Positions 1-52,892 of a stretch of DNA of 52,892 bases are shown piece by piece; the stretch's first letter is position 1; every line of letters starts with the position of its first letter. The stretch is from positions 1 through 52,892 of the IMG/VR virus record IMGVR_UViG_3300028800_000119, one strand, 5' to 3'. Under the pieces are notes generated by a model that was not told the origin of the DNA, searched no databases, and saw only the letters and a list, made by a program, of their open reading frames with translations. Made by a program: the position numbers and the translations under genes. Source of the DNA: a virus.

Positions 1-808
1 GGGATTCAACCTTGCTAGTACGAGAACAGGCCGTTTAAGTTCATCGAATCCCAATTTACAAAATATACCGCGAGATCCATCTATACGATCTCTTTTTATC
101 CCAACTGAGGGTAAATGCTTTGTTATAGGCGACTATTCACAAATTGAAGTTAGAATTGCAGCACATTTCTCTAAGGATGAAGCACTCATCAATATATTTA
201 AAAACAATGAGGATTTTTACGGGTCACTAGCTGTAAGGGTATTAGGTGTGAACTGTGCACCGAATGACGTTAAAAAACTGTATCCTGATATGCGACGTGT
301 AGCAAAAGAATTAGGCCTTTCCATTCTTTATGGTATCGGTGCGAATAAACTGATTTCTATAATAAAGAGAAAGACAGGCATAGTTTTCACAGAAAAGCAA
401 GGAAAACAAATCATAAGAGATTACTTTGTTGCGCACCCCGGACTACTCGATTTTAGAGACTACGTAATCAACAAGATAGATCATGGAGAGATTTTACGTA
501 CACCATTTGGTCGCCAATTTAAGATAGACCCCGACAAGAGTTTTTCTACAGGTACAAATACAGTAATTCAATCAACAGCTAGCGATGCATGTTTACTATC
601 CCAATTGCAAGTAGAAAAGCGCTTAAAAGAGCTAAATATAGAGGCACCACTTATCTGCTCCGTTCACGATGAAATAATTAGGGAATGCGACCCAAAAGAT
701 GCTATACTAGTTGGACAAGTTATGGAAGAGATAATGTGTAACCAAGGATTTGATTGCCCGCTTAAGTTTGAATGGGTAGTTGGTGATTCATGGGGAGCTA
801 AATTATGA
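1..808 (+). CDS. DNA polymerase I (family A), C-terminal part, cut by window edge
   Basis: Replicative family A DNA polymerase; only the palm and fingers are in the window, read in frame from base 2 with no start codon. Visible motifs are TRTGRLSSSNPNLQNIP, motif A DYSQIEVRIAAHFS, motif B RRVAKELGLSILYG and motif C CSVHDEI. The motif B position equivalent to E. coli Phe762 is leucine. The 3'-5' exonuclease part must lie upstream of the window. The stop overlaps the next start as ATGA. The family is certain from the motifs. Confidence 0.95.
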   Translation, partial: GFNLASTRTGRLSSSNPNLQNIPRDPSIRSLFIPTEGKCFVIGDYSQIEVRIAAHFSKDEALINIFKNNEDFYGSLAVRVLGVNCAPNDVKKLYPDMRRVAKELGLSILYGIGANKLISIIKRKTGIVFTEKQGKQIIRDYFVAHPGLLDFRDYVINKIDHGEILRTPFGRQFKIDPDKSFSTGTNTVIQSTASDACLLSQLQVEKRLKELNIEAPLICSVHDEIIRECDPKDAILVGQVMEEIMCNQGFDCPLKFEWVVGDSWGAKL

Positions 809-1251
809 TCAGAAGATTTGAAGATACTGGGTATTGGATAGAATTACGCCCCACTTCTAATCACTATGAATTTAGAAGTAAGATGAGTCCGGATTGGGTT
901 GATGGAGGATTTAGTAATATAAATGGCGGCATAGCTGAATGCCTTAAAAGCGGTTACAAAGAAGTTACCATGAAAATAGATCCCAATGATCTTGTCAAAG
1001 CCTCTATCCCAGGTCAGTGCTGTGGTAAGGGCTACGGCGGTTCAGGCAGTCCCATATTTACTAGTAGCAGTTGGCATGATAGCGATTGTCCAGAAGTTTT
1101 TAAAGCATCTAATGAGGAATACGAACTTACTACTTCTGATGGTGCACATATAGGTTCAGTACCAAAAACAGCTGTTTCTAAAAGATGTGAATGCGGTTCT
1201 GCAACTTTGGGTTCGGATAAACATTCTCCATGGTGCCCCCTATATGCATAA
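805..1251 (+). CDS. Phage protein with C-terminal Cys-rich motif
   Basis: 148 aa, starting on an ATGA overlap with the polymerase. The C-terminus has a CxC...C pattern (CECGSATLGSDKHSPWCP) that recurs at the end of phage proteins of unknown function and may bind a metal. The N-terminal 60 residues look like a small alpha/beta domain with several Trp and Tyr. No enzymatic motif is seen. Translational coupling suggests expression with the polymerase. Confidence 0.7.
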   Translation: MIRRFEDTGYWIELRPTSNHYEFRSKMSPDWVDGGFSNINGGIAECLKSGYKEVTMKIDPNDLVKASIPGQCCGKGYGGSGSPIFTSSSWHDSDCPEVFKASNEEYELTTSDGAHIGSVPKTAVSKRCECGSATLGSDKHSPWCPLYA

Positions 1252-1272
1252 TCAAGCATTATCCACTAATAA

Positions 1273-1617
1273 ATGGCACAAGAATTCCCTACAAAGTTGC
1301 GAGCTATTATTATTGCACATTTGCGCCGCATCGGATATAGAAACACGACTTATAAGCAAAACATGGCAGCCGCGCACCAAGATTATGGAAACTGGAAGTG
1401 TGCAGGATGTGGCGGAATTTTCAAACGCGACGAGTTACATGGCGATCACAAGAATCCGGTTATCGACCCTGAAAAGGGCTTTGAATCATGGGATATTTTT
1501 ATGGAGCGCCTCTTTCTTGGGGAAATTCAACCACTTTGTAAAAGTGGGTGCCATGCTGCAAAAACTAAAGCAGAAAATATTATAAGGCGCAAAAACAAGG
1601 TTACAATTAAAAATTAA
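1273..1617 (+). CDS. Small HNH-type nuclease
   Basis: 114 aa. A CxxC zinc pair (CAGCGGIF) is followed by a DH motif (ELHGDHKNPVI) and, near the C-terminus, LCKSGCHAAKTKAEN, the layout of compact phage HNH nucleases (Cys pair, D-H, then C-H...KT). Such proteins may act in packaging, homing or recombination. It lies between replication and nucleotide genes, so a DNA-processing role is inferred. No strong Shine-Dalgarno precedes the ATG, so the start is less sure than the family. Confidence 0.7.
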   Translation: MAQEFPTKLRAIIIAHLRRIGYRNTTYKQNMAAAHQDYGNWKCAGCGGIFKRDELHGDHKNPVIDPEKGFESWDIFMERLFLGEIQPLCKSGCHAAKTKAENIIRRKNKVTIKN

Positions 1618-1629
1618 GAAAGGTTACAA

Positions 1630-2091
1630 ATGAAGTTTAACACAATAAGTCCGAATGATATAGATGAGATGCAAAAATTAGCAAAAGAAACTATTGAAAC
1701 AGCTAAAGAAATTATGTCGCCAAAAAATGTGGCTATTCCTGGTGGAACACTTGTTTATGATGGTGGCGGCAAAAAATATGATCAGGGCAAAGCACGCCTA
1801 GATCTCATTCCACATGAAGCATTAGAAGAACTTGGAAAGGTGTTAGCATTTGGAGCAAATAAGTATGGTACAAGCAATTGGGCTAACGGCATTAATTATA
1901 GTAGACTTATTGCTGCATCTTTGCGCCACATATCAGCTTATAACGGCGGCGAAGATCTTGACCCTGAGAGTGGTCTTTGCCATATTGATCATGCTATGTG
2001 TAACTTGGTCTTTTTATCCTGGATGAGGAAACATCGCACCGACATGGATAACCGATGGATTAAAGCAGTACAAAAGAAAGAAGGAAAATGA
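1630..2091 (+). CDS. DUF5664 protein (dATP/dGTP diphosphohydrolase-like domain)
   Basis: 153 aa, preceded by an AAAGG ribosome site. Residues about 50-140 carry the DUF5664 signature: KYDQGKARLDLIPHEAL, FGANKYGTSNWANGI, LRHISAYNGGEDLDPESGL and HIDHAMCNLVFL. The family is related to phage dATP/dGTP diphosphohydrolases and is thought to act on nucleotides; the activity is inferred, not shown. It is followed by an overlapping HAD gene and nucleases, which fits a nucleotide-turnover cluster. Confidence 0.85.
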   Translation: MKFNTISPNDIDEMQKLAKETIETAKEIMSPKNVAIPGGTLVYDGGGKKYDQGKARLDLIPHEALEELGKVLAFGANKYGTSNWANGINYSRLIAASLRHISAYNGGEDLDPESGLCHIDHAMCNLVFLSWMRKHRTDMDNRWIKAVQKKEGK

Positions 2092-2441
2092 TAATTCAAC
2101 ATGCGGAATATGTAGTTTGCTATGATGTTGATGGAACTCTAGTGAGCGAAGCACCCGCTATTGGTGCCCCTAACACAATACCAATTACAAATCCCTATAG
2201 TGGTATCACACTACATTACACTTTCAATGAGCGTCACATAGAATTGCTTAGAGCCCATCACGGTAGAGGCATGTACGTAAAAGTATGGTCTGCGGCTGGC
2301 TATAAATGGGCCGCTTCTGTAGTCAACGAACTGGGCCTTAATGATTATGTAGATGCCATTGAAACCAAACCTGCTCTTCTAGTCGATGATCTTGAGGTGC
2401 ACCAAATATTTCCAGCAAGGGTGTTTTTAAAAGATGAATAA
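2088..2441 (+). CDS. HAD-family hydrolase or phosphatase
   Basis: 117 aa, ATGA overlap with the DUF5664 gene. HAD motif I is DVDGTL (residues 13-18), motif II a Ser in VKVWSAAGYKW, and the C-terminal acidic motif LLVDDLE. It has no cap domain and is short, like other phage HAD phosphatases. The likely substrate is a phosphorylated nucleotide or nucleic acid end; the neighbours suggest nucleotide metabolism, but the substrate cannot be read from sequence. Confidence 0.82.
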   Translation: MIIQHAEYVVCYDVDGTLVSEAPAIGAPNTIPITNPYSGITLHYTFNERHIELLRAHHGRGMYVKVWSAAGYKWAASVVNELGLNDYVDAIETKPALLVDDLEVHQIFPARVFLKDE

Positions 2442-2955
2442 ATTTTGCTTCATAGACCTTGAAACTAGCGGCCTTGATGAAAAGAAGGATAAGCTTCTTG
2501 AAATCACTTGCATCATCACTGACAATAAGTTAAACAGAATTGAGGAATATTCTGCAGTAATAAAGCAAGACATTAAGGCGCTTTCTATGGATAGTTGGTG
2601 CCTTGAGACCCATACAAACTCAAAACTGCTAGAAGAATGTGCTAGAAGCACCACCACACTCGAAGAAGTGGAAGACAAGATGATTCGCCTACTTAGAAAG
2701 CATTTTCCTGTCTCTCGCCCTGCAATGTGCGGTAATTCGGTGCATTTTGATGCTAGATTCATTAAGGAGCACTTGCCCAAGGTAAGCTCTAAGTTTCACT
2801 ATAGAATCATAGATGTCAGCAGTTTTATGTTGGGAATTAGCATGTATCATGATACAGTATTACCTAAGGGTCGGGAAGTTACGGTACATAGGACCTTTCC
2901 TGATGTGCTTGACTCGATACAGTACTTAAAAACTTATCTCGAAAGGTTTAGATGA
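2434..2955 (+). CDS. Oligoribonuclease-like DEDDh 3'-5' exonuclease
   Basis: 173 aa, the usual length for Orn. ExoI is FIDLETSGLD, ExoII contains MCGNSVHFDARFIKEHLP, and ExoIII is HRTFPDVLDSIQYLK with the DEDDh histidine. Cellular Orn degrades very short RNAs, including linear dinucleotides, to mononucleotides. In a phage this would recycle nucleotides and could remove signalling dinucleotides; that second role is speculation. It overlaps the HAD gene and the next exonuclease, so is probably co-translated with them. Confidence 0.82.
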   Translation: MNKFCFIDLETSGLDEKKDKLLEITCIITDNKLNRIEEYSAVIKQDIKALSMDSWCLETHTNSKLLEECARSTTTLEEVEDKMIRLLRKHFPVSRPAMCGNSVHFDARFIKEHLPKVSSKFHYRIIDVSSFMLGISMYHDTVLPKGREVTVHRTFPDVLDSIQYLKTYLERFR

Positions 2956-3737
2956 AAGCGCTATTCGTAGATATAGAAACCAGTCCCATACTAGCAGATG
3001 TTTGGGGACTTTGGGAAAACAATGTTGGATTAAACCAAATCGTAAAGGACTGGCACTTATTATCCTGGTCCGCTAAGTGGCTCGGTGATCCAGCCTCTAA
3101 GATAATGTATGCTGATCAACGCACCGCAAAAAACATCGAGGATGATAGCAAGATCCTAAGTAAATTATGGGTGCTTATGGATGAAGCCGATATTATCATA
3201 ACCCAAAATGGCAAAAAATTTGACGTTAAAAAAATGAATGCACGATTTATCTATCATGGATTTCCACCTCCTAGTTCCTTTAAACAGATTGATACGTGCG
3301 AAATTGCAAAGAAACGGTTTGGTTTTACCTCAAACAAACTCGAATATATGACAGATAAACTTTGCACCAAATATAAAAAGCTAAAGCATAAGAAGTTTCC
3401 AGGGCATGAAATGTGGACCGAATGTATTAAAGGAAATCTTGCGGCTTGGAAAGAAATGGAAAAATATAACAAACACGATGTTTTGTCTCTGGAAGAGCTA
3501 TATAAGCGCTTGATTCCATGGGATAACAGTGTAAACTTCAATGTTTACAGTGATGACGAAGTGACAAAATGCTCTTGTGGAAGTACTCAATTTCAGCGTA
3601 ATGGGTTCTTTTATTCTGCAATTGGGCGTTATCAACGCTACCGCTGTTCAAAATGCGGTGCCGAGATGCGGGACCGTAACAATGATTTTTCTAAGTCAAA
3701 GAAAAAATCTTTGCGAACAGTAACAAAAAAGAGTTGA
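2952..3737 (+). CDS. RNase H-like DEDDy 3'-5' exonuclease with zinc ribbon
   Basis: 261 aa. ExoI is FVDIETSP, ExoII is IITQNGKKFDVKKMNARF, and ExoIII is YNKHDVLSLEELY with the tyrosine of the DEDDy class. The C-terminal 60 residues hold a zinc ribbon (CSCGS ... CSKCGA), a likely nucleic-acid-binding add-on. It resembles the YprB-like/RNase H-superfamily exonucleases of phages. Placed directly after an Orn-like gene, so two distinct exonuclease types are encoded in tandem. A sigma70-like promoter begins over its stop codon. Confidence 0.82.
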   Translation: MKALFVDIETSPILADVWGLWENNVGLNQIVKDWHLLSWSAKWLGDPASKIMYADQRTAKNIEDDSKILSKLWVLMDEADIIITQNGKKFDVKKMNARFIYHGFPPPSSFKQIDTCEIAKKRFGFTSNKLEYMTDKLCTKYKKLKHKKFPGHEMWTECIKGNLAAWKEMEKYNKHDVLSLEELYKRLIPWDNSVNFNVYSDDEVTKCSCGSTQFQRNGFFYSAIGRYQRYRCSKCGAEMRDRNNDFSKSKKKSLRTVTKKS

Positions 3738-3762
3738 CACCAAACAATTAACATAGTAGACT
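3734..3762 (+). promoter_or_regulatory. Sigma70-like promoter
   Basis: A perfect -35 TTGACA (3734-3739), a 17-base spacer and TAGACT (3757-3762, 4 of 6 to consensus). Expected transcription start is about 3769, the first base of a GTG codon, so the small gene that follows could be leaderless; otherwise the promoter serves the protease and lysis genes. Confidence 0.55.
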
Positions 3763-3768
3763 ATTACA

Positions 3769-3942
3769 GTGAGCGATGAAGAAATTGCAGACATATTACA
3801 GCAAATTATCGAACTTGCTTACCTTTTGGACTTCAGCACCGCAGCGGTACAAGATCCAGAAGGTCAACTTCAAGGGATGTACATAGGTACTCCACAATGG
3901 ATCATGACAAAAGTGGGCAAATCTTCGGATGTAACCCATTGA
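3769..3942 (+). CDS. 57-aa hypothetical protein with GTG start
   Basis: Open frame starting GTG AGC GAT GAA and ending TGA at 3940-3942. The product begins MSDEEIADILQQIIELAYLL and has a leucine-rich amphipathic N-terminal helix; the C-terminal half contains MYIGTPQWIM. No Shine-Dalgarno is visible, but the start coincides with the predicted +1 of the promoter just upstream. Function unknown; being conserved in other phages would settle whether it is real. Confidence 0.5.
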   Translation: MSDEEIADILQQIIELAYLLDFSTAAVQDPEGQLQGMYIGTPQWIMTKVGKSSDVTH

Positions 3943-3959
3943 AACAAGGAAGAAACCAC

Positions 3960-3978
3960 GGGCCACGGATATCGGCCC
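3960..3978. terminator. Weak GC hairpin
   Basis: GGGCC (3960-3964), 9-base loop, GGCCC (3974-3978), then TTCT. Only five base pairs and a poor T tract, so it may be a leader structure for the protease gene rather than a terminator. Confidence 0.25.
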
Positions 3979-3996
3979 TTCTATAAAGGATTAAAG

Positions 3997-4761
3997 ATGA
4001 AAAAAGTCGCTAAAAACTTCGTTAAAGATTATGCCATAGGATTAATTGTAGGTGGTGCAGTGTTGGCAGCTGTAGTTTTTGGCACCTCAATTCTTACCAA
4101 TCTTCACAATACATATCTTAGAGTAGCTGGTCCAAATATCATCAAGCTTACCAATGCAGCTGGAAATTCCGGTGCGACTGGATTCGTGGTTAAAGGTAAG
4201 AGTGGCAAAAAATATATTATGACTAATACACATGTTTGCCAACTTGCAGAAAACGGACAGTTAGTTGCTACAGCCAACAGTGAACCATTTCAAGTAACTA
4301 TTGCTAAACAATATCCCTTTTCTGATTTGTGTGCACTAGAAGCAAGGCAGTCTCTTGGTATGGCAGCCAATATTGCAAGCAGTGTTTCAATTGGTGAAAC
4401 TGTTTATGCTATTGGACACCCACTTTTAGAACCAACTCGGGTAACATCAGGAGAAATTTCTGGTGCAATATTTATACAAGTAGTAGTGGACCAAAATACA
4501 ACCGCAGAAAAATGTTCTGGACCCACATACTCTTTAATTGATACTTCTCAAACTATGTATGCGCTTTTCGGAGTAGATAATATTTGTGTGCGTACCATCA
4601 ATGCTTATACAAGCAGTGTTCCAACAGCACCAGGATCTTCAGGAAGTCCTATTGTAAATATTTATGGTAGTGTTGTTGCCGTAGAGTTTGCTGGTAATCA
4701 ATACGGTAGTTCTTACTTTGTTAATTTGGCAGATCTCAAGGACTTTTTGAGCGAGTTATAA
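3997..4761 (+). CDS. Membrane-anchored trypsin-like serine protease
   Basis: 254 aa. An N-terminal hydrophobic helix (residues 13-33) would anchor it in the inner membrane with the protease outside the cytoplasm. The catalytic triad is legible: His in TNTHVC, Asp in FSDLCALE and Ser in APGSSGSP, with GHPLLEPTRVTSGEISG typical of DegP/S1C-like proteases. It sits immediately before the endolysin and spanin-like genes, so a role in lysis or envelope modification is likely; a role in virion protein processing is less likely because of the anchor. Confidence 0.82.
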   Translation: MKKVAKNFVKDYAIGLIVGGAVLAAVVFGTSILTNLHNTYLRVAGPNIIKLTNAAGNSGATGFVVKGKSGKKYIMTNTHVCQLAENGQLVATANSEPFQVTIAKQYPFSDLCALEARQSLGMAANIASSVSIGETVYAIGHPLLEPTRVTSGEISGAIFIQVVVDQNTTAEKCSGPTYSLIDTSQTMYALFGVDNICVRTINAYTSSVPTAPGSSGSPIVNIYGSVVAVEFAGNQYGSSYFVNLADLKDFLSEL

Positions 4762-4762
4762 A

Positions 4763-5257
4763 ATGAAATTACTTCAACTTATTCTAAAGATATTTAACTA
4801 CTTTTTTCCACCTAAGGTTAAATTGCAATTAATTCCAGCGATTGAAACTAAATCTCCCATACAAGGGTGGTCCTTGGATGATTCTATTGGTGGCACCCGA
4901 TTTACGTGGAGAGAAGCTTTAGCTCAAGGCAATACTGGAAAGTTTGCTATTCCTACAGTGGAACAAGAGAACATGATTATTGCACAAGCAAAAGCTTTAG
5001 AACCTGTTTGGAATCTTGTCGGGCCTTTTAGAATCACAAGTTGGCTAAGAAGTATTGAGCACAATGCATCTGTAGGAGGCGCACCTCATTCGGCTCACTT
5101 ACTTGGTGCCGCCACTGACTTTATTACGGTAAATATGACAGTGGAAGAGGCAAAAAAACTTATTTTTAAAAGTAATGTTTATCCAGGTGGCGGTGAAATC
5201 AATACTCATGGCTGGGTGCACATTGACCTCATACATAAAAAGTGGTTTTTAGCATGA
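4763..5257 (+). CDS. Peptidase M15-like endolysin
   Basis: 164 aa, one base after the protease stop. The C-terminal half is a D,D-peptidase of the M15 type: SAHLLGAATDF gives the H...D zinc ligands and HGWVHID the third ligand region. The N-terminus (about 17 residues, Leu/Ile/Phe-rich, then PPK) could be a signal-anchor that takes it to the periplasm without a holin. It would cut peptide cross-links in peptidoglycan. Confidence 0.82.
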   Translation: MKLLQLILKIFNYFFPPKVKLQLIPAIETKSPIQGWSLDDSIGGTRFTWREALAQGNTGKFAIPTVEQENMIIAQAKALEPVWNLVGPFRITSWLRSIEHNASVGGAPHSAHLLGAATDFITVNMTVEEAKKLIFKSNVYPGGGEINTHGWVHIDLIHKKWFLA

Positions 5258-5520
5258 TTTATACAAAAAGAAGAAAACGCGCAGGCACCAAAGCTTTTGG
5301 GGGAATTTTTTTCGAAGGTAGTATAAATGCGCCAACACTTTTATTAGAACTCGAAGATGACAGTACTATACAATTAGGCAATGCTTTTATTGTAGATGCC
5401 ATTGAATTTTATTTGGAGCATGTGTTAACTTTAGGAGTACTTAATTATGCCATTGAAAAAAGGAAAGTCACCAAAAACAATAAGTCGAAACGTGAAAGAA
5501 ATGGTGGCCGCAGGGCATAG
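5254..5520 (+). CDS. Hypothetical protein in lysis block
   Basis: 88 aa from ATG 5254 (MIYTKRRKRAG), which overlaps the endolysin stop as ATGA; a start 12 bases upstream is possible but less likely. Basic N-terminus, a central acidic and hydrophobic stretch, and a very basic C-terminus that overlaps the next gene in another frame. Function not recognised. The basic ends suggest nucleic acid or membrane surface contact. Confidence 0.6.
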   Translation: MIYTKRRKRAGTKAFGGIFFEGSINAPTLLLELEDDSTIQLGNAFIVDAIEFYLEHVLTLGVLNYAIEKRKVTKNNKSKRERNGGRRA

Positions 5521-5614
5521 CCGGATTCAGGCTGTTGCAGCGGCACTTCACAGCGCCTATGAAAGCGCTGGAAAAAAGTCCGCACCCAAGAAAAGTGCTG
5601 GTAAACGCAAGTGA
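5447..5614 (+). CDS. 55-aa basic phage protein (MPLKKG... family)
   Basis: Open frame from ATG 5447 to TGA 5612-5614. It begins MPLKKGKSPKTISRNVKEMV and continues with a short Ala-rich helix (QAVAAALHSAYE) and a lysine-rich tail. Small proteins of exactly this pattern are common in phages; their role is unknown. It overlaps the end of the previous gene by 74 bases in another frame and the next GTG start by 4 bases. Confidence 0.7.
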   Translation: MPLKKGKSPKTISRNVKEMVAAGHSRIQAVAAALHSAYESAGKKSAPKKSAGKRK

Positions 5615-5859
5615 GTAGTGCTATACTATTTGCCATAGTAGCCCTGATTTTTGGTGTAGTCGGATTCTTTTTATCTAGTAAAACCGCTAAGCAAGACGCC
5701 AAAATTTTGGATTTGACAGTAAAGATAAACGAGAACAAAGATGCTGCAGCGGCGGCACAGAAGGATGCAGATGCAAAAGTTAAAGCTTATCAAGATTCTC
5801 TTGCTAAACTTAATGCTAATAACAAGCCTCCCACTGATGGCGGGGGAAGCGCCTCCTAG
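5611..5859 (+). CDS. Inner-membrane spanin-like (i-spanin) protein
   Basis: 82 aa from GTG 5611 (overlapping the previous stop, GTGA). One N-terminal membrane helix (about residues 3-22) is followed by a charged coiled coil (AKQDAKILDLTVKINENKD) and an Ala/Lys stretch, with Pro and Gly at the end. That is the topology of Rz-type i-spanins. A second secreted gene is nested in another frame over its 3' half, as Rz1 is in Rz. Spanin assignment is inferred from topology, not similarity. Confidence 0.55.
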   Translation: MSSAILFAIVALIFGVVGFFLSSKTAKQDAKILDLTVKINENKDAAAAAQKDADAKVKAYQDSLAKLNANNKPPTDGGGSAS

Positions 5860-6070
5860 TTGTGATTCGGTGCTGCAGCAATGTAATGATGCTTTGGAAG
5901 CTGAAATCAAGGTCAATAATTTACAGAAACAGATTATTGCTGACCAAGATGATCGGTTTGCAGAGCAGCAGAAAGAACTAAGTACCGAAGCAATGTGGAA
6001 ACCTATTGCAATTGGTGGAGTTACAGTTGTTATAGTTGAAACAGCTCTTTTGGTGTTGCTACACAAATGA
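5771..6070 (+). CDS. Secreted membrane protein nested in the spanin-like gene
   Basis: 99 aa. The start at 5771 is chosen because AAGGA (5761-5765) precedes it by 5 bases and it gives a clean signal peptide: MQKLKLIK, a Leu/Ile core and SLPLMA before GEAPP. Then comes a coiled coil with two Cys (SCDSVLQQCNDALEAE) and a C-terminal membrane helix. It overlaps the 5611 gene by 89 bases. It could be the partner of the i-spanin-like protein or a holin/antiholin; there is no lipobox, so it is not a classical o-spanin. Confidence 0.5.
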   Translation: MQKLKLIKILLLNLMLITSLPLMAGEAPPSCDSVLQQCNDALEAEIKVNNLQKQIIADQDDRFAEQQKELSTEAMWKPIAIGGVTVVIVETALLVLLHK

Positions 6071-6222
6071 AAAAAGAATCTAAAACTATTAAACTAAAAG
6101 ATATTGCAACTATAGCATTGCATACAAAAACCTATAAAAAAGTTTTTCATAGTAAATATGTAGATAAAAATATTATAATATTTAAACTAAAAAGCGGAAA
6201 ATCTATAACATTGGTGCTCTAA
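6067..6222 (+). CDS. 51-aa lysine-rich hypothetical protein
   Basis: Open frame from ATG 6067, which overlaps the previous stop (ATGA), to TAA 6220-6222. Very Lys/Ile-rich (MKKESKTIKLKDIATIA at the N-terminus). No domain recognised. The overlap at the start and the one-base gap to the next gene support it being translated. Confidence 0.55.
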   Translation: MKKESKTIKLKDIATIALHTKTYKKVFHSKYVDKNIIIFKLKSGKSITLVL

Positions 6223-6223
6223 C

Positions 6224-6727
6224 ATGAAATTTGATCCCCGTCCTTATGTTGACTATTGGTTGCATAAAAAGAAAATAACCATAGATGAACGCGGCAATCT
6301 TAATTCTCCTGACAAGCGAGAAACTGTAGATATTTTTGATACCCTCTTCTTGGACTACTTAGAAGATGCAAGTGCATACAACAGAGTCGCAGACAAAGAA
6401 GTTAAATCCAAAGTGTATAAGCAAGGCGAAATACAAATGGCCCTTAATGAAGTTATTTCGCTTGAAATCTATCGTCGCAGGCAAGAAATCATTGCAAAAC
6501 TTGCGTGCACCGGACCCAACCTCGCACCCCTACAACAATTTGTGCAAGCTGCCACTGGTGCGAGTGAACCTAAGATTGTTGCGGTGTTGGCCCACTTTTT
6601 ATGGATGGTTAAGCGCAAGATGCTTGATCGCGAAGTCGTTTGGCATATCATGCCCATCTTTATGGTCCACAAGGCTCGGGTAAAACTTATGCCATTAAAA
6701 GACTCATTGAACCTCTTGGAAACCTGA
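6224..6727 (+). CDS. SF3 (VapE/DUF5906-like) helicase, N-terminal part before frameshift
   Basis: Residues 1-145 form the N-terminal domain of a phage superfamily 3 helicase, ending with the conserved VAVLAHFLWMVKRKM and the strand before the P-loop (HIMPIF). After that the frame runs into an unrelated 20-residue tail, while the -1 frame continues with YGPQGSGKT. One missing T in CATCTTTATGG (about 6656-6666) would join the two parts perfectly. It is a broken gene, a sequence error or a programmed frameshift. Confidence 0.8.
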   Translation: MKFDPRPYVDYWLHKKKITIDERGNLNSPDKRETVDIFDTLFLDYLEDASAYNRVADKEVKSKVYKQGEIQMALNEVISLEIYRRRQEIIAKLACTGPNLAPLQQFVQAATGASEPKIVAVLAHFLWMVKRKMLDREVVWHIMPIFMVHKARVKLMPLKDSLNLLET

Positions 6728-7440
6728 CTTTAGAATTACGTATGTCTGAAATGGCGGACTCTCGCTTTCAGTTTGCACTCAACAATAACTTCATAGCCTT
6801 TTTAGATGAACTAGCCGGTGCCCAAAAGACAGAAGTTGAGGTGTTGAAGAATCAAATCACCGCTACCCATAATGACTCTAGAAAACTAGGTAAGAACAAA
6901 GTTTATAGAATCAAACAGAATGTAAGTCTTATCGGTGCCACAAATCGACCTATCTCTGAAATTATCTATGATCCGACAGGTGCACGTCGCTTCTATGAAA
7001 TTGTAACCTTACCTAAGATGGATTGGCCTGGTATTTGTGCCATAGACTATTTGTCCCTTTATAGGGGCATTGATGAGAGTCTACCTCGTGGATATATTGA
7101 AGAGCACCTCCAAGAAATCGCAAAAGATCAAGAAGCCCTTGTTGTAGCAGACGAACTTACTACTTTTATAGAGCACCACAATATTAGATTTGATGGTGCT
7201 ATGCGAGAGATATCCTGCAACACGTTATACGATATTTATGTAGCTTGGGCCGAAGCTAATGGCATGAAACCTTTAAATAGTGTATGGTTTGGTAGAAAGA
7301 TTAAGAACAAGGGTGTAATAGGGCAGCAACGTCGCACAGGAAATACAACAGCTAGATTTTATATGATAAATGAGGAATCGTCGGTGCACCGCAAGTCTCT
7401 TATTGGCGATCCCCTAGCTTCGAGCACCAAATGGACTTAA
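6640..7440 (+). CDS. SF3 (VapE/DUF5906-like) replicative helicase, ATPase part
   Basis: The only in-frame start is a TTG at 6640, with a stop at 6625-6627 just upstream, so this is the C-terminal part of the helicase. It has Walker A GPQGSGKT, Walker B IAFLDELAG, sensor 1 SLIGATNRP and arginine finger TGARRFYEI, in the order and spacing of SF3 helicases. It would unwind DNA at the fork together with the primase encoded next door. The last 10 bases overlap the primase start. Confidence 0.85.
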   Translation: MAYHAHLYGPQGSGKTYAIKRLIEPLGNLTLELRMSEMADSRFQFALNNNFIAFLDELAGAQKTEVEVLKNQITATHNDSRKLGKNKVYRIKQNVSLIGATNRPISEIIYDPTGARRFYEIVTLPKMDWPGICAIDYLSLYRGIDESLPRGYIEEHLQEIAKDQEALVVADELTTFIEHHNIRFDGAMREISCNTLYDIYVAWAEANGMKPLNSVWFGRKIKNKGVIGQQRRTGNTTARFYMINEESSVHRKSLIGDPLASSTKWT

Positions 7441-8279
7441 ACCCAGTTTTAAAACTTTTATTTGATGAAGAAGATTGGACTTGTTTTGCCATGAATGCAA
7501 AAGAAACTAGGGTTAGGGCTTTACATGTAGCTTTTAATAATAATTGGCAATTCTTTTCGATTAATCCCATTGCATTAGAAGATAGAATGCCAGTGGAAGA
7601 GTGGCACAGCACCGAAATCCCTAGGCGTGCGGACATTAATGTTACTAAACTCCGCAACATTCTTATCGAAATGGATAAAATTCCACTTCATGAGCAAGCA
7701 GCCCATATGGAACAAATCGGTTTGCCCTTTTCTACCTGTGTATTTAGTGGCTCTAAGAGCTATCATTGGATAATTTCACTTGAGGTGCCCTGTGAGACCC
7801 GTGCCATATACGACACACTTGTTAAGCGTGTTTACAAAGCCGTCGGTACAAAACTGGTTGATATTACATGCAAAAATCCCAGTCGTTTTAGTCGTTTTCC
7901 TGATTCTACTAGACTGGAAACAGGCGAAATTCAACAAACTAAACTAATTCGCTCTAGAGTGCCCAATCAGTTTCTTGAAACGTGGCTTATTTCTAGGGAT
8001 GTGCCTCCTATAGTTGACAGTGAATGGGAAGAAGTGCCAAGACGCCGATATGCCTCCAAAGATCCCAGTGCTCTTTTTGCGGATACACGCAATTTCCTTC
8101 GTTTTGGTGCATCGGAGAATTGGAACATAAACCTTTTCAAAGCCGCTGCTGATCTATGTCGAAACGGCTGGAATATCGATGAAGGCACCGCAGAATTAAT
8201 GACAGTGACAGGTAAATTAGATGGCAATGATATGAAAACTATTAGAAGTGCTTACAGAAATGAGGAGAGTCAAAAATGA
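7431..8279 (+). CDS. AEP-like DNA primase
   Basis: 282 aa. It resembles archaeo-eukaryotic-type primases of phages and plasmids: an acidic residue in LIEMDK, the SxSYHWI strand (SGSKSYHWIISLE) supplying the catalytic His, and NPSRFSRFPDSTR as the arginine motif. The last 60 residues (LFKAAADLCRNGWNIDEG) look like a helical primase C-terminal domain. With the SF3 helicase it makes a split primase-helicase. It would prime synthesis by the family A polymerase. Confidence 0.7.
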   Translation: MDLNPVLKLLFDEEDWTCFAMNAKETRVRALHVAFNNNWQFFSINPIALEDRMPVEEWHSTEIPRRADINVTKLRNILIEMDKIPLHEQAAHMEQIGLPFSTCVFSGSKSYHWIISLEVPCETRAIYDTLVKRVYKAVGTKLVDITCKNPSRFSRFPDSTRLETGEIQQTKLIRSRVPNQFLETWLISRDVPPIVDSEWEEVPRRRYASKDPSALFADTRNFLRFGASENWNINLFKAAADLCRNGWNIDEGTAELMTVTGKLDGNDMKTIRSAYRNEESQK

Positions 8280-8485
8280 AATTTCATTTTAAAGACAAGG
8301 TAAAAGTTGTAAGCTCGTTTTTTAAAGGACAAACAGGAACAGTAGTAAATTATCGTAAACGCGGCATTTTTAAAAAAGTATATAGTATAGAAGTATATTT
8401 AGATCACTCTCCTGGTTATTCAGTAAGTTCGTATCAATGCTTTACCGAAAATTGTTTAGAATTATTAAAAAGAGGTGGAAAATGA
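8276..8485 (+). CDS. Small KOW/SH3-like protein
   Basis: 69 aa, ATGA overlap with the primase. The pattern KDKVKVVSSFFKGQTGTVV followed by a basic hairpin and a beta-rich second half resembles a KOW or SH3-like barrel, a nucleic-acid or ribosome contact fold. Function unknown. Confidence 0.65.
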   Translation: MKFHFKDKVKVVSSFFKGQTGTVVNYRKRGIFKKVYSIEVYLDHSPGYSVSSYQCFTENCLELLKRGGK

Positions 8486-8769
8486 GTTGGAAAAAGAAGC
8501 CCGAAGATCCCCGTGACCTTATGGCCCAAGCTTTGCGCCTTATGGCAAAAGATCTCGATTTTATCGAAGAGGCCGGAAAAGCACGCAAACTTGAGGCTGA
8601 TGAGGCTCTTTGTTTGGTGCGCTATTCTGACAGCCTTTTAAAGTTTGTCAAGGATGATGATGGACAAGATGCACAAGAAAAGAAACGCCTTGCTAAAATG
8701 AGCACCGCTGAACTTGTGGCAAAAGCTGAAGAGTTGACTAAAGCTGCTAGGGAAAAAGCCCAGAAATGA
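8482..8769 (+). CDS. Helical hypothetical protein
   Basis: 95 aa from ATG 8482 (MSWKKKPEDPRDLMAQALRL), which overlaps the previous stop; a start 45 bases upstream would lie inside that gene. Almost entirely helical, with charged heptads and the conserved-looking DEALCLVRYSDSLLKFV. The size and helical content would suit a small terminase subunit or a regulator, but no HTH is evident. The terminase large subunit lies 2.4 kb downstream on the same strand. Confidence 0.65.
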   Translation: MSWKKKPEDPRDLMAQALRLMAKDLDFIEEAGKARKLEADEALCLVRYSDSLLKFVKDDDGQDAQEKKRLAKMSTAELVAKAEELTKAAREKAQK

Positions 8770-9023
8770 TAGTTCGTCGTAAGCGCCTACTAACCAAAGA
8801 TTTGCGTGCCTTGGTAGCTCCTGAAGAGCTACAAGATGCCCTACAAACCCTTGTAACTAAAGGTGATTTAGAATGGTTTAAAATAGGCATGTATCACACC
8901 ACAATTAAGTTGACAAAGACCGCTGGACTTGATAAGATCTTAAAAGAAGCGAGTGCACCAATAGTTAACCCTAGGCCCTATGTGGCAAACAAATCGAACG
9001 TGTGGAAAATTACAAAACGCTAA
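8766..9023 (+). CDS. Hypothetical protein
   Basis: 85 aa, ATGA overlap with the previous gene. Basic N-terminus (MIVRRKRLLTKDLRALV), then helices and a short beta segment (MYHTTIKLTKTAG). Possibly a small winged-helix-like fold, but this is not secure. The next gene starts inside its 3' end on a GTG. Confidence 0.55.
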   Translation: MIVRRKRLLTKDLRALVAPEELQDALQTLVTKGDLEWFKIGMYHTTIKLTKTAGLDKILKEASAPIVNPRPYVANKSNVWKITKR

Positions 9024-9346
9024 AAGCTCGCTGGTATAAAAAGCTAAAGAAAGAAGGCTTTGATGATATCGAGAATAATGGCGGAAGTCTCAAGGCCGAA
9101 GTTGATCCCCGAACTATCTCTTATGCTCTCAGTAATAAAGAAAGTCGAGAAGAGTACTACAAAAAGGCGGAAGAGTTTTTGGCAAATTATAAAGAATTTA
9201 CTGTCCAAGAAAGACAAATATGGGCGCTTCACTGTCAAGGAATGGGCGCGGTGCGCATATCCAAGACTCTAAGTCTCACAATATATCGTGCTGATAGCAC
9301 CCTAGCAAATTTACGCAAGCTATCGGGATTAGCGAGGAAGAAATAA
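9002..9346 (+). CDS. Putative HTH transcription regulator
   Basis: 114 aa from GTG 9002, overlapping the previous gene by 22 bases. N-terminal region YKKLKKEGFDDIEN, then a C-terminal helix-turn-helix of sigma region 4/LuxR type (FTVQERQIWALHCQGMG followed by VRISKTL and a recognition helix with TLANLRKLSG). Phage proteins of this layout often regulate late genes or act with terminase. Its position before the terminase block agrees with either role. Confidence 0.6.
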   Translation: MENYKTLKARWYKKLKKEGFDDIENNGGSLKAEVDPRTISYALSNKESREEYYKKAEEFLANYKEFTVQERQIWALHCQGMGAVRISKTLSLTIYRADSTLANLRKLSGLARKK

Positions 9347-9441
9347 TGGAAAGTACATTTAACGGATTAGGTACAAATAATGGCGCAGGAACTTCTTTTG
9401 AATCCACCTATAATTCAGAGTCACAGAAAAATGCTAAATGA
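9346..9441 (+). CDS. Possible 31-aa ORF
   Basis: ATG 9346 overlaps the previous stop (TAATG). The product is Asn/Ser/Thr-rich (MESTFNGLGTNNGAGTSF) and overlaps the N-terminal extension of the GNAT gene in another frame. It supports the later GNAT start at 9431, but it may be chance. Confidence 0.3.
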   Translation: MESTFNGLGTNNGAGTSFESTYNSESQKNAK

Positions 9442-9841
9442 TGAAATTGAAGTAAGGCTCGCAAAGCCCGAAGATCTTAATTTTATTTTTTCGTGCTGGT
9501 TGAGAAACTATAGACATTCTTCTCAGTTTGCTCGAAAAATCTCCAATACAGTTTATTACAAATATCATCACAAAGTTATAGAACGCATCATAGGACGTGG
9601 TGCACAGGTTAGAATAGCGCACCAAGTCGGAGAACCTGACATCATCCTAGGGTTTGCGTGCATGGAATCTTTTGAAAATACCCCAGTGCTACATTTTATC
9701 TATGTAAAAAAGGCATTTAGGGGCCTAGGCATTGCAAAAAAACTAGTTTGGGAACTAGAAAATCTGCAATTTACTCACTTAACTGAAAATTTAGACCTTG
9801 AAAAGCACCCGCTTTTCGTATATAATCCATACTTGATTTAA
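9431..9841 (+). CDS. GNAT-family N-acetyltransferase
   Basis: 136 aa from ATG 9431 (MLNDEIEVRLAKPEDLNFIF); an upstream ATG at 9380 would add 17 residues. The acetyl-CoA motif A is LHFIYVKKAFRGLGIAKKL, with the RGxGIA pyrophosphate loop. N-terminal EVRLAKPEDLNFI is the usual first strand and helix. Related GNATs are frequent next to virion or terminase genes of podophages; their substrate is unknown. A second, different GNAT-like gene lies at 25911-26285. Confidence 0.8.
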   Translation: MLNDEIEVRLAKPEDLNFIFSCWLRNYRHSSQFARKISNTVYYKYHHKVIERIIGRGAQVRIAHQVGEPDIILGFACMESFENTPVLHFIYVKKAFRGLGIAKKLVWELENLQFTHLTENLDLEKHPLFVYNPYLI

Positions 9842-9854
9842 TAAGGAGATTACA

Positions 9855-10124
9855 ATGGCTATCGATAATGAATCCATAACACCGAGTCCAGAACCAAAAG
9901 CACCACGAACAATTGAAGCTATTAACGCTGAATACCGCGATCTTTGTGCTAATATTGGAGATAAGGAATATAAGATTGCTATTTTAAAGGCCGAAACGCA
10001 AGCCCTTAAAGTAAGGTGCAATGAAGTTGATGTTGAAGCTAGAGATTTACCTAAAGTTTCTGCACCTGTTGCTACCCCTGCACCTACTGGAGATACTAAT
10101 GGAAACGCTGCTGGATCTCAGTAA
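9855..10124 (+). CDS. Coiled-coil hypothetical protein
   Basis: 89 aa with a good AAGGAG site (9842-9847). Pro-rich N-terminus (ITPSPEPKAPRTIEAIN), a central helix likely to form a coiled coil (EYKIAILKAETQALKVR) and a Pro/Ala/Gly-rich tail. Function unknown. Confidence 0.65.
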   Translation: MAIDNESITPSPEPKAPRTIEAINAEYRDLCANIGDKEYKIAILKAETQALKVRCNEVDVEARDLPKVSAPVATPAPTGDTNGNAAGSQ

Positions 10125-10374
10125 TGGCGAATTAGCCACCAAGATGTATGAAGTTACCAAACGCTATGGTGAACTCAGTCTTTGGATTTCCGAGGCAGAA
10201 TTAAAGATTACAACTATGATAATGACAAATAATGAAGTACAATCTGAAATCGCGCAGCAAGTTAAGCTTAAGCACGCCGCTGAAATAGAAAAATACATGG
10301 CCTTATCCAATCTTAAAAAAATTGAACTTGAGATGGACCGACGTGTCCAAGGAGTTATCTGTGGAGCTGTTTAA
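10099..10374 (+). CDS. Coiled-coil hypothetical protein
   Basis: 91 aa from ATG 10099 (METLLDLSNGELATKMYEV); an earlier in-frame ATG at 10021 would give a Leu-rich extension that is a frame shadow of the previous gene. Mostly one long helix (AEIEKYMALSNLKKIELEMD). It overlaps both neighbours. Function unknown. Confidence 0.6.
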   Translation: METLLDLSNGELATKMYEVTKRYGELSLWISEAELKITTMIMTNNEVQSEIAQQVKLKHAAEIEKYMALSNLKKIELEMDRRVQGVICGAV

Positions 10375-10693
10375 AAAGAAAGATCCTAAAACTGTACCCG
10401 CATCTGCTGTTGAAAGCGTTGAAGGTCCCCTTGTTGGTGCCGGAGTAACAATTGTAGCAGATCTTGATGTCAAAGAAGAAATTTTAGCTATATCTCTTCG
10501 TGATGCGCAAAATATTCAAGGTATGGTAGTTGGCTTTATTAATGCTAACTCAATGAAAGTTACTATTACTAGAGAAGGCGATTGTTTACGAGTAGTCGGA
10601 AGCAAAACCAATAAAGTGATACCTCTTTCAAATATTCGTAGTTACGATTGTTTACAACCCGGTCAACCTCGTCCCGTGGTAGCTAGTAAATGA
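10361..10693 (+). CDS. Hypothetical protein with GTG start
   Basis: 110 aa. GTG 10361 is chosen because AAGGAG (10349-10354) precedes it by 6 bases, giving MELFKKKDPKTVPASAVES; an ATG upstream lies inside the previous gene. The rest is mixed alpha/beta (VTITREGDCLRVVGSKTNKV). Function not recognised. Confidence 0.65.
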   Translation: MELFKKKDPKTVPASAVESVEGPLVGAGVTIVADLDVKEEILAISLRDAQNIQGMVVGFINANSMKVTITREGDCLRVVGSKTNKVIPLSNIRSYDCLQPGQPRPVVASK

Positions 10694-10956
10694 CCACTGA
10701 AGAATTAGATAAAAAAATAGCTGAAACTTTTATGGCTAATGAATTGCATCCATATACAACGGATGTAGGTTTTGCAACGCGAGTACTTGAAGTACTACAT
10801 AAGAAGGGATTCTTTTGGCGGCTTGATTCGGTGCATGATGGAGTTATATGCACCCTTCAAGATATTAAGCGCAAAACTTATTCTGTTCGAGCAGCAACTA
10901 TAGCTGCCGCTGTGTGTGAAGCAGCACTTAGAACTACGGCAAATGAAAAAGCCTAA
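10690..10956 (+). CDS. Hypothetical protein
   Basis: 88 aa, ATGA overlap. MTTEELDKKIAETFMANEL, then a beta hairpin with GFFWRLDSVHDGVICTL and a C-terminal helix with AATIAAAVCEAALR. It resembles small phage alpha/beta proteins but no family is assigned. Confidence 0.6.
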   Translation: MTTEELDKKIAETFMANELHPYTTDVGFATRVLEVLHKKGFFWRLDSVHDGVICTLQDIKRKTYSVRAATIAAAVCEAALRTTANEKA

Positions 10957-11179
10957 ACGAATTTCGGGCGTAAAATGTGCTGAATGCGGCAAACGCCTAT
11001 TTTCTTTTCATGTACACGATTTTAAATTTTGTGGGTGCCCTAACGAAACTTTTATTGATGGCGGAAGAGAATACTTGCGCTATGGATGTAAAGATAAGAT
11101 GCCAGCACGCATCTATTGGGGTGACAAAATAGATGGAATTTACCCACAAATACACTATAAAGACCGCTTTCCCTATTAA
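10943..11179 (+). CDS. Zinc-ribbon phage protein (DUF7695-like)
   Basis: 78 aa from ATG 10943 (MKKPKRISGVKCAECGKRL), overlapping the previous gene. Two Cys pairs (CAECG and CGCPN) and the motif FIDGGREYLRYG match a widespread small phage family in which a zinc ribbon precedes a DGG.DY.R.G motif. Role unknown. Confidence 0.7.
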   Translation: MKKPKRISGVKCAECGKRLFSFHVHDFKFCGCPNETFIDGGREYLRYGCKDKMPARIYWGDKIDGIYPQIHYKDRFPY

Positions 11180-11201
11180 CCTGTGATTTCCATATGGGTG
11201 T

Positions 11202-12683
11202 ATGGCACCCCGAAAGAAACAATCTGATGATTTAGCCCTCCTAGAAGAACTAAATACCCGCCTCTCTGCACCCTTATTCGACATAAAACAGCACTGTTTT
11301 AAAGAACAATTGGCCTTTATTGAAGATCCTGCCGATTTCGCTACAGCTTGCTGCTCACGTCGTTCAGGCAAGACCATTGGATGCGCTGCAGACCTCACCG
11401 ATACTGCACAAAAGCGGCCTGGTACTGTACTTTTATACATTACCCTTTCTCGTGCTTCTGCTAAACGAATTATTTGGCCTGAACTTCTTGACCTCAATAG
11501 AAAATATCAACTCGGCGGTGTCCCAAATATAGCCGATTTATCTTTAACATATCCTAACGGCTCTATAATCTATTGTTCTGGTGCAAAGAACAAAGCTGAA
11601 ATCGAAAAGTTTCGAGGTCTTCCTATAGTACTCTGCTATATCGATGAAGCACAATCTTTTCCAGCCTTTTTACAAGAATTAATAGATGATGTAATTTCAA
11701 AAGCCTTGTATGACTATAATGGTAGGCTTCGAGTCATAGGTACTCCCCCTCCAATACCAACAGGTTATTTTCATGAGATTTGTCATGGAGATCAATGGGC
11801 ACATCATTCTTGGACCATGCTACAAAATCCCTGGTTAAAAAAGAAATCAGGTAAAACACCCATGGAACTTATTGAGCGCGATCTTAAAAGAAAAGGCGTT
11901 TCAATGGACGATCCCTCTATTCAAAGGGAGTGCTTTGGACGCTGGGTTACAGATTCTAACTCCTTGATTTTTAAATATGACAAAGATAAAAATTCTTATG
12001 AAGAACTTCCTACTACCACTGGACATGGCCAATGGCATTATGTTATTGGGTGCGATATGGGTACTGACGATGCTGATGCTCTTGCTGTTCTTGCTTATCA
12101 TGATCATATTCCTGGAGTTTATTTAGTTGAAGAGATTGCACGAACTAAACAAGGTATTACAGAACTTGCGGTTATGATAGGTGATGCTATAAAGAAGTAT
12201 GAACCCCATTCAATCGTAATAGATGCGGGTGCCCTAGGTAAAAAGATCAACTTAGAGCTAAATAGGCGCTTTAATTTACCTATAAAAGCTGCAGAAAAAT
12301 CCAGAAAGTTTGAATACATTGCGCTTTTAAATGATGCCCTTCGCACCCAAAAATTCTTTGCTAAAGACACAGGTCTTTTTGCTAATGACAGTATGTTAGT
12401 TGAAAAAGACAAAGAAAAATCCAGTAATGACAAGATTGTTGTAAGCGATCGCTTCCACTCCGACATAACAGATGCGGTGCTTTATGCTTATAGAGAGAGT
12501 TTGCATTTTCTATCTGAACCCGCACCTCAAAAAATCTATTTGGGAAGTCCCGAATGGTATGAAAGAGAGAAGCAGGCAATGGAAGAACAAGCTTTAAAAG
12601 TATTAGAAATGAGCAGGAAAGATCAAAATGATCCGGGTGCTGAGTCTATAGATAGTATCTGGAGATTATCGGAGAACGAGTAG
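11202..12683 (+). CDS. Terminase large subunit
   Basis: 493 aa, ATPase and nuclease of the DNA-packaging motor. Walker A is CCSRRSGKT, Walker B VLCYIDEA, followed by coupling motif VIGTPPP. The RNase H-like nuclease has GCDMGTDDADALAV, a second acidic strand VIDAG and HSDITDAVLYAY. Length is normal. It is the last plus-strand gene before convergent structural genes, whose first stop lies 18 bases inside it on the other strand. No matching small terminase was identified with confidence. Confidence 0.95.
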   Translation: MAPRKKQSDDLALLEELNTRLSAPLFDIKQHCFKEQLAFIEDPADFATACCSRRSGKTIGCAADLTDTAQKRPGTVLLYITLSRASAKRIIWPELLDLNRKYQLGGVPNIADLSLTYPNGSIIYCSGAKNKAEIEKFRGLPIVLCYIDEAQSFPAFLQELIDDVISKALYDYNGRLRVIGTPPPIPTGYFHEICHGDQWAHHSWTMLQNPWLKKKSGKTPMELIERDLKRKGVSMDDPSIQRECFGRWVTDSNSLIFKYDKDKNSYEELPTTTGHGQWHYVIGCDMGTDDADALAVLAYHDHIPGVYLVEEIARTKQGITELAVMIGDAIKKYEPHSIVIDAGALGKKINLELNRRFNLPIKAAEKSRKFEYIALLNDALRTQKFFAKDTGLFANDSMLVEKDKEKSSNDKIVVSDRFHSDITDAVLYAYRESLHFLSEPAPQKIYLGSPEWYEREKQAMEEQALKVLEMSRKDQNDPGAESIDSIWRLSENE

Positions 12684-12941
12684 TTTTGCGTGCCTATAAA
12701 CTTGATAGCCATTTATCGTACAACTTTTAAAACCTGCTACAGTCATACGTTCATTTATAAGTTGACACAATTCTTTGTTCTTAGTTATACCCAATTCACC
12801 TACGATGAAATCTTGAGTATCACCACGTTTTGCATCTTCTTTATCTGAATTGCATATATGAATAGCTATCAAAGAATCGATAGATATTGTAAGATTTATG
12901 CGTCGTTTCATTTCTTCAAAGACATGTTCATCCGTAATCAT
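12666..12941 (-). CDS. Hypothetical protein at operon end
   Basis: 91 aa, last gene of the minus-strand structural operon, convergent with terminase. Mixed helix and strand (NLTISIDSLIAIHICNSD). Its start overlaps the stop of the holin-like gene. Function unknown; its position suggests lysis or late function. Confidence 0.6.
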   Translation of the reverse strand: MITDEHVFEEMKRRINLTISIDSLIAIHICNSDKEDAKRGDTQDFIVGELGITKNKELCQLINERMTVAGFKSCTINGYQVYRHAKLLVLR

Positions 12942-13186
12942 CTTTTTACCACCATTGCAATGGCTTCTACTACAGCCGCTATTAAAGCCATGGCACCCAA
13001 TAATTTAAGGGCACCTTCTACTTGAAATACATGTCGTTTAAGAGGTCTTATTTCACTTTCTAGCATATTGGTGCGTTTTATGTGATCTTCTAAACTCATA
13101 TTTTGTGCAGCTAGTGTAACCTTAATTAGATTCACATCTGAAACTATAGAATCTAGTTTATTCTCTGTACGTTCATTCCATTCCAT
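12938..13186 (-). CDS. Coiled-coil protein with C-terminal membrane helix (holin-like)
   Basis: 82 aa. N-terminal 60 residues are a charged coiled coil (WNERTENKLDSIVSDVNLIK ... LEDHIKRTNMLE), followed by one membrane helix (LLGAMALIAAVVEAIAMVV). Phage genes of this type (DHIKRTNxLE then TM) are commonly found at the end of structural operons and are thought to be holin- or lysis-related. A second candidate for holin function lies near 5.7 kb. Confidence 0.55.
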   Translation of the reverse strand: MEWNERTENKLDSIVSDVNLIKVTLAAQNMSLEDHIKRTNMLESEIRPLKRHVFQVEGALKLLGAMALIAAVVEAIAMVVKR

Positions 13187-13201
13187 AAACCTATTCCTTT
13201 A

Positions 13202-14842
13202 TTAAGACCATGATATGTATATTCTTCCATTAATTCCGGGTGCTCCAGCTGCGCCACCAGCACCAGCTCCACCATTATTAGGATCACTGGAATTCCCTTG
13301 TGTAGTTCCAGAACCTGCAGTTGTTGATCCGCCACTAGTTACACCACCAGTATAAGAAGATCCACCACCACCTGCTGCAACATCATTAGAATTATAACCG
13401 CCACCGCCGCCACCATAATAACCGCCACCGCCGCCTGCTCCAAAAGATGTATTACCATTTCCACCTGTATATTGGGTACCAGCAGAACCATTGCCTGTAC
13501 CAATACCGCCAGCACCACCAGCGCCTGAAGTACCACCCTGTCCTGATGTTGTAGATCCACCACCAGCACTACCTGTTGTACCTCCACCAGCACCACCAGG
13601 TCTAGATGTATTACTTTCTCCGCCTCCTCCTCCACCGCCTGCTGTAATTATCTCTGTAGCACCATCTCTAATAGCAGATCTTCCTCCACCATTGCCAGGA
13701 TTATAACTAAATCCACCACCGTCAAAAGCTGCTCCACCACCGCCATAAGCATTTGTTCCAAGAGTTAATGGTGCACCTCCACCAACAATAAATGTTAATG
13801 AATGTCCCGCAGTTAGTCCACTATAAATACCTGTTGCATAACCACCGCCGCCTCCAGCATATGTAGTATTACCAGATGTTCCACTAGCTCCAGCACCGCC
13901 ACCGCCCCACATTTGAATTGTTAATTTTGATTTTCCTGTTGGAACTATAACAGTTTGATCGGAACCTGTATATTGATAAAGTTGTTTATATGCAAACCAG
14001 TAAATAACAATCTTACCATTTGCGCCAGAAACACCAAATGCACCGCCAGCACCAGCACCACCATTATCGGGATCCGTAGAATTTGCTTGTGTAGCGCCTG
14101 AACCTGCAATAGTTGAAGTATCTATTAAACCACTTCCACCAATATAACCAGAACCGCCGCCTCCGCCGCCGCTTTCATTTACTGCAAATGTACCACCTCC
14201 ACCGCCATACCAACCGCCGCCGCCTCCTCCACCGCCTGAACCTGAATTAGAAGCTCCTCCAGTATATTGTGTACCTGAGAAACCAGAACCTATATAAGAT
14301 CCTCCACCGCCGCCTGCAACTTGTGATCCCCCACCGCCTGCTGCACCATTAGGAACTGCTGCTCCATTTCCACCATTAGTTCCACCGCCAGTTCCACCAG
14401 TAGCTGGTCCACTTTGAGCTGCACTTCCACCGCCTCCAGCTCCAGCAGTTAGCAATTCTGTAGATCCATCTTTTAGTGCTGATCTACCACCACCTGAACC
14501 ACCTTGAATAGTACCACTTGCATTAAAAAGAGTACCTGATCCACCGCCGCCATAAGTGGAAGTACTATTAATTGTTCCACCTTGGCCAACGACTAATGTA
14601 TATGTATGTCCAGGAGTAACTACTAAAGAACCAGTAGAATAACCTGATCCACCACCTGTACCATTTTGCCAACCACGAGTATTACTAGCTCCACCGCCTC
14701 CACCGCCCCACATTTTAAAAACGGCAAAACCTGCACCAGAAGGAACAGTTACTGTTTGATCTGCACCAGTATAGCTAAAAGTTTGAGAAAAATTCTTGAA
14801 GGAAGCTTGATTTAATAAGTAAAAAGTAGGATTATAACTCAT
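13202..14842 (-). CDS. Glycine-rich tail tip or adhesin protein
   Basis: About 546 aa from ATG 14842 (MSYNPTFYLLNQ), one base after the upstream fibre gene's stop; an earlier start would overlap that gene by 47 bases. Two copies of one domain: each starts with YTG(A/S)DQTV.VP and (M/I)WGGGG, then long GGGG runs and ends SSDPNNGGAGAGGA-like. Poly-glycine loops of this sort form the receptor-binding tips of some phage adhesins. Following directly after two fibre genes, it probably caps or decorates the fibre. Confidence 0.75.
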   Translation of the reverse strand: MSYNPTFYLLNQASFKNFSQTFSYTGADQTVTVPSGAGFAVFKMWGGGGGGASNTRGWQNGTGGGSGYSTGSLVVTPGHTYTLVVGQGGTINSTSTYGGGGSGTLFNASGTIQGGSGGGRSALKDGSTELLTAGAGGGGSAAQSGPATGGTGGGTNGGNGAAVPNGAAGGGGSQVAGGGGGSYIGSGFSGTQYTGGASNSGSGGGGGGGGWYGGGGGTFAVNESGGGGGGSGYIGGSGLIDTSTIAGSGATQANSTDPDNGGAGAGGAFGVSGANGKIVIYWFAYKQLYQYTGSDQTVIVPTGKSKLTIQMWGGGGAGASGTSGNTTYAGGGGGYATGIYSGLTAGHSLTFIVGGGAPLTLGTNAYGGGGAAFDGGGFSYNPGNGGGRSAIRDGATEIITAGGGGGGGESNTSRPGGAGGGTTGSAGGGSTTSGQGGTSGAGGAGGIGTGNGSAGTQYTGGNGNTSFGAGGGGGYYGGGGGGYNSNDVAAGGGGSSYTGGVTSGGSTTAGSGTTQGNSSDPNNGGAGAGGAAGAPGINGRIYISWS

Positions 14843-14843
14843 A

Positions 14844-17801
14844 TTAGGTGTAATTATTTCCGATTGTCCAGAAATAATTTGTCCCATCATAAATAAAGGC
14901 TAAAACATCGATTGCATTTGCTGTTGTGGTTAATGTTACGGCACCACTACCGCCATTTATTACTTTGCTGCCAGAAGGAAGGGCGAGAGTGCGTGATCCA
15001 GTTGCATCTTGTTTTACGATTAAGGTGCCGGTCATTCCATTAGCAATACCTGAAAAAGCTAATGTTCTATTACCGCCTAATGTTACTTCAGCATTATTAA
15101 TGAGGCCCAAAACAGTCCATGTAATAGTAGCACCATCAGTTAATACTACAGTGCTTTGAGATGTATTCCCTGTTCCACCATTTGCTATTGGTAGTGCTGT
15201 ACCTGAAAGGGTTACAGCTAGAGTTCCTGAACTTGTAATAGGAGAACCTGATACACTTAAGAAAGCTGGAACTGACATAGCTACAGAAGTAACTGAGCCA
15301 GCAGGTGCTGCTACCCATGAAGGTGCTGCTGCACCATTTGATTGTAGCAATTGTCCAGATGTTCCTGCTGCTAATACTTTGTATTGTGTAGCATTTGTAT
15401 ATACTAATCCACCCAGAACCGTTGCATCTGTTCCATTAGTGCCACCATTAGCTATCGGTAATACACCAGTAAAGGTAATATTAGGAGTTGCACCGCCACT
15501 TGAAGCTATATTACCCGATCCAGTTACATTTGTAACTGTTCCAGTTGTAGGAGTTGTCCAAGTTGGTGCGGCTGTTCCACCAGCAGATGTTAAAACTTGA
15601 CCACTAGAACCATTAGCTAATCTTGTAGCAACACCAGAAGCACCGCCATAAATTAGGTCTCCGCCAGTTGTCATTGGTGAAAGTGCATTAAATCCAGCAT
15701 TAGCTGTTGTTTGACCAGTGCCGCCATTAGCTATTGCGACAACACCCGTAACATTGGAAGCAGTACCAGTAGTGTTTTGATTTAGGGTTGGGATATCAGA
15801 AGCAACTATGATTCTAAAGGTCGGTGCACCAGCAGAACCACTAGGAGCAGCAAAAAATGTATGTTGAGCCTGAGACTGAAAACTAGCTAAAGTCAAAGTT
15901 CCAGAACTTGTGACAGGAGAACCTGTGATATTAAATAAACCAGTTGAATCAGCTAATGCAACTGAAGTAACCGTACCACTTGTAGCTGGAGCTGCCCATA
16001 CAGGAATTCCGCCTGAAACAGTTAATACATTTCCAGTAGAACCAACTGCAAGACGAGATGCTACATTCGGTGCTGATTCATAAATAATATCACCAGTAGT
16101 AGTCATTGGATTGATATTATTAAATGAAGCAGAAGCAGAAGCTACATCAGAAAGATTGTTAGCTTTTAAAACATACAAAGAAGGATTAGCAGTAAATTCT
16201 TGAAACACTAATGCATCTGTTCCAACAGTGGTAATAGTAGCAACTTGCTGCCATGAACTTAAAGCATTGACTGTTCCATTAATTACTGGAATAAGTCCTG
16301 CGCTGTTCATTTCTGCGGCAGTATTGTAATCTAATGCTCGTGTTAAGATAGGACTAACACCAATTGAACCTGGAACAGTTAGATTATAGATACCATTTTG
16401 AAAACCTGAAGATTGATCTTTTATTAAAATTCTTGAATTAATTGGTGGTGTAACACCATCTACAGTAAAAGCGCCTGTAGCAGTTATTGTAAAGGTTGCA
16501 CCTACTCCAGCGACTCCATTATTATATGTCCCAACAAGATTAGTCGTAGTTGCTGCATAAACAGATGTAGCAGGATTTAAAGCTGCAACTGAGGCATCCA
16601 CATAACTTTTTGTGGCCGCATCTTGCGCACTTACAGGATCTGTAACAGCATTAATAAGATGTGAACCCATATTAAGGGCTTGAGATTGCACACCAAGAGA
16701 TGTTAAAGATGAGGTAACTACATTGGAAGCTAAAGTTGTACCCGTAAGAGTTCCAGCGGGTGCTATAACAACATTTGATCCAGCGGCAGTTATAAGACCT
16801 TTACCATTAACTGTAAAGTTAGGTATTGAAGTCGATGATCCAAAAGAACCAACATTTGAATTTACAGTATTAAATGTAAAGGCACCAGTATTTGCTAAAG
16901 TTAGATCACCACTTGCAGGTACATCTGTAGCGACATTAGATGCATTTCCCACAAATAAATGAGAATTAGTTAAGGTACTACTTGAAAAATGAGTATCTAC
17001 ATAGTTCTTGGTTGCAGCTTGTTGAGCTGTTGTAGGATCTGTAACATTGTTGATATTATGAGAACCCATATCTAGGTTCTGAGATTGGATTCCAACTGAA
17101 GTAAGAGAAGAAGTAACAACATTAGAAGCTAGGGTTGTACCAGTTAATGTCCCAGCGGGTGCGATAACTACATTACCAGAAGCTGCGGTAATTAAACCTT
17201 TAGCATTTACAGTTATACTAGGAATTGATGTTGAAGACCCAAATGAACCGACATTAGAATTTACAGTATTTAAAGTGAGTGCACCCGTATCAACAATAGT
17301 GGCATCCCCAGACATCGCTACATCGGCGGCAACATTAAAGGTGTTTCCAACTAATATATGTCCGTCCGTTAAAGAGATACTACTGGGTGCTATTACGGCT
17401 GTTTGAAAAGATGGTAAAGAACTGGTGCCATTAGAAGTTAAAAACTGTCCTGCAGTGCCAGCAAATGCTAGTTCTACAATTGCACCACCACTAGAAACCA
17501 TTACTTTGTTATTTGTTAAGGCTGTTGAACTATTAGTGCCACCATTGGCAACTGCTACTACACCAGTAAGACTTATATTAGGAGTTGTGCCGCCAGAACT
17601 GGATAGGGGTGCAGAGGCCGTTACATTTGTAACAGTACCCATTCCAGTAGTAGCAATGGTAAGATTATTACCACTAGGAGTTATCGTTATACCAGTTCCA
17701 GCTACAAGACTAATCGCACCAACGAGACCGTTGATAGAGACGACACCAGCTAATTGCCCTAAGTCACCCGTGTATTTTGCATAGTAGATACTGGCGCTCA
17801 T
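14844..17801 (-). CDS. Large tail fibre with internal repeats
   Basis: 985 aa, Ser/Thr/Gly/Ala-rich and beta-repetitive (GTVTNVT, LPIANGGTG and SSGGTTPNI modules). The N-terminus (MSASIYYAKYTGDLGQL) matches that of the next gene upstream, so it is the probable attachment domain. Residues about 165-275 are repeated with few changes about 115 residues later (NTVNSNVGSFGSSTS, APAGTLTGTTLASNVVTSSL, and KNYVD/KSYVD). No chaperone domain is visible. It should recognise the host surface. Confidence 0.85.
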   Translation of the reverse strand: MSASIYYAKYTGDLGQLAGVVSINGLVGAISLVAGTGITITPSGNNLTIATTGMGTVTNVTASAPLSSSGGTTPNISLTGVVAVANGGTNSSTALTNNKVMVSSGGAIVELAFAGTAGQFLTSNGTSSLPSFQTAVIAPSSISLTDGHILVGNTFNVAADVAMSGDATIVDTGALTLNTVNSNVGSFGSSTSIPSITVNAKGLITAASGNVVIAPAGTLTGTTLASNVVTSSLTSVGIQSQNLDMGSHNINNVTDPTTAQQAATKNYVDTHFSSSTLTNSHLFVGNASNVATDVPASGDLTLANTGAFTFNTVNSNVGSFGSSTSIPNFTVNGKGLITAAGSNVVIAPAGTLTGTTLASNVVTSSLTSLGVQSQALNMGSHLINAVTDPVSAQDAATKSYVDASVAALNPATSVYAATTTNLVGTYNNGVAGVGATFTITATGAFTVDGVTPPINSRILIKDQSSGFQNGIYNLTVPGSIGVSPILTRALDYNTAAEMNSAGLIPVINGTVNALSSWQQVATITTVGTDALVFQEFTANPSLYVLKANNLSDVASASASFNNINPMTTTGDIIYESAPNVASRLAVGSTGNVLTVSGGIPVWAAPATSGTVTSVALADSTGLFNITGSPVTSSGTLTLASFQSQAQHTFFAAPSGSAGAPTFRIIVASDIPTLNQNTTGTASNVTGVVAIANGGTGQTTANAGFNALSPMTTGGDLIYGGASGVATRLANGSSGQVLTSAGGTAAPTWTTPTTGTVTNVTGSGNIASSGGATPNITFTGVLPIANGGTNGTDATVLGGLVYTNATQYKVLAAGTSGQLLQSNGAAAPSWVAAPAGSVTSVAMSVPAFLSVSGSPITSSGTLAVTLSGTALPIANGGTGNTSQSTVVLTDGATITWTVLGLINNAEVTLGGNRTLAFSGIANGMTGTLIVKQDATGSRTLALPSGSKVINGGSGAVTLTTTANAIDVLAFIYDGTNYFWTIGNNYT

Positions 17802-17816
17802 GCGTATGTAATTTCC

Positions 17817-18935
17817 TTATCTTTTTACAGCAACCAATACAACTGCGCCAGGTCCCATATCCGCTGAATATATTACAGTAATACCAGCAGTTATTTGTGT
17901 AGACCAACCTAATAGAGGTAATGCTGCTCCACCAGGAGTTTTTTGTGATACTGAAAGAATTGTATCTCCTGATAATAATCCTGTTACAGTTACAGCTTCT
18001 GAAGCTGCTCCACCAACTGTTGCAGTTGATGCAAATACTAAAATTGCCGCTGCTGCTGCCCAGTGACCGCTACCAACCGTATCAGTTGAAGTCCAAACTT
18101 GACCAGATGTTCCTTCAGAACCATCTTGAATTTTTAATGAACCTCTAGTTCCAGTAGCTGTTCCTGTATAAAGAAGAATGTTACCTGAATTACCTGCTGT
18201 GGCATTACCAGATTCAATAAATACATTTCCTGATGTAGTACCAGTAGAGCTGTTTACAGCTATAGATGCTCCAGCAAAATTAGCTGCTAATTGGATTGCT
18301 GTTGAATCACCCGAAGGTAAAGTTCCAGAATCTGTTTTTGTTCCTGTTAGTACACCTGCTGGATAATTTACACTTGTATCAATAATATGAATAGCTGATG
18401 CATTAACAATTCCAAAGGCTAAAGTTGTGCTTCCAATATTAATACCACCTGTAGAATTAGGAAGTAAATTAGCATTAATTGAAGTTGTTCCTAAGTTACT
18501 AAGAGTTGTATTTGCACCTGCACTAGGTGCAGCAACCCAACTAGGAGCTGAGGCACCATTAGATTGAAGAATTTGACCAGATGAACCTGCACCAACATTT
18601 ATGAGTTTGGTTCCATCCGTGTAAACAATTCCGCCTGCAGTTACTGCAAGTGATCCGTTATTAGTTCCACCATTTGCTATAGGTAGAACGCCTGTAAATG
18701 TAATATTTGGAGTTGTACCTCCAGAAGAAGCGATATTTCCAGAACCAGTAACATTAGTAACTGTGCCGCCGGAAGTTGAAGCGATTGTAAGATTACTACC
18801 AGAAGGTGTTATAGTTATATTACTACCAGCAACAAGAGTTACTGCACCAGCAATACCATTTACTGAAGTGACTCCACCTGTGCCGCCACCACCGAGACTG
18901 CCAGAAAACTTGGCGTAAAATGTACTGATGCTCAT
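17817..18935 (-). CDS. Second tail fibre, N-terminal paralogue
   Basis: 372 aa. Its first 100 residues match the 985-aa fibre (FYAKFSGSLG, VNGIAGAVTLVAGSNITITP, SGGTTPNITFTGVLPIANGG). The rest differs and includes GDSTAIQLAANFAGASIAV. Its start overlaps the stop of the small gene upstream by one base. Two fibres with a shared attachment end could assemble on the same site or be alternative forms. Confidence 0.82.
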   Translation of the reverse strand: MSISTFYAKFSGSLGGGGTGGVTSVNGIAGAVTLVAGSNITITPSGSNLTIASTSGGTVTNVTGSGNIASSGGTTPNITFTGVLPIANGGTNNGSLAVTAGGIVYTDGTKLINVGAGSSGQILQSNGASAPSWVAAPSAGANTTLSNLGTTSINANLLPNSTGGINIGSTTLAFGIVNASAIHIIDTSVNYPAGVLTGTKTDSGTLPSGDSTAIQLAANFAGASIAVNSSTGTTSGNVFIESGNATAGNSGNILLYTGTATGTRGSLKIQDGSEGTSGQVWTSTDTVGSGHWAAAAAILVFASTATVGGAASEAVTVTGLLSGDTILSVSQKTPGGAALPLLGWSTQITAGITVIYSADMGPGAVVLVAVKR

Positions 18936-19327
18936 TAGGACACTTTGCCAGCAATAACTACATTGAGACTGCCAGTTCCACTAGTTGAAGTATATACTAG
19001 TCTCACCCACGTAAAGCCTGTGATAGCCACATCGAGGGCACCATTACTAGCAGATCCTGCAGGAACAGGGTAGTTCCCTTGAAAATCTGCAGCTGGTATT
19101 GTGGTCCAATTACCTGCATTCACGGGGGTGTTATTGGGATATACCTGGGCAGGAATATAACTGTTAGAGACCTGAACTTGAAATGTACCCACTGGGGAAC
19201 CAGTCCAAGCTATGTCGTAACTTAACATTGAAATTTGTTCAATGTTAGTAGGTAATGATGTAATATTACCTGACATATCACCATTGGTTACAACAAATGC
19301 GGGTTTTATGAGCGGACGTAGGGCCAT
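18935..19327 (-). CDS. Small beta-rich virion protein
   Basis: 130 aa, beta-rich (MALRPLIKPAFVVTNGDMSG; TFQVQVSNSYIPAQ; FTWVRLVYTSTSGTGSLNVV). An AGAGGAG site lies just upstream. Sits between the internal virion proteins and the fibres and probably links or decorates them. The last strands resemble small phage proteins describing per-sample measured variables, but no function can be assigned. Confidence 0.65.
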   Translation of the reverse strand: MALRPLIKPAFVVTNGDMSGNITSLPTNIEQISMLSYDIAWTGSPVGTFQVQVSNSYIPAQVYPNNTPVNAGNWTTIPAADFQGNYPVPAGSASNGALDVAITGFTWVRLVYTSTSGTGSLNVVIAGKVS

Positions 19328-19423
19328 TGATAGGCACTCCTCTTTTGAATTCAGGGGTTATAAAGACCCCTTAGAGCTTCTATCTTGTGGAAATCACCCG
19401 CAAAGCAGGTTAAACATATGTTA
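19328..19423. other. Intergenic hairpin ahead of fibre genes
   Basis: A dyad AGGGGT/ACCCCT with a 7-base loop lies near 19357-19375, between the internal virion gene and the small beta protein. No T tract follows on the minus strand, so it is more likely an mRNA stability or processing site than a terminator. Confidence 0.3.
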
Positions 19424-22255
19424 TTATTCGATTTTTTGGGTGCTTTTTTGCATCGGTGTTAACATGGATTTAGCACGATCTAAGTGCTTTAAACCTGCTT
19501 GAGAAACAGGAGATTTTCCACTTGCTACTTCTGGTGGCGATTGGGGGGGAGGGGTTGCCATTTGAGCAGCAGCGATGTTTTGCGGCTTTAGAGAGTTAGA
19601 AAGATCTTGGCCCAAAAACATTGACATTGCGATACGGGCACCATAGGGAATTTGCTTTTTGGTGCTTGTGAATTGATCTAGCATTTCTACCTTCATCAGT
19701 TTGTAAAGATCGGGGTGCACTGTCTGAAGGGCTTCCAAGGATTCTTGTGTCAGAATTCCAGCCTGTACATGTTTCAGTACATCGAGAGGTTTGTTTACAG
19801 CAGCATAATAACGATTAAACTGTGCTAATTCTGAAGAAGAAGGTTTATAAGGAGGTGCACCAGGAGAGGCGGGTTCTTGTGCTGGAAGTTTGGACTTCAA
19901 GAATTGAGTTGCATTTGACATTGTTACACCTACTTTTGTAGCTAAAGTAGGTGCAATATTATAAAGATCTCGAGTGACTTCTTCCATCTTATTCATGGCC
20001 ATTTCTGGATTACTGGAAGCCTCGTTGATTTGTGATGCAATCTTTTCAAATTTCTTTTGTTGATCTTCAGGAGTAAGTTTTTGTATAAGGAGACCTTTTG
20101 CACCCGATCCAGAAGAACTATCCATTATACCGTTCACACCACTTTTTATGGTGCGCATGGTTTGTTGTTGCATACGCTCAATTTTGCCAAATACATTGTA
20201 TTTTTGTGCTTTTGCTTGAAAATTCTCTTCTGCACGACTTGAAAGCATGCGATCTATTGCAGAGCGTTGGGACATTTCATCTAACTTGTTGCCCACTCCA
20301 CTTACTATGTGTCCTAAGAGTTCTGTAGGATGCAAGAGAGCACTGGACCATTTTCGAGATTGTGCTAGTAATTTGCTGGCAGCGGCGGTGTCGGAGGGAT
20401 TTCCAGGTGCACTATCAGGTAAACCTCTCATAACAGTAGTTACATCGCGTATTTTCTGAAGTTGTTCAGGACTATTACTAAGAGCTTCATTTAAGATAAG
20501 ATGCTTACCTGTTTTCACGTCATTTATAGCTTTAGAAAATTTAGTTGAAGAAAAGCCTGAGATGGGATCATTGGCCACATTATGAAGATGAGAAAGATAA
20601 TTAGCGGCAGTTTTATTCCATTTATCGCCCATTAGGGCTTTTGCGGCTTTTACATCCTCTAAACTACTAAAAATTCGAGGTAGGACTTTTTCAGGTTCTA
20701 CTGCTTTACCGAATTTAGCCTTATCATCAAGACTACCACCAAAGATGTTTTCTATTACACCACGATTCTGCTCATTAATGGCGTAGCGTTTCATGAAATC
20801 TCTAACTTCAGCATCTGGCATAACTTTTTGTACTTGATCTTGCATATAAGTCATGAGATTTTTACGCATTTGCGAAACTTGAAACGCTTCTGTGGGTTTT
20901 TCCCAATTAGATGCTGCATCGCGCATAGTAGAACGAAGATTTCTTATGTCACCAATGCTCAGTTCTTTTTTATTTAGGCTCTTTATAATTTCTTTAAAAT
21001 GCGAATAAGCGCCTTTCTCCATTCCAGAAGTTGCAGCCCAAGGTTTTAAATAATAAGTGCCATCTTGTCGTGCACCCAAAAGATCTTTAGAACCAGGGAG
21101 ATCCTCGAAAATGCCTTTTAACATATCTTGCGGATTTGAGACTGAATTAGTTTGAATATTATCTAGTTTTGCAAAATTTGGTGTTTCTGCTGCTTTTGCG
21201 GCATCATACTGTTCTCTAAAATCCTTTATGGCAGCTTGCCCACCTTCATAGGCATCAGGAGTTAGTTTTGCATCTGGTGCGATATCTTGAATAAATTCGG
21301 GTATAAGTTTTTGTGACCCTTCGTATTTTTGATTTGTTTCATATTGACGAAGTTCTTGCCCCACTGGAGTATCACTTTTTAAGGTCATTTTATAGGCAAG
21401 TCGGGATTCAGGATTATCAAGACTAGCTATTTGTGCACCATGAGGAAGAAAGGTCATGTCACCAACAAGATTTTGTTGTGCTTTTTGCACCGCATCTTGG
21501 GCAGGAAGAGTACCATCAAATCCCATGTCTTCAGCTTGTTTATTTCGTGCTGTAAGTTCCTCTAAAGAAGTGGGTGGTGCAAGGGGAGCTGTTTCGGGTG
21601 AACTTAAACCATTCTCAATATGCATTTCTTTACTAGCAGCAGTTTCAGCTTCTGGACTTATAAACTTTCCACCTGCACCAAGTGCTGCACCCAAAGTGCC
21701 GCCCAAAATGGTGCCAAAACCTACATTATGGATGATATTTTGCGCATTTAAATCGGCATTTCCTAGGGCATGCTCTGTAACGGCATTTCCGGCACCATAA
21801 AATGCACCTTCAACTGCAGATCCAACGGCTTTAGAAGCAATTTTAGTGGCTGTTTTGCCTAAAATTTTTGCAGCGGCGGGACTAATGGCTCTTTCAGCCA
21901 CTTGACCTGCTTTTCCTACTGCACCAACAAGACCGAATTCAGGAGCAGCTAAAATACCACCTAGTTCACTAGCAGTAGAAAGAACGGGGTTTTCCTCTAT
22001 TCGGGCAGCTTGTTCTTTTGAATTATGCAACACTGCAGATTCTAGTTCACGACTTAACCCAAAAGTTGGACCTGATGCAACGCCTTCAGCAACAGTTTTT
22101 GCACGTTCTATACCAGTACCATAATCTTTATCTGGTGCTACTTGATCTGGACTTAAATATTGGGGCATATTATCTGAAGAAGCTTCAGATATCTGACTAT
22201 CGGGTTGTATCTCAGAAGGTTTTAAAATTTCTGGTGGTGCTTGATCGACCATCAT
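19424..22255 (-). CDS. Large internal virion protein
   Basis: 943 aa, starting on an ATGA overlap with the next gene upstream. N-terminal disordered acidic segment; residues about 95-200 have Ala/Gly-rich helices (GAFYGAGNAVTEHALGNADL, GTILGGTLGAALGAGG) like membrane-inserting segments of ejected virion proteins; the middle and C-terminus are helical. No lytic transglycosylase motif was found. In short-tailed phages such proteins are ejected to build a channel across the envelope. Confidence 0.75.
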   Translation of the reverse strand: MMVDQAPPEILKPSEIQPDSQISEASSDNMPQYLSPDQVAPDKDYGTGIERAKTVAEGVASGPTFGLSRELESAVLHNSKEQAARIEENPVLSTASELGGILAAPEFGLVGAVGKAGQVAERAISPAAAKILGKTATKIASKAVGSAVEGAFYGAGNAVTEHALGNADLNAQNIIHNVGFGTILGGTLGAALGAGGKFISPEAETAASKEMHIENGLSSPETAPLAPPTSLEELTARNKQAEDMGFDGTLPAQDAVQKAQQNLVGDMTFLPHGAQIASLDNPESRLAYKMTLKSDTPVGQELRQYETNQKYEGSQKLIPEFIQDIAPDAKLTPDAYEGGQAAIKDFREQYDAAKAAETPNFAKLDNIQTNSVSNPQDMLKGIFEDLPGSKDLLGARQDGTYYLKPWAATSGMEKGAYSHFKEIIKSLNKKELSIGDIRNLRSTMRDAASNWEKPTEAFQVSQMRKNLMTYMQDQVQKVMPDAEVRDFMKRYAINEQNRGVIENIFGGSLDDKAKFGKAVEPEKVLPRIFSSLEDVKAAKALMGDKWNKTAANYLSHLHNVANDPISGFSSTKFSKAINDVKTGKHLILNEALSNSPEQLQKIRDVTTVMRGLPDSAPGNPSDTAAASKLLAQSRKWSSALLHPTELLGHIVSGVGNKLDEMSQRSAIDRMLSSRAEENFQAKAQKYNVFGKIERMQQQTMRTIKSGVNGIMDSSSGSGAKGLLIQKLTPEDQQKKFEKIASQINEASSNPEMAMNKMEEVTRDLYNIAPTLATKVGVTMSNATQFLKSKLPAQEPASPGAPPYKPSSSELAQFNRYYAAVNKPLDVLKHVQAGILTQESLEALQTVHPDLYKLMKVEMLDQFTSTKKQIPYGARIAMSMFLGQDLSNSLKPQNIAAAQMATPPPQSPPEVASGKSPVSQAGLKHLDRAKSMLTPMQKSTQKIE

Positions 22256-24606
22256 CGCACCCGCTTTGCAGATCCGTCAGGCAATCTTTGGTATAAGACG
22301 CCATTTTGTTTAAATGTGGTTCCACCCATCTGTTGAGCGGTGCTTTGATACTTATCGAGATCTATCCCATAAGCTTTTGCATTAGGTGCAGCAGCTTTAG
22401 AAGTTACCCAGTCTTGTAGAGCTTGCCTACGTGTTTTAACCCTATTCTCAGTAAAATCGGTACGTTTAGGTGTAAGATTCTTAAATGACTCATCCATAGC
22501 AGCTTGCCTTACTGTTCCATCAATATCTTTAAATAAAGGTAACATAAGTTGATGTAGTGAATCAACAGATGCGGGATTTAAATTAAAACTTCCTGCCTCT
22601 AAATCCTTGTTAGCTTGATCAAATGCAGCCATGATTTTTGGACCATTTGTAGTAATGTTTTGTCTATCTTGAATTTCTTGAAGTACTTGCTTTTGCTGTT
22701 CTTGAGGCACCACATAAGGAACTAGAGATGCTGGGTCACGTCCAGAAAGTGCGCTTTTAGCACCACTCCCACCAGCAGAATTTTGCTCACTAAATAAACT
22801 CTGCATCAATTTAGAACGTGTAATAGCGAACTGATTCTGCATCTGTTCTGCTTGTATCTGGGTCTTAAGAGCTGCGGCTTTTTGTTGCGCCATAGGACCG
22901 GGTGCAGTACCCATAAGTTCATCCATCTTTATTTTTGCGTGCTCTAAAATCTGATTTCGAGTTTGCAAAGTTGCGGCTTGCTGATCATGAAGAGCTTCGT
23001 GGTTCATTTTCCACAAATTTATCTTATTTGATTGATCATTTTTTTGTGCTTCTATATCACGATCAATATTCTTATTTAACATATCTAAAACTGGATTTTC
23101 TTGACCAGTAAGACCCGAACTCATGCCACCAAGTATAAGACCAAGACCCATAGAAATCTTTTGTCCAAGATTTTGGTTGCTGTAGAACCTACTAGGATCA
23201 AGTTTAGCATCAGATACAAGTTTAGAATATCTTGCATCTGAAGTTTGTTGATCTTTCAGCAGTTTTTGATATTGGGCATCATTTGCAGCTAAATCTTGTT
23301 GAAGAGTACTTTGTCCAGAAGCGGCTTTCTCTGGTATAGTATCAGCAGAAACGGCTTTTTGTGCACTTTGAGGGGCACCAGCAGAACTGGGTGCTGCAGA
23401 TGTAGCTGGAGCATTTTGGGGTGTTTCTACAGGTTGTTGTCCAGCTGCAGGAGGTGCACCTTCAGGAACTGTGTTATCAGATGCTTCCGCCTTAGCAATT
23501 TCAGGTGTTACTGGGGCAGGACCAGCGGCTGCTTCTGCTGCAGCCTCTTCTTCTTGACGTTCAATAGGTTCATTTGACATAGATACAGGTTCTTGAGTTG
23601 GAAAATTAGGATCAGTCAAGGGTGATTCAGTAGGAGTTATGTTCGTGGTGCCTTCATCATAGTGTCGAACTGCTCCGCCTTCATAATGGGGAGTTGGACT
23701 AGGAGAGGGTTTGGGCATAAGTTGATGAATAACTTTTAGTATGGCTGGATTATTTTCCTTAGTTGCATCAACCGCACCGCCCTCATCAAAATATGATATT
23801 GGAGAATCATCTAGAGGGGAAACTTTTTTTTTACCGGGAGAACTCATATCTGAGGGTTCAGAAGGAGCTGCTCCACCGCCGCCACCGCCAGAACCATCGC
23901 CTTTACCACCAGTTCCTGCACTACCGGGACCGTCGCCGCTTTCAACTTCGCCAGCTTCAGTTCTTCCGCCAACATTACTTATGTTGATAGTGATGGGTGC
24001 TTCTCGTCCGCTTCCGCCGCCACTTCCACCACTTGTGCCACTACTACCAGAAATTGTTACATTTACTGTACCGGCACCACCAGTTGATGCTCCGCCTGTC
24101 GCCGCACCGCCTGTTCCTGCTCCGCCAATTCCACTACCTACACCGCCAGTTGAAGCTCCGCCGGGACTTGATCCACCAGTTTCTGTACTGGTTTTAGTTG
24201 GAGAAGCTGTATCACCACCAGTAGAAGTACTGGGAACTTTTGATATAGGACTAGCTGCAACAGGAGCTGCTTTTGCCTGTGGTGTCGAAGCTGCAGGAAT
24301 TGCATCATCAACTTGTCCCCCTTCTGCATAGGCTTGGGGTTGATCTTGTTGTAGTCTTTGATCTACGGAGTCACCTTGATATCTAGGATTAATCTTTTTC
24401 TGAGGTTGTTTTGCCAAAGGCTGGCTATCAGTGCCGGGTATATTGGCATTACTAGGTTGATCATTATTATACATAGCCAAAGATTTAATTGTTTTATGTA
24501 CTTCATCATCTATACCCTTTTTAGATACATGAAACATTTTGCCATCGCGACTATCTCGCAATACATAATGTGAATCAGTTTCGTGCACGCGTGAATAATG
24601 TTTCAT
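22252..24606 (-). CDS. Large virion protein with Gly-rich linker and EGGxV motifs
   Basis: 784 aa. An N-terminal domain of about 45 residues (YVLRDSRDGKMFHVSKKGID) is followed by a long Gly/Ser/Thr/Ala linker (about residues 100-250), then helices rich in Gln and Lys. Short motifs AEGGQV, DEGGAV and YEGGAV recur and are shared with two other virion proteins. Lies between two other internal-type genes, so probably a virion-core protein. No enzyme motif seen. Confidence 0.7.
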   Translation of the reverse strand: MKHYSRVHETDSHYVLRDSRDGKMFHVSKKGIDDEVHKTIKSLAMYNNDQPSNANIPGTDSQPLAKQPQKKINPRYQGDSVDQRLQQDQPQAYAEGGQVDDAIPAASTPQAKAAPVAASPISKVPSTSTGGDTASPTKTSTETGGSSPGGASTGGVGSGIGGAGTGGAATGGASTGGAGTVNVTISGSSGTSGGSGGGSGREAPITINISNVGGRTEAGEVESGDGPGSAGTGGKGDGSGGGGGGAAPSEPSDMSSPGKKKVSPLDDSPISYFDEGGAVDATKENNPAILKVIHQLMPKPSPSPTPHYEGGAVRHYDEGTTNITPTESPLTDPNFPTQEPVSMSNEPIERQEEEAAAEAAAGPAPVTPEIAKAEASDNTVPEGAPPAAGQQPVETPQNAPATSAAPSSAGAPQSAQKAVSADTIPEKAASGQSTLQQDLAANDAQYQKLLKDQQTSDARYSKLVSDAKLDPSRFYSNQNLGQKISMGLGLILGGMSSGLTGQENPVLDMLNKNIDRDIEAQKNDQSNKINLWKMNHEALHDQQAATLQTRNQILEHAKIKMDELMGTAPGPMAQQKAAALKTQIQAEQMQNQFAITRSKLMQSLFSEQNSAGGSGAKSALSGRDPASLVPYVVPQEQQKQVLQEIQDRQNITTNGPKIMAAFDQANKDLEAGSFNLNPASVDSLHQLMLPLFKDIDGTVRQAAMDESFKNLTPKRTDFTENRVKTRRQALQDWVTSKAAAPNAKAYGIDLDKYQSTAQQMGGTTFKQNGVLYQRLPDGSAKRVR

Positions 24607-24899
24607 GACAGTTTACTCCTAACCGCATCAATCACAGGCAGCACCTTATCTTGAAGTGCTTTTATTGAATTGGTTTGATCTTGTACCATTTGTATCATAG
24701 CAGGGTCATCCGAAGCCGCGCTTACACTTCTTTGGTGTGCGCTGTTTAAACAAGTCGTTGCCAGTACCACTATAGAAGGCCAGTCCATATTACCAGAAAA
24801 AGCAATCTTTATCAAGATAATAATGAAAGCTAAATCGGCAATATTGAGTTTGCCATCATCATCTATAAGGCGTAAAAATACGGCAATTTTATTGATCAT
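24603..24899 (-). CDS. Small membrane protein of the virion block
   Basis: 98 aa. Two hydrophobic segments (NIADLAFIIILIKIAF and IVVLATTCL) flank a Trp, preceded by LRLIDDDGKL; the C-terminus is a helix. The DDDGK-then-helix pattern is seen in small phage proteins beside internal virion genes. Could sit in the host membrane during ejection or act as a holin. Confidence 0.6.
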   Translation of the reverse strand: MINKIAVFLRLIDDDGKLNIADLAFIIILIKIAFSGNMDWPSIVVLATTCLNSAHQRSVSAASDDPAMIQMVQDQTNSIKALQDKVLPVIDAVRSKLS

Positions 24900-25909
24900 T
24901 TCATTTTTCCAATAACTTTATGGGCTTCTTTTAGAGCATCATGAGCTTTCTTTAGATGCTGTTTTGCCACGAGCACCCGATTAAAACCCTTGACTTCGCC
25001 GCCTTCGGCCATCTTGTTTTTAGCGATTTCGGCCATGAAAGCCTTGGCTTTTGCAGCTGGACTACTAGCTTGAGTTACATTATTTGGAATAACTACTCCA
25101 CCAGCTTTTAAGTCTTTTGGCACTATATCGTTTCGTGGATCGTTTCCAGGATGTGGTGCTTTACCAGGGATTTTTTCACCGTGCTTCAAAGGATTTTTGC
25201 TCTTTTTAGCTGCCAAGACTTTTTCAGGTGGAATATAGACTTCTTCTGGGGAAACCATGGCAGGTACTTTTTTACCTTTAGACTTACCACCTGGTGCGGG
25301 ATGTACTGAGGTGCTTCCATCAGCATAATGTCTGACTTCACCACCATCATGCAATGCAAATGCTGCAACATTACCTATTCCACCAAGAGCACCACCTAAA
25401 GCACCTGCATTAGTTTTAGCGTTCTGAGAGGCGGCACCAGCATTGATGTTGTTTGCACCTAATGTACCTTGATTAATTGCACTATTTTGTTGTGCTTGAG
25501 CATTTTGTAAAATTTGTTGTTGACTTAAAAGATTACCACTCAAAGAATTTTCAGCATTTATTTGCTGTTCTGCGCCCATTGTGGCAGCTTGACCTGCAGA
25601 AGCTTGTTTAGCAGCTGCTCCAGATTGTGCACCAAGACGTGCTGCAAGGGCTGGAGAAATTCCTTTTGTACTGGCAATTTGACCTGCAGTTTGTTGGATA
25701 TTACTATTTGTAGCTTGATTGAGCATATTTTGCGCAGGATTTGGGCCGTTACCCTGCGATTGATTCATCAACATTTGCGTTAATTGCTGTTGCTGTGGAG
25801 TTAGGGCGCTAATTTGACTCGTGAGATTTTGTGTTTGAATTGGAGGTGCGCCTACATTATAGGTATTTTCTCCGCCGCCTGCACCTAAAATACTTGATAC
25901 AAAACCCAT
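24896..25909 (-). CDS. Virion protein, Gln/Ala-rich then basic tail
   Basis: 337 aa from ATG 25909 (MGFVSSILGAGGGENTYN); an earlier start would overlap the GNAT-like gene. The N-terminal half is Gln/Asn/Ala-rich and helical; the C-terminal half contains HDGGEVRHYADG, VSPEEVYIPPEKVLAAK, HGEKIPGKA and GGVVIPNNVTQ, a pattern repeatedly seen in phages of this kind next to tail tubular proteins. Probable internal core or tail protein. Carries the EGGEV motif. Confidence 0.7.
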   Translation of the reverse strand: MGFVSSILGAGGGENTYNVGAPPIQTQNLTSQISALTPQQQQLTQMLMNQSQGNGPNPAQNMLNQATNSNIQQTAGQIASTKGISPALAARLGAQSGAAAKQASAGQAATMGAEQQINAENSLSGNLLSQQQILQNAQAQQNSAINQGTLGANNINAGAASQNAKTNAGALGGALGGIGNVAAFALHDGGEVRHYADGSTSVHPAPGGKSKGKKVPAMVSPEEVYIPPEKVLAAKKSKNPLKHGEKIPGKAPHPGNDPRNDIVPKDLKAGGVVIPNNVTQASSPAAKAKAFMAEIAKNKMAEGGEVKGFNRVLVAKQHLKKAHDALKEAHKVIGKMK

Positions 25910-25910
25910 C

Positions 25911-26285
25911 TTACAATTCCTTAGAGAACATGGTATATTCACCAATATCTCTTAAATTTGCCCGTTTACATACTTCTTTAATACTGGGGTGCCGTGTCAT
26001 TGCAATAACCTTGTTAAATCCTTGGTGCGCTGCTTCACAAACAAGTTCGTTCATTATGATTTCTAATGCTTCTTTTCGTTCATAGGGTGCTGCATCAGGA
26101 TTGCTAATGCACCCATCTAATAAAGCAATTTCGCTGTCCGTCTTGTACATAAAAGCCACTGCAACTCCAGGTACGATAAAACCCGTTTTTGGCATTATTT
26201 CGGCATTTACTAAGGGCAGTTTTCTCTTGTTATACCAGCTATTTATCTCTTCTAGATCTGTTTTCTCATATGCTCTGACTTTCAT
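25911..26285 (-). CDS. GNAT-like protein in the virion operon
   Basis: 124 aa from ATG 26285 (MKVRAYEKTDLEEINSWY); a GTG at 26303 overlapping the previous stop is also possible. Features resembling GNAT: the starting beta strand and helix, a central strand VPGVAVAFMYKTDSEIALL, and KVIAMTRHPSIKEVCKRANL at the C-terminus. The acetyl-CoA loop is weak. Similar proteins sit after tail tubular B in some podophages. Confidence 0.65.
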   Translation of the reverse strand: MKVRAYEKTDLEEINSWYNKRKLPLVNAEIMPKTGFIVPGVAVAFMYKTDSEIALLDGCISNPDAAPYERKEALEIIMNELVCEAAHQGFNKVIAMTRHPSIKEVCKRANLRDIGEYTMFSKEL

Positions 26286-26299
26286 ACCTATTGTGGACC

Positions 26300-29200
26300 T
26301 CACCCGACACTCTGAGAGGCGGGTAAGCGCATTGCGCCTTCTTTTCGACCTACTTCTAAACTGATCGCAGATAGGGACAATCCTTCTCCATAAGGCAATA
26401 ATTGCACCTCTTCTAAGGTGAGTTGGATAGTTTCACACTTCTGATATTTCATGCGTATTCGATCTTGATAGGCAGGTGCTCTTCCACCAAATGGTATGCC
26501 GGCGGGATTTCCAAAGGCTATGGAAGATTGTAGCGCATCTCCAGGATTACCTATAGATGCACCCAAAGTAGGGTTAGATAGAGTAATGGCTGTTCCAGTT
26601 ATCGAAGTTATAGTTGTTCCGGGCAATAAATTTCCACTAGTAGTATTATCTTGAATAGTCTGGCCTACAGCCAATCCCATAGCATTGCTAACATTTATGA
26701 CCGAGACTCCAGAAGAAAAAACGGAGAAAAAATTGTTGGCAGGGGGACCGCCAAATACACCAACATCTATGGTTTTAGATGGGTCTATATAACCTTCTTG
26801 TACATGATTGGGATTGAAGTTTATTGCAAGATTATATTTTAATAGATGTGGTGAATAAAAGTTTGCGAGCATTAACATTCTATACACGCGCTGAAAACCT
26901 TGTAATGCTGCCATACTGAGCCATGAAGTGATAAGTTTAATGCGACGAGGATTGCCATTATGTGTCCAAATAGTGGGATCTTCCTGTAACACTAGACCAT
27001 CTGATTGTACATAACAAAATTCATTTTCAAAAAGTGCTGAAGCTACTCCTGAAACATTTGGTATAGTTGTCCATTGTTGAAATGTGTAGTCAAACATAAG
27101 TTCAGTGCCAGTGTCCAATAGAAAACGTAGCTCGTTGTCATTTTCAATAACTTGTGCTGATACTATATTAGATGAATTAAAAGCCTCTACTTCTGCACCG
27201 ATATATTGAGAGTTTAGACCACGATCAAGAAGATAAATGCCTTTATATGATTGGTAAAAAACACCGCTAGGCATTAAAAGTACAGAATTGGGATTTATGC
27301 ACCCCGAACCTGTTGCAATTCGTTGCGGTTGGGTAAAATCATTGTTTGATCCATCTTGCCCTGGACCATCACCAGCCACATAAAAAATATTGGCGGGGCC
27401 TTTAAAGAAGATGTTTTTGTCATCCATTTGTATGCCCGCAGTAATGGGTCCATCGCGCTGATCCATATTATTTACAAAACTGTCGTTAAATTCTAAGGGT
27501 GTATTGGGAATAATTTCTTGCGAATACCACCAAGTATTGTCATTTTCAAAGGGCACCAAAATTAGGCGATTCTTATACTGCCAGATAAGTTTGGGTGCTG
27601 GAGGTGCGATGTTTTCTATTACTCCGCCAGTAGTATATAACTGAAGATTACCAAGGGCTGACTGATCAGACAAAGTATCTGTAAAAGTTTTTGTATCTAC
27701 CGTAGTATCATTATAAGTAGGATTAGTAATACTAGATACCAAGTAAAAAATCGTTTGATTTGCTTCGGTGCGATATAATTCAATCCATGCATTACTGCGA
27801 ATAGGCGGTTTTTTTGCAGTTATACGAAGGGTTACTGCAACAACACTAGCTGAATAAGTATCTATAGTTTGTAATGTATCGCCACCACCTGCAGAAGCAG
27901 CAACTGCGGGATTAGAAATAGTGATGGTAGATCCACTTATTGCCGTTATGAGTGTTCCAGCTAAAATATTGCCACTTGTCGTATTATCAGTCACTACTTG
28001 ACCTACAAACAATCCAGTTACACTACTAACAGTTAGTACAGTATCCCCAGTGGCAAATACTGAAGTAAATGTTACAGGTGTTCCACCAGACATTGTTTCT
28101 GTCACAGGAATACTGGGTGCAGATCTATGTATTTGACCAAAATTATCTGTCCAGGCATAAACGGTGGTCCATTGATATTGTCCAGGAGATAAACCACCAC
28201 CTGTACCTGAAGTAGTAATAGTAGGTTGTTCGGGAAAAACATGATACCCTAATTCTACTGCAGAGATACCATCATACATAGCCAGAAATCCGCCAGTCAT
28301 TTGAAGACCGTTCCCTATAGAAACTGCTTGTAAATTAGACGGATTTAAGTTTATATTACCTTGCATTACACCAGTTTGAAAAAAATTGGTGCCTGAAATA
28401 GTAGCAAAAAAATCTTGTTGCAAATAAGAAATCTGATATTGTCCGGGGGAGATGGGATTAATTTGTGGTAGTACGCTCTTAGCTGTAAGACCCCCTCCAT
28501 TTAATGGAGCGAGCTTAAGCGCCACTATGCCAGACTGATTTATTAAAAAATAAGTTGGCTGGAGAGGGCCTTGATAGGCGGCCATTACAAATGTATTTGT
28601 GCCATATACAAAAGCTTTGCTTGCGAGTCCTACAGATCTGATGTCTACATGCGGTGAACCAATAGTACCAGTAATAGTGGCGGTATTAGAGCGAATAAGA
28701 TAATTATATGTAATTGCAGCAGAGATCTCATAAAAAATAGTAGCTCTAGTTACAACATGTAGTGTGTCTCCAGGACTAGAAGCAGAGGCACCCAAAGTGG
28801 GGGAAGAAATTGTGACAGTTAGACCTGTGATATTGGTTATAGTTGTATTAGCAGAAAGATTACCACCTATGGTGTTATCTTCAATTACTTGTCCCACCAC
28901 TAATCCTGCAGTGCTACCAACAAGTAAAGTAGAAGAGCCTGACCCAAAAACTGCAGTAAACACCACTGGAGCTACAGTACCTTGAGCGGCACCCGTCACA
29001 TTTCGTACATTGGCCACGGTTTCTACTATAGTTGGTGATAGAAGAGGTGAGGCTGGAAGATTATAAGAATAAATAAAGTATTTTACGGCAGAACCATTAT
29101 AATAAGTAACCCAAAAATTATTAGCAGCATCACCAAAACCTGAAATAGTAACAGAAGCCGATTCTCCAGCAACTGTACGTAAATTTACAAAGTGTAAAAA

Positions 29201-29938
29201 TTGATCTAAATAAAATAATCTTATACTGCTCGCATTAGAATTATAGGTAACAAAAACCCTTTGACCAATAACATCGACATCAAAATTGTGATTTGTGGCA
29301 TCTATATCTGCAGCAACATCTACCCTAGTTCCGATAATAGTGGGATTTATGATTGTAATGGGATAGTAAAAAAGTCCGCCTGCTACTGTGTCATAAACGA
29401 AAATCAGTAAAAAGTTTCCGATAGCTACACATCGAGGCATTACACCGGATGAGAGAAGTGGCTGATTAGAAACAATCTGAAGTTTGGTGTTATTATCTAC
29501 AATTGAATAACGTACACCTCCTTGACTATCTTCCCATGCAAATACTTGTACACCAGTGGAATGAGTTGCACTATCTTGAGAAGTCTGGGCATAATTATCG
29601 CGAATAACAGGAGAAGTGTCTAAGGATACGTTAAATGTTAGGCCCTTATCAGACCAGGCAGTTTCATCTGCACTATAACTATAAAGATTGGTGCCACTGT
29701 TCAAAACAAGTTCTTGTTGAAAACTTGATAATTGCACCGCGTTGCCTATTTTTTGGGTGCTACCTAAAATACTTTTAGAAAGAGGGCTGTCACCCGGAAC
29801 TTTACGAAGTTTTTTAGCCGTTTGGAATTTGGCATTTTCTAAAAGAGTGAGTTTTCCAGGTATGATCTGAAATTCATCGGTTTTGGTGTCGATACCACCA
29901 GCAAGACTTATAGGAATTAAGGCTTTTTCAAGTGCCAT
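26300..29938 (-). CDS. Tail tubular protein B-like (tail hub/nozzle)
   Basis: 1212 aa, much longer than typical gp12 of T7. It begins with LAGGIDTKTDEFQIIPGKLT, the usual start of this family, and has the nozzle-type NPNSVLLMPSGVFYQSYKGI. Three copies of a beta module (about residues 318-390, 620-693 and 1067-1139, each with VGQ.I.DNT..GN and ITISNP) are inserted and explain some of the extra length. One end overlaps the fibre-like gene by a base. It should form the tail nozzle. Confidence 0.85.
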   Translation of the reverse strand: MALEKALIPISLAGGIDTKTDEFQIIPGKLTLLENAKFQTAKKLRKVPGDSPLSKSILGSTQKIGNAVQLSSFQQELVLNSGTNLYSYSADETAWSDKGLTFNVSLDTSPVIRDNYAQTSQDSATHSTGVQVFAWEDSQGGVRYSIVDNNTKLQIVSNQPLLSSGVMPRCVAIGNFLLIFVYDTVAGGLFYYPITIINPTIIGTRVDVAADIDATNHNFDVDVIGQRVFVTYNSNASSIRLFYLDQFLHFVNLRTVAGESASVTISGFGDAANNFWVTYYNGSAVKYFIYSYNLPASPLLSPTIVETVANVRNVTGAAQGTVAPVVFTAVFGSGSSTLLVGSTAGLVVGQVIEDNTIGGNLSANTTITNITGLTVTISSPTLGASASSPGDTLHVVTRATIFYEISAAITYNYLIRSNTATITGTIGSPHVDIRSVGLASKAFVYGTNTFVMAAYQGPLQPTYFLINQSGIVALKLAPLNGGGLTAKSVLPQINPISPGQYQISYLQQDFFATISGTNFFQTGVMQGNINLNPSNLQAVSIGNGLQMTGGFLAMYDGISAVELGYHVFPEQPTITTSGTGGGLSPGQYQWTTVYAWTDNFGQIHRSAPSIPVTETMSGGTPVTFTSVFATGDTVLTVSSVTGLFVGQVVTDNTTSGNILAGTLITAISGSTITISNPAVAASAGGGDTLQTIDTYSASVVAVTLRITAKKPPIRSNAWIELYRTEANQTIFYLVSSITNPTYNDTTVDTKTFTDTLSDQSALGNLQLYTTGGVIENIAPPAPKLIWQYKNRLILVPFENDNTWWYSQEIIPNTPLEFNDSFVNNMDQRDGPITAGIQMDDKNIFFKGPANIFYVAGDGPGQDGSNNDFTQPQRIATGSGCINPNSVLLMPSGVFYQSYKGIYLLDRGLNSQYIGAEVEAFNSSNIVSAQVIENDNELRFLLDTGTELMFDYTFQQWTTIPNVSGVASALFENEFCYVQSDGLVLQEDPTIWTHNGNPRRIKLITSWLSMAALQGFQRVYRMLMLANFYSPHLLKYNLAINFNPNHVQEGYIDPSKTIDVGVFGGPPANNFFSVFSSGVSVINVSNAMGLAVGQTIQDNTTSGNLLPGTTITSITGTAITLSNPTLGASIGNPGDALQSSIAFGNPAGIPFGGRAPAYQDRIRMKYQKCETIQLTLEEVQLLPYGEGLSLSAISLEVGRKEGAMRLPASQSVG

Positions 29939-31026
29939 TACACTTCCATAACCACTAATGTTGCATAGCTAACTGTAGATGCAGCAGCGCTTCCTGCATT
30001 CTTATATTGGACTTTAAAAGTATGAGATCCAGCCGCTAAAACTGGAACAAACCATTGAAACATTGAAACTGGATAATAAGATCCATTATCTGCGGCATCG
30101 TCTATTGTATCTATATATGTAACAACTCCATCCACAACCAAAGCTATATTAATCCCTTGAGCACCAGAATTAATTCCCGCTGCGTGAATTGTGTCTGGTT
30201 GCATTTGACATCTCACCGGCCTGCCTGAAGTGGTAATGGTAACAGACAGATTTGTAACGTCTGTAAAAGATGTTGCACCGAGTAACAATCCAGAACCTGA
30301 AGAAGGGCTGATTCCATAATTAGCTGGCGCCAAATTTGACTCTGTTATAGTTCCAGCAGCAATGTTAGATCCAGTAATGCCCCCAACAGTTGAAGTTGTA
30401 CTGGTAATTACGCCGGTGGGTGTAATTTGCAAGAAACTTGTAACTGCGGGTGGAGCAGGTAGAGTTAAGATCTTATTTGCACCAAGAGATGGAACTTGTA
30501 AAGTTATACCAAAACCCGTGGTGCCTGTTTGAAAAATAGATACTGCACCTGTAAGTAAGTTAGCGTAGTTGGTTCCATCGACGGTCATGGAATACGCTTG
30601 TGTACCACTAGTATAGAATACTAGGGCACCCGATGAAATATAATCGCCGCCGATTCCGCCGATAGCACCTGCATTAAGAGATGCACCGGAAGTAATCTTT
30701 ACTTGTTGTCCAATACTATTATTATACCAAAAGTCACCGCCAGACTCATAAATGCACCCAATATCGGTAGACAGACTTAGGGGGGAAGTTTGGTTGACAA
30801 AACGTATAGATCTAGTATTAGTGAGATTGAAATTACTCATTGTAAGATCTGCATTGACGTTTATACCCGCAGATGAAACAGGTTCACCTTGACCAGGACT
30901 ATGATTGTGACTATCTATTAGATAAAGTGCTGTTATGACTTCTGAGGCCCATGCAGGTCCAAGTTCCAAAGTTGGTTCTGGAAGCACCAAATTCATGTAG
31001 GGAGTAATAGTTGTGAACGAGGTCAT
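29938..31026 (-). CDS. Tail fibre or tail appendage protein
   Basis: 362 aa. The N-terminus LIDSHNHSPGQGEPVSSAGI followed by NVNADLTMSNFNLTN is a signature found in many phage tail proteins. The middle is a repetitive beta region and the last 120 residues a separate domain (MFQWFVPVLAAGSHTFKVQY) likely to be a jelly-roll trimeric tip. Encoded between tail tubular proteins A and B. Confidence 0.8.
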   Translation of the reverse strand: MTSFTTITPYMNLVLPEPTLELGPAWASEVITALYLIDSHNHSPGQGEPVSSAGINVNADLTMSNFNLTNTRSIRFVNQTSPLSLSTDIGCIYESGGDFWYNNSIGQQVKITSGASLNAGAIGGIGGDYISSGALVFYTSGTQAYSMTVDGTNYANLLTGAVSIFQTGTTGFGITLQVPSLGANKILTLPAPPAVTSFLQITPTGVITSTTSTVGGITGSNIAAGTITESNLAPANYGISPSSGSGLLLGATSFTDVTNLSVTITTSGRPVRCQMQPDTIHAAGINSGAQGINIALVVDGVVTYIDTIDDAADNGSYYPVSMFQWFVPVLAAGSHTFKVQYKNAGSAAASTVSYATLVVMEV

Positions 31027-31035
31027 GTCATATCC

Positions 31036-31350
31036 TTAAAATAAAAAGATAATTGCATTAGCTGGTGCACTAGAGTTTAATGTTATGGTAGCCTTTGCAT
31101 AGTTTATTCTGTAAATAGTAGTAGCAGCATCGATATCTGTAACAATAAAACCTGTAGGAATTGCACCCAAAGTATGATTTATGATGTTTACACCGGATTT
31201 CAGAGGAGTTGTAATAAATACTCCATTGCTGGGTGTTTCATTAAGTTGATTTTGTAATTGAGTTATGCCCAGTACAATATTATTCTGCAATTGATTAATA
31301 GTGGGATCTTGAGAATATACTTTAGGAATAGCTACGTTACTGGCAGACAT
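31036..31350 (-). CDS. Small virion protein
   Basis: 104 aa from ATG 31350 (MSASNVAIPKVYSQDPTINQ), sharing one base with the preceding stop (TAATG); a longer Arg/Trp-rich extension is a shadow of the adaptor's Gly-rich tail. Helical N-terminus with Gln/Asn, then a beta domain (LKSGVNIINHTLGAIPTGFI). The second half resembles small phage tail proteins with a conserved HxLGxxPxGF motif. Confidence 0.7.
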   Translation of the reverse strand: MSASNVAIPKVYSQDPTINQLQNNIVLGITQLQNQLNETPSNGVFITTPLKSGVNIINHTLGAIPTGFIVTDIDAATTIYRINYAKATITLNSSAPANAIIFLF

Positions 31351-32330
31351 TAGTATCCACCTCCAAAACCGTTTCCGCCATCGTCGCCGCCATCGTTCCA
31401 CAAATTTCCAGATGATACATCGGCTGTTCGGGCTGCAGTTCCTGGATCGCGGTTTGCTGCAATGTCTTGAATGCGCTTTTTCAAGTCGTTCTTTCGTATC
31501 ATTAGGGCTTCAGTACCTGATTCCTCTTTACCCATGATTTTCATGGCAGCATCAACAACTGGATACTCTTCCCAACCAGATATTCCATCAATCTGAGTGG
31601 TATAAGCAAACATTTTAAAAACGCCGTTTGTGGTGCCTTGAAGTACTGGATTAGAAATTGTAATTGTGCTTGAACCAACGGCAGTTATAGTTGTATTGTT
31701 TGGAACACCAGGACCAAAAAATTGCATTCCTACTTGTGGAGTTAATACATCAGTTACTGTTATAGTCACACTATTAATCGTACTAGATGCGATGATTTGT
31801 GAAACTAGATTTATAGCACGGGGAATATACCAAATTCTCATTACCTGTCCGTTTTGGGGAATGGGAGTAAGATATAAATTATTGCCTGAAAGTCTATAAC
31901 GAATATTGGTAAATCCCCAAAAACTTGCAAAGTTTGGAACTGCGAAGCGATTGCGTTCCGAGAATGGAAATGATTTTAATGTTACATACCCTTGAGGATT
32001 GTTTGGATTTAAATTGAAGTCTAAACCGAGCAGTTTATAAAAGGGTGCTGCGATAAATGTAGTGTTGAGGTTATCAGAATCCTGAAAAGTTAATATTCCA
32101 TCAGGTAGTTGATAGAGATCCTTACTGTTTTGTGTAGTAAATGATGCGCGTTTTGCTACCTCGTAATCTTCCCCATATGCACCAACTAACATATCGTATA
32201 ATTCTTTATAGGAATTGTTTAGATAGGTCGCAACTTCGAGATCAGTTACAAACTGACTATTTACTTGGTCTGATTCCTGTCGAGTTTGATCAATAAGATC
32301 TGACAGGGTTACTATACCGGCGGTACTCAT
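31350..32330 (-). CDS. Tail tubular protein A-like (head-tail adaptor)
   Basis: 326 aa. N-terminal LSDLIDQTRQESDQVNSQFV and VATYLNNSYKELYDMLV are the helical start of the gp11-type adaptor; LYQLPDGILTF, FSERNRF and NLYLTPIPQNGQVMRIWYIP are family hallmarks. Residues about 177-238 hold a beta module (TITVTDVLTPQVGMQFFGP, STITISNP) related to the modules in the tail tubular B gene. It would ring the portal below the capsid. Confidence 0.85.
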   Translation of the reverse strand: MSTAGIVTLSDLIDQTRQESDQVNSQFVTDLEVATYLNNSYKELYDMLVGAYGEDYEVAKRASFTTQNSKDLYQLPDGILTFQDSDNLNTTFIAAPFYKLLGLDFNLNPNNPQGYVTLKSFPFSERNRFAVPNFASFWGFTNIRYRLSGNNLYLTPIPQNGQVMRIWYIPRAINLVSQIIASSTINSVTITVTDVLTPQVGMQFFGPGVPNNTTITAVGSSTITISNPVLQGTTNGVFKMFAYTTQIDGISGWEEYPVVDAAMKIMGKEESGTEALMIRKNDLKKRIQDIAANRDPGTAARTADVSSGNLWNDGGDDGGNGFGGGY

Positions 32331-32353
32331 TTTTTATCCCTGCCTAAATGAGA

Positions 32354-32647
32354 TTATGACTTGTCCGAAGGTTCCATGTCTTTCGACTCGTCTTCTTTAT
32401 TTTTCTCGGCGTGCAATTCATGCTCATGTAAAAAAGACATCATATGCTCAGTCGCAGCTTCATGATCTTCGTTCTTCATTGCACCCATGTAGGCTTGCAT
32501 ATGTGCATGCATGGCAGACATATCAGGAATAGGGGATTCACCGACTTCCTTAATGTTTCCGCCTTCAGACATTTTTTGCATCTCAGGCTTTTTGCCGAAC
32601 TTTGAGAGAATCATTCCTACAGCTTTTTTTCTTTCGGGGATGATCAT
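32354..32647 (-). CDS. Acidic His/Met-rich virion-associated protein
   Basis: 97 aa from ATG 32647 (MIIPERKKAVGMILSKFGKK), with an AGGAG site upstream; the longer hydrophobic extension is a frame shadow. Contains SEGGNIKEV, then a His/Met/Glu-rich stretch (MSAMHAHMQAYMGAMKNEDH, EHELHAEKN). Possibly a metal-binding or scaffolding-type protein. The EGG motif is shared with two large virion proteins. Confidence 0.7.
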   Translation of the reverse strand: MIIPERKKAVGMILSKFGKKPEMQKMSEGGNIKEVGESPIPDMSAMHAHMQAYMGAMKNEDHEAATEHMMSFLHEHELHAEKNKEDESKDMEPSDKS

Positions 32648-32660
32648 TTTTAAACTCCTA

Positions 32661-33035
32661 TTATCTTGCATCCAATTGAGGTACTGGTAATACCTGAATT
32701 GTTGCAGGGGTAACAGGAATACTATTACCCAGGTTATCATAAAGAATTGCCGAAACTGTGTAGGTGCTAGACCCACTATCAGAATGGCATACAGCATCAA
32801 AATTATATTTAGCTACACCAGCCACTTGTAAAAGATTTCCTTTGTATACATCAATAGAACTGAAGTCTACAGAAGGACTTTGTGGGGGAGAAGCAGTGAT
32901 AAACAACTGCGGTTGTGCAGTGGCTAAATTGATCAAACCCGAACCACTATCAGTTACTGTGATTGTGGCCATAAACCGAGCGTCTTTTTGGATCGGTCCG
33001 ACAGGTTGACAAGTTACTACGGCTGATTGACTCAT
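32661..33035 (-). CDS. Ig-like virion protein, copy 1
   Basis: 124 aa, one beta-sandwich domain. Ends in the same strand as three neighbours (IPVTPATIQVLPVP), so it is a divergent member of the Ig-like array. The middle (GVAKYNFDAVCHSDSGSSTY) matches the array's exposed strands. Likely a capsid decoration or tail-accessory protein. Confidence 0.7.
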   Translation of the reverse strand: MSQSAVVTCQPVGPIQKDARFMATITVTDSGSGLINLATAQPQLFITASPPQSPSVDFSSIDVYKGNLLQVAGVAKYNFDAVCHSDSGSSTYTVSAILYDNLGNSIPVTPATIQVLPVPQLDAR

Positions 33036-33044
33036 CTATACACC

Positions 33045-33449
33045 TCAAAAAATCGGTAAAACTGGATTAACAGTTACTGTAGCTACTGAAGGTGAGAGTT
33101 GTTCACCATCATTTGCAATTATAAGGCACCCAACATCATAGGTTCCATTTTTAGTTTGATCCAATCCCGTCATTGCACTAGGTTGATAAATGGAATAACT
33201 GAATCGAAGGTTTAATGAACCTCCGGCAGGTACCACATTATTAAAACCTTGTGTTAATGGGACTGCACCATATGCCACTGAACTCCCATCCACTGGAATA
33301 GGATTACCTGTGAAGTTGACTTTTGGCAATACCTGCATGATATTGATATCAGTGCCGCTACTATTGCTGACCGTAAGTACCGCATTTAGCACCTGCCCCA
33401 CTGTTATAGTGGAAGAAGAGATTGCGATTGAAGCTGAAAGAGCTGGCAT
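33045..33449 (-). CDS. Ig-like virion protein, copy 2
   Basis: 134 aa, single Ig-like domain. Array signatures: SAVAVLTVSNSSG-like first strands (NAVLTVSNSSGTDINIM), PVDGSSVAYGAVPLTQG, VVPAGGSLNLRFSY and the ending VATVTVNPVLPIF, which is identical in its last five residues (VLPIF) to copy 3. Gap of 9 bases to the next gene. Confidence 0.75.
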   Translation of the reverse strand: MPALSASIAISSSTITVGQVLNAVLTVSNSSGTDINIMQVLPKVNFTGNPIPVDGSSVAYGAVPLTQGFNNVVPAGGSLNLRFSYSIYQPSAMTGLDQTKNGTYDVGCLIIANDGEQLSPSVATVTVNPVLPIF

Positions 33450-33462
33450 CTACTTCTTCTCC

Positions 33463-34497
33463 TTAAAAAATCGGCAGAACTGGTAAAACAGTTAACTGCA
33501 CTTCTGTAGGTTGAATAACTGATCCGTCGGCACCATAGATTATGGCCCCGATCGAATAGCTTCCCGAAGTACCTGCAATCTGACCACTGTTTTGTTGTGT
33601 TGAAGTGGTCGAAGCTGCAGAAATAGTTACAGTACCGTTTTGGGCTAGAAGTCTGCCACTTGTTGCACCGGCACCACCATTTTCTGTGATACTGGTAAGG
33701 GCCAAAATATTACCGTTAAACGCAGAACTTGTTCCAAGGGTAGCTGAACTACCTACTTGCCAGAATATGTTACCGGCAACGGCACCATTAGTTAATACTA
33801 CAGACGATGAAGTAGCCGTAGTAAGGGTGCTACCAATCTTAAAAATAAACACTGAATTGGGATTGCCTGCACCATCTAGAGTTAGGGTGCCAGTAAGACC
33901 TGCTGATGTAGCAAAGTTATACACACCTGCAGTAAGGGTTTTTCCGCCCAGATCTTGACCGGAAAGGTCCATCGTAGTTGGTTGTGCGAGTAAAAAGTTA
34001 TAGGCAGTTGTGAGGTCAATCTTAGCTTGCACTGCAGCTGGATTGTCAACATTTTGTGTACCGTTTAAGGTCCATGCACCGGGGGTTACAGAACTACCGG
34101 GTGAAAGGCCCACATTACCATTGATAACACTGGATCCAGTATTAGTAATGGCAGAACCGGCTAGAATAGCATAACTATCTGCAGTTCCGAGGGTCGGTCC
34201 AGTATAGGGACTTGAGCTAGATTTGCCTGAAGGTGCATGAAAAATGTTGGTGAAGGACCAAACAGCAGAGCCGTTGGCGGGTACCAAAGTATTCATACCC
34301 TGACTTAGGGGCACCTGACTTAGGGCATAAGAACTTGCATCCTCTGGACGAGGATCGCCAGTTTCATAAGCATAAGGACTAATTACAGATACACCAGCCG
34401 GACTTCCGCTGGAATTACTGATCGTAATAGTGGTTGTGGAGGGCTGCCCAATCGTTGTCTGCAACGTATTTAAGGCAAGTACAGCGGAAAGACTCAT
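33463..34497 (-). CDS. Ig-like virion protein with inserted DUF3494 (ice-binding-like) domain
   Basis: 344 aa. Residues 1-93 and about 300-344 are the two halves of the same Ig-like fold as the neighbours (PEDASSYALSQVPLSQG, LVPANGSAVWSF; end VQLTVLPVLPIF). Between them, residues about 102-293 are a DUF3494 domain: LGTADSYAILAGSAITNTG, VINGNVGLSPG, AYNFLLAQPTTMDLSGQDL, LTAGVYNF, SVFIFKIGSTLTTAT and NIFWQVGSSATLGTSS. DUF3494 includes bacterial ice-binding adhesin domains. Here it is probably used to bind a surface or polymer. Confidence 0.85.
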   Translation of the reverse strand: MSLSAVLALNTLQTTIGQPSTTTITISNSSGSPAGVSVISPYAYETGDPRPEDASSYALSQVPLSQGMNTLVPANGSAVWSFTNIFHAPSGKSSSSPYTGPTLGTADSYAILAGSAITNTGSSVINGNVGLSPGSSVTPGAWTLNGTQNVDNPAAVQAKIDLTTAYNFLLAQPTTMDLSGQDLGGKTLTAGVYNFATSAGLTGTLTLDGAGNPNSVFIFKIGSTLTTATSSSVVLTNGAVAGNIFWQVGSSATLGTSSAFNGNILALTSITENGGAGATSGRLLAQNGTVTISAASTTSTQQNSGQIAGTSGSYSIGAIIYGADGSVIQPTEVQLTVLPVLPIF

Positions 34498-34506
34498 AAT
34501 TCCTCC

Positions 34507-34881
34507 TTAAGGAATTGGTAAAACAGTTAAAGTTGCTGGAGAAGGTGAAACACTGCCGCCCGTACTATAAACGACACAAGATACACTAAATGTATTTGAC
34601 TTGGGTCCAATAGGACTGGATTGAGGTGCATGCACCACTAAGGGAAATCCAAAATATGCCGTCTGACCAGCTAAGATCAGGGGGTTTGGAATGCCCGGTT
34701 GACTAGTGGCATGAGAAGTAGCGTCTTCAGCAGGCGAATCACTCGTCGAAACTATTGAAGGTTCAATACCTGTAACATTAATAGAAAATCCATTGTTATT
34801 AGTTACAGCAACCCCAGCTGCAAGATTCTGATGAATCCCCACAGAGGATTGAGATAAGATAATAGTTGCAGATATTGACAT
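34507..34881 (-). CDS. Ig-like virion protein, copy 4
   Basis: 124 aa, single domain of the same array (AEDATSHATSQPGIP, AGQTAYFGFPLVVHAP, VSPSPATLTVLPIP). First of the four to be translated after the small protein next to the leader. Probably a capsid or tail decoration protein; the four copies may occupy different sites or compete. Confidence 0.75.
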   Translation of the reverse strand: MSISATIILSQSSVGIHQNLAAGVAVTNNNGFSINVTGIEPSIVSTSDSPAEDATSHATSQPGIPNPLILAGQTAYFGFPLVVHAPQSSPIGPKSNTFSVSCVVYSTGGSVSPSPATLTVLPIP

Positions 34882-34894
34882 CTTCTATTTACCC

Positions 34895-35278
34895 TTACGC
34901 GTTACTATTTTTGAGGGTAATTTCCATACGCATTGCTTCACCACTGGCAGGATCGGTATCAGTACCAGCAGAACTGAATACTACAGTAAGACTGGGGATT
35001 GAAGCATTAGAAACGCTGTCATCATATACTCTCATAGTAGGTGAAGCAGGAGCAGCTGCTGCAATTGCTACATGAGAAACATTAAGAAGGCGATTGTAGT
35101 TGTCTTGAAGCACGATTAAATAAGTTCCATTGCCACCGTGGGTAATAGATTTAATGCCACGAGATTGCGCTGCATCTATAGTAACCGCACCAGCTGATCC
35201 AAATGTAGCATGAAGATACAATTTGGTAACCATTGGTTCAAGTTGGAATGAAATGTTATAATAACGACGATTGGCCAT
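34895..35278 (-). CDS. Small virion protein, first gene of tail operon
   Basis: 127 aa with a good AAAGGAG site. MANRRYYNISFQLEPMVTKL is a start found in phage proteins encoded close to the major capsid gene; two beta halves (GNGTYLIVLQDNYNRLLNV, SGEAMRMEITLKNS). Probably a head decoration or vertex protein. It opens the tail gene cluster and is separated from the capsid gene by the accessory block. Confidence 0.7.
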   Translation of the reverse strand: MANRRYYNISFQLEPMVTKLYLHATFGSAGAVTIDAAQSRGIKSITHGGNGTYLIVLQDNYNRLLNVSHVAIAAAAPASPTMRVYDDSVSNASIPSLTVVFSSAGTDTDPASGEAMRMEITLKNSNA

Positions 35279-35402
35279 TTGATGGTCTCCTTTCTACCTG
35301 GTTCGATGCCAGGAGGTTGGATACGAATATGCGGCTCCCCAGCGGCAAATAAGGACACGCTTACGGAATGTAGGCGGGTGTCGTACATGTGGACACCACT
35401 CG

Positions 35403-35417
35403 AATTACAAATTGTAA
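35403..35417. promoter_or_regulatory. 15-base palindrome, possible operator
   Basis: ATTACAAATTGTAAT is a perfect inverted repeat of seven bases around one central base. It lies about 10-25 bases downstream of the expected start of a TATAAT-containing minus-strand promoter, the place for a repressor site. Confidence 0.45.
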
Positions 35418-35462
35418 TATGTAATATGTTAATGATTATAGGTGGTTAGATGAATCGCGTAT

Positions 35463-35490
35463 ATCAAAACAACACTAATGTATTACTAGT
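35463..35490 (-). terminator. Weak terminator-like hairpin
   Basis: CACTA (35472-35476) pairs with TAGTG (35486-35490); on the minus strand the hairpin is followed by TTGTTTTGA. It would end transcription of the accessory gene block. Only five base pairs, so low confidence. Confidence 0.3.
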
Positions 35491-35499
35491 GATATATTA

Positions 35500-35664
35500 C
35501 TATACAAATACAGATGGATTAGTTAAAATGATTTCAAGTTTGTCTAATTCATTTAAAAGAAGATGGGCTTGAATATTGTTTAATGTAACGATACCATGAT
35601 TTTCAATAGCCGATTCTAATAGAAGTCTTAAAGTGTCAAGTTCGGGCAAAAGTTGCTTATCCAT
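35500..35664 (-). CDS. Small helical protein
   Basis: 54 aa from ATG 35664 (MDKQLLPELDTLRLLLESAI), which lies just upstream of the stop of the gene before it; a start at 35745 would overlap that gene heavily. Leucine-rich amphipathic helices. Last gene of the accessory block. Function unknown. Confidence 0.5.
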   Translation of the reverse strand: MDKQLLPELDTLRLLLESAIENHGIVTLNNIQAHLLLNELDKLEIILTNPSVFV

Positions 35665-35869
35665 TGCGATTGCTCGGATCTTTGCCAAACATGTTGCGAT
35701 ACTTGATGCAATCTCGGCACTCGTTCTTAGAATCAGGCTTGTCAACTTGTTTCACGTATTTCAGGGATGCTGCGCTCTTTGGATAGCCGCAGATTTCGCA
35801 CTCCTGTTTAGTTTTTGATAGAAGAGCCGTAACATTCTTGATATCTTCGGTGCTTAGTTTGTCACTCAT
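35657..35869 (-). CDS. Small zinc-finger protein
   Basis: 70 aa. CEICGYPKSAASLKYVKQVD and CRDC form two Cys pairs, a likely zinc finger; N-terminal helix LSTEDIKNVTALLSKTKQ. Its start overlaps the gene before it by 8 bases (ATGAGTGA). Possibly nucleic acid binding. Function unknown. Confidence 0.65.
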   Translation of the reverse strand: MSDKLSTEDIKNVTALLSKTKQECEICGYPKSAASLKYVKQVDKPDSKNECRDCIKYRNMFGKDPSNRNG

Positions 35870-36035
35870 AATTTTCCTTATACCAAAGAATACCCTCTTC
35901 GGTCAGTTCGCCATTTATTAAAATCCATCCATATTCCGGAATAAACATACTATCTGGGGCACCGCCTTCTCTAGATGCGAATTCTACAGATGCTATAAGG
36001 GCTTCCTCAAGTTCTTCTTTCGGCGTTTTCTTCAC
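35862..36035 (-). CDS. 57-aa hypothetical protein with GTG start
   Basis: Open frame GTG 36035 to TGA 35862-35864. Begins MKKTPKEELEEALIASVEFA and continues with ILINGELTEEGILWYKENYE, a pattern like small phage proteins describing a short helix and strand. GTG is the first possible start after the previous gene; ATGAGTGA overlap with the next gene supports translation. Confidence 0.5.
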   Translation of the reverse strand: MKKTPKEELEEALIASVEFASREGGAPDSMFIPEYGWILINGELTEEGILWYKENYE

Positions 36036-36127
36036 TTACTCACCAAAAATAGCACGAACAATTGACCCAAAAAGTAGCCAAAAATGAAAATTAGCAACAA
36101 TGTCAGTAGGCGCTCAAGTTTTGGCAT
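36032..36127 (-). CDS. 31-aa membrane peptide
   Basis: ATG 36127 to TGA 36032-36034. MPKLERLLTLLLIFIFGYF is nearly all hydrophobic, so one membrane helix. It overlaps both neighbours. Small membrane peptides in phage accessory blocks may modulate membrane functions; no role can be assigned. Confidence 0.45.
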   Translation of the reverse strand: MPKLERLLTLLLIFIFGYFLGQLFVLFLVSK

Positions 36128-36347
36128 CGTCTTCGGGCTCCCACTCATTAAAAAATAGAATGTTTCTATCATCGTCTGTTTCAAATTCGAATTCTGTAGG
36201 AGGAGGTGCCATACCCGCTACTTCTAGACAGTCTAATAGAGCTGTGGCATCTAATCGTCTACCATAAGAACTTTGCTCTTCATAAGTCTCAGGAGCTATT
36301 TCAAGTAAAAAATTGGCTATCTTGACTATCATCTCACTACGCTTCAT
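36114..36347 (-). CDS. Acidic hypothetical protein
   Basis: 77 aa from ATG 36347 (MKRSEMIVKIANFLLEIAPE); an ATG at 36365 would overlap the preceding gene further. C-terminus very acidic (ETDDDRNILFFNEWEPEDDA). Acidic small proteins in phages sometimes mimic DNA; this one is short and that is only a possibility. Confidence 0.55.
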   Translation of the reverse strand: MKRSEMIVKIANFLLEIAPETYEEQSSYGRRLDATALLDCLEVAGMAPPPTEFEFETDDDRNILFFNEWEPEDDAKT

Positions 36348-36523
36348 GTACCACCACACTTGCACCCAGATTGCATTATAACCATCATATCACACCGACA
36401 TTTTCCGTCGGGAATTGGAGTAGATTTTTCTGATATCGGGATCATTGCTAAATGTGGATGAGACTCCCATGTGAGATCTGAATATATATGCTTTAAATCT
36501 TGAATCTGTTCTGCTATAGACAT
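36344..36523 (-). CDS. 59-aa Cys-containing hypothetical protein
   Basis: ATG 36523 to TGA 36344-36346. N-terminal helix MSIAEQIQDLKHIYSDLTWE, then KCRCDMM ... GCKCGG with four Cys that could bind zinc. Its stop overlaps the next start as ATGA. Function unknown. Confidence 0.5.
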   Translation of the reverse strand: MSIAEQIQDLKHIYSDLTWESHPHLAMIPISEKSTPIPDGKCRCDMMVIMQSGCKCGGT

Positions 36524-36726
36524 CGTCTAATCTTCTTCAAAAGTTTTCTATATCTCGGGTCGTGCATTGAGAGACAGTAAAAAAGAGTTTCTATCATGTC
36601 TGGCACCAAGGCAATTAACTTGGCATCCTTTGCATTGTTGACATCGAGCACCTCATCGCCAAGAAGTACATGATGGTGTCCCTCAGCTTTTTGATATTTC
36701 CAAGGTGCTTTAGTCAAGGTATCCAC
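36514..36726 (-). CDS. Hypothetical protein
   Basis: 70 aa. MDTLTKAPWKYQKAEGHHHV then a helical C-terminus (LVPDMIETLFYCLSMHDPRY). The last part resembles the small phage family with a conserved AP.M...L pattern. Overlaps the start of the next gene. Confidence 0.55.
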   Translation of the reverse strand: MDTLTKAPWKYQKAEGHHHVLLGDEVLDVNNAKDAKLIALVPDMIETLFYCLSMHDPRYRKLLKKIRRCL

Positions 36727-37216
36727 CTACCCCAATCGTCCAGTTCACAAGATTGGGAAACACCATCATATTATACTTAATAAAGTTTCTATTGTCAAGC
36801 ATGAGTTTATAACTTCCTTCAAATCCCGCTAGAAACACATATCCATTGATATCATCTGCTGGTGGGAGAATTCTGTATTTAGTAAAGGAAGAATCGTCTT
36901 GCTTATAGCCGCCTATTGCAACACCTAGATTGAGAGGTCCCGACAAAGCACCAAAACTATACATGCCTCCAATAATAGCACTAGAAACAGAGTTAGTTCC
37001 AGTAAAAACTGAATAGCTTTCATAAGCAACAACATCCTCTTTAGTATACTTATAATATGCTAGGGGGTTTAAAATCAATCCATGGGAGATCTGATTAGGA
37101 TAGTTATTTGGGTCAAATATGTGATATGTAAGGCTACCGGCACCCACTTCGAAGGTGTCTTTGGCTATGGCGGTGCACCCAAAAAATAGGAGTGCGAGTA
37201 GTAGAAGTTTATTCAT
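36710..37216 (-). CDS. Secreted beta-barrel-like protein
   Basis: 168 aa from ATG 37216, giving a clear signal peptide (MNKLLLLALLFFGCTAIAKD; cut after AIA, or lipid-modified at the Cys). The mature part is alternating hydrophobic strands ending in an aromatic-rich C-terminus (WTIGVGGYLD), typical of small outer-membrane barrels. It could change the host surface and exclude other phages, or act in envelope damage; neither is proven. It is the only secreted gene of the accessory block. Confidence 0.6.
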   Translation of the reverse strand: MNKLLLLALLFFGCTAIAKDTFEVGAGSLTYHIFDPNNYPNQISHGLILNPLAYYKYTKEDVVAYESYSVFTGTNSVSSAIIGGMYSFGALSGPLNLGVAIGGYKQDDSSFTKYRILPPADDINGYVFLAGFEGSYKLMLDNRNFIKYNMMVFPNLVNWTIGVGGYLD

Positions 37217-37398
37217 ATTGCTAGGCACTCAAGTAATCGTTCCAAATCTCGCACATTTATCAATACTTGTTGAGTTGAGCCCCAATCAATATTAATAGTC
37301 TTATTTTCTAGCATTTCTTTAACCAATGCTTCTGCAGCAGCTAGTCTATTAAGTCTAGATTGAATAGAATGCAACTCTCTAAGTATGTCTGTAATCAT
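37213..37398 (-). CDS. Small helical hypothetical protein
   Basis: 61 aa. MITDILRELHSIQSRLNRLA, an amphipathic helix with heptad leucines, then VRDLERLLECLAI. Overlaps the next start by four bases. Function unknown. Confidence 0.5.
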   Translation of the reverse strand: MITDILRELHSIQSRLNRLAAAEALVKEMLENKTINIDWGSTQQVLINVRDLERLLECLAI

Positions 37399-37649
37399 TT
37401 TCCAGGTTCCTCAATCTTAAGTAATGCTTTACGCACCAATGGAACAATACGTTTTATATCATAACTAGGAAATATTTTTGAGTATTTTCTTTCTGCAATG
37501 ACTTCTAAAAGACCTCGCATTAGTTTTTCCCGTGCCCATGCTGCATCAAGTTCTTGAATAAGCCAGAGGGTGTCTTGTTTAGAGCCGCTGGGAAGATAGT
37601 GCAGGGGATAAGTGTCTATGATTGTTTGGAGTCGTTGTCGGGGTGTCAT
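37395..37649 (-). CDS. Hypothetical protein
   Basis: 84 aa, ATGA overlaps at both ends. Mostly helical (RLQTIIDTYPLHYLPSGS, LLEVIAERKYSKIF). Function unknown. Confidence 0.5.
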   Translation of the reverse strand: MTPRQRLQTIIDTYPLHYLPSGSKQDTLWLIQELDAAWAREKLMRGLLEVIAERKYSKIFPSYDIKRIVPLVRKALLKIEEPGK

Positions 37650-38038
37650 TTCTTCATCTCAGCAATCTTGGCTAAACATTCATAAGCCAACATGCACTCT
37701 GGAGTATTGCCATCGCCTGTAGTTCCCAGTTTCATTATTTGGTTCAAAGTCTCTTCAGCTATCCCCATCATTTTATTACCATCATTAATTAAATCGGCAC
37801 CAAGACAAATAATGCAGGCATTCATTATGTTTAGTTTATGTTTTTCGCATAAAGATATTCCGTCTACTAATTCCCTATAAGCTTTATTTGATCTTTCCAG
37901 ATCTTCTTTTAGAAGGTTATGTTCATCGGCCCACTTAGCACCATAGACAAAGAAATTAACTAATGAACCAATATCATAGCTGCCAGTCTGAGAAGCTAGA
38001 TCCGTAGCAGCCTTCTCAATCTCCTCATCCCTACTCAT
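37646..38038 (-). CDS. Hypothetical protein with Cys cluster
   Basis: 130 aa from ATG 38038 (MSRDEEIEKAATDLASQTGS). Helices with YGAKWADEHNLLKEDLER, a motif (GAKWAxEH) frequent in small phage proteins, and Cys residues in CEKHKLNIMNACIICLG. May form a metal-binding helical bundle. Function unknown. Confidence 0.6.
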   Translation of the reverse strand: MSRDEEIEKAATDLASQTGSYDIGSLVNFFVYGAKWADEHNLLKEDLERSNKAYRELVDGISLCEKHKLNIMNACIICLGADLINDGNKMMGIAEETLNQIMKLGTTGDGNTPECMLAYECLAKIAEMKK

Positions 38039-38046
38039 TGTCACCT

Positions 38047-38211
38047 CTAGTCCACACAGGAATCAATCTCTTTTAAAGCTTTGCGGGCGATTTCACTTTC
38101 CCAACTCTCATCAGAGTTAAATATTTCTTTCAAAGCCTTAATGGCAATTTCAAAGCAAGCAATGCATGTCCCGAGAGTAATGTCATGTTTACAATATTGT
38201 CTGTCACTCAT
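38047..38211 (-). CDS. 54-aa His/Cys small protein
   Basis: ATG 38211 to TAG 38047-38049. MSDRQYCKHDITLGTCIACF has a C/H-rich segment (CKHDxTxGTCIAC) recurring in other tiny phage proteins, then an amphipathic helix. Its start overlaps the previous stop. Function unknown. Confidence 0.5.
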   Translation of the reverse strand: MSDRQYCKHDITLGTCIACFEIAIKALKEIFNSDESWESEIARKALKEIDSCVD

Positions 38212-38407
38212 ATCCAGTCCCACACAGAATTAACCTAGTCATTTTTTCACTTTGAACAAGAGCCATTTGGGTGGAATTAATTTTCTCTTGCACCGATTTA
38301 ATAGCGCAATAGGGTATTAATAACCAAAGTCTGCCGCCATTTAATGCACGCCACCATGCGCGTTTTCGTATAGGATGTGAAAGAGGCTTGGCACCAACGT
38401 CAAGCAT
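38204..38407 (-). CDS. Hypothetical protein
   Basis: 67 aa from ATG 38407 (MLDVGAKPLSHPIRKRAWWR), which overlaps the stop of the small frame before it (ATGCTTGA). An upstream ATG at 38443 would add 12 residues and overlap more. Basic and Trp-rich N-terminus. Function unknown. Confidence 0.45.
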   Translation of the reverse strand: MLDVGAKPLSHPIRKRAWWRALNGGRLWLLIPYCAIKSVQEKINSTQMALVQSEKMTRLILCGTGYE

Positions 38408-38489
38408 CCAGGTCCCCATCAGGGGAGCGCACTCCTGGGCCATCTGGTCTTACCAAATTAAGATGCTCAGCTTGCACCGCCTCAATCAT
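38400..38489 (-). CDS. Possible 29-aa ORF
   Basis: ATG 38489 to TGA 38400-38402, overlapping the previous stop (ATGA) and the next start. MIEAVQAEHLNLVRPDGPGV. The overlaps and lack of other coding support it weakly. Confidence 0.35.
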   Translation of the reverse strand: MIEAVQAEHLNLVRPDGPGVRSPDGDLDA

Positions 38490-38632
38490 TTGAATTCACA
38501 TTTCGTCTGCATCGCTGCACACATTACTTCCGCTATGTTCTTCGCACCTTCCCGAAGCGGGTTTAGGATGAAGATAGAGTATAAGTATAGCAGAACTATG
38601 TTGAGAAGGATAGAGTAAAAGATGTATTTCAT
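38486..38632 (-). CDS. 48-aa membrane protein
   Basis: ATG 38632 to TGA 38486-38488. One N-terminal membrane helix (MKYIFYSILLNIVLLYLYSI) and a short soluble tail with two Cys (MCAAMQTKC). It directly follows the preceding stop. Role unknown. Confidence 0.5.
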   Translation of the reverse strand: MKYIFYSILLNIVLLYLYSIFILNPLREGAKNIAEVMCAAMQTKCEFK

Positions 38633-38809
38633 TTATAATAAACTCTCTAGCTTAATGTCATTAGCAAATTTGCGCACTACAACTCGTGAGTATTTGAAAT
38701 ATTCTGGTTGTGCTAAACAATGTATGGCAAAGGCCTTCCTATACTCAACTATAAGCCTAACCCAAGATTTTTTATCGTGAGAGTATTCATAGCACCGGAC
38801 CTTTTTCAT
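38633..38809 (-). CDS. 58-aa basic hypothetical protein
   Basis: ATG 38809 to TAA 38633-38635. Basic, with MKKVRCYEYSHDKKSWVRLI and a C-terminal helix. The ATG overlaps the stop of the zinc-ribbon protein before it (ATGA). Function unknown. Confidence 0.5.
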   Translation of the reverse strand: MKKVRCYEYSHDKKSWVRLIVEYRKAFAIHCLAQPEYFKYSRVVVRKFANDIKLESLL

Positions 38810-39105
38810 TTTACAGTCTCAAAAGTTGCGGCTTGGACTAAGGCACCGCAATCGCATTTATAAAATCCCTCGCGACCAGAAACTTTATCTTTAGGATGAT
38901 AGCAATGCTTAGTGTACTCTATAAGGTACACACCCGGTTCTGTAAAGTGATATTTAGAGACATACATCTTTCTATCATCATCAGTTGTTTCAAACTGGAT
39001 TGTTATGGCCCGTTCTTCAAGTTTTGCGTTGGCCTTAGCAGCCATTTCAGCAGAAGTTAAGGTATCTACTACGGGTTCAAAATCTTCGCGTGTAAAAAAC
39101 TTCAT
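38806..39105 (-). CDS. Zinc-ribbon protein, paralogue A
   Basis: 99 aa. Begins MKFFTREDFEP and contains AKANAKLEERAITIQF; the C-terminus has CYHPKDKVSGREGFYKCDCG, where the Cys/His residues may bind zinc. The same layout is in the next gene, so the two arose by duplication. Phage proteins with this FFTxxDF...NAKLE pattern are widespread and of unknown function. Confidence 0.65.
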   Translation of the reverse strand: MKFFTREDFEPVVDTLTSAEMAAKANAKLEERAITIQFETTDDDRKMYVSKYHFTEPGVYLIEYTKHCYHPKDKVSGREGFYKCDCGALVQAATFETVK

Positions 39106-39440
39106 TCTTCTATACCTTTAAATCCAGAGGGAACAACTATGAAGCCGCACTCGCATTTATATCTACCTTGCCAGTCGATACGCGTGGTCACTTTTTCAAT
39201 GGGATGTTTACATGTCTCAATTGGTTCGATATTAATAAGAAGGGCTTTATGTGTTGTCGAAGATCTAAATTCTTTTATACTAGAAAAATTGTGTGCAACA
39301 TCTATGGAATCATAATGATATCCAGTAACGCTTATTCCTTGTCTTTCAAGCTTGGCATTGGCTAAATCACATGCCATAACAGGTTCAAGTTTTCCATTAT
39401 GGAAGTATCGAAAGTCATTTGGTGTAAAAAACTTATCCAT
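39102..39440 (-). CDS. Zinc-ribbon protein, paralogue B
   Basis: 112 aa. MDKFFTPNDFRYFHNGK, LANAKLERQGISV, then CKHPIEKVTTRIDWQGRYKC with ECGFIV. The zinc-ribbon region and the DF...NAKLE helix match paralogue A. They overlap by four bases, consistent with tandem duplication. Confidence 0.65.
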   Translation of the reverse strand: MDKFFTPNDFRYFHNGKLEPVMACDLANAKLERQGISVTGYHYDSIDVAHNFSSIKEFRSSTTHKALLINIEPIETCKHPIEKVTTRIDWQGRYKCECGFIVVPSGFKGIEE

Positions 39441-39855
39441 TACAAATCACCCAATTCACATTAAATTTATTCACAAAGTCCTCAATGATTTTTTCAGTAT
39501 CATACCATCGCACGCTAAATACACCATAGTTGAGTTTGATCGAATAGTATGTAAGGTATGATTTAGAACGCACCAAATTGTCCAGTGCGAATCTAGTGTT
39601 GTCCAAAATATCATCATCTGTATCGTAGTCAGTTTTTGTAATAAGGCATGCGATGACATATCCATTCTCTTCTGGTGCTATGAAAGCTTCACCAGGTGCA
39701 TGACGTATACAAAATTTGCGGTAGGCTCTATAAGTAAGAGGAAAGCGTAACCGCAAAAGGTCTACTCCGTCCCCCTCACCACGTGTGTCAAGGGCAAATA
39801 CCAGGGTCGATCCTGGTGGGGAAGAGAAAATGTTTTGTGACGAGTAGTCGAGCAT
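39433..39855 (-). CDS. Macro-domain protein (TARG1/ALC1-like)
   Basis: 140 aa. Order of motifs as in TARG1-type macro domains: QNIFSSPPGSTLVFALD (strand and loop), LRLRFPLTYRAYRKFC, YVIACLITKTDYDTDDD, the helix NTRFALDNLVR, and IKLNYGVFSVRWYDTEKIIE. Macro domains bind or hydrolyse ADP-ribose. The loop GEGDGVDLL lacks the Lys of TARG1 and the GVF loop lacks its catalytic Asp, so hydrolysis is doubtful. It may bind ADP-ribose or a related nucleotide, perhaps against a host NAD-based defence; that is inference. Confidence 0.6.
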   Translation of the reverse strand: MLDYSSQNIFSSPPGSTLVFALDTRGEGDGVDLLRLRFPLTYRAYRKFCIRHAPGEAFIAPEENGYVIACLITKTDYDTDDDILDNTRFALDNLVRSKSYLTYYSIKLNYGVFSVRWYDTEKIIEDFVNKFNVNWVICNG

Positions 39856-39870
39856 CGAGTTTCACCTTTC

Positions 39871-39905
39871 TGAGATAGTTTCTCACATTAAAGGGATTAT
39901 GTCAA
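39871..39905 (-). promoter_or_regulatory. Possible promoter with operator-like dyad
   Basis: On the minus strand TTGACA (39900-39905) is a perfect -35, but the -10 is poor at 17 bases (GAAACT) and only TATCTC at 22 bases. TGAGA/TCTCA (39871-39875 and 39881-39885) forms a dyad over the expected start. It would drive the macro-domain gene and the rest of the accessory block. Confidence 0.35.
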
Positions 39906-40466
39906 CTTAGAAATTTGAAAAAGATATAACTTAGTGATATGCTCTAGAAATTCCTGTTGACTATAGTCTGATTTAAATGAGTTACACATAGTGCAACAGG
40001 GTGCACAGTTATCCTTTTCGTATCCTCTCAAATTGTCTATCCTGTCCACTCCATTATACTTTATCCATGACCTGTCTGCCATATTCTTGGTAATACCTTC
40101 CCTATGCGGTAAATTAGCGTTGTTTAGATATACATTAAATGCTCTAGGTTCTTTACCACAATAAATACAATTGAGACTGGCAATTTCTTTAAATTCCTCA
40201 AAAGATAATAAAAAAGAAAGTCTTCTTTTAATTGCTTTATATTTATAGTCAAGAAAAACCTTGTTCCAAGAAACCTGACCGGGTTCCTCGCTATTAATGC
40301 ACCCACAAGATTTTGTATGACTGTTTCGTAAAAAGCAACTTCGTACTTCACATTCATTACCGCACTCGCATTTACAAAGATAATACGTATTTCTATTATT
40401 ATCTTTCTTCGTTCCTTTACTCAGCACAGTTAGTTTATTGAATTTTTGTCCAGTGACTAGTTTCAT
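39897..40466 (-). CDS. HNH homing endonuclease
   Basis: 189 aa with an AGGAG site. N-terminal zinc region CKCECGNECEVRSCFLRN ... SCGC, then an HNH core: CIYCGKEPRAFNV, GVDRIDNLRGYEKDNCAPCC and CNSFKSDYSQQEF. This is the usual layout of free-standing phage homing endonucleases. It has its own strong promoter and follows the terminator of the capsid gene, so it is a self-expressed element, probably inserted at the capsid/tail boundary. Confidence 0.88.
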   Translation of the reverse strand: MKLVTGQKFNKLTVLSKGTKKDNNRNTYYLCKCECGNECEVRSCFLRNSHTKSCGCINSEEPGQVSWNKVFLDYKYKAIKRRLSFLLSFEEFKEIASLNCIYCGKEPRAFNVYLNNANLPHREGITKNMADRSWIKYNGVDRIDNLRGYEKDNCAPCCTMCNSFKSDYSQQEFLEHITKLYLFQISKLT

Positions 40467-40488
40467 AGTTTGTATCTCCTATCTTATT

Positions 40489-40517
40489 ATTGTATTTCAC
40501 TTGAGTTGCATTGTCAA
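40489..40517 (-). promoter_or_regulatory. Strong sigma70-type promoter of the HNH gene
   Basis: TTGACA (40512-40517, minus strand), a 17-base spacer and TACAAT (40489-40494, 5 of 6). An AGGAG ribosome site lies 8 bases before ATG 40466. One of the best host-type promoters in the window. Confidence 0.75.
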
Positions 40518-40538
40518 GAAAAATTGTGCGATAGGTAC

Positions 40539-40565
40539 AAAAAACCCCCGGATTTCTCCGAGGGC
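40539..40565 (-). terminator. Intrinsic terminator after the capsid gene
   Basis: On the minus strand CCCTCGGA pairs with TCCGGGGG around a GAAA tetraloop (one G-T pair), followed by TTTTTT (40539-40544). It ends the major capsid transcript just before the HNH promoter. Confidence 0.85.
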
Positions 40566-40595
40566 TTTTCGATGTTAACTATTGGAAATTACTAA

Positions 40596-41816
40596 TTATG
40601 AAGACAGTTTAACGTAAGCATTCCAGCCTGGCGCATTACAACTTAAATTGGCATAATAGGCTACCCGCACTTCACCGGCATCGGCATTAAATACGCGCAA
40701 CATTTCTAGGCCATCCCCGTATCTCAAAATCTGTGGAGCGTCACCAAGACTTTCTAAACACCAGGATTTCATAGTTAAAAGATATGCAGTATTGGATGGG
40801 CAATTTCGATCGGGAAAGCATTTTATCATAGAATTCGCACCGTTAACTTGGATGCCTCTAAATTCTATTTCAGCAGGACCCCTGTGGTCAATGTATACAA
40901 CTTTGGCACCCAGAGATTTCTCAAGGGCACTATAAGAAGCATAAGACATTACGCACACATCGGGTTTTCCACCTTCACGAGCAAGCAAAGAGCTTGAATC
41001 AATGAGGGCTTCTTCGATGGGTTGGCTAGAACCGTCATAGCGAACGCCAGCAAGACGTGTGCTATCAACAGAACGGTTTACGCCGAAAAAGTTATCGCTT
41101 GTTCCGGGAGCCACTGAAGGAATCCAAGCGGCAAGGCCCTTAACTTTAGCGTTGTTATCACCTTGCACGAGCAAGAAGTCAGCGGCTGTCCAACCTGAAG
41201 GAGAAGCAGCAGCTCCACCCATTGAGGTAGATACACTAATATTACCCGCACTACGATCAACAGCTACAACGTAACCGAGAGCAGCGCGGGGTGTTCCGCC
41301 GTCAGTAGCATTGGCTTGAAGTACTTGATTGACTTCAAATTGAACAACGCTATTAGGATCAGACAAAACGATAACACCAGAAGTAATAGAACTGATATTA
41401 CCAATTGAACCTGTTCCACTGCGGAAGAGTGAGGAAGCGAGTGACAACGTGATAGAGCTAATAGCACCATCAATCAAAACTTTGCTGCCTTCAAGGAATG
41501 ACATTTTGTCAGTGCGTGAAGCGAGCATTGTTTGGTTGTCAATTTGCGCAATAGAATAATCTGAAGCGCGGGTCAGAAAGAAAGATTCAATCTGAACAGG
41601 GCTTTGGTTGTTCTGTGCATTTGAAAATGTAGCAGAACGGCCTTGTGAGGCACCAGTGATGATTGGGACGGGTTTATATTTTCCGCCGAAGTCCGTGTTT
41701 TTCTTGAGCATTGCTAAAAAAGGATTGTCATTATAGACCAGATTTTCGATCGTCTGGTTATCATACAATTCTTTTAAGGCAGCGTTCATGGCGGCTGAGT
41801 CTAATGTTTGCGACAT
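40596..41816 (-). CDS. Major capsid protein (HK97-type fold expected)
   Basis: 406 aa. Typical phage capsid composition and length, with ALKELYDNQTIENLVYNDNP at the N-terminus, VCVMSYASYSALEKSLG and the C-terminal MLRVFNADAGEVRVAYYANL. It lies between portal/scaffold genes and tail genes in the expected order, though separated by other genes. No protease or cleavable delta domain is obvious, in line with a separate scaffold gene. The fold is inferred. Confidence 0.85.
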   Translation of the reverse strand: MSQTLDSAAMNAALKELYDNQTIENLVYNDNPFLAMLKKNTDFGGKYKPVPIITGASQGRSATFSNAQNNQSPVQIESFFLTRASDYSIAQIDNQTMLASRTDKMSFLEGSKVLIDGAISSITLSLASSLFRSGTGSIGNISSITSGVIVLSDPNSVVQFEVNQVLQANATDGGTPRAALGYVVAVDRSAGNISVSTSMGGAAASPSGWTAADFLLVQGDNNAKVKGLAAWIPSVAPGTSDNFFGVNRSVDSTRLAGVRYDGSSQPIEEALIDSSSLLAREGGKPDVCVMSYASYSALEKSLGAKVVYIDHRGPAEIEFRGIQVNGANSMIKCFPDRNCPSNTAYLLTMKSWCLESLGDAPQILRYGDGLEMLRVFNADAGEVRVAYYANLSCNAPGWNAYVKLSS

Positions 41817-42124
41817 AAAAGTTCCTTAAGTTTGACATCATCAAGTGCAGGGCCATACGGCAAAGACCACAAGAGATTAGTCGTAAAGTTGTGCATAGCT
41901 TTGCTGGGTTGTTTGCTTTAGTGCACCCCTGACATATTGGATGCCGTGATTCGAGAAGGGACTTACTAGAAAGACTTCACTTACCTGCCGGTATTCGCTT
42001 TCGGATGGTCCCACACCAGGGGATGCACCGTACATAAGGCTGGTTTACTACTGGATGTCTGCTGCTGTGGAAAGCACCCGATGTTGATAAGTAAATGTAT
42101 CGAAGAACCTATCAAAGTATAAAG
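41817..42124 (-). other. Leader of the capsid gene
   Basis: About 300 bases with no open frame of note; GC-richer than its surroundings. On the minus strand it holds ATGTACG...CCGAAAGCG, similar to ATGTACG...CCGTAAGCG in the leader of the tail operon, and several GGTGC sites. May be a structured 5' untranslated RNA. No tRNA fold was found. Confidence 0.4.
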
Positions 42125-42183
42125 TATAGTTTGTTTTAACCGGGTCAAAGTAAACTATAGTTTATAGTTTACAGTAAACTATA
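42125..42183. promoter_or_regulatory. Operator-like array of TATAGTTT repeats
   Basis: Five copies of TATAGTTT(A/G) in alternating orientation: 42125, 42152-42159 (reverse), 42156, 42163 and 42176-42183 (reverse). The right three create a perfect 21-base palindrome (42163-42183) and a 14-base one (42151-42164). A TTGACC/TATACT pair lies inside with poor spacing (14 bases). Likely a repressor or activator site controlling the capsid promoter. Confidence 0.5.
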
Positions 42184-42185
42184 TA

Positions 42186-42644
42186 CTATAAATGCTTCAG
42201 CGGGAACTTATTGTATTTACGGGAGTTTTCAGATCTAGTAATTATTTGAAGATTGCTAGGTACGTGCAATCCGGATATCTTCTTTCCCTGAAGTGGGATA
42301 ATGTGATCAACTACATGCTGCTTGCCTAGGAAGCAGGTTAGAAGGATTGCACAGGAATAATATTCTTGTATTTGCCTGTAGTCTTCAGGAGTTAGCCACT
42401 TAGGCACTCAATTAAGTTTGGCAACTTGTCGCTTTCTTGTTTGAGCTGCAAGTTTATCTGGGTGCCGCAAATCACTTTTTCATCTGGCTATTTTGAAAGG
42501 TGCAGGATTAGCTTTATATTGCAGGCGACGTTTTCTATTAATCTTTTTTCTATTACGCTTCTCCCATTGCTTAGTAGAAGTCTTCTTGCATTCCTTGCAA
42601 CGCCCTCCAGGATTCATATGTAATCTAAGTCTACACCACTTCAT
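42186..42644 (-). pseudogene. Decayed HNH endonuclease
   Basis: Read from ATG 42644 on the minus strand the frame gives a zinc region (MNPGGRCKECKKTSTKQWEK), a basic helix, and after two in-frame TGA stops (42477-42479 region and 42408-42410) a HNH core: HVVDHIIPLQGKKISGLHVP and NLQIITRSEN. Zinc finger, linker and HNH are in one frame, so this is one gene broken by stops. The 73-aa C-terminal piece has a GTG start at 42407 and could still be expressed. Confidence 0.7.
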
Positions 42645-43356
42645 ACTATTGAGTATAACACAAGCACCAAAAATTTTAAAGGGTTTAGTGAACAGCTCTA
42701 AAGATTCTGTATCAGTAAGATATCAGCATGTACCAGTAAACTACTATTTTACTGGTACACTGCAAGGGCACGCTATTATTGGGGATTTGTAAGAAAAAAA
42801 AGTAAAATATGAGCATAACGGTAAAAACGTAAAACTCCGCTCAACTTTGTAAGAAGGTCATTCTTCTATACTATTAAATATATACACTACTATACTACTT
42901 TTACTGAAACATATATAAATAGAGTATATAAGTATAGGAACACACACATGAATTTTCTGTACCAGTAAAAAATAAATGCTGGTACATTACTGGTACACCG
43001 TAACATCTAATGAAATAAGGTACTTGGATATTAACACCTCAAAAATTTTTTACCCCAAATTTTCCAACTCTAATATAAACGACTTAATACAGCCCTATTA
43101 TAAAACAGGTACCTTGCTAAGCAGACAACCCGGCCCGAGGGGTATTGGTTGGCCCGATTGTTGTATAGTAAGCAAGACCTATACCATAAGAGAATGTTAT
43201 ATTACCGCTAGGTAGTATATGCTAACCTATTGATATCAGGTCTAGTCGGTTATAGTTGGTTCGCCGCGTTGTCTCAATTACATTCAAAGGCCTGTTCTCT
43301 ATTCAAATGAATAGCGAAAATAAGACTTTTTGCCATAGTTAGCGAACAGAATTCCT
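42645..43356. other. AT-rich region without genes
   Basis: About 710 bases with no convincing gene. It holds the TGTACCAGTAAA repeats, AT-rich tracts (42855-42940) with short direct repeats such as TATACTA, a GC-rich hairpin-like stretch near 43120-43160 and dyads before the recombinase promoter. It is a candidate origin, recombination or control region. Confidence 0.5.
42708..42997. repeat. TGTACCAGTAAA iteron-like repeats
   Basis: Copies: 42708-42719 (two mismatches), 42729-42740, 42748-42759 (reverse), 42958-42969, 42979-42986 (reverse, partial) and 42987-42997 (reverse, 11 of 12). The first two start 21 bases apart, two helical turns. Inverted pairs form a hairpin with a 7-base loop at 42729-42759. 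Such arrays bind replication or repressor proteins. Confidence 0.6.
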
Positions 43357-43359
43357 TTG
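43285..43359. repeat. Dyad sites before the recombinase (res-like)
   Basis: CTATTCA/TGAATAG with central AA (43299-43314) is flanked by CAAAGG-CTGTTC (43285-43297) and the inverted GAACAG-CCTTTG (43344-43359). Serine recombinases act at short dyads with a two-base centre, often in arrays beside their gene, so this may be the crossover region. Not proven. Confidence 0.4.
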
Positions 43360-43385
43360 ACTTGATTCAATTGTTATAGTATTCT
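43357..43385 (+). promoter_or_regulatory. Promoter of the serine recombinase
   Basis: TTGACT (43357-43362), 17-base spacer, TATTCT (43380-43385). It overlaps the right arm of the outer dyad, so recombinase binding could repress its own gene. A GGG-containing site precedes ATG 43414. Confidence 0.55.
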
Positions 43386-43413
43386 TATTAAAACTAACTG
43401 AAAGGGTTTAAAA

Positions 43414-44022
43414 ATGAAAATAAATGCAGTATATGTTCGCGTTTCGACTGAAAAACAGTCCTGTGAGATGCAATTGCATAGTATAAAGGCTTTCCTCGAA
43501 TCTAGAGGCATTACAGAATATAAAATCTATCAAGATGAGGGAGAATCTGGAACTGAAGCCTCAAGACCGGCATTAAAACAGCTGTTAATGGATGTTAAAC
43601 AGGGTGCCATTGAATCTATATGCGTATTTAGACTAGATAGGCTATTTAGATCATTGCACCACCTTATAGCTACATTACAGCTATTTAGAGCTAAGGGTGT
43701 CAATTTTCTATCAGTCAATGAAATGATAGACCTAAATACACCCCAAGGCAATCTTATGATGCAAATGTTAGGCGCCTTTGGAGAATTCGAACGTAATATA
43801 TTGGTGCAACGTATTAAGGCGGGTCAAGCCAATGCACGTGCCAAAGGTCATAAGATAGGTGCACCCCCTAAAATAACTAATGCAACGCGTCAAAAAGTTA
43901 TTACATTGAGAACCAATGGAATGGGCTACCATAAAATAGCTAAGGAATGTTCTCTATCAGTTTCAACAGTTTATAAAATAGTTTTAAAAGGTACTTCAGT
44001 TTTGCCACTGTATGCCGAATAG
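43414..44022 (+). CDS. Serine recombinase (resolvase/invertase family)
   Basis: 202 aa. N-terminal catalytic domain with YVRVSTEKQSCEMQL (active Ser at residue 11), then YQDEGESGTEASRPAL, FRLDRLFRSLHHLI and LGAFGEFERNILVQRIKAG; C-terminal helix-turn-helix (GMGYHKIAKECSLSVSTVYK). This is the short resolvase/invertase type, not a large phage integrase. It could resolve genome dimers, invert DNA or move an element. No inverted DNA cassette was found near it. Confidence 0.92.
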   Translation: MKINAVYVRVSTEKQSCEMQLHSIKAFLESRGITEYKIYQDEGESGTEASRPALKQLLMDVKQGAIESICVFRLDRLFRSLHHLIATLQLFRAKGVNFLSVNEMIDLNTPQGNLMMQMLGAFGEFERNILVQRIKAGQANARAKGHKIGAPPKITNATRQKVITLRTNGMGYHKIAKECSLSVSTVYKIVLKGTSVLPLYAE

Positions 44023-44050
44023 TATATTGTAACTAACGAAGGGGAAATAT

Positions 44051-44305
44051 ATGAATATTAGATGTTATGATAATGGCGGAAAAACTGCAGATAGATACAC
44101 AGTTATTTATATGAATGAACCAGAAAAAGCACCCAATACATTTGCAGCACGTGGCATGTCAGCTCATCCTTGTGATCCGCAAGGTATTGGTATGATGTGC
44201 ACCGCAATGCCTGGAAGACATTTAGGAAAACGAATTGAGTTTGAAGAACTTCCAAAAGACTGTCAATGGTTAGTTAAAGCCGATTTAAATATAGGAGCAA
44301 ACTAA
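44051..44305 (+). CDS. Conserved phage protein of unknown function
   Basis: 84 aa after GAAGGGG. RCYDNGGKTADRYTVIY, then AARGMSAHPCDPQGIGMMC and HLGKRIEFEELPKDCQWLV are a pattern seen in many phages and plasmids. Probably a small soluble alpha/beta protein. Function unknown. Confidence 0.75.
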   Translation: MNIRCYDNGGKTADRYTVIYMNEPEKAPNTFAARGMSAHPCDPQGIGMMCTAMPGRHLGKRIEFEELPKDCQWLVKADLNIGAN

Positions 44306-44306
44306 T

Positions 44307-44450
44307 ATGAAGACTATAACCTTACCTATCGATGCATCACTTGAAACTATAGCGCATTGGTTTGAACTAGGCTACGAAATTATATTTGAAACTGAAGACG
44401 AAGGGTGCGCATGTCATGACTGCATTCAATTTAGAACAAGGATGCACTAA
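44307..44450 (+). CDS. 47-aa hypothetical protein
   Basis: ATG 44307 to TAA 44448-44450, one base after the previous stop. MKTITLPIDASLETIAHWFE, ending with CACHDC, a possible metal site. Function unknown. Confidence 0.5.
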   Translation: MKTITLPIDASLETIAHWFELGYEIIFETEDEGCACHDCIQFRTRMH

Positions 44451-44451
44451 T

Positions 44452-44607
44452 ATGCCACTAAGTCAAACTATTATAGACGAATTTGTAGACGATAATTGGG
44501 ACTTTTATAAGGAATGGCTAGCTGAATATATGGGATATGGCTACGCATTAGATTGGGACTCAGAAGAAACGCGCCTTGAATTCTATCTAGAACACAGAAA
44601 GAAATAA
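44452..44607 (+). CDS. 51-aa hypothetical protein
   Basis: ATG 44452 to TAA 44605-44607 (MPLSQTIIDEFVDDNWDFYK). Acidic and aromatic; an upstream in-frame ATG lies inside the previous gene. Function unknown. Confidence 0.55.
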   Translation: MPLSQTIIDEFVDDNWDFYKEWLAEYMGYGYALDWDSEETRLEFYLEHRKK

Positions 44608-44608
44608 T

Positions 44609-44692
44609 ATGCTTTGGATCTTATTGATATGTATGGCCTGCTCCTCAATGGGTTTTCCATGGTGGATATGGCTTCTAGTGTTTTTATTGTAG
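44609..44692 (+). CDS. 27-aa membrane peptide
   Basis: ATG 44609 to TAG 44690-44692. MLWILLICMACSSMGFPWWI is wholly hydrophobic and could be a membrane peptide or a short lipoprotein (CMAC). It follows the previous stop by one base. Low certainty. Confidence 0.4.
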   Translation: MLWILLICMACSSMGFPWWIWLLVFLL

Positions 44693-44747
44693 ACTTTTTG
44701 TAAATTGGTGTTATACTAATAAAAGAACTCGAAACAAAGAGGATAAT

Positions 44748-44780
44748 ATGAAAAACGTAATTTTGACCTATTTATTGTAA
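44748..44780 (+). CDS. 10-codon leader-like ORF
   Basis: AGAGG precedes ATG 44748; the product MKNVILTYLL resembles the signal peptide of the lipoprotein gene that starts 27 bases further on. TATACT at 44712-44717 could be the -10 of this unit. It may be a leader peptide or a broken copy of the signal sequence. Confidence 0.35.
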   Translation: MKNVILTYLL

Positions 44781-44806
44781 TAACCAATAACCAAAGGAAG
44801 TGAAAA

Positions 44807-45388
44807 ATGAAAACACTATTAGTAATGAGTCTTCTAGTAATGGCCACCGCGTGCAGTAATCCAAGATCATTTGTAGCGGTACCAACACAACCCGGCGCTG
44901 CACCAATTGTAGCCTCGGCGTTCCTTAGTTCAGACGTTGTAACCCAAGGGAATTCGGTCGGTGCCTATGGTAGCGAAGGGAATATTATAGCATTGCAACC
45001 CTCAACGCAGCCCTCATATGCATATGTGAGCGAAGTAAATGACTTACTTTATAATTGGGCATCTAATACCACGACTATTTCAGCATTGCAATATGGCACT
45101 AGTCGTCAAGCAACTTGTTTTTATAGCGGTACTTCATTTAGTCTTGACGTATTTATGCTAGACGGCGCTGCTCATCACGTTTCACTATATTTAGTGGACT
45201 TCGATCACCAATCGCGCGCTGAAACAGTCACGGTCTCTAAATTAGATGGCACTATTGTAGACGTGCAGACTATTTCAAATTTTAGTGGCGGTGTATGGTT
45301 GACCTATCGACTCGTTGGGGATAATATTATCACTATCAGTCGAACAGCCGGTGTCAATGCCGTGCTTAGTGGTATATTTTTTAATTAA
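44807..45388 (+). CDS. Secreted lipoprotein with jelly-roll/carbohydrate-binding-like domain
   Basis: 193 aa after GGAAG. Signal peptide MKTLLVMSLLVMATACSNP with a lipobox-like ATAC. After a flexible linker, a beta domain: TCFYSGTSFSLDVFMLDGAA, HHVSLYLVDFDHQSRAETVT, WLTYRLVGDNIITISRTAGV, VLSGIFF. This matches a domain often found appended to bacterial surface proteins that may bind carbohydrate. In a phage, an anchored lipoprotein of this kind is a candidate superinfection-exclusion gene. Confidence 0.7.
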   Translation: MKTLLVMSLLVMATACSNPRSFVAVPTQPGAAPIVASAFLSSDVVTQGNSVGAYGSEGNIIALQPSTQPSYAYVSEVNDLLYNWASNTTTISALQYGTSRQATCFYSGTSFSLDVFMLDGAAHHVSLYLVDFDHQSRAETVTVSKLDGTIVDVQTISNFSGGVWLTYRLVGDNIITISRTAGVNAVLSGIFFN

Positions 45389-45401
45389 GTCTTGAGGCTT
45401 G

Positions 45402-45420
45402 CCCCTTGATACTTCAGGGG
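45402..45420. terminator. Weak hairpin after the lipoprotein
   Basis: CCCCT (45402-45406) and AGGGG (45416-45420) with a 9-base loop. No T tract follows, so a minor effect at most. Confidence 0.25.
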
Positions 45421-45454
45421 GCTTGCTTGAATACTTAAGTGAAAGGTTAGTAAT

Positions 45455-45547
45455 ATGCGATTTATAATTGAAACATATATAAGCTTAGTCCTAGTTCTAG
45501 GTGCGTGGACTATCTTAGCGATTGACCTATACAGGTTATTTAAATGA
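45455..45547 (+). CDS. 30-aa membrane protein
   Basis: ATG 45455 to TGA 45545-45547. MRFIIETYISLVLVLGAWTI has one membrane helix. Its stop overlaps the next ATG. Function unknown. Confidence 0.45.
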   Translation: MRFIIETYISLVLVLGAWTILAIDLYRLFK

Positions 45548-45717
45548 AAACCGACCGTATGATCTCAATTGTTAGAAGTATGATACAACGTGCGCTTGAA
45601 ACAAAGGACTTTCAACTATTGAATCAATACATAGGTCTTTTAGTGTTATTACAAAAAGATCGAATTAAGGAACTAGAGAAACAAGTCCAAAGAACCCCCC
45701 ATGCTAAGACCGTCTAA
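45544..45717 (+). CDS. 57-aa hypothetical protein
   Basis: ATG 45544 (ATGA overlap) to TAA 45715-45717. Helical and basic (MKTDRMISIVRSMIQRALET, then KELEKQVQRTPHAK). Ends the plus-strand unit before a strong terminator. Function unknown. Confidence 0.5.
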   Translation: MKTDRMISIVRSMIQRALETKDFQLLNQYIGLLVLLQKDRIKELEKQVQRTPHAKTV

Positions 45718-45743
45718 CCCCTTAGAACCTTAGCTGCCCCATG

Positions 45744-45784
45744 GCCCGTCTAGTGACCCCTCACTAGGCGGGCTTTCTTTTTGA
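45744..45784 (+). terminator. Strong intrinsic terminator
   Basis: GCCCG-T-CTAGTG, loop ACCCCT, CACTAG-G-CGGGC, then TTTCTTTTT. Eleven pairs around one internal T-G pair. It ends the recombinase-lipoprotein unit. Confidence 0.9.
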
Positions 45785-45785
45785 T

Positions 45786-46130
45786 CGTCTGTTGTAATTA
45801 TAACAAGGGAATAGTTTTCGGTGTGAGGGCCTAACAGGTCAACCATTGAAAGTTTTCGGTGTGAAAGGCTTATATGTATAGATATAAAAACATAGTTTTA
45901 AATTATATGTATAAATATAATTTTTTGTTATATAATGAAAACTTATATAAGAAAAACCTATCTAGACTTAACGCACCTCAAAAACCAAAATTCAAAATCC
46001 GGGCGCGAAAAAGCTAAAAACAGGGCACCCTATTTTTAGTGAAAAGTTTTAGAGGTAAAAATATTTTTTGACTTTTGCCAAAACATTTCTATGTTAGAAT
46101 CCTAACATTAGAATTTTATGTCAATCGGAA
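45786..46130. other. Non-coding control region between operons
   Basis: No gene. Contains a 14-base direct repeat AGTTTTCGGTGTGA (45813-45826 and 45851-45864, 38 bases apart), AT-rich runs, and on the plus strand TTGACT (46068-46073) with TATGTT 16 bases later, overlapping a hairpin ATGTTAG-AATC-CTAACAT (46091-46108). Likely regulatory; whether the hairpin ends the scaffold transcript or is an operator is open. Confidence 0.45.
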
Positions 46131-47090
46131 TTAGCCAAGCTTCGCAAGTGCACGTTTCATTCTATCAGAATCGTTGACACCTGATGCAGCTTGAGCACTG
46201 CCTGAAGGATTAAGTTGGTTAGATAAAGTCTTTGAGGTGCTTTCCTTTTTAGCCGCTGCTTCTGCTTTGGGTGCACCACCTAACTTCTTGGATTTTAAGG
46301 CTTTTTGAGCTTCTTCTTCTAAATACTTTTCAACCATTTCTGAAGCTTCTTTTGCACTTAAAACTTTTTGAGTGTTATTAAAGTGTTCTTGTATAGTATC
46401 GATAACAAGTTCGCTTTGATCATAAAGATTAATTAATTCGTAATCAGCTTCATTTGTTTTAACAAAGTCTTGAATGTCACTTTTAAATTTGGTGTAAGCT
46501 TCTTGTTCGCGTGCCTCTTGTTCTTTAGCAGCAATGGCATCACTAGCTTTTTGTGCAGCTTCTTTGTCGGCTTGTTTCTTTTCGAACTCTGCCATAGCTT
46601 TTGCCACTGCTTCACCAGCATCTAATACTTGTTTAGGCGGTACATTTTGGCCATCCATAAACATCTTTGTAAGTTTGTTGTAATCAAGACCGCGTGCCTC
46701 TAAAGATTTAAAGACATCTGTATCCCAAAGTTTGTCAGCTTCGATTGCTTTAGCTTCGCGTGCAGCTACTGCAGCTTCGCGTGCAGCAATTGCAGCTTCT
46801 TGAGCTTTTACAGTTTGTTGTTGTTTTACAATTGCTTTTTCACGTTTGGCAAGAGCACCGAATTTTGCTGAGAGATCGGCGACATCTTTTTTAGGAGCTT
46901 CTTCTGTTTTAGGTGCTGAGGCTTCAGGAGCAGATGCTCCCTCCACCCCACTTTTAGGAGCAGCAATAGTCTCGGTTTTAGCCTCGTTACCGGACACGTT
47001 CACAGTTGTCCCGGGCTGAGATTTTAAAGCCGCTTTTTGTTCAGGTGTAGGCATACTTGCTAATACGTTTAAAGCTGATTCCATTGACAT
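46131..47090 (-). CDS. Capsid assembly scaffold protein
   Basis: 319 aa with an AAGGAG site. Ala/Lys/Glu-rich and mostly helical coiled coil (AKREKAIVKQQQTVKAQEAA, EFEKKQADKEAAQKASDAIA), an unstructured N-terminus and a basic C-terminal helix (SDRMKRALAKLG), the composition of phage scaffolds. Directly downstream of the portal gene. It would guide capsid assembly and leave before packaging. Confidence 0.8.
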   Translation of the reverse strand: MSMESALNVLASMPTPEQKAALKSQPGTTVNVSGNEAKTETIAAPKSGVEGASAPEASAPKTEEAPKKDVADLSAKFGALAKREKAIVKQQQTVKAQEAAIAAREAAVAAREAKAIEADKLWDTDVFKSLEARGLDYNKLTKMFMDGQNVPPKQVLDAGEAVAKAMAEFEKKQADKEAAQKASDAIAAKEQEAREQEAYTKFKSDIQDFVKTNEADYELINLYDQSELVIDTIQEHFNNTQKVLSAKEASEMVEKYLEEEAQKALKSKKLGGAPKAEAAAKKESTSKTLSNQLNPSGSAQAASGVNDSDRMKRALAKLG

Positions 47091-47126
47091 GTGTATAAAC
47101 TCCTTGTCTATATGTAAGTCACTGCA

Positions 47127-49019
47127 TCAAGCAGCAACAGGTCCATTAACATTTGGTATCATTGGGCTAGTTGGTGTTGGTTGGGGGTTAGCCTGTGGTG
47201 TTCCACCTTGAGGCATAGGTCCAGCGGCACCAGCTTGTGGCTGTATGGCTTTAGCTTGTAATATGAGAGCCTGGTCGCGCCATCTACGTAGCATTTCAAG
47301 TCTCTCTTCTTCTAAATTAAGGCATTTGCCTTGAGCATAGTAAGTAAGAGCAATCTCATTGCCAGATGCGAGATCCATTTCAGGTTCAGGTGGGCTATAT
47401 TCGCCTTCATCTACCATTTTATCGAAAATTTGGTGCAACCATTCTTCTCTAGAATTAGCTAAATTATCTTCAGCTTCGAGATCAGGGAATGTAAGAAGTC
47501 GGCGTGCTTGTTTTGGTGTTAAGAACCCAGCTTGTAAGTATTCTGTAATAGTTTGCAAGCGACCAGCAGGATCTTGAGGCAAAGAAGAGATGGGGAAAAT
47601 CTTCATTACATATTCATCTTCTTCGAGATCAATGTCAGTCCAGTCAATAGATTCTATGAAACGAGCACCTGAGAACTTAACCTCGTAATGGCCGGTGCGT
47701 TCATGTATGTCTTTAGCAACTGAAATAGAAAGTTTGGCACAATCCATAAACATAGTTTCGTAATTTTGGCCTAACACGACTAATCGATCAGAACCCAAAT
47801 CATCATAGGTGCGTAAAGCTTTACCAGAATCTAATCCTGCAGGCTTTTGTGCATTAGCATTAAGTTGACTAACACCTTCTTGTTCGAAGGCGCTGTTCTT
47901 GAGTGTTTGTAGGTGCGAGAAGTATTCTTGTGGAATAAAACTAGATGAAAGATATTGAGGCATTTCATCACTTACTAATACTGCACCAATATCGTTATTG
48001 ATATGTTCTTTGGGCAGTTTAGAACCTGTCTTGATCCATACACGATAGGTACCATGTAAATGCATCGAGCGCTGAATAACCCATAAGATCTTATTGATTT
48101 CAAGTTGAATAGATTGAAGTCTTTCAGCAGCACCTTGACCCCAAAAGCCTAGAAGTCTTTTACTTGAATGTACAAATACAAATGGGAAAAAGTTATGTTC
48201 GTACTTCTCAGTGAATAGTGTACAATTCTCGATAGTGATGGCATGGATACCATCTTTAGCTTTCTTGCCGCTCTTTAAATGCCAAGCTTCATGCACATTA
48301 ATGAGATCTGCTACTGATTCATACACGCCTTTTAATTCAGAACTTGCGCTTGAGACAGTAAGAATCATATCTTTATGTTCTGGAAACATGGCTATAAGTA
48401 CGTCACGATCTACGGATTTAATTCGGTGCATTTGTGTAGGCTTGCCATAAATGGAATCAATCGTATCTGTATACAACTCCATTTCTAAGACTCGTTCCCA
48501 TTTAATGCGTTCATCTTGTTCGAAGATATGAATTATGCCAGTGCCATTGATTTCGGCATCTCTGAGAATTTCGGGACCGAGTTTATAAGCTTCGTTTTCA
48601 TAGAATACGCCAGAGCACCATTTGTCAAGTTTCTTTGCCTTGCGCATCGTTTTATAGTCGGCCCCACTCGTGAGAAACATGGGTGCAGGCTTGTTCTTAG
48701 CCATGCGAGCAACTTTCGTATCCACGACCGATTGCACCACATTATACGAGACTCTATCTCGCATTGCATTTTTTACATCTCCGACCTTGGTGTAAGAAAG
48801 TCCATTAAGGCCAAGCAGGTTAACATTGCCATATAAACGAGAATTGATATGTATCTGAGTTTGCCTGGGTGAGTCCTTATCCACTATAGTTTTTGAAATG
48901 GCATTAACTGACTCGAACATGGTCTTTTTAGGTTCAAGCCACCAGCGTTTGAGTGTGGCTGCAGCCGCAGAACCTACAGGACCATTGGGACCAAAATTCG
49001 TGTAATCTATTGATTTCAT
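47127..49019 (-). CDS. Portal protein
   Basis: 630 aa. N-terminal MFESVNAISKTIVDKDSPRQ, core WCSGVFYENEAYKLGPEI and EINGTGIIHI, stem helix with FWGQGAAERLQSIQLEINKI, and a Gln/Pro-rich C-terminus. Gene order (portal, scaffold) and length fit a podovirus portal, the ring through which DNA is packaged. Its start overlaps the upstream gene (ATGA). Confidence 0.9.
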   Translation of the reverse strand: MKSIDYTNFGPNGPVGSAAAATLKRWWLEPKKTMFESVNAISKTIVDKDSPRQTQIHINSRLYGNVNLLGLNGLSYTKVGDVKNAMRDRVSYNVVQSVVDTKVARMAKNKPAPMFLTSGADYKTMRKAKKLDKWCSGVFYENEAYKLGPEILRDAEINGTGIIHIFEQDERIKWERVLEMELYTDTIDSIYGKPTQMHRIKSVDRDVLIAMFPEHKDMILTVSSASSELKGVYESVADLINVHEAWHLKSGKKAKDGIHAITIENCTLFTEKYEHNFFPFVFVHSSKRLLGFWGQGAAERLQSIQLEINKILWVIQRSMHLHGTYRVWIKTGSKLPKEHINNDIGAVLVSDEMPQYLSSSFIPQEYFSHLQTLKNSAFEQEGVSQLNANAQKPAGLDSGKALRTYDDLGSDRLVVLGQNYETMFMDCAKLSISVAKDIHERTGHYEVKFSGARFIESIDWTDIDLEEDEYVMKIFPISSLPQDPAGRLQTITEYLQAGFLTPKQARRLLTFPDLEAEDNLANSREEWLHQIFDKMVDEGEYSPPEPEMDLASGNEIALTYYAQGKCLNLEEERLEMLRRWRDQALILQAKAIQPQAGAAGPMPQGGTPQANPQPTPTSPMIPNVNGPVAA

Positions 49020-49327
49020 TTAGCTTTATCATCCTCGGGTACTTTGTTCATAAGCACCTCACGTCCGGCTACAATCTCATCATACCAAGGTGTCGACCAG
49101 AATAACATATCGGAATCACTAGGCATTTTAGCATCTTTATCATCTTTATAGAAGGCGGGATCGGTGCTATTGTCGTGCGACACTTCTCTGTTTTTGGTGC
49201 GTCTTGCACGAGCTTTTTCGAGTTCACAAGCCTTGCAACTTTGTCTGTAAGTAATTGAATTTTGTCGTTTAATTTGAGAAAAAGATTTTTCAGATAAATT
49301 TTTATTGCACGTCTTGCACGACTTCAT
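49016..49327 (-). CDS. Zinc-binding small protein
   Basis: 103 aa from ATG 49327 (MKSCKTCNKNLSEKSFSQIK). A longer start at 49396 would place the gene over the plus-strand promoter, so it is less likely. Four Cys (CKTC ... CKAC) form a zinc ribbon like the N-terminal part of HNH endonucleases, but no HNH follows. Acidic C-terminus. Function unknown; lies before the portal. Confidence 0.6.
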   Translation of the reverse strand: MKSCKTCNKNLSEKSFSQIKRQNSITYRQSCKACELEKARARRTKNREVSHDNSTDPAFYKDDKDAKMPSDSDMLFWSTPWYDEIVAGREVLMNKVPEDDKAK

Positions 49328-49344
49328 GCACTTATGTGAAACAC

Positions 49345-49374
49345 TTGAATAGACTTTGGGCACCCAAGTATGAT
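49345..49374 (+). promoter_or_regulatory. Promoter of the plus-strand early operon
   Basis: TTGAAT (49345-49350), 18-base spacer, TATGAT (49369-49374, 5 of 6). Expected start near 49381, followed by GAAGGAG and ATG 49432. TTGGG-CA-CCCAA sits in the spacer, a possible regulator site. Confidence 0.55.
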
Positions 49375-49431
49375 ATAGTGGGTTAAAAGCTGGCATAAAG
49401 GGTGCATTTACAATTACTGAAGGAGAAACAA

Positions 49432-49704
49432 ATGAAAAAACTAGTAAAAGTCGAAGAAGTTTCTGGTGAAGGTCTTATTGGACTGTTAGGTGATACCGTA
49501 ACCCTATTCTGTCTAAACTACATCTATGCAGGCAAACTTATAGGTGTAAATGAAACATTTGTACAACTTGAAAATGCACATATTGTATATGAAACCGGTG
49601 CTTTTTCAGATAAAAAATTCAAAGATGCACAAAAAATTTCTAATACTGTTTTTTATGTGCAAATTTCAGCAATTGAAGGCTTTGGCGCAGTAAAGGAATT
49701 ATAA
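49432..49704 (+). CDS. Conserved phage protein of unknown function
   Basis: 90 aa from ATG 49432 with GAAGGAG upstream. GEGLIGLLGDTVTLFCLNYI then YAGKLIGVNETFVQLENAHI and VYETG, the typical sequence of a small conserved phage family likely to be an SH3-like barrel (an LSM-like look). Opens the early operon. TAATG overlap with the repeat gene. Confidence 0.8.
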   Translation: MKKLVKVEEVSGEGLIGLLGDTVTLFCLNYIYAGKLIGVNETFVQLENAHIVYETGAFSDKKFKDAQKISNTVFYVQISAIEGFGAVKEL

Positions 49705-49931
49705 TGAATCACGTGAAACGAAGTCACAAACAAAAATGGTCAGGGTCATGGTCAAGGTCAAGGTCATGGTCAGGGTCAGGGTCATGGTCATGGTCATGGT
49801 CAAGGTCAGGGGCATGGTCAGGGTCAGGGTCAAGGTCAAGGTCAGGGTTATGGTCAAGGTCAAAGTCAGGGTCATGGTCAGGGTCAGGGTCAGGGTCATG
49901 GTCAAGGTCATGGTTAAGGTCAAGGTCATGA
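49704..49931 (+). CDS. WS/RS/GS repeat protein
   Basis: 75 aa. ATG 49704 overlaps the previous stop (TAATG) and its TGA overlaps the next start (ATGA), so this frame is probably the real one. After [11 protein letters not shown] the whole protein is 32 dipeptides X-S, where X is Trp (11), Gly (11), or Arg/Lys (10), with two Ser to Leu and one Ser to Ala changes. No signal or globular part. Probably disordered, basic and aromatic; it may form phase-separating or nucleic-acid-binding material. Confidence 0.6.
49737..49928 (+). repeat. 32 tandem hexamers NGGTCA
   Basis: Hexamer (T/G/A)GGTCA repeated 32 times; the variable base is T 11, G 11, A 10 and never C. The non-variable five bases are nearly constant (GGGGCA, GGGTTA, AAGTCA and TGGTTA are the exceptions). 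The repeat is 192 bases long and codes for the previous entry. Confidence 0.95.
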
Positions 49932-50221
49932 AATCTAAAAAGTCCGAGGTGCAAATGAAACATATTTCTATACATCAAAAAACTGGCATAGAAAAAAGGC
50001 ATGATTTTCTACATGTAGCAACAAAGAAAACTGTTATTAGCTCAGTACATGGAAAGGATGGTAATATAGGTGCCATTTTAAAGGATCTTTCAATAAAAGA
50101 TCTAGAAAAATTAGTTAAACTTGCAAAATTACGTAAGAAAGAATGCTATAAATATAAAAACTATTTCGTGCACGTATCTCCAGATTTATCTATTTTGATG
50201 AAGGGTAAAGGCAAGAAATAA
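49928..50221 (+). CDS. Basic hypothetical protein
   Basis: 97 aa from ATG 49928 ([20 protein letters not shown]), overlapping the repeat gene's stop. Lys-rich helices (IKDLEKLVKLAKLRKKECYK) and a C-terminal basic tail. Function unknown; the longer upstream frame through the repeats is not taken as real. Confidence 0.65.
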   Translation: MKSKKSEVQMKHISIHQKTGIEKRHDFLHVATKKTVISSVHGKDGNIGAILKDLSIKDLEKLVKLAKLRKKECYKYKNYFVHVSPDLSILMKGKGKK

Positions 50222-50319
50222 TGTTATACATTAGTTGCTTTGCCATTTGGCTCTTAATAATGTTGGCTTTAACCTTATTCATGAATTTTTTAGATATGAA
50301 GAGCAAGGAAAAGAAATGA
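50221..50319 (+). CDS. 32-aa membrane protein
   Basis: ATG 50221 (TAATG) to TGA 50317-50319. MLYISCFAIWLLIMLALTLF is a membrane helix followed by a basic tail. Overlaps next start. Function unknown. Confidence 0.5.
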   Translation: MLYISCFAIWLLIMLALTLFMNFLDMKSKEKK

Positions 50320-50561
50320 ATCCAAAATTATTTCGAGAAGCTGCTAAAAGAATAGCAAATGAAGAAGAGTTTTTTTGCTGTAATGCATTAGAGAGACTTG
50401 ATTATACAAATAAAGCGGGAGAATTTTTTGCTAAATATTTTCAGCCAGAATTATTAACCTATCAAATGTCTTGGTTTTCTAAAGATCCTTCAGAAGATGG
50501 TCGCTTAACTCGAACCTTGGCCCTCTTATTTTGTGCCGAAATAGCAAAGAGTAAAAAATGA
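50316..50561 (+). CDS. Hypothetical helical protein
   Basis: 81 aa from ATG 50316 (MNPKLFREAAKRIANEEEFF). It shares the pattern CCNALERL and FFAKYFQPE of small phage helical proteins; an earlier start lies in the previous gene. Function unknown. Confidence 0.65.
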   Translation: MNPKLFREAAKRIANEEEFFCCNALERLDYTNKAGEFFAKYFQPELLTYQMSWFSKDPSEDGRLTRTLALLFCAEIAKSKK

Positions 50562-50770
50562 AAAAACTTCTCATAGCTTTGGTGCTATGTTCATGCAATC
50601 AACATATATATGATCTAATCTATAGTCAAATAATTACTGTAGCCATGAAAGAAAAAGAAGACGAACGCGCCTTTAGAGAACGTAATGCGGCCATCGAGAA
50701 CTTACGCGCCCTATGTAATGGCCAACGCAGTACTTTTGAACTAGATAAACCTTGTGAGGTAGTGAAATGA
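50558..50770 (+). CDS. Small lipoprotein-like protein
   Basis: 70 aa, ATGA overlaps at both ends. MKKLLIALVLCSCNQHIYDL has a short signal with a Cys pair (possible lipobox LCSC), then a charged helix (MKEKEDERAFRERNAAIENL). It may be a membrane-attached coiled coil. Confidence 0.6.
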   Translation: MKKLLIALVLCSCNQHIYDLIYSQIITVAMKEKEDERAFRERNAAIENLRALCNGQRSTFELDKPCEVVK

Positions 50771-50940
50771 ATTATGTAATATGGCCTCAACTAGAAGATT
50801 GGGAGTGGCTACAAGTTCTACAGGATCTAGAAGATCTTGACTTTGGGCCTGCTACAATGCATATTAATCTTAAGTTTAGATCGCACCTAAATCGTGAAAA
50901 AAAGATGTTATTGGTGCACCATCTTATACATTTTAATTGA
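50767..50940 (+). CDS. 57-aa hypothetical protein
   Basis: ATG 50767 to TGA 50938-50940. MNYVIWPQLEDWEWLQVLQD, Trp/Leu-rich; ends with a basic helix. Function unknown. Confidence 0.55.
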   Translation: MNYVIWPQLEDWEWLQVLQDLEDLDFGPATMHINLKFRSHLNREKKMLLVHHLIHFN

Positions 50941-50971
50941 CAATCACCTTCAAGTGTGAGAGGATAAGACT

Positions 50972-51118
50972 ATGAAAGCTATTTTGAAAAGTAATCCCGA
51001 TGAAGTTGGTCAAGTTACAGATGTTTATGTAGATCCTAATGGCAATAAGCGCATTGTGGTAAGATTTCCTTATGCGGCTGTGGATGCTATTGCGGCGGAT
51101 ATTGAAATTGTGCAATGA
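50972..51118 (+). CDS. 48-aa hypothetical protein
   Basis: ATG 50972 with GAGAGGA upstream, to TGA 51116-51118. MKAILKSNPDEVGQVTDVYV and RIVVRFPYAAVDAIAADIEI form a small strand-rich domain. Function unknown. Confidence 0.6.
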   Translation: MKAILKSNPDEVGQVTDVYVDPNGNKRIVVRFPYAAVDAIAADIEIVQ

Positions 51119-51342
51119 GTACTTTTCATCCAGATCAAAGCATTCATGTTTCAGTAACAGAGTCATTTATGCTAGGTATAGCATTATTAGATAGAGAAGG
51201 ATGCCGACCTAGAGCATTTGGTTTTCCGGAACAAGATTTCATTAAGTTAGCTAATACTCTTGGATTCGGGTTTACTGCTGATACATATAAGTCATTTTTC
51301 TTTAATGGCCCATACGGTCGAATAAAGGTAGTTCAAGAATGA
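51115..51342 (+). CDS. Hypothetical protein
   Basis: 75 aa, ATGA overlaps at both ends. MSTFHPDQSIHVSVTESFML, then a short helix and GYGR-like end (FFFNGPYGRIKVVQE). Function unknown. Confidence 0.55.
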   Translation: MSTFHPDQSIHVSVTESFMLGIALLDREGCRPRAFGFPEQDFIKLANTLGFGFTADTYKSFFFNGPYGRIKVVQE

Positions 51343-52289
51343 TCAAACTAACAGACGAAATAACTCGTGCCCTATGTCAAATCCAAGCAGAAGATCATGT
51401 AGTGCTCTCGGGCCTTAAAGCCAAGCTTTTTGAATCAGTCGCACCCGTTTTCGAAAAGGAAGGCTCGGATGCCTATTTTCCTCTTCGTCCCAGTGGGTGC
51501 CTGAAGCCTCTCCGCGATTTGTTCTATGATCTGAAGAACTTCTATGCACCAAACACAATAGAAAAAAGGGGCTTTGAACCCCGAACCCAACTTATATTTC
51601 AGTTTGGCCATCTAACTGAGGCACTTTTATCCAAACTTTGCAAGCACAATTTTGACGTGCAATTTGAACAACAACGCGTAAAATATGGCGAACTTACTGA
51701 CAAGGATGGCACCAAAATTCCTTTGACGGGTGCTATCGATTGGGCAATGCGACTTGATTTTACTTCGGAAGAACTCTATCTTTGTGATGCCAAGAGTATT
51801 GGTGACTATCCTTTTAAAAGTGCACCAAAAGAAGCTAATATAGCGCAAATGCAACTTTATATGCATTCTGATTGGGGACGAAAAAACAATGTCAATAAAG
51901 CTATACTCATTTATTTTAATAAGAATACTAGTGATATTAAATGTATTCAGTTGGACTATGACTCTGGTCTTGCTACAAAATTATTTCAGCGATTAGAGTT
52001 AGCATTTGACTATTATAAACGAGATGAGGTGCCTCCTCGTGAATACCTCGCTGGCCTCGATTGGCAAGCTGACTATTCTCAATATAGGGACTTTGATAAC
52101 ATCGAATTTACTGATGGTGCACTACGAAAAATAGTTGCTGAAGCTGAATATTACAAACCTTCTAGATCAGCGAAAGATAACATTCGTGCACATGTAGCAA
52201 AATATGGTAATTCTGTTGCAGTATATATTGATAAAACGGTTTGTGTTGTGTATAATAGTGATGGAAAGTTGGAATTGAGGATTTCATGA
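51339..52289 (+). CDS. PD-(D/E)XK exonuclease, Cas4/RecB-like
   Basis: 316 aa. Core motifs: a helix with FQFGHLTEALL (Glu), PLTGAIDWAMRL (the Asp), LYLCDAKSIGDY (the E/D-x-K) and ANIAQMQLYMHS (QxxxY). That is the layout of phage recombination exonucleases of the RecB/Cas4 type. N-terminal Cys (SGCLKPLRDLFY) may contribute to an iron-sulfur site, but the four Cys pattern is not visible. Probable role in recombination or end-processing with the polymerase. Confidence 0.75.
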   Translation: MIKLTDEITRALCQIQAEDHVVLSGLKAKLFESVAPVFEKEGSDAYFPLRPSGCLKPLRDLFYDLKNFYAPNTIEKRGFEPRTQLIFQFGHLTEALLSKLCKHNFDVQFEQQRVKYGELTDKDGTKIPLTGAIDWAMRLDFTSEELYLCDAKSIGDYPFKSAPKEANIAQMQLYMHSDWGRKNNVNKAILIYFNKNTSDIKCIQLDYDSGLATKLFQRLELAFDYYKRDEVPPREYLAGLDWQADYSQYRDFDNIEFTDGALRKIVAEAEYYKPSRSAKDNIRAHVAKYGNSVAVYIDKTVCVVYNSDGKLELRIS

Positions 52290-52892
52290 AAGCATTTCAT
52301 GGCGATTCTAAAATTAAAGCTAAATATTTGAAGCGAGTAAAATCTCATCGAATTGCAGATGAAATTGTTAAAGGCCAATATTGGGAAAATGGTAAGGGAT
52401 GTGCCGTGGGATGCACCATACATAGTGGTGAGCATAATAAATATGAAACTACATTGGGTATTCCTGAATGGTTGGCTAGAGTCGAAGACACTATTTTTGA
52501 AGGCCTTCCCAATGAAGAAGCAAAATTATGGCCGGAAAAATTTCTTTCTGCAATTAAACCAGGCGCAAATTTAAATAACATTAAGTCGGAATTTATAATT
52601 TTCATTTTAGAGCAAAATATTAGTTACATGGAGCAAGTTCAATATGATGAAGCAGCCGATCCAACTGTAAAAGCTGCAATTGAGCAATGTAAAGCGGCTA
52701 CTTTTGAAATGATTAAATTTCATAAAACAAATTTCAAGGATGATGCGGCGGCGTGGTCGGCGAGGTCGGCGGCGAGGTCGGCGGCGAGGTCGGCGGAGTC
52801 GGCGGCGTGGTCGGCGGCGAGGTCGGCGGCGGAGTCGGCGGCGTGGTCGGCGGCGTGGTCGGCGGCGGAGTCGGCGGCGTGGTCGGCGGCGA
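52286..52892 (+). CDS. Imm-like repeat protein with SAAW/SAAR/SAAE repeats, cut by window edge
   Basis: From ATG 52286 (ATGA overlap) to the window end, no stop. About 150 residues are a globular domain (MKAFHGDSKIKAKYLKRVKS, WENGKGCAVGCTIHSGEHNK, WLARVEDTIFEGLPNEEAKL). Then a long repeat: (W/R/E)SA or (W/R/E)SAA, twelve times. Phage proteins with such a globular domain followed by SAAR/SAAW repeats are known in metagenomes. The GC content of the repeat is much higher than the surroundings. Confidence 0.75.
   Translation, partial: MKAFHGDSKIKAKYLKRVKSHRIADEIVKGQYWENGKGCAVGCTIHSGEHNKYETTLGIPEWLARVEDTIFEGLPNEEAKLWPEKFLSAIKPGANLNNIKSEFIIFILEQNISYMEQVQYDEAADPTVKAAIEQCKAATFEMIKFHKTNFKDDAAAWSARSAARSAARSAESAAWSAARSAAESAAWSAAWSAAESAAWSAA
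52745..52892 (+). repeat. GC-rich coding tandem repeat
   Basis: Units TGG, AGG or GAG followed by TCG GCG (GCG). Twelve variable codons: five Trp, four Arg, three Glu. Nearly all other codons are GCG or TCG. The array continues beyond the window. Confidence 0.95.

Follow-up and report, generated by a model that had tools for sequence, protein, structure and literature searches.

The window, that is, the whole stretch of DNA analyzed here, was a viral record of 52,892 bases with a GC content of 0.40, which encoded terminase, portal, major head protein and DNA polymerase. Two overlapping genes on the plus strand were studied. Gene A (49432..49704, +) encoded a 90-aa protein with a predicted Sm/LSm fold and was placed in subfamily 1 (MKKLVKVEEV...NYIYAGKLIGVN...) based on relatives, alignments, AlphaFold models and PDB matches. 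Gene B (49704..49931, +), identified as an ORF and from the gene order in relatives, encoded a 75-aa (X-S)n repeat protein. The ATG of gene B overlapped the TAA of gene A (TAATG), and a Shine-Dalgarno-like AGGA for gene B was read from the sequence 6 nt upstream of the ATG, within the 3' end of gene A (49694..49697, +). Gene B was composed of a short leader (49704..49736, +), which was basic like those of other subfamily 1 partners in the leader charge comparison, and an array of 32 hexamers NGGTCA encoding (W/G/R)-S (49737..49928, +), and nothing more, the stop codon following directly.

The array was detected independently by TRF and was supported by in-register reading and per-position entropy. 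Read in register from 49737, the first base of the 32 units was T in 11, G in 11, A in 10 and C in none, which reproduced the array and the counts of the original prediction. Its description of the units as NGGTCA with X as Trp, Gly or Arg held exactly for 28 of 32 hexamers; the other four carried one change each (GGGGCA at 49809, GGGTTA at 49845, AAGTCA at 49863 and TGGTTA at 49911), by which X became Lys once and Ser was replaced three times, once by Ala and twice by Leu. The frames GGT-CAN (Gly-His/Gln) and GTC-ANG (Val-(K/M/R)) were also open in the window and were rejected as coding frames because relatives showed other residues or stops there. A 161-aa ORF (49736-50221) that would carry the Val frame on into the following gene was rejected too, as this gene started separately at 49955 and no relatives were found. 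A second tandem array, made of (W/R/E)-S-A-A units (TGG/AGG/GAG TCG GCG GCG), was observed at the contig end (52746-52892). It closed an ORF starting at 52286 with weak PHROG matches (phrog_18326, 4e-6), also lacked CGG, and was broken by the end of the contig.

With gene A of the window as the sole bait, 23 loci were recovered from IMG/VR, and in nearly all of them the next gene was an (X-S)n array whose Ser codon differed (TCA, TCT, TCG, TCC or AGT/AGC). A hexamer scan matched at least 119 stretches, and clustering of the genes preceding these arrays revealed one dominant family of 69 members in two branches, subfamily 1, the branch of the window (MKKLVKVEEV...NYIYTGKL), and subfamily 2 (...YLIRTVTMIYTGRL...AAWIADTGRFSDA...NEVEPFP). 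Gene A was 90-120 aa long across the family and was followed by gene B, usually with an overlap. When subfamily 2 was used as bait, 397 stretches of viral contigs were matched and 393 confirmed, compared with 13 confirmed in prokaryotes, all of them MAGs (one genome per species, 84,980 species), indicating that the pair was mainly viral. Automatic detection at the loci fetched through gene A gave arrays for 68 of 79 and 19 of 23 viral loci and for 11 of 13 MAG loci, the 79 being the best of about 400 subfamily 2 stretches; by eye, counting arrays that were short or cut by a contig end, about 73 of these best 79 carried one. Several loci contained three to six (X-S)n arrays as tandem paralogues (L240, L237, L029, L107, L015, L012, L024, L047, L132 and L199), at least two arrays were present in 32 of 188 loci, and the repeat genes were consecutive in several such cases. 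In the arrays at positions 5001-6500 of L132, Met (ATG) replaced much of the Trp, with up to 9 Met per 28 units. A contig of 649 kb from an Isosphaeraceae MAG carried one member of the pair (L161), which suggests that the phage had a planctomycete as its host and was integrated as a prophage.

The two genes were closely arranged. In 64 of the 69 arrays preceded by a homologue of gene A, the start of gene B fell between -10 and +40 nt relative to the gene A stop. A Shine-Dalgarno core was present before 75 of 168 starts of gene B, whereas random positions had one in 11%. The conserved C-terminus of subfamily 2 gene A, LPRSQK, encodes AAGGAG, which is likely the ribosome site of gene B. The mean net charge of leaders was +3.1 with subfamily 1 (41 distinct) and +0.4 with subfamily 2 (93 distinct, consensus MNAAILRTGFD). 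This tracking of the gene A subfamily by the leader type would fit a contact between the A and B proteins but also plain linkage. Named neighbours of the pair belonged mostly to replication and recombination (helicase, exonuclease, RecE/RecT, primase, polymerase, RNR, Gam and SSB), and the frequent position among such genes suggests early use. We are close to certain that A and B form a coding, conserved gene pair.

The pair was also present in one deposited circular myovirus genome (MW202573.1, proteins UOF78857 and UOF78858), where gene B was annotated as a hypothetical protein (UOF78858.1). Among reference phages, only two gene A relatives were found at the protein level, with the features named hypothetical or missing, and a plasmid search gave no match. 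No published description of the pair was found in the open-access literature on repeat motifs, phage dipeptide or RS repeats and phage Sm-like proteins, a scope to which most subscription papers and bioRxiv did not belong.

The coding content of the repeat was evaluated in two sets, one of 177 distinct related arrays with 15 or more units each and one of 110 arrays of relatives sampled independently of the repeat. The Ser codon was uniform inside most arrays and varied among phages (TCA, TCG, TCT, TCC, AGC, AGT). Since Ser was maintained despite differing codons, AGY included, the conserved object was the (X-S)n protein with X being W, G or R. None of the 177 arrays had a stop in the X-S frame, compared with 13 in the +1 and 20 in the +2 frame, and the residues encoded in these two frames varied from phage to phage. 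The mean shares were 0.29 for W, 0.33 for G and 0.31 for R, the spread of the W share corresponded to binomial noise, and the composition was held across 23-72% GC with a weak correlation to GC (|r| about 0.2 or less). In general, gene B consisted of a short leader and about 17-41 X-S dipeptides with roughly equal W, G and R shares, giving about 8 Trp and a net charge of +9 per array. These sequence patterns indicated that selection acts on the protein. Among Ser codons one base off the dominant one, 132 non-synonymous and 36 synonymous cases were counted against an opportunity of 20007:12227; single non-synonymous Ser changes were not depleted, and selection would thus act on the array as a whole and not on single units. 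The same tolerance of single Ser replacements, together with the commonness of hexamer slippage, could speak for an unselected microsatellite that is open by chance. This explanation has practically no standing and was already refuted by hundreds of phages that differ in codons and GC but share the residues, the leaders, the start overlap and the neighbour gene.

Variation was concentrated at one base of the unit. In the 110 repeat-independent relatives, the entropy of the six hexamer positions was 1.56, 0.30, 0.20, 0.10, 0.11 and 0.18 bits, and Gly was encoded by GGG in 1567 of 1633 cases. Because Trp has TGG as its only codon, Gly and Arg would be pulled to GGG and AGG/CGG by homogenisation. 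The GG at codon positions 2-3 was retained in AT-rich phages too, and with AGY Ser codons, which could also be expected if the element worked at the RNA level, with the run of NGG codons or the GG-N4 repeats throttling translation, draining tRNAs or folding into two-tier G-quadruplexes bound by gene A, and with the protein as a by-product. NGG codons at the 5' end have been described as suppressive through peptidyl-tRNA drop-off (PMC12204400). However, Ser survived switches between codon families, the leaders were conserved as protein, and homogenisation around the single Trp codon accounts for the GG, so that an RNA-level element seems quite improbable.

The original prediction had described the variable base of the array as never C and had given zero C a chance of (3/4)^32, or 1e-4. 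The arithmetic was right, but the null of equal bases and independent units fails because the array grows by unit turnover. Among the 177 arrays, C was missing from 71, A from 79, G from 2 and T from none, whereas independent draws from the pooled frequencies predict 1.7 arrays lacking C and 3.1 lacking A. The base sets at this position were CGT in 78, AGT in 70, ACGT in 27 and others in 2, and in the repeat-independent sample CGT in 61, AGT in 32, ACGT in 14 and others in 3 of 110. As T and G were practically always present, the preserved feature was the residues W, G and R, and A or C represented the choice of Arg codon. Arrays with CGG occurred in GC-richer loci (mean 0.55 vs 0.43). Homologues of the array that sit next to the same gene (L137, L138, L148, L150) also used CGG. 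The prediction had proposed to look in related phages for C and had itself named homologues with C as what would refute it, so never C does not stand as a rule. In most arrays a single Arg codon remains, and in the window array this is AGG, which leaves no C at the variable base. The missing C is ordinary, and the array, in a window of 40% GC, is a usual AGG array. The gene pair, undescribed and common in phages, is more interesting than the missing C.

Comparison of related phages, the other check that had been proposed, revealed that both order and number of units were variable. Two loci with flanks 100% identical over 1000 bases (L048 and L074) carried 22 and 15 units, a difference explained by one loss of 7 units, and the arrays of L069 and L116 differed by one unit. 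A local rearrangement of the array was found in L230 and L235 with flanks of 99.9% identity, and at 92% (L065 and L078) the array ends were kept and the middle was altered. L109 and L171, the latter with an array identical to that of L011, had flanks of 93% identity and a unit order unalignable beyond chance (z -1.9); both used TCA for Ser in every unit, and whole-array exchange between phages may have occurred. Six related contigs with identical flanks (L141-L146) shared one identical 22-unit array, so the change of the array is not instantaneous. Judged from these alignments, order and number of units change far faster than the flanks. Block repeats were significant in 32 of 177 arrays. Contigs ended inside the array in 13 of 79 cases compared with 0.86 expected, and exact repeats at these ends were mostly shorter than 36 nt; the excess would point to mixed variants within samples.

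A DNA-level process had been proposed as the source of variety. Slippage or recombination of units was supported by the pairs L048/L074, L069/L116 and L109/L171, and the targeted base mutation named beside it was not, with no template copy and a reverse transcriptase in 1 of 40 records. A mutator such as a diversity-generating retroelement or biased repair, hitting the first base of the units and yielding A, G and T, could draw on two observations: the X residue had a heterozygosity of 0.70, far above the Ser (0.06) and Gly (0.05) codons of the same arrays, and the units followed each other nearly at random, the window array lacking a higher-order repeat (p 0.92). In diversity-generating retroelements, too, one codon position is strongly variable and the others are fixed. 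Differently from these systems, the residues in the array were restricted, no template repeat and no second array copy were present in the window record (possibly incomplete), where all pattern matches fell in one array, and reverse transcriptase was absent from the window and from 38 of its 39 relatives. Moreover, a base mutator predicts neither the near-constant retention of T and G nor the mostly mutual exclusion of A and C. With the identical arrays of the six contigs and the whole-unit indels between near-identical phages also standing against it, a mutator is very unlikely. In simulation, block gain and loss combined with selection on composition reproduced the diversity and the repeat length. 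Adjacent identical X residues were rarer than in shuffles (0.275 vs 0.303, z -4.4, 177 arrays); simulated block turnover with composition selection predicted an excess instead, and the simulation of targeted mutation likewise did not predict the deficit.

The structure of gene A was predicted by AlphaFold from a 54-row superfamily alignment (model 1) and from subfamily 2 alone (model 2), with pLDDT of 92.8 and 92.6, respectively. Compared with the PDB by Foldseek and VIA-align, both models matched Sm/LSm structures almost exclusively (model 1, Z up to 10.3, 9.2 at rank 50; model 2, Z up to 9.9, 8.7 at rank 50), where models without a clear match reach 4-5 at rank 50. All 50 listed rows were Sm/LSm chains or complexes, superposed at 1.6-3.3 A over 61-76 residues, in agreement with an Sm barrel, bent and built of about five strands. 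Set against the RNA-site motifs D-x-x-N (Sm1) and R-G (Sm2), the alignments showed VI(V/I)GRGxIIDA at the Sm2 position in subfamily 2, and no conservation of the Sm1 Asp/Asn, subfamily 1 included. These models make it very probable that gene A has the Sm fold. No family in Pfam, PHROGs, NCBIfam or PADLOC matched gene A above threshold, Pfam LSM (PF01423) matched neither the 54 members nor the window record, a profile search against PDB LSm sequences gave no match, and hhalign against archaeal LSm gave E 0.06 and a probability of 0.5%, though colinear. As sequence comparison gives no support for homology, gene A is termed Sm-fold and not a proven LSm member.

Given a predicted Sm-fold protein and a composition-conserved repeat protein, we assign a probability of about 0.5 to the reading that the pair as a whole is a phage ribonucleoprotein-type module, with gene B selected for bulk composition and not for order. 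The products of the translationally coupled genes A and B would associate into a ribonucleoprotein-type complex. The Sm-like A, as a ring or a subunit, would be the part that binds nucleic acid or a partner. Gene B would be a basic, Trp-rich and probably disordered chain, whose bulk W and R would serve to bind nucleic acid or to drive assembly, a role likened to that of the disordered tails of Hfq and eukaryotic Sm/LSm proteins; such tails of Sm proteins tune RNA binding (PMC5606850). Through slippage or recombination, blocks of units would be added, deleted or duplicated, and this turnover would homogenise the Ser codon and the third base while selection on composition retains W, G and R. It is rather doubtful, though conceivable, that the pair is a ribonucleoprotein condensate system of Sm-fold rings and a separate sticker-spacer protein, whose function is set only by the share of Trp, Arg and Gly and whose order is continually reshuffled by unit recombination, perhaps blocking host adaptation.

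Antimicrobial peptides rich in Trp and Arg and with a net positive charge are known. Gene B resembles them in content and charge, and as its composition is free of order and the pair is tight with A first, it could be a cationic membrane-active or otherwise toxic peptide with gene A as its chaperone or antidote. This is improbable, in that Ser makes up half of the residues, the predicted Sm fold of gene A is no known antitoxin fold, the neighbours are replication and not lysis genes, and PADLOC gave no match. If the ribonucleoprotein-type module is right, an unannotated pair of Sm-fold and repeat proteins is present in hundreds of environmental phages and forms a large new branch beside the few Sm-like proteins known from mobile elements. 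The repeat would be an unusually clean natural case of conserved composition and free order, with three interchangeable codons one base apart and many variants, by which the need of disordered chains for order or composition becomes directly testable.

In eukaryotes, RS domains and RG-rich Sm tails are Arg-Ser or Arg-Gly low-complexity chains that occur with Sm-core particles. The phage pair resembles them in having a low-complexity Arg chain alongside a predicted Sm core, and homology is not claimed. The difference is that one third of gene B is Trp-Ser and one third Gly-Ser; with about 1/3 of its dipeptides being RS and an ORF of leader and array only, gene B does not resemble an RS-domain or SR protein, in which Arg-Ser runs go together with an RNA-recognition domain and phosphorylated serines. 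Hfq also combines an Sm fold with a disordered segment tuning nucleic-acid binding (PMC5606850), features which are predicted here, but in Hfq the tip is acidic and belongs to the Sm chain itself (PMC5606850), whereas gene B is basic, Trp-rich and separately encoded, and gene A is not matched by LSM models. Compared with gene A by description, Adephagia gp39 (PMC11373665) and thermococcal plasmid proteins (PMC3543421) are likewise Hfq/Sm-like proteins of mobile elements predicted by fold or profile, and the parts of these reports considered mention no dipeptide-repeat partner. Borg extrachromosomal elements encode Sm ribonucleoproteins that bear disordered extensions of rapidly evolving tandem repeats, and are thus alike in that a mobile element ties an Sm protein to a fast-evolving tandem-repeat peptide predicted to be disordered (PMC9879509). 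Of 19 cases in Borgs, 5 have the repeat as an N-terminal fusion to the Sm protein, with units of 4-17 aa (PMC9879509), whereas the phage repeat is encoded by its own gene coupled to gene A, with 2-aa units and one composition shared by hundreds of members.
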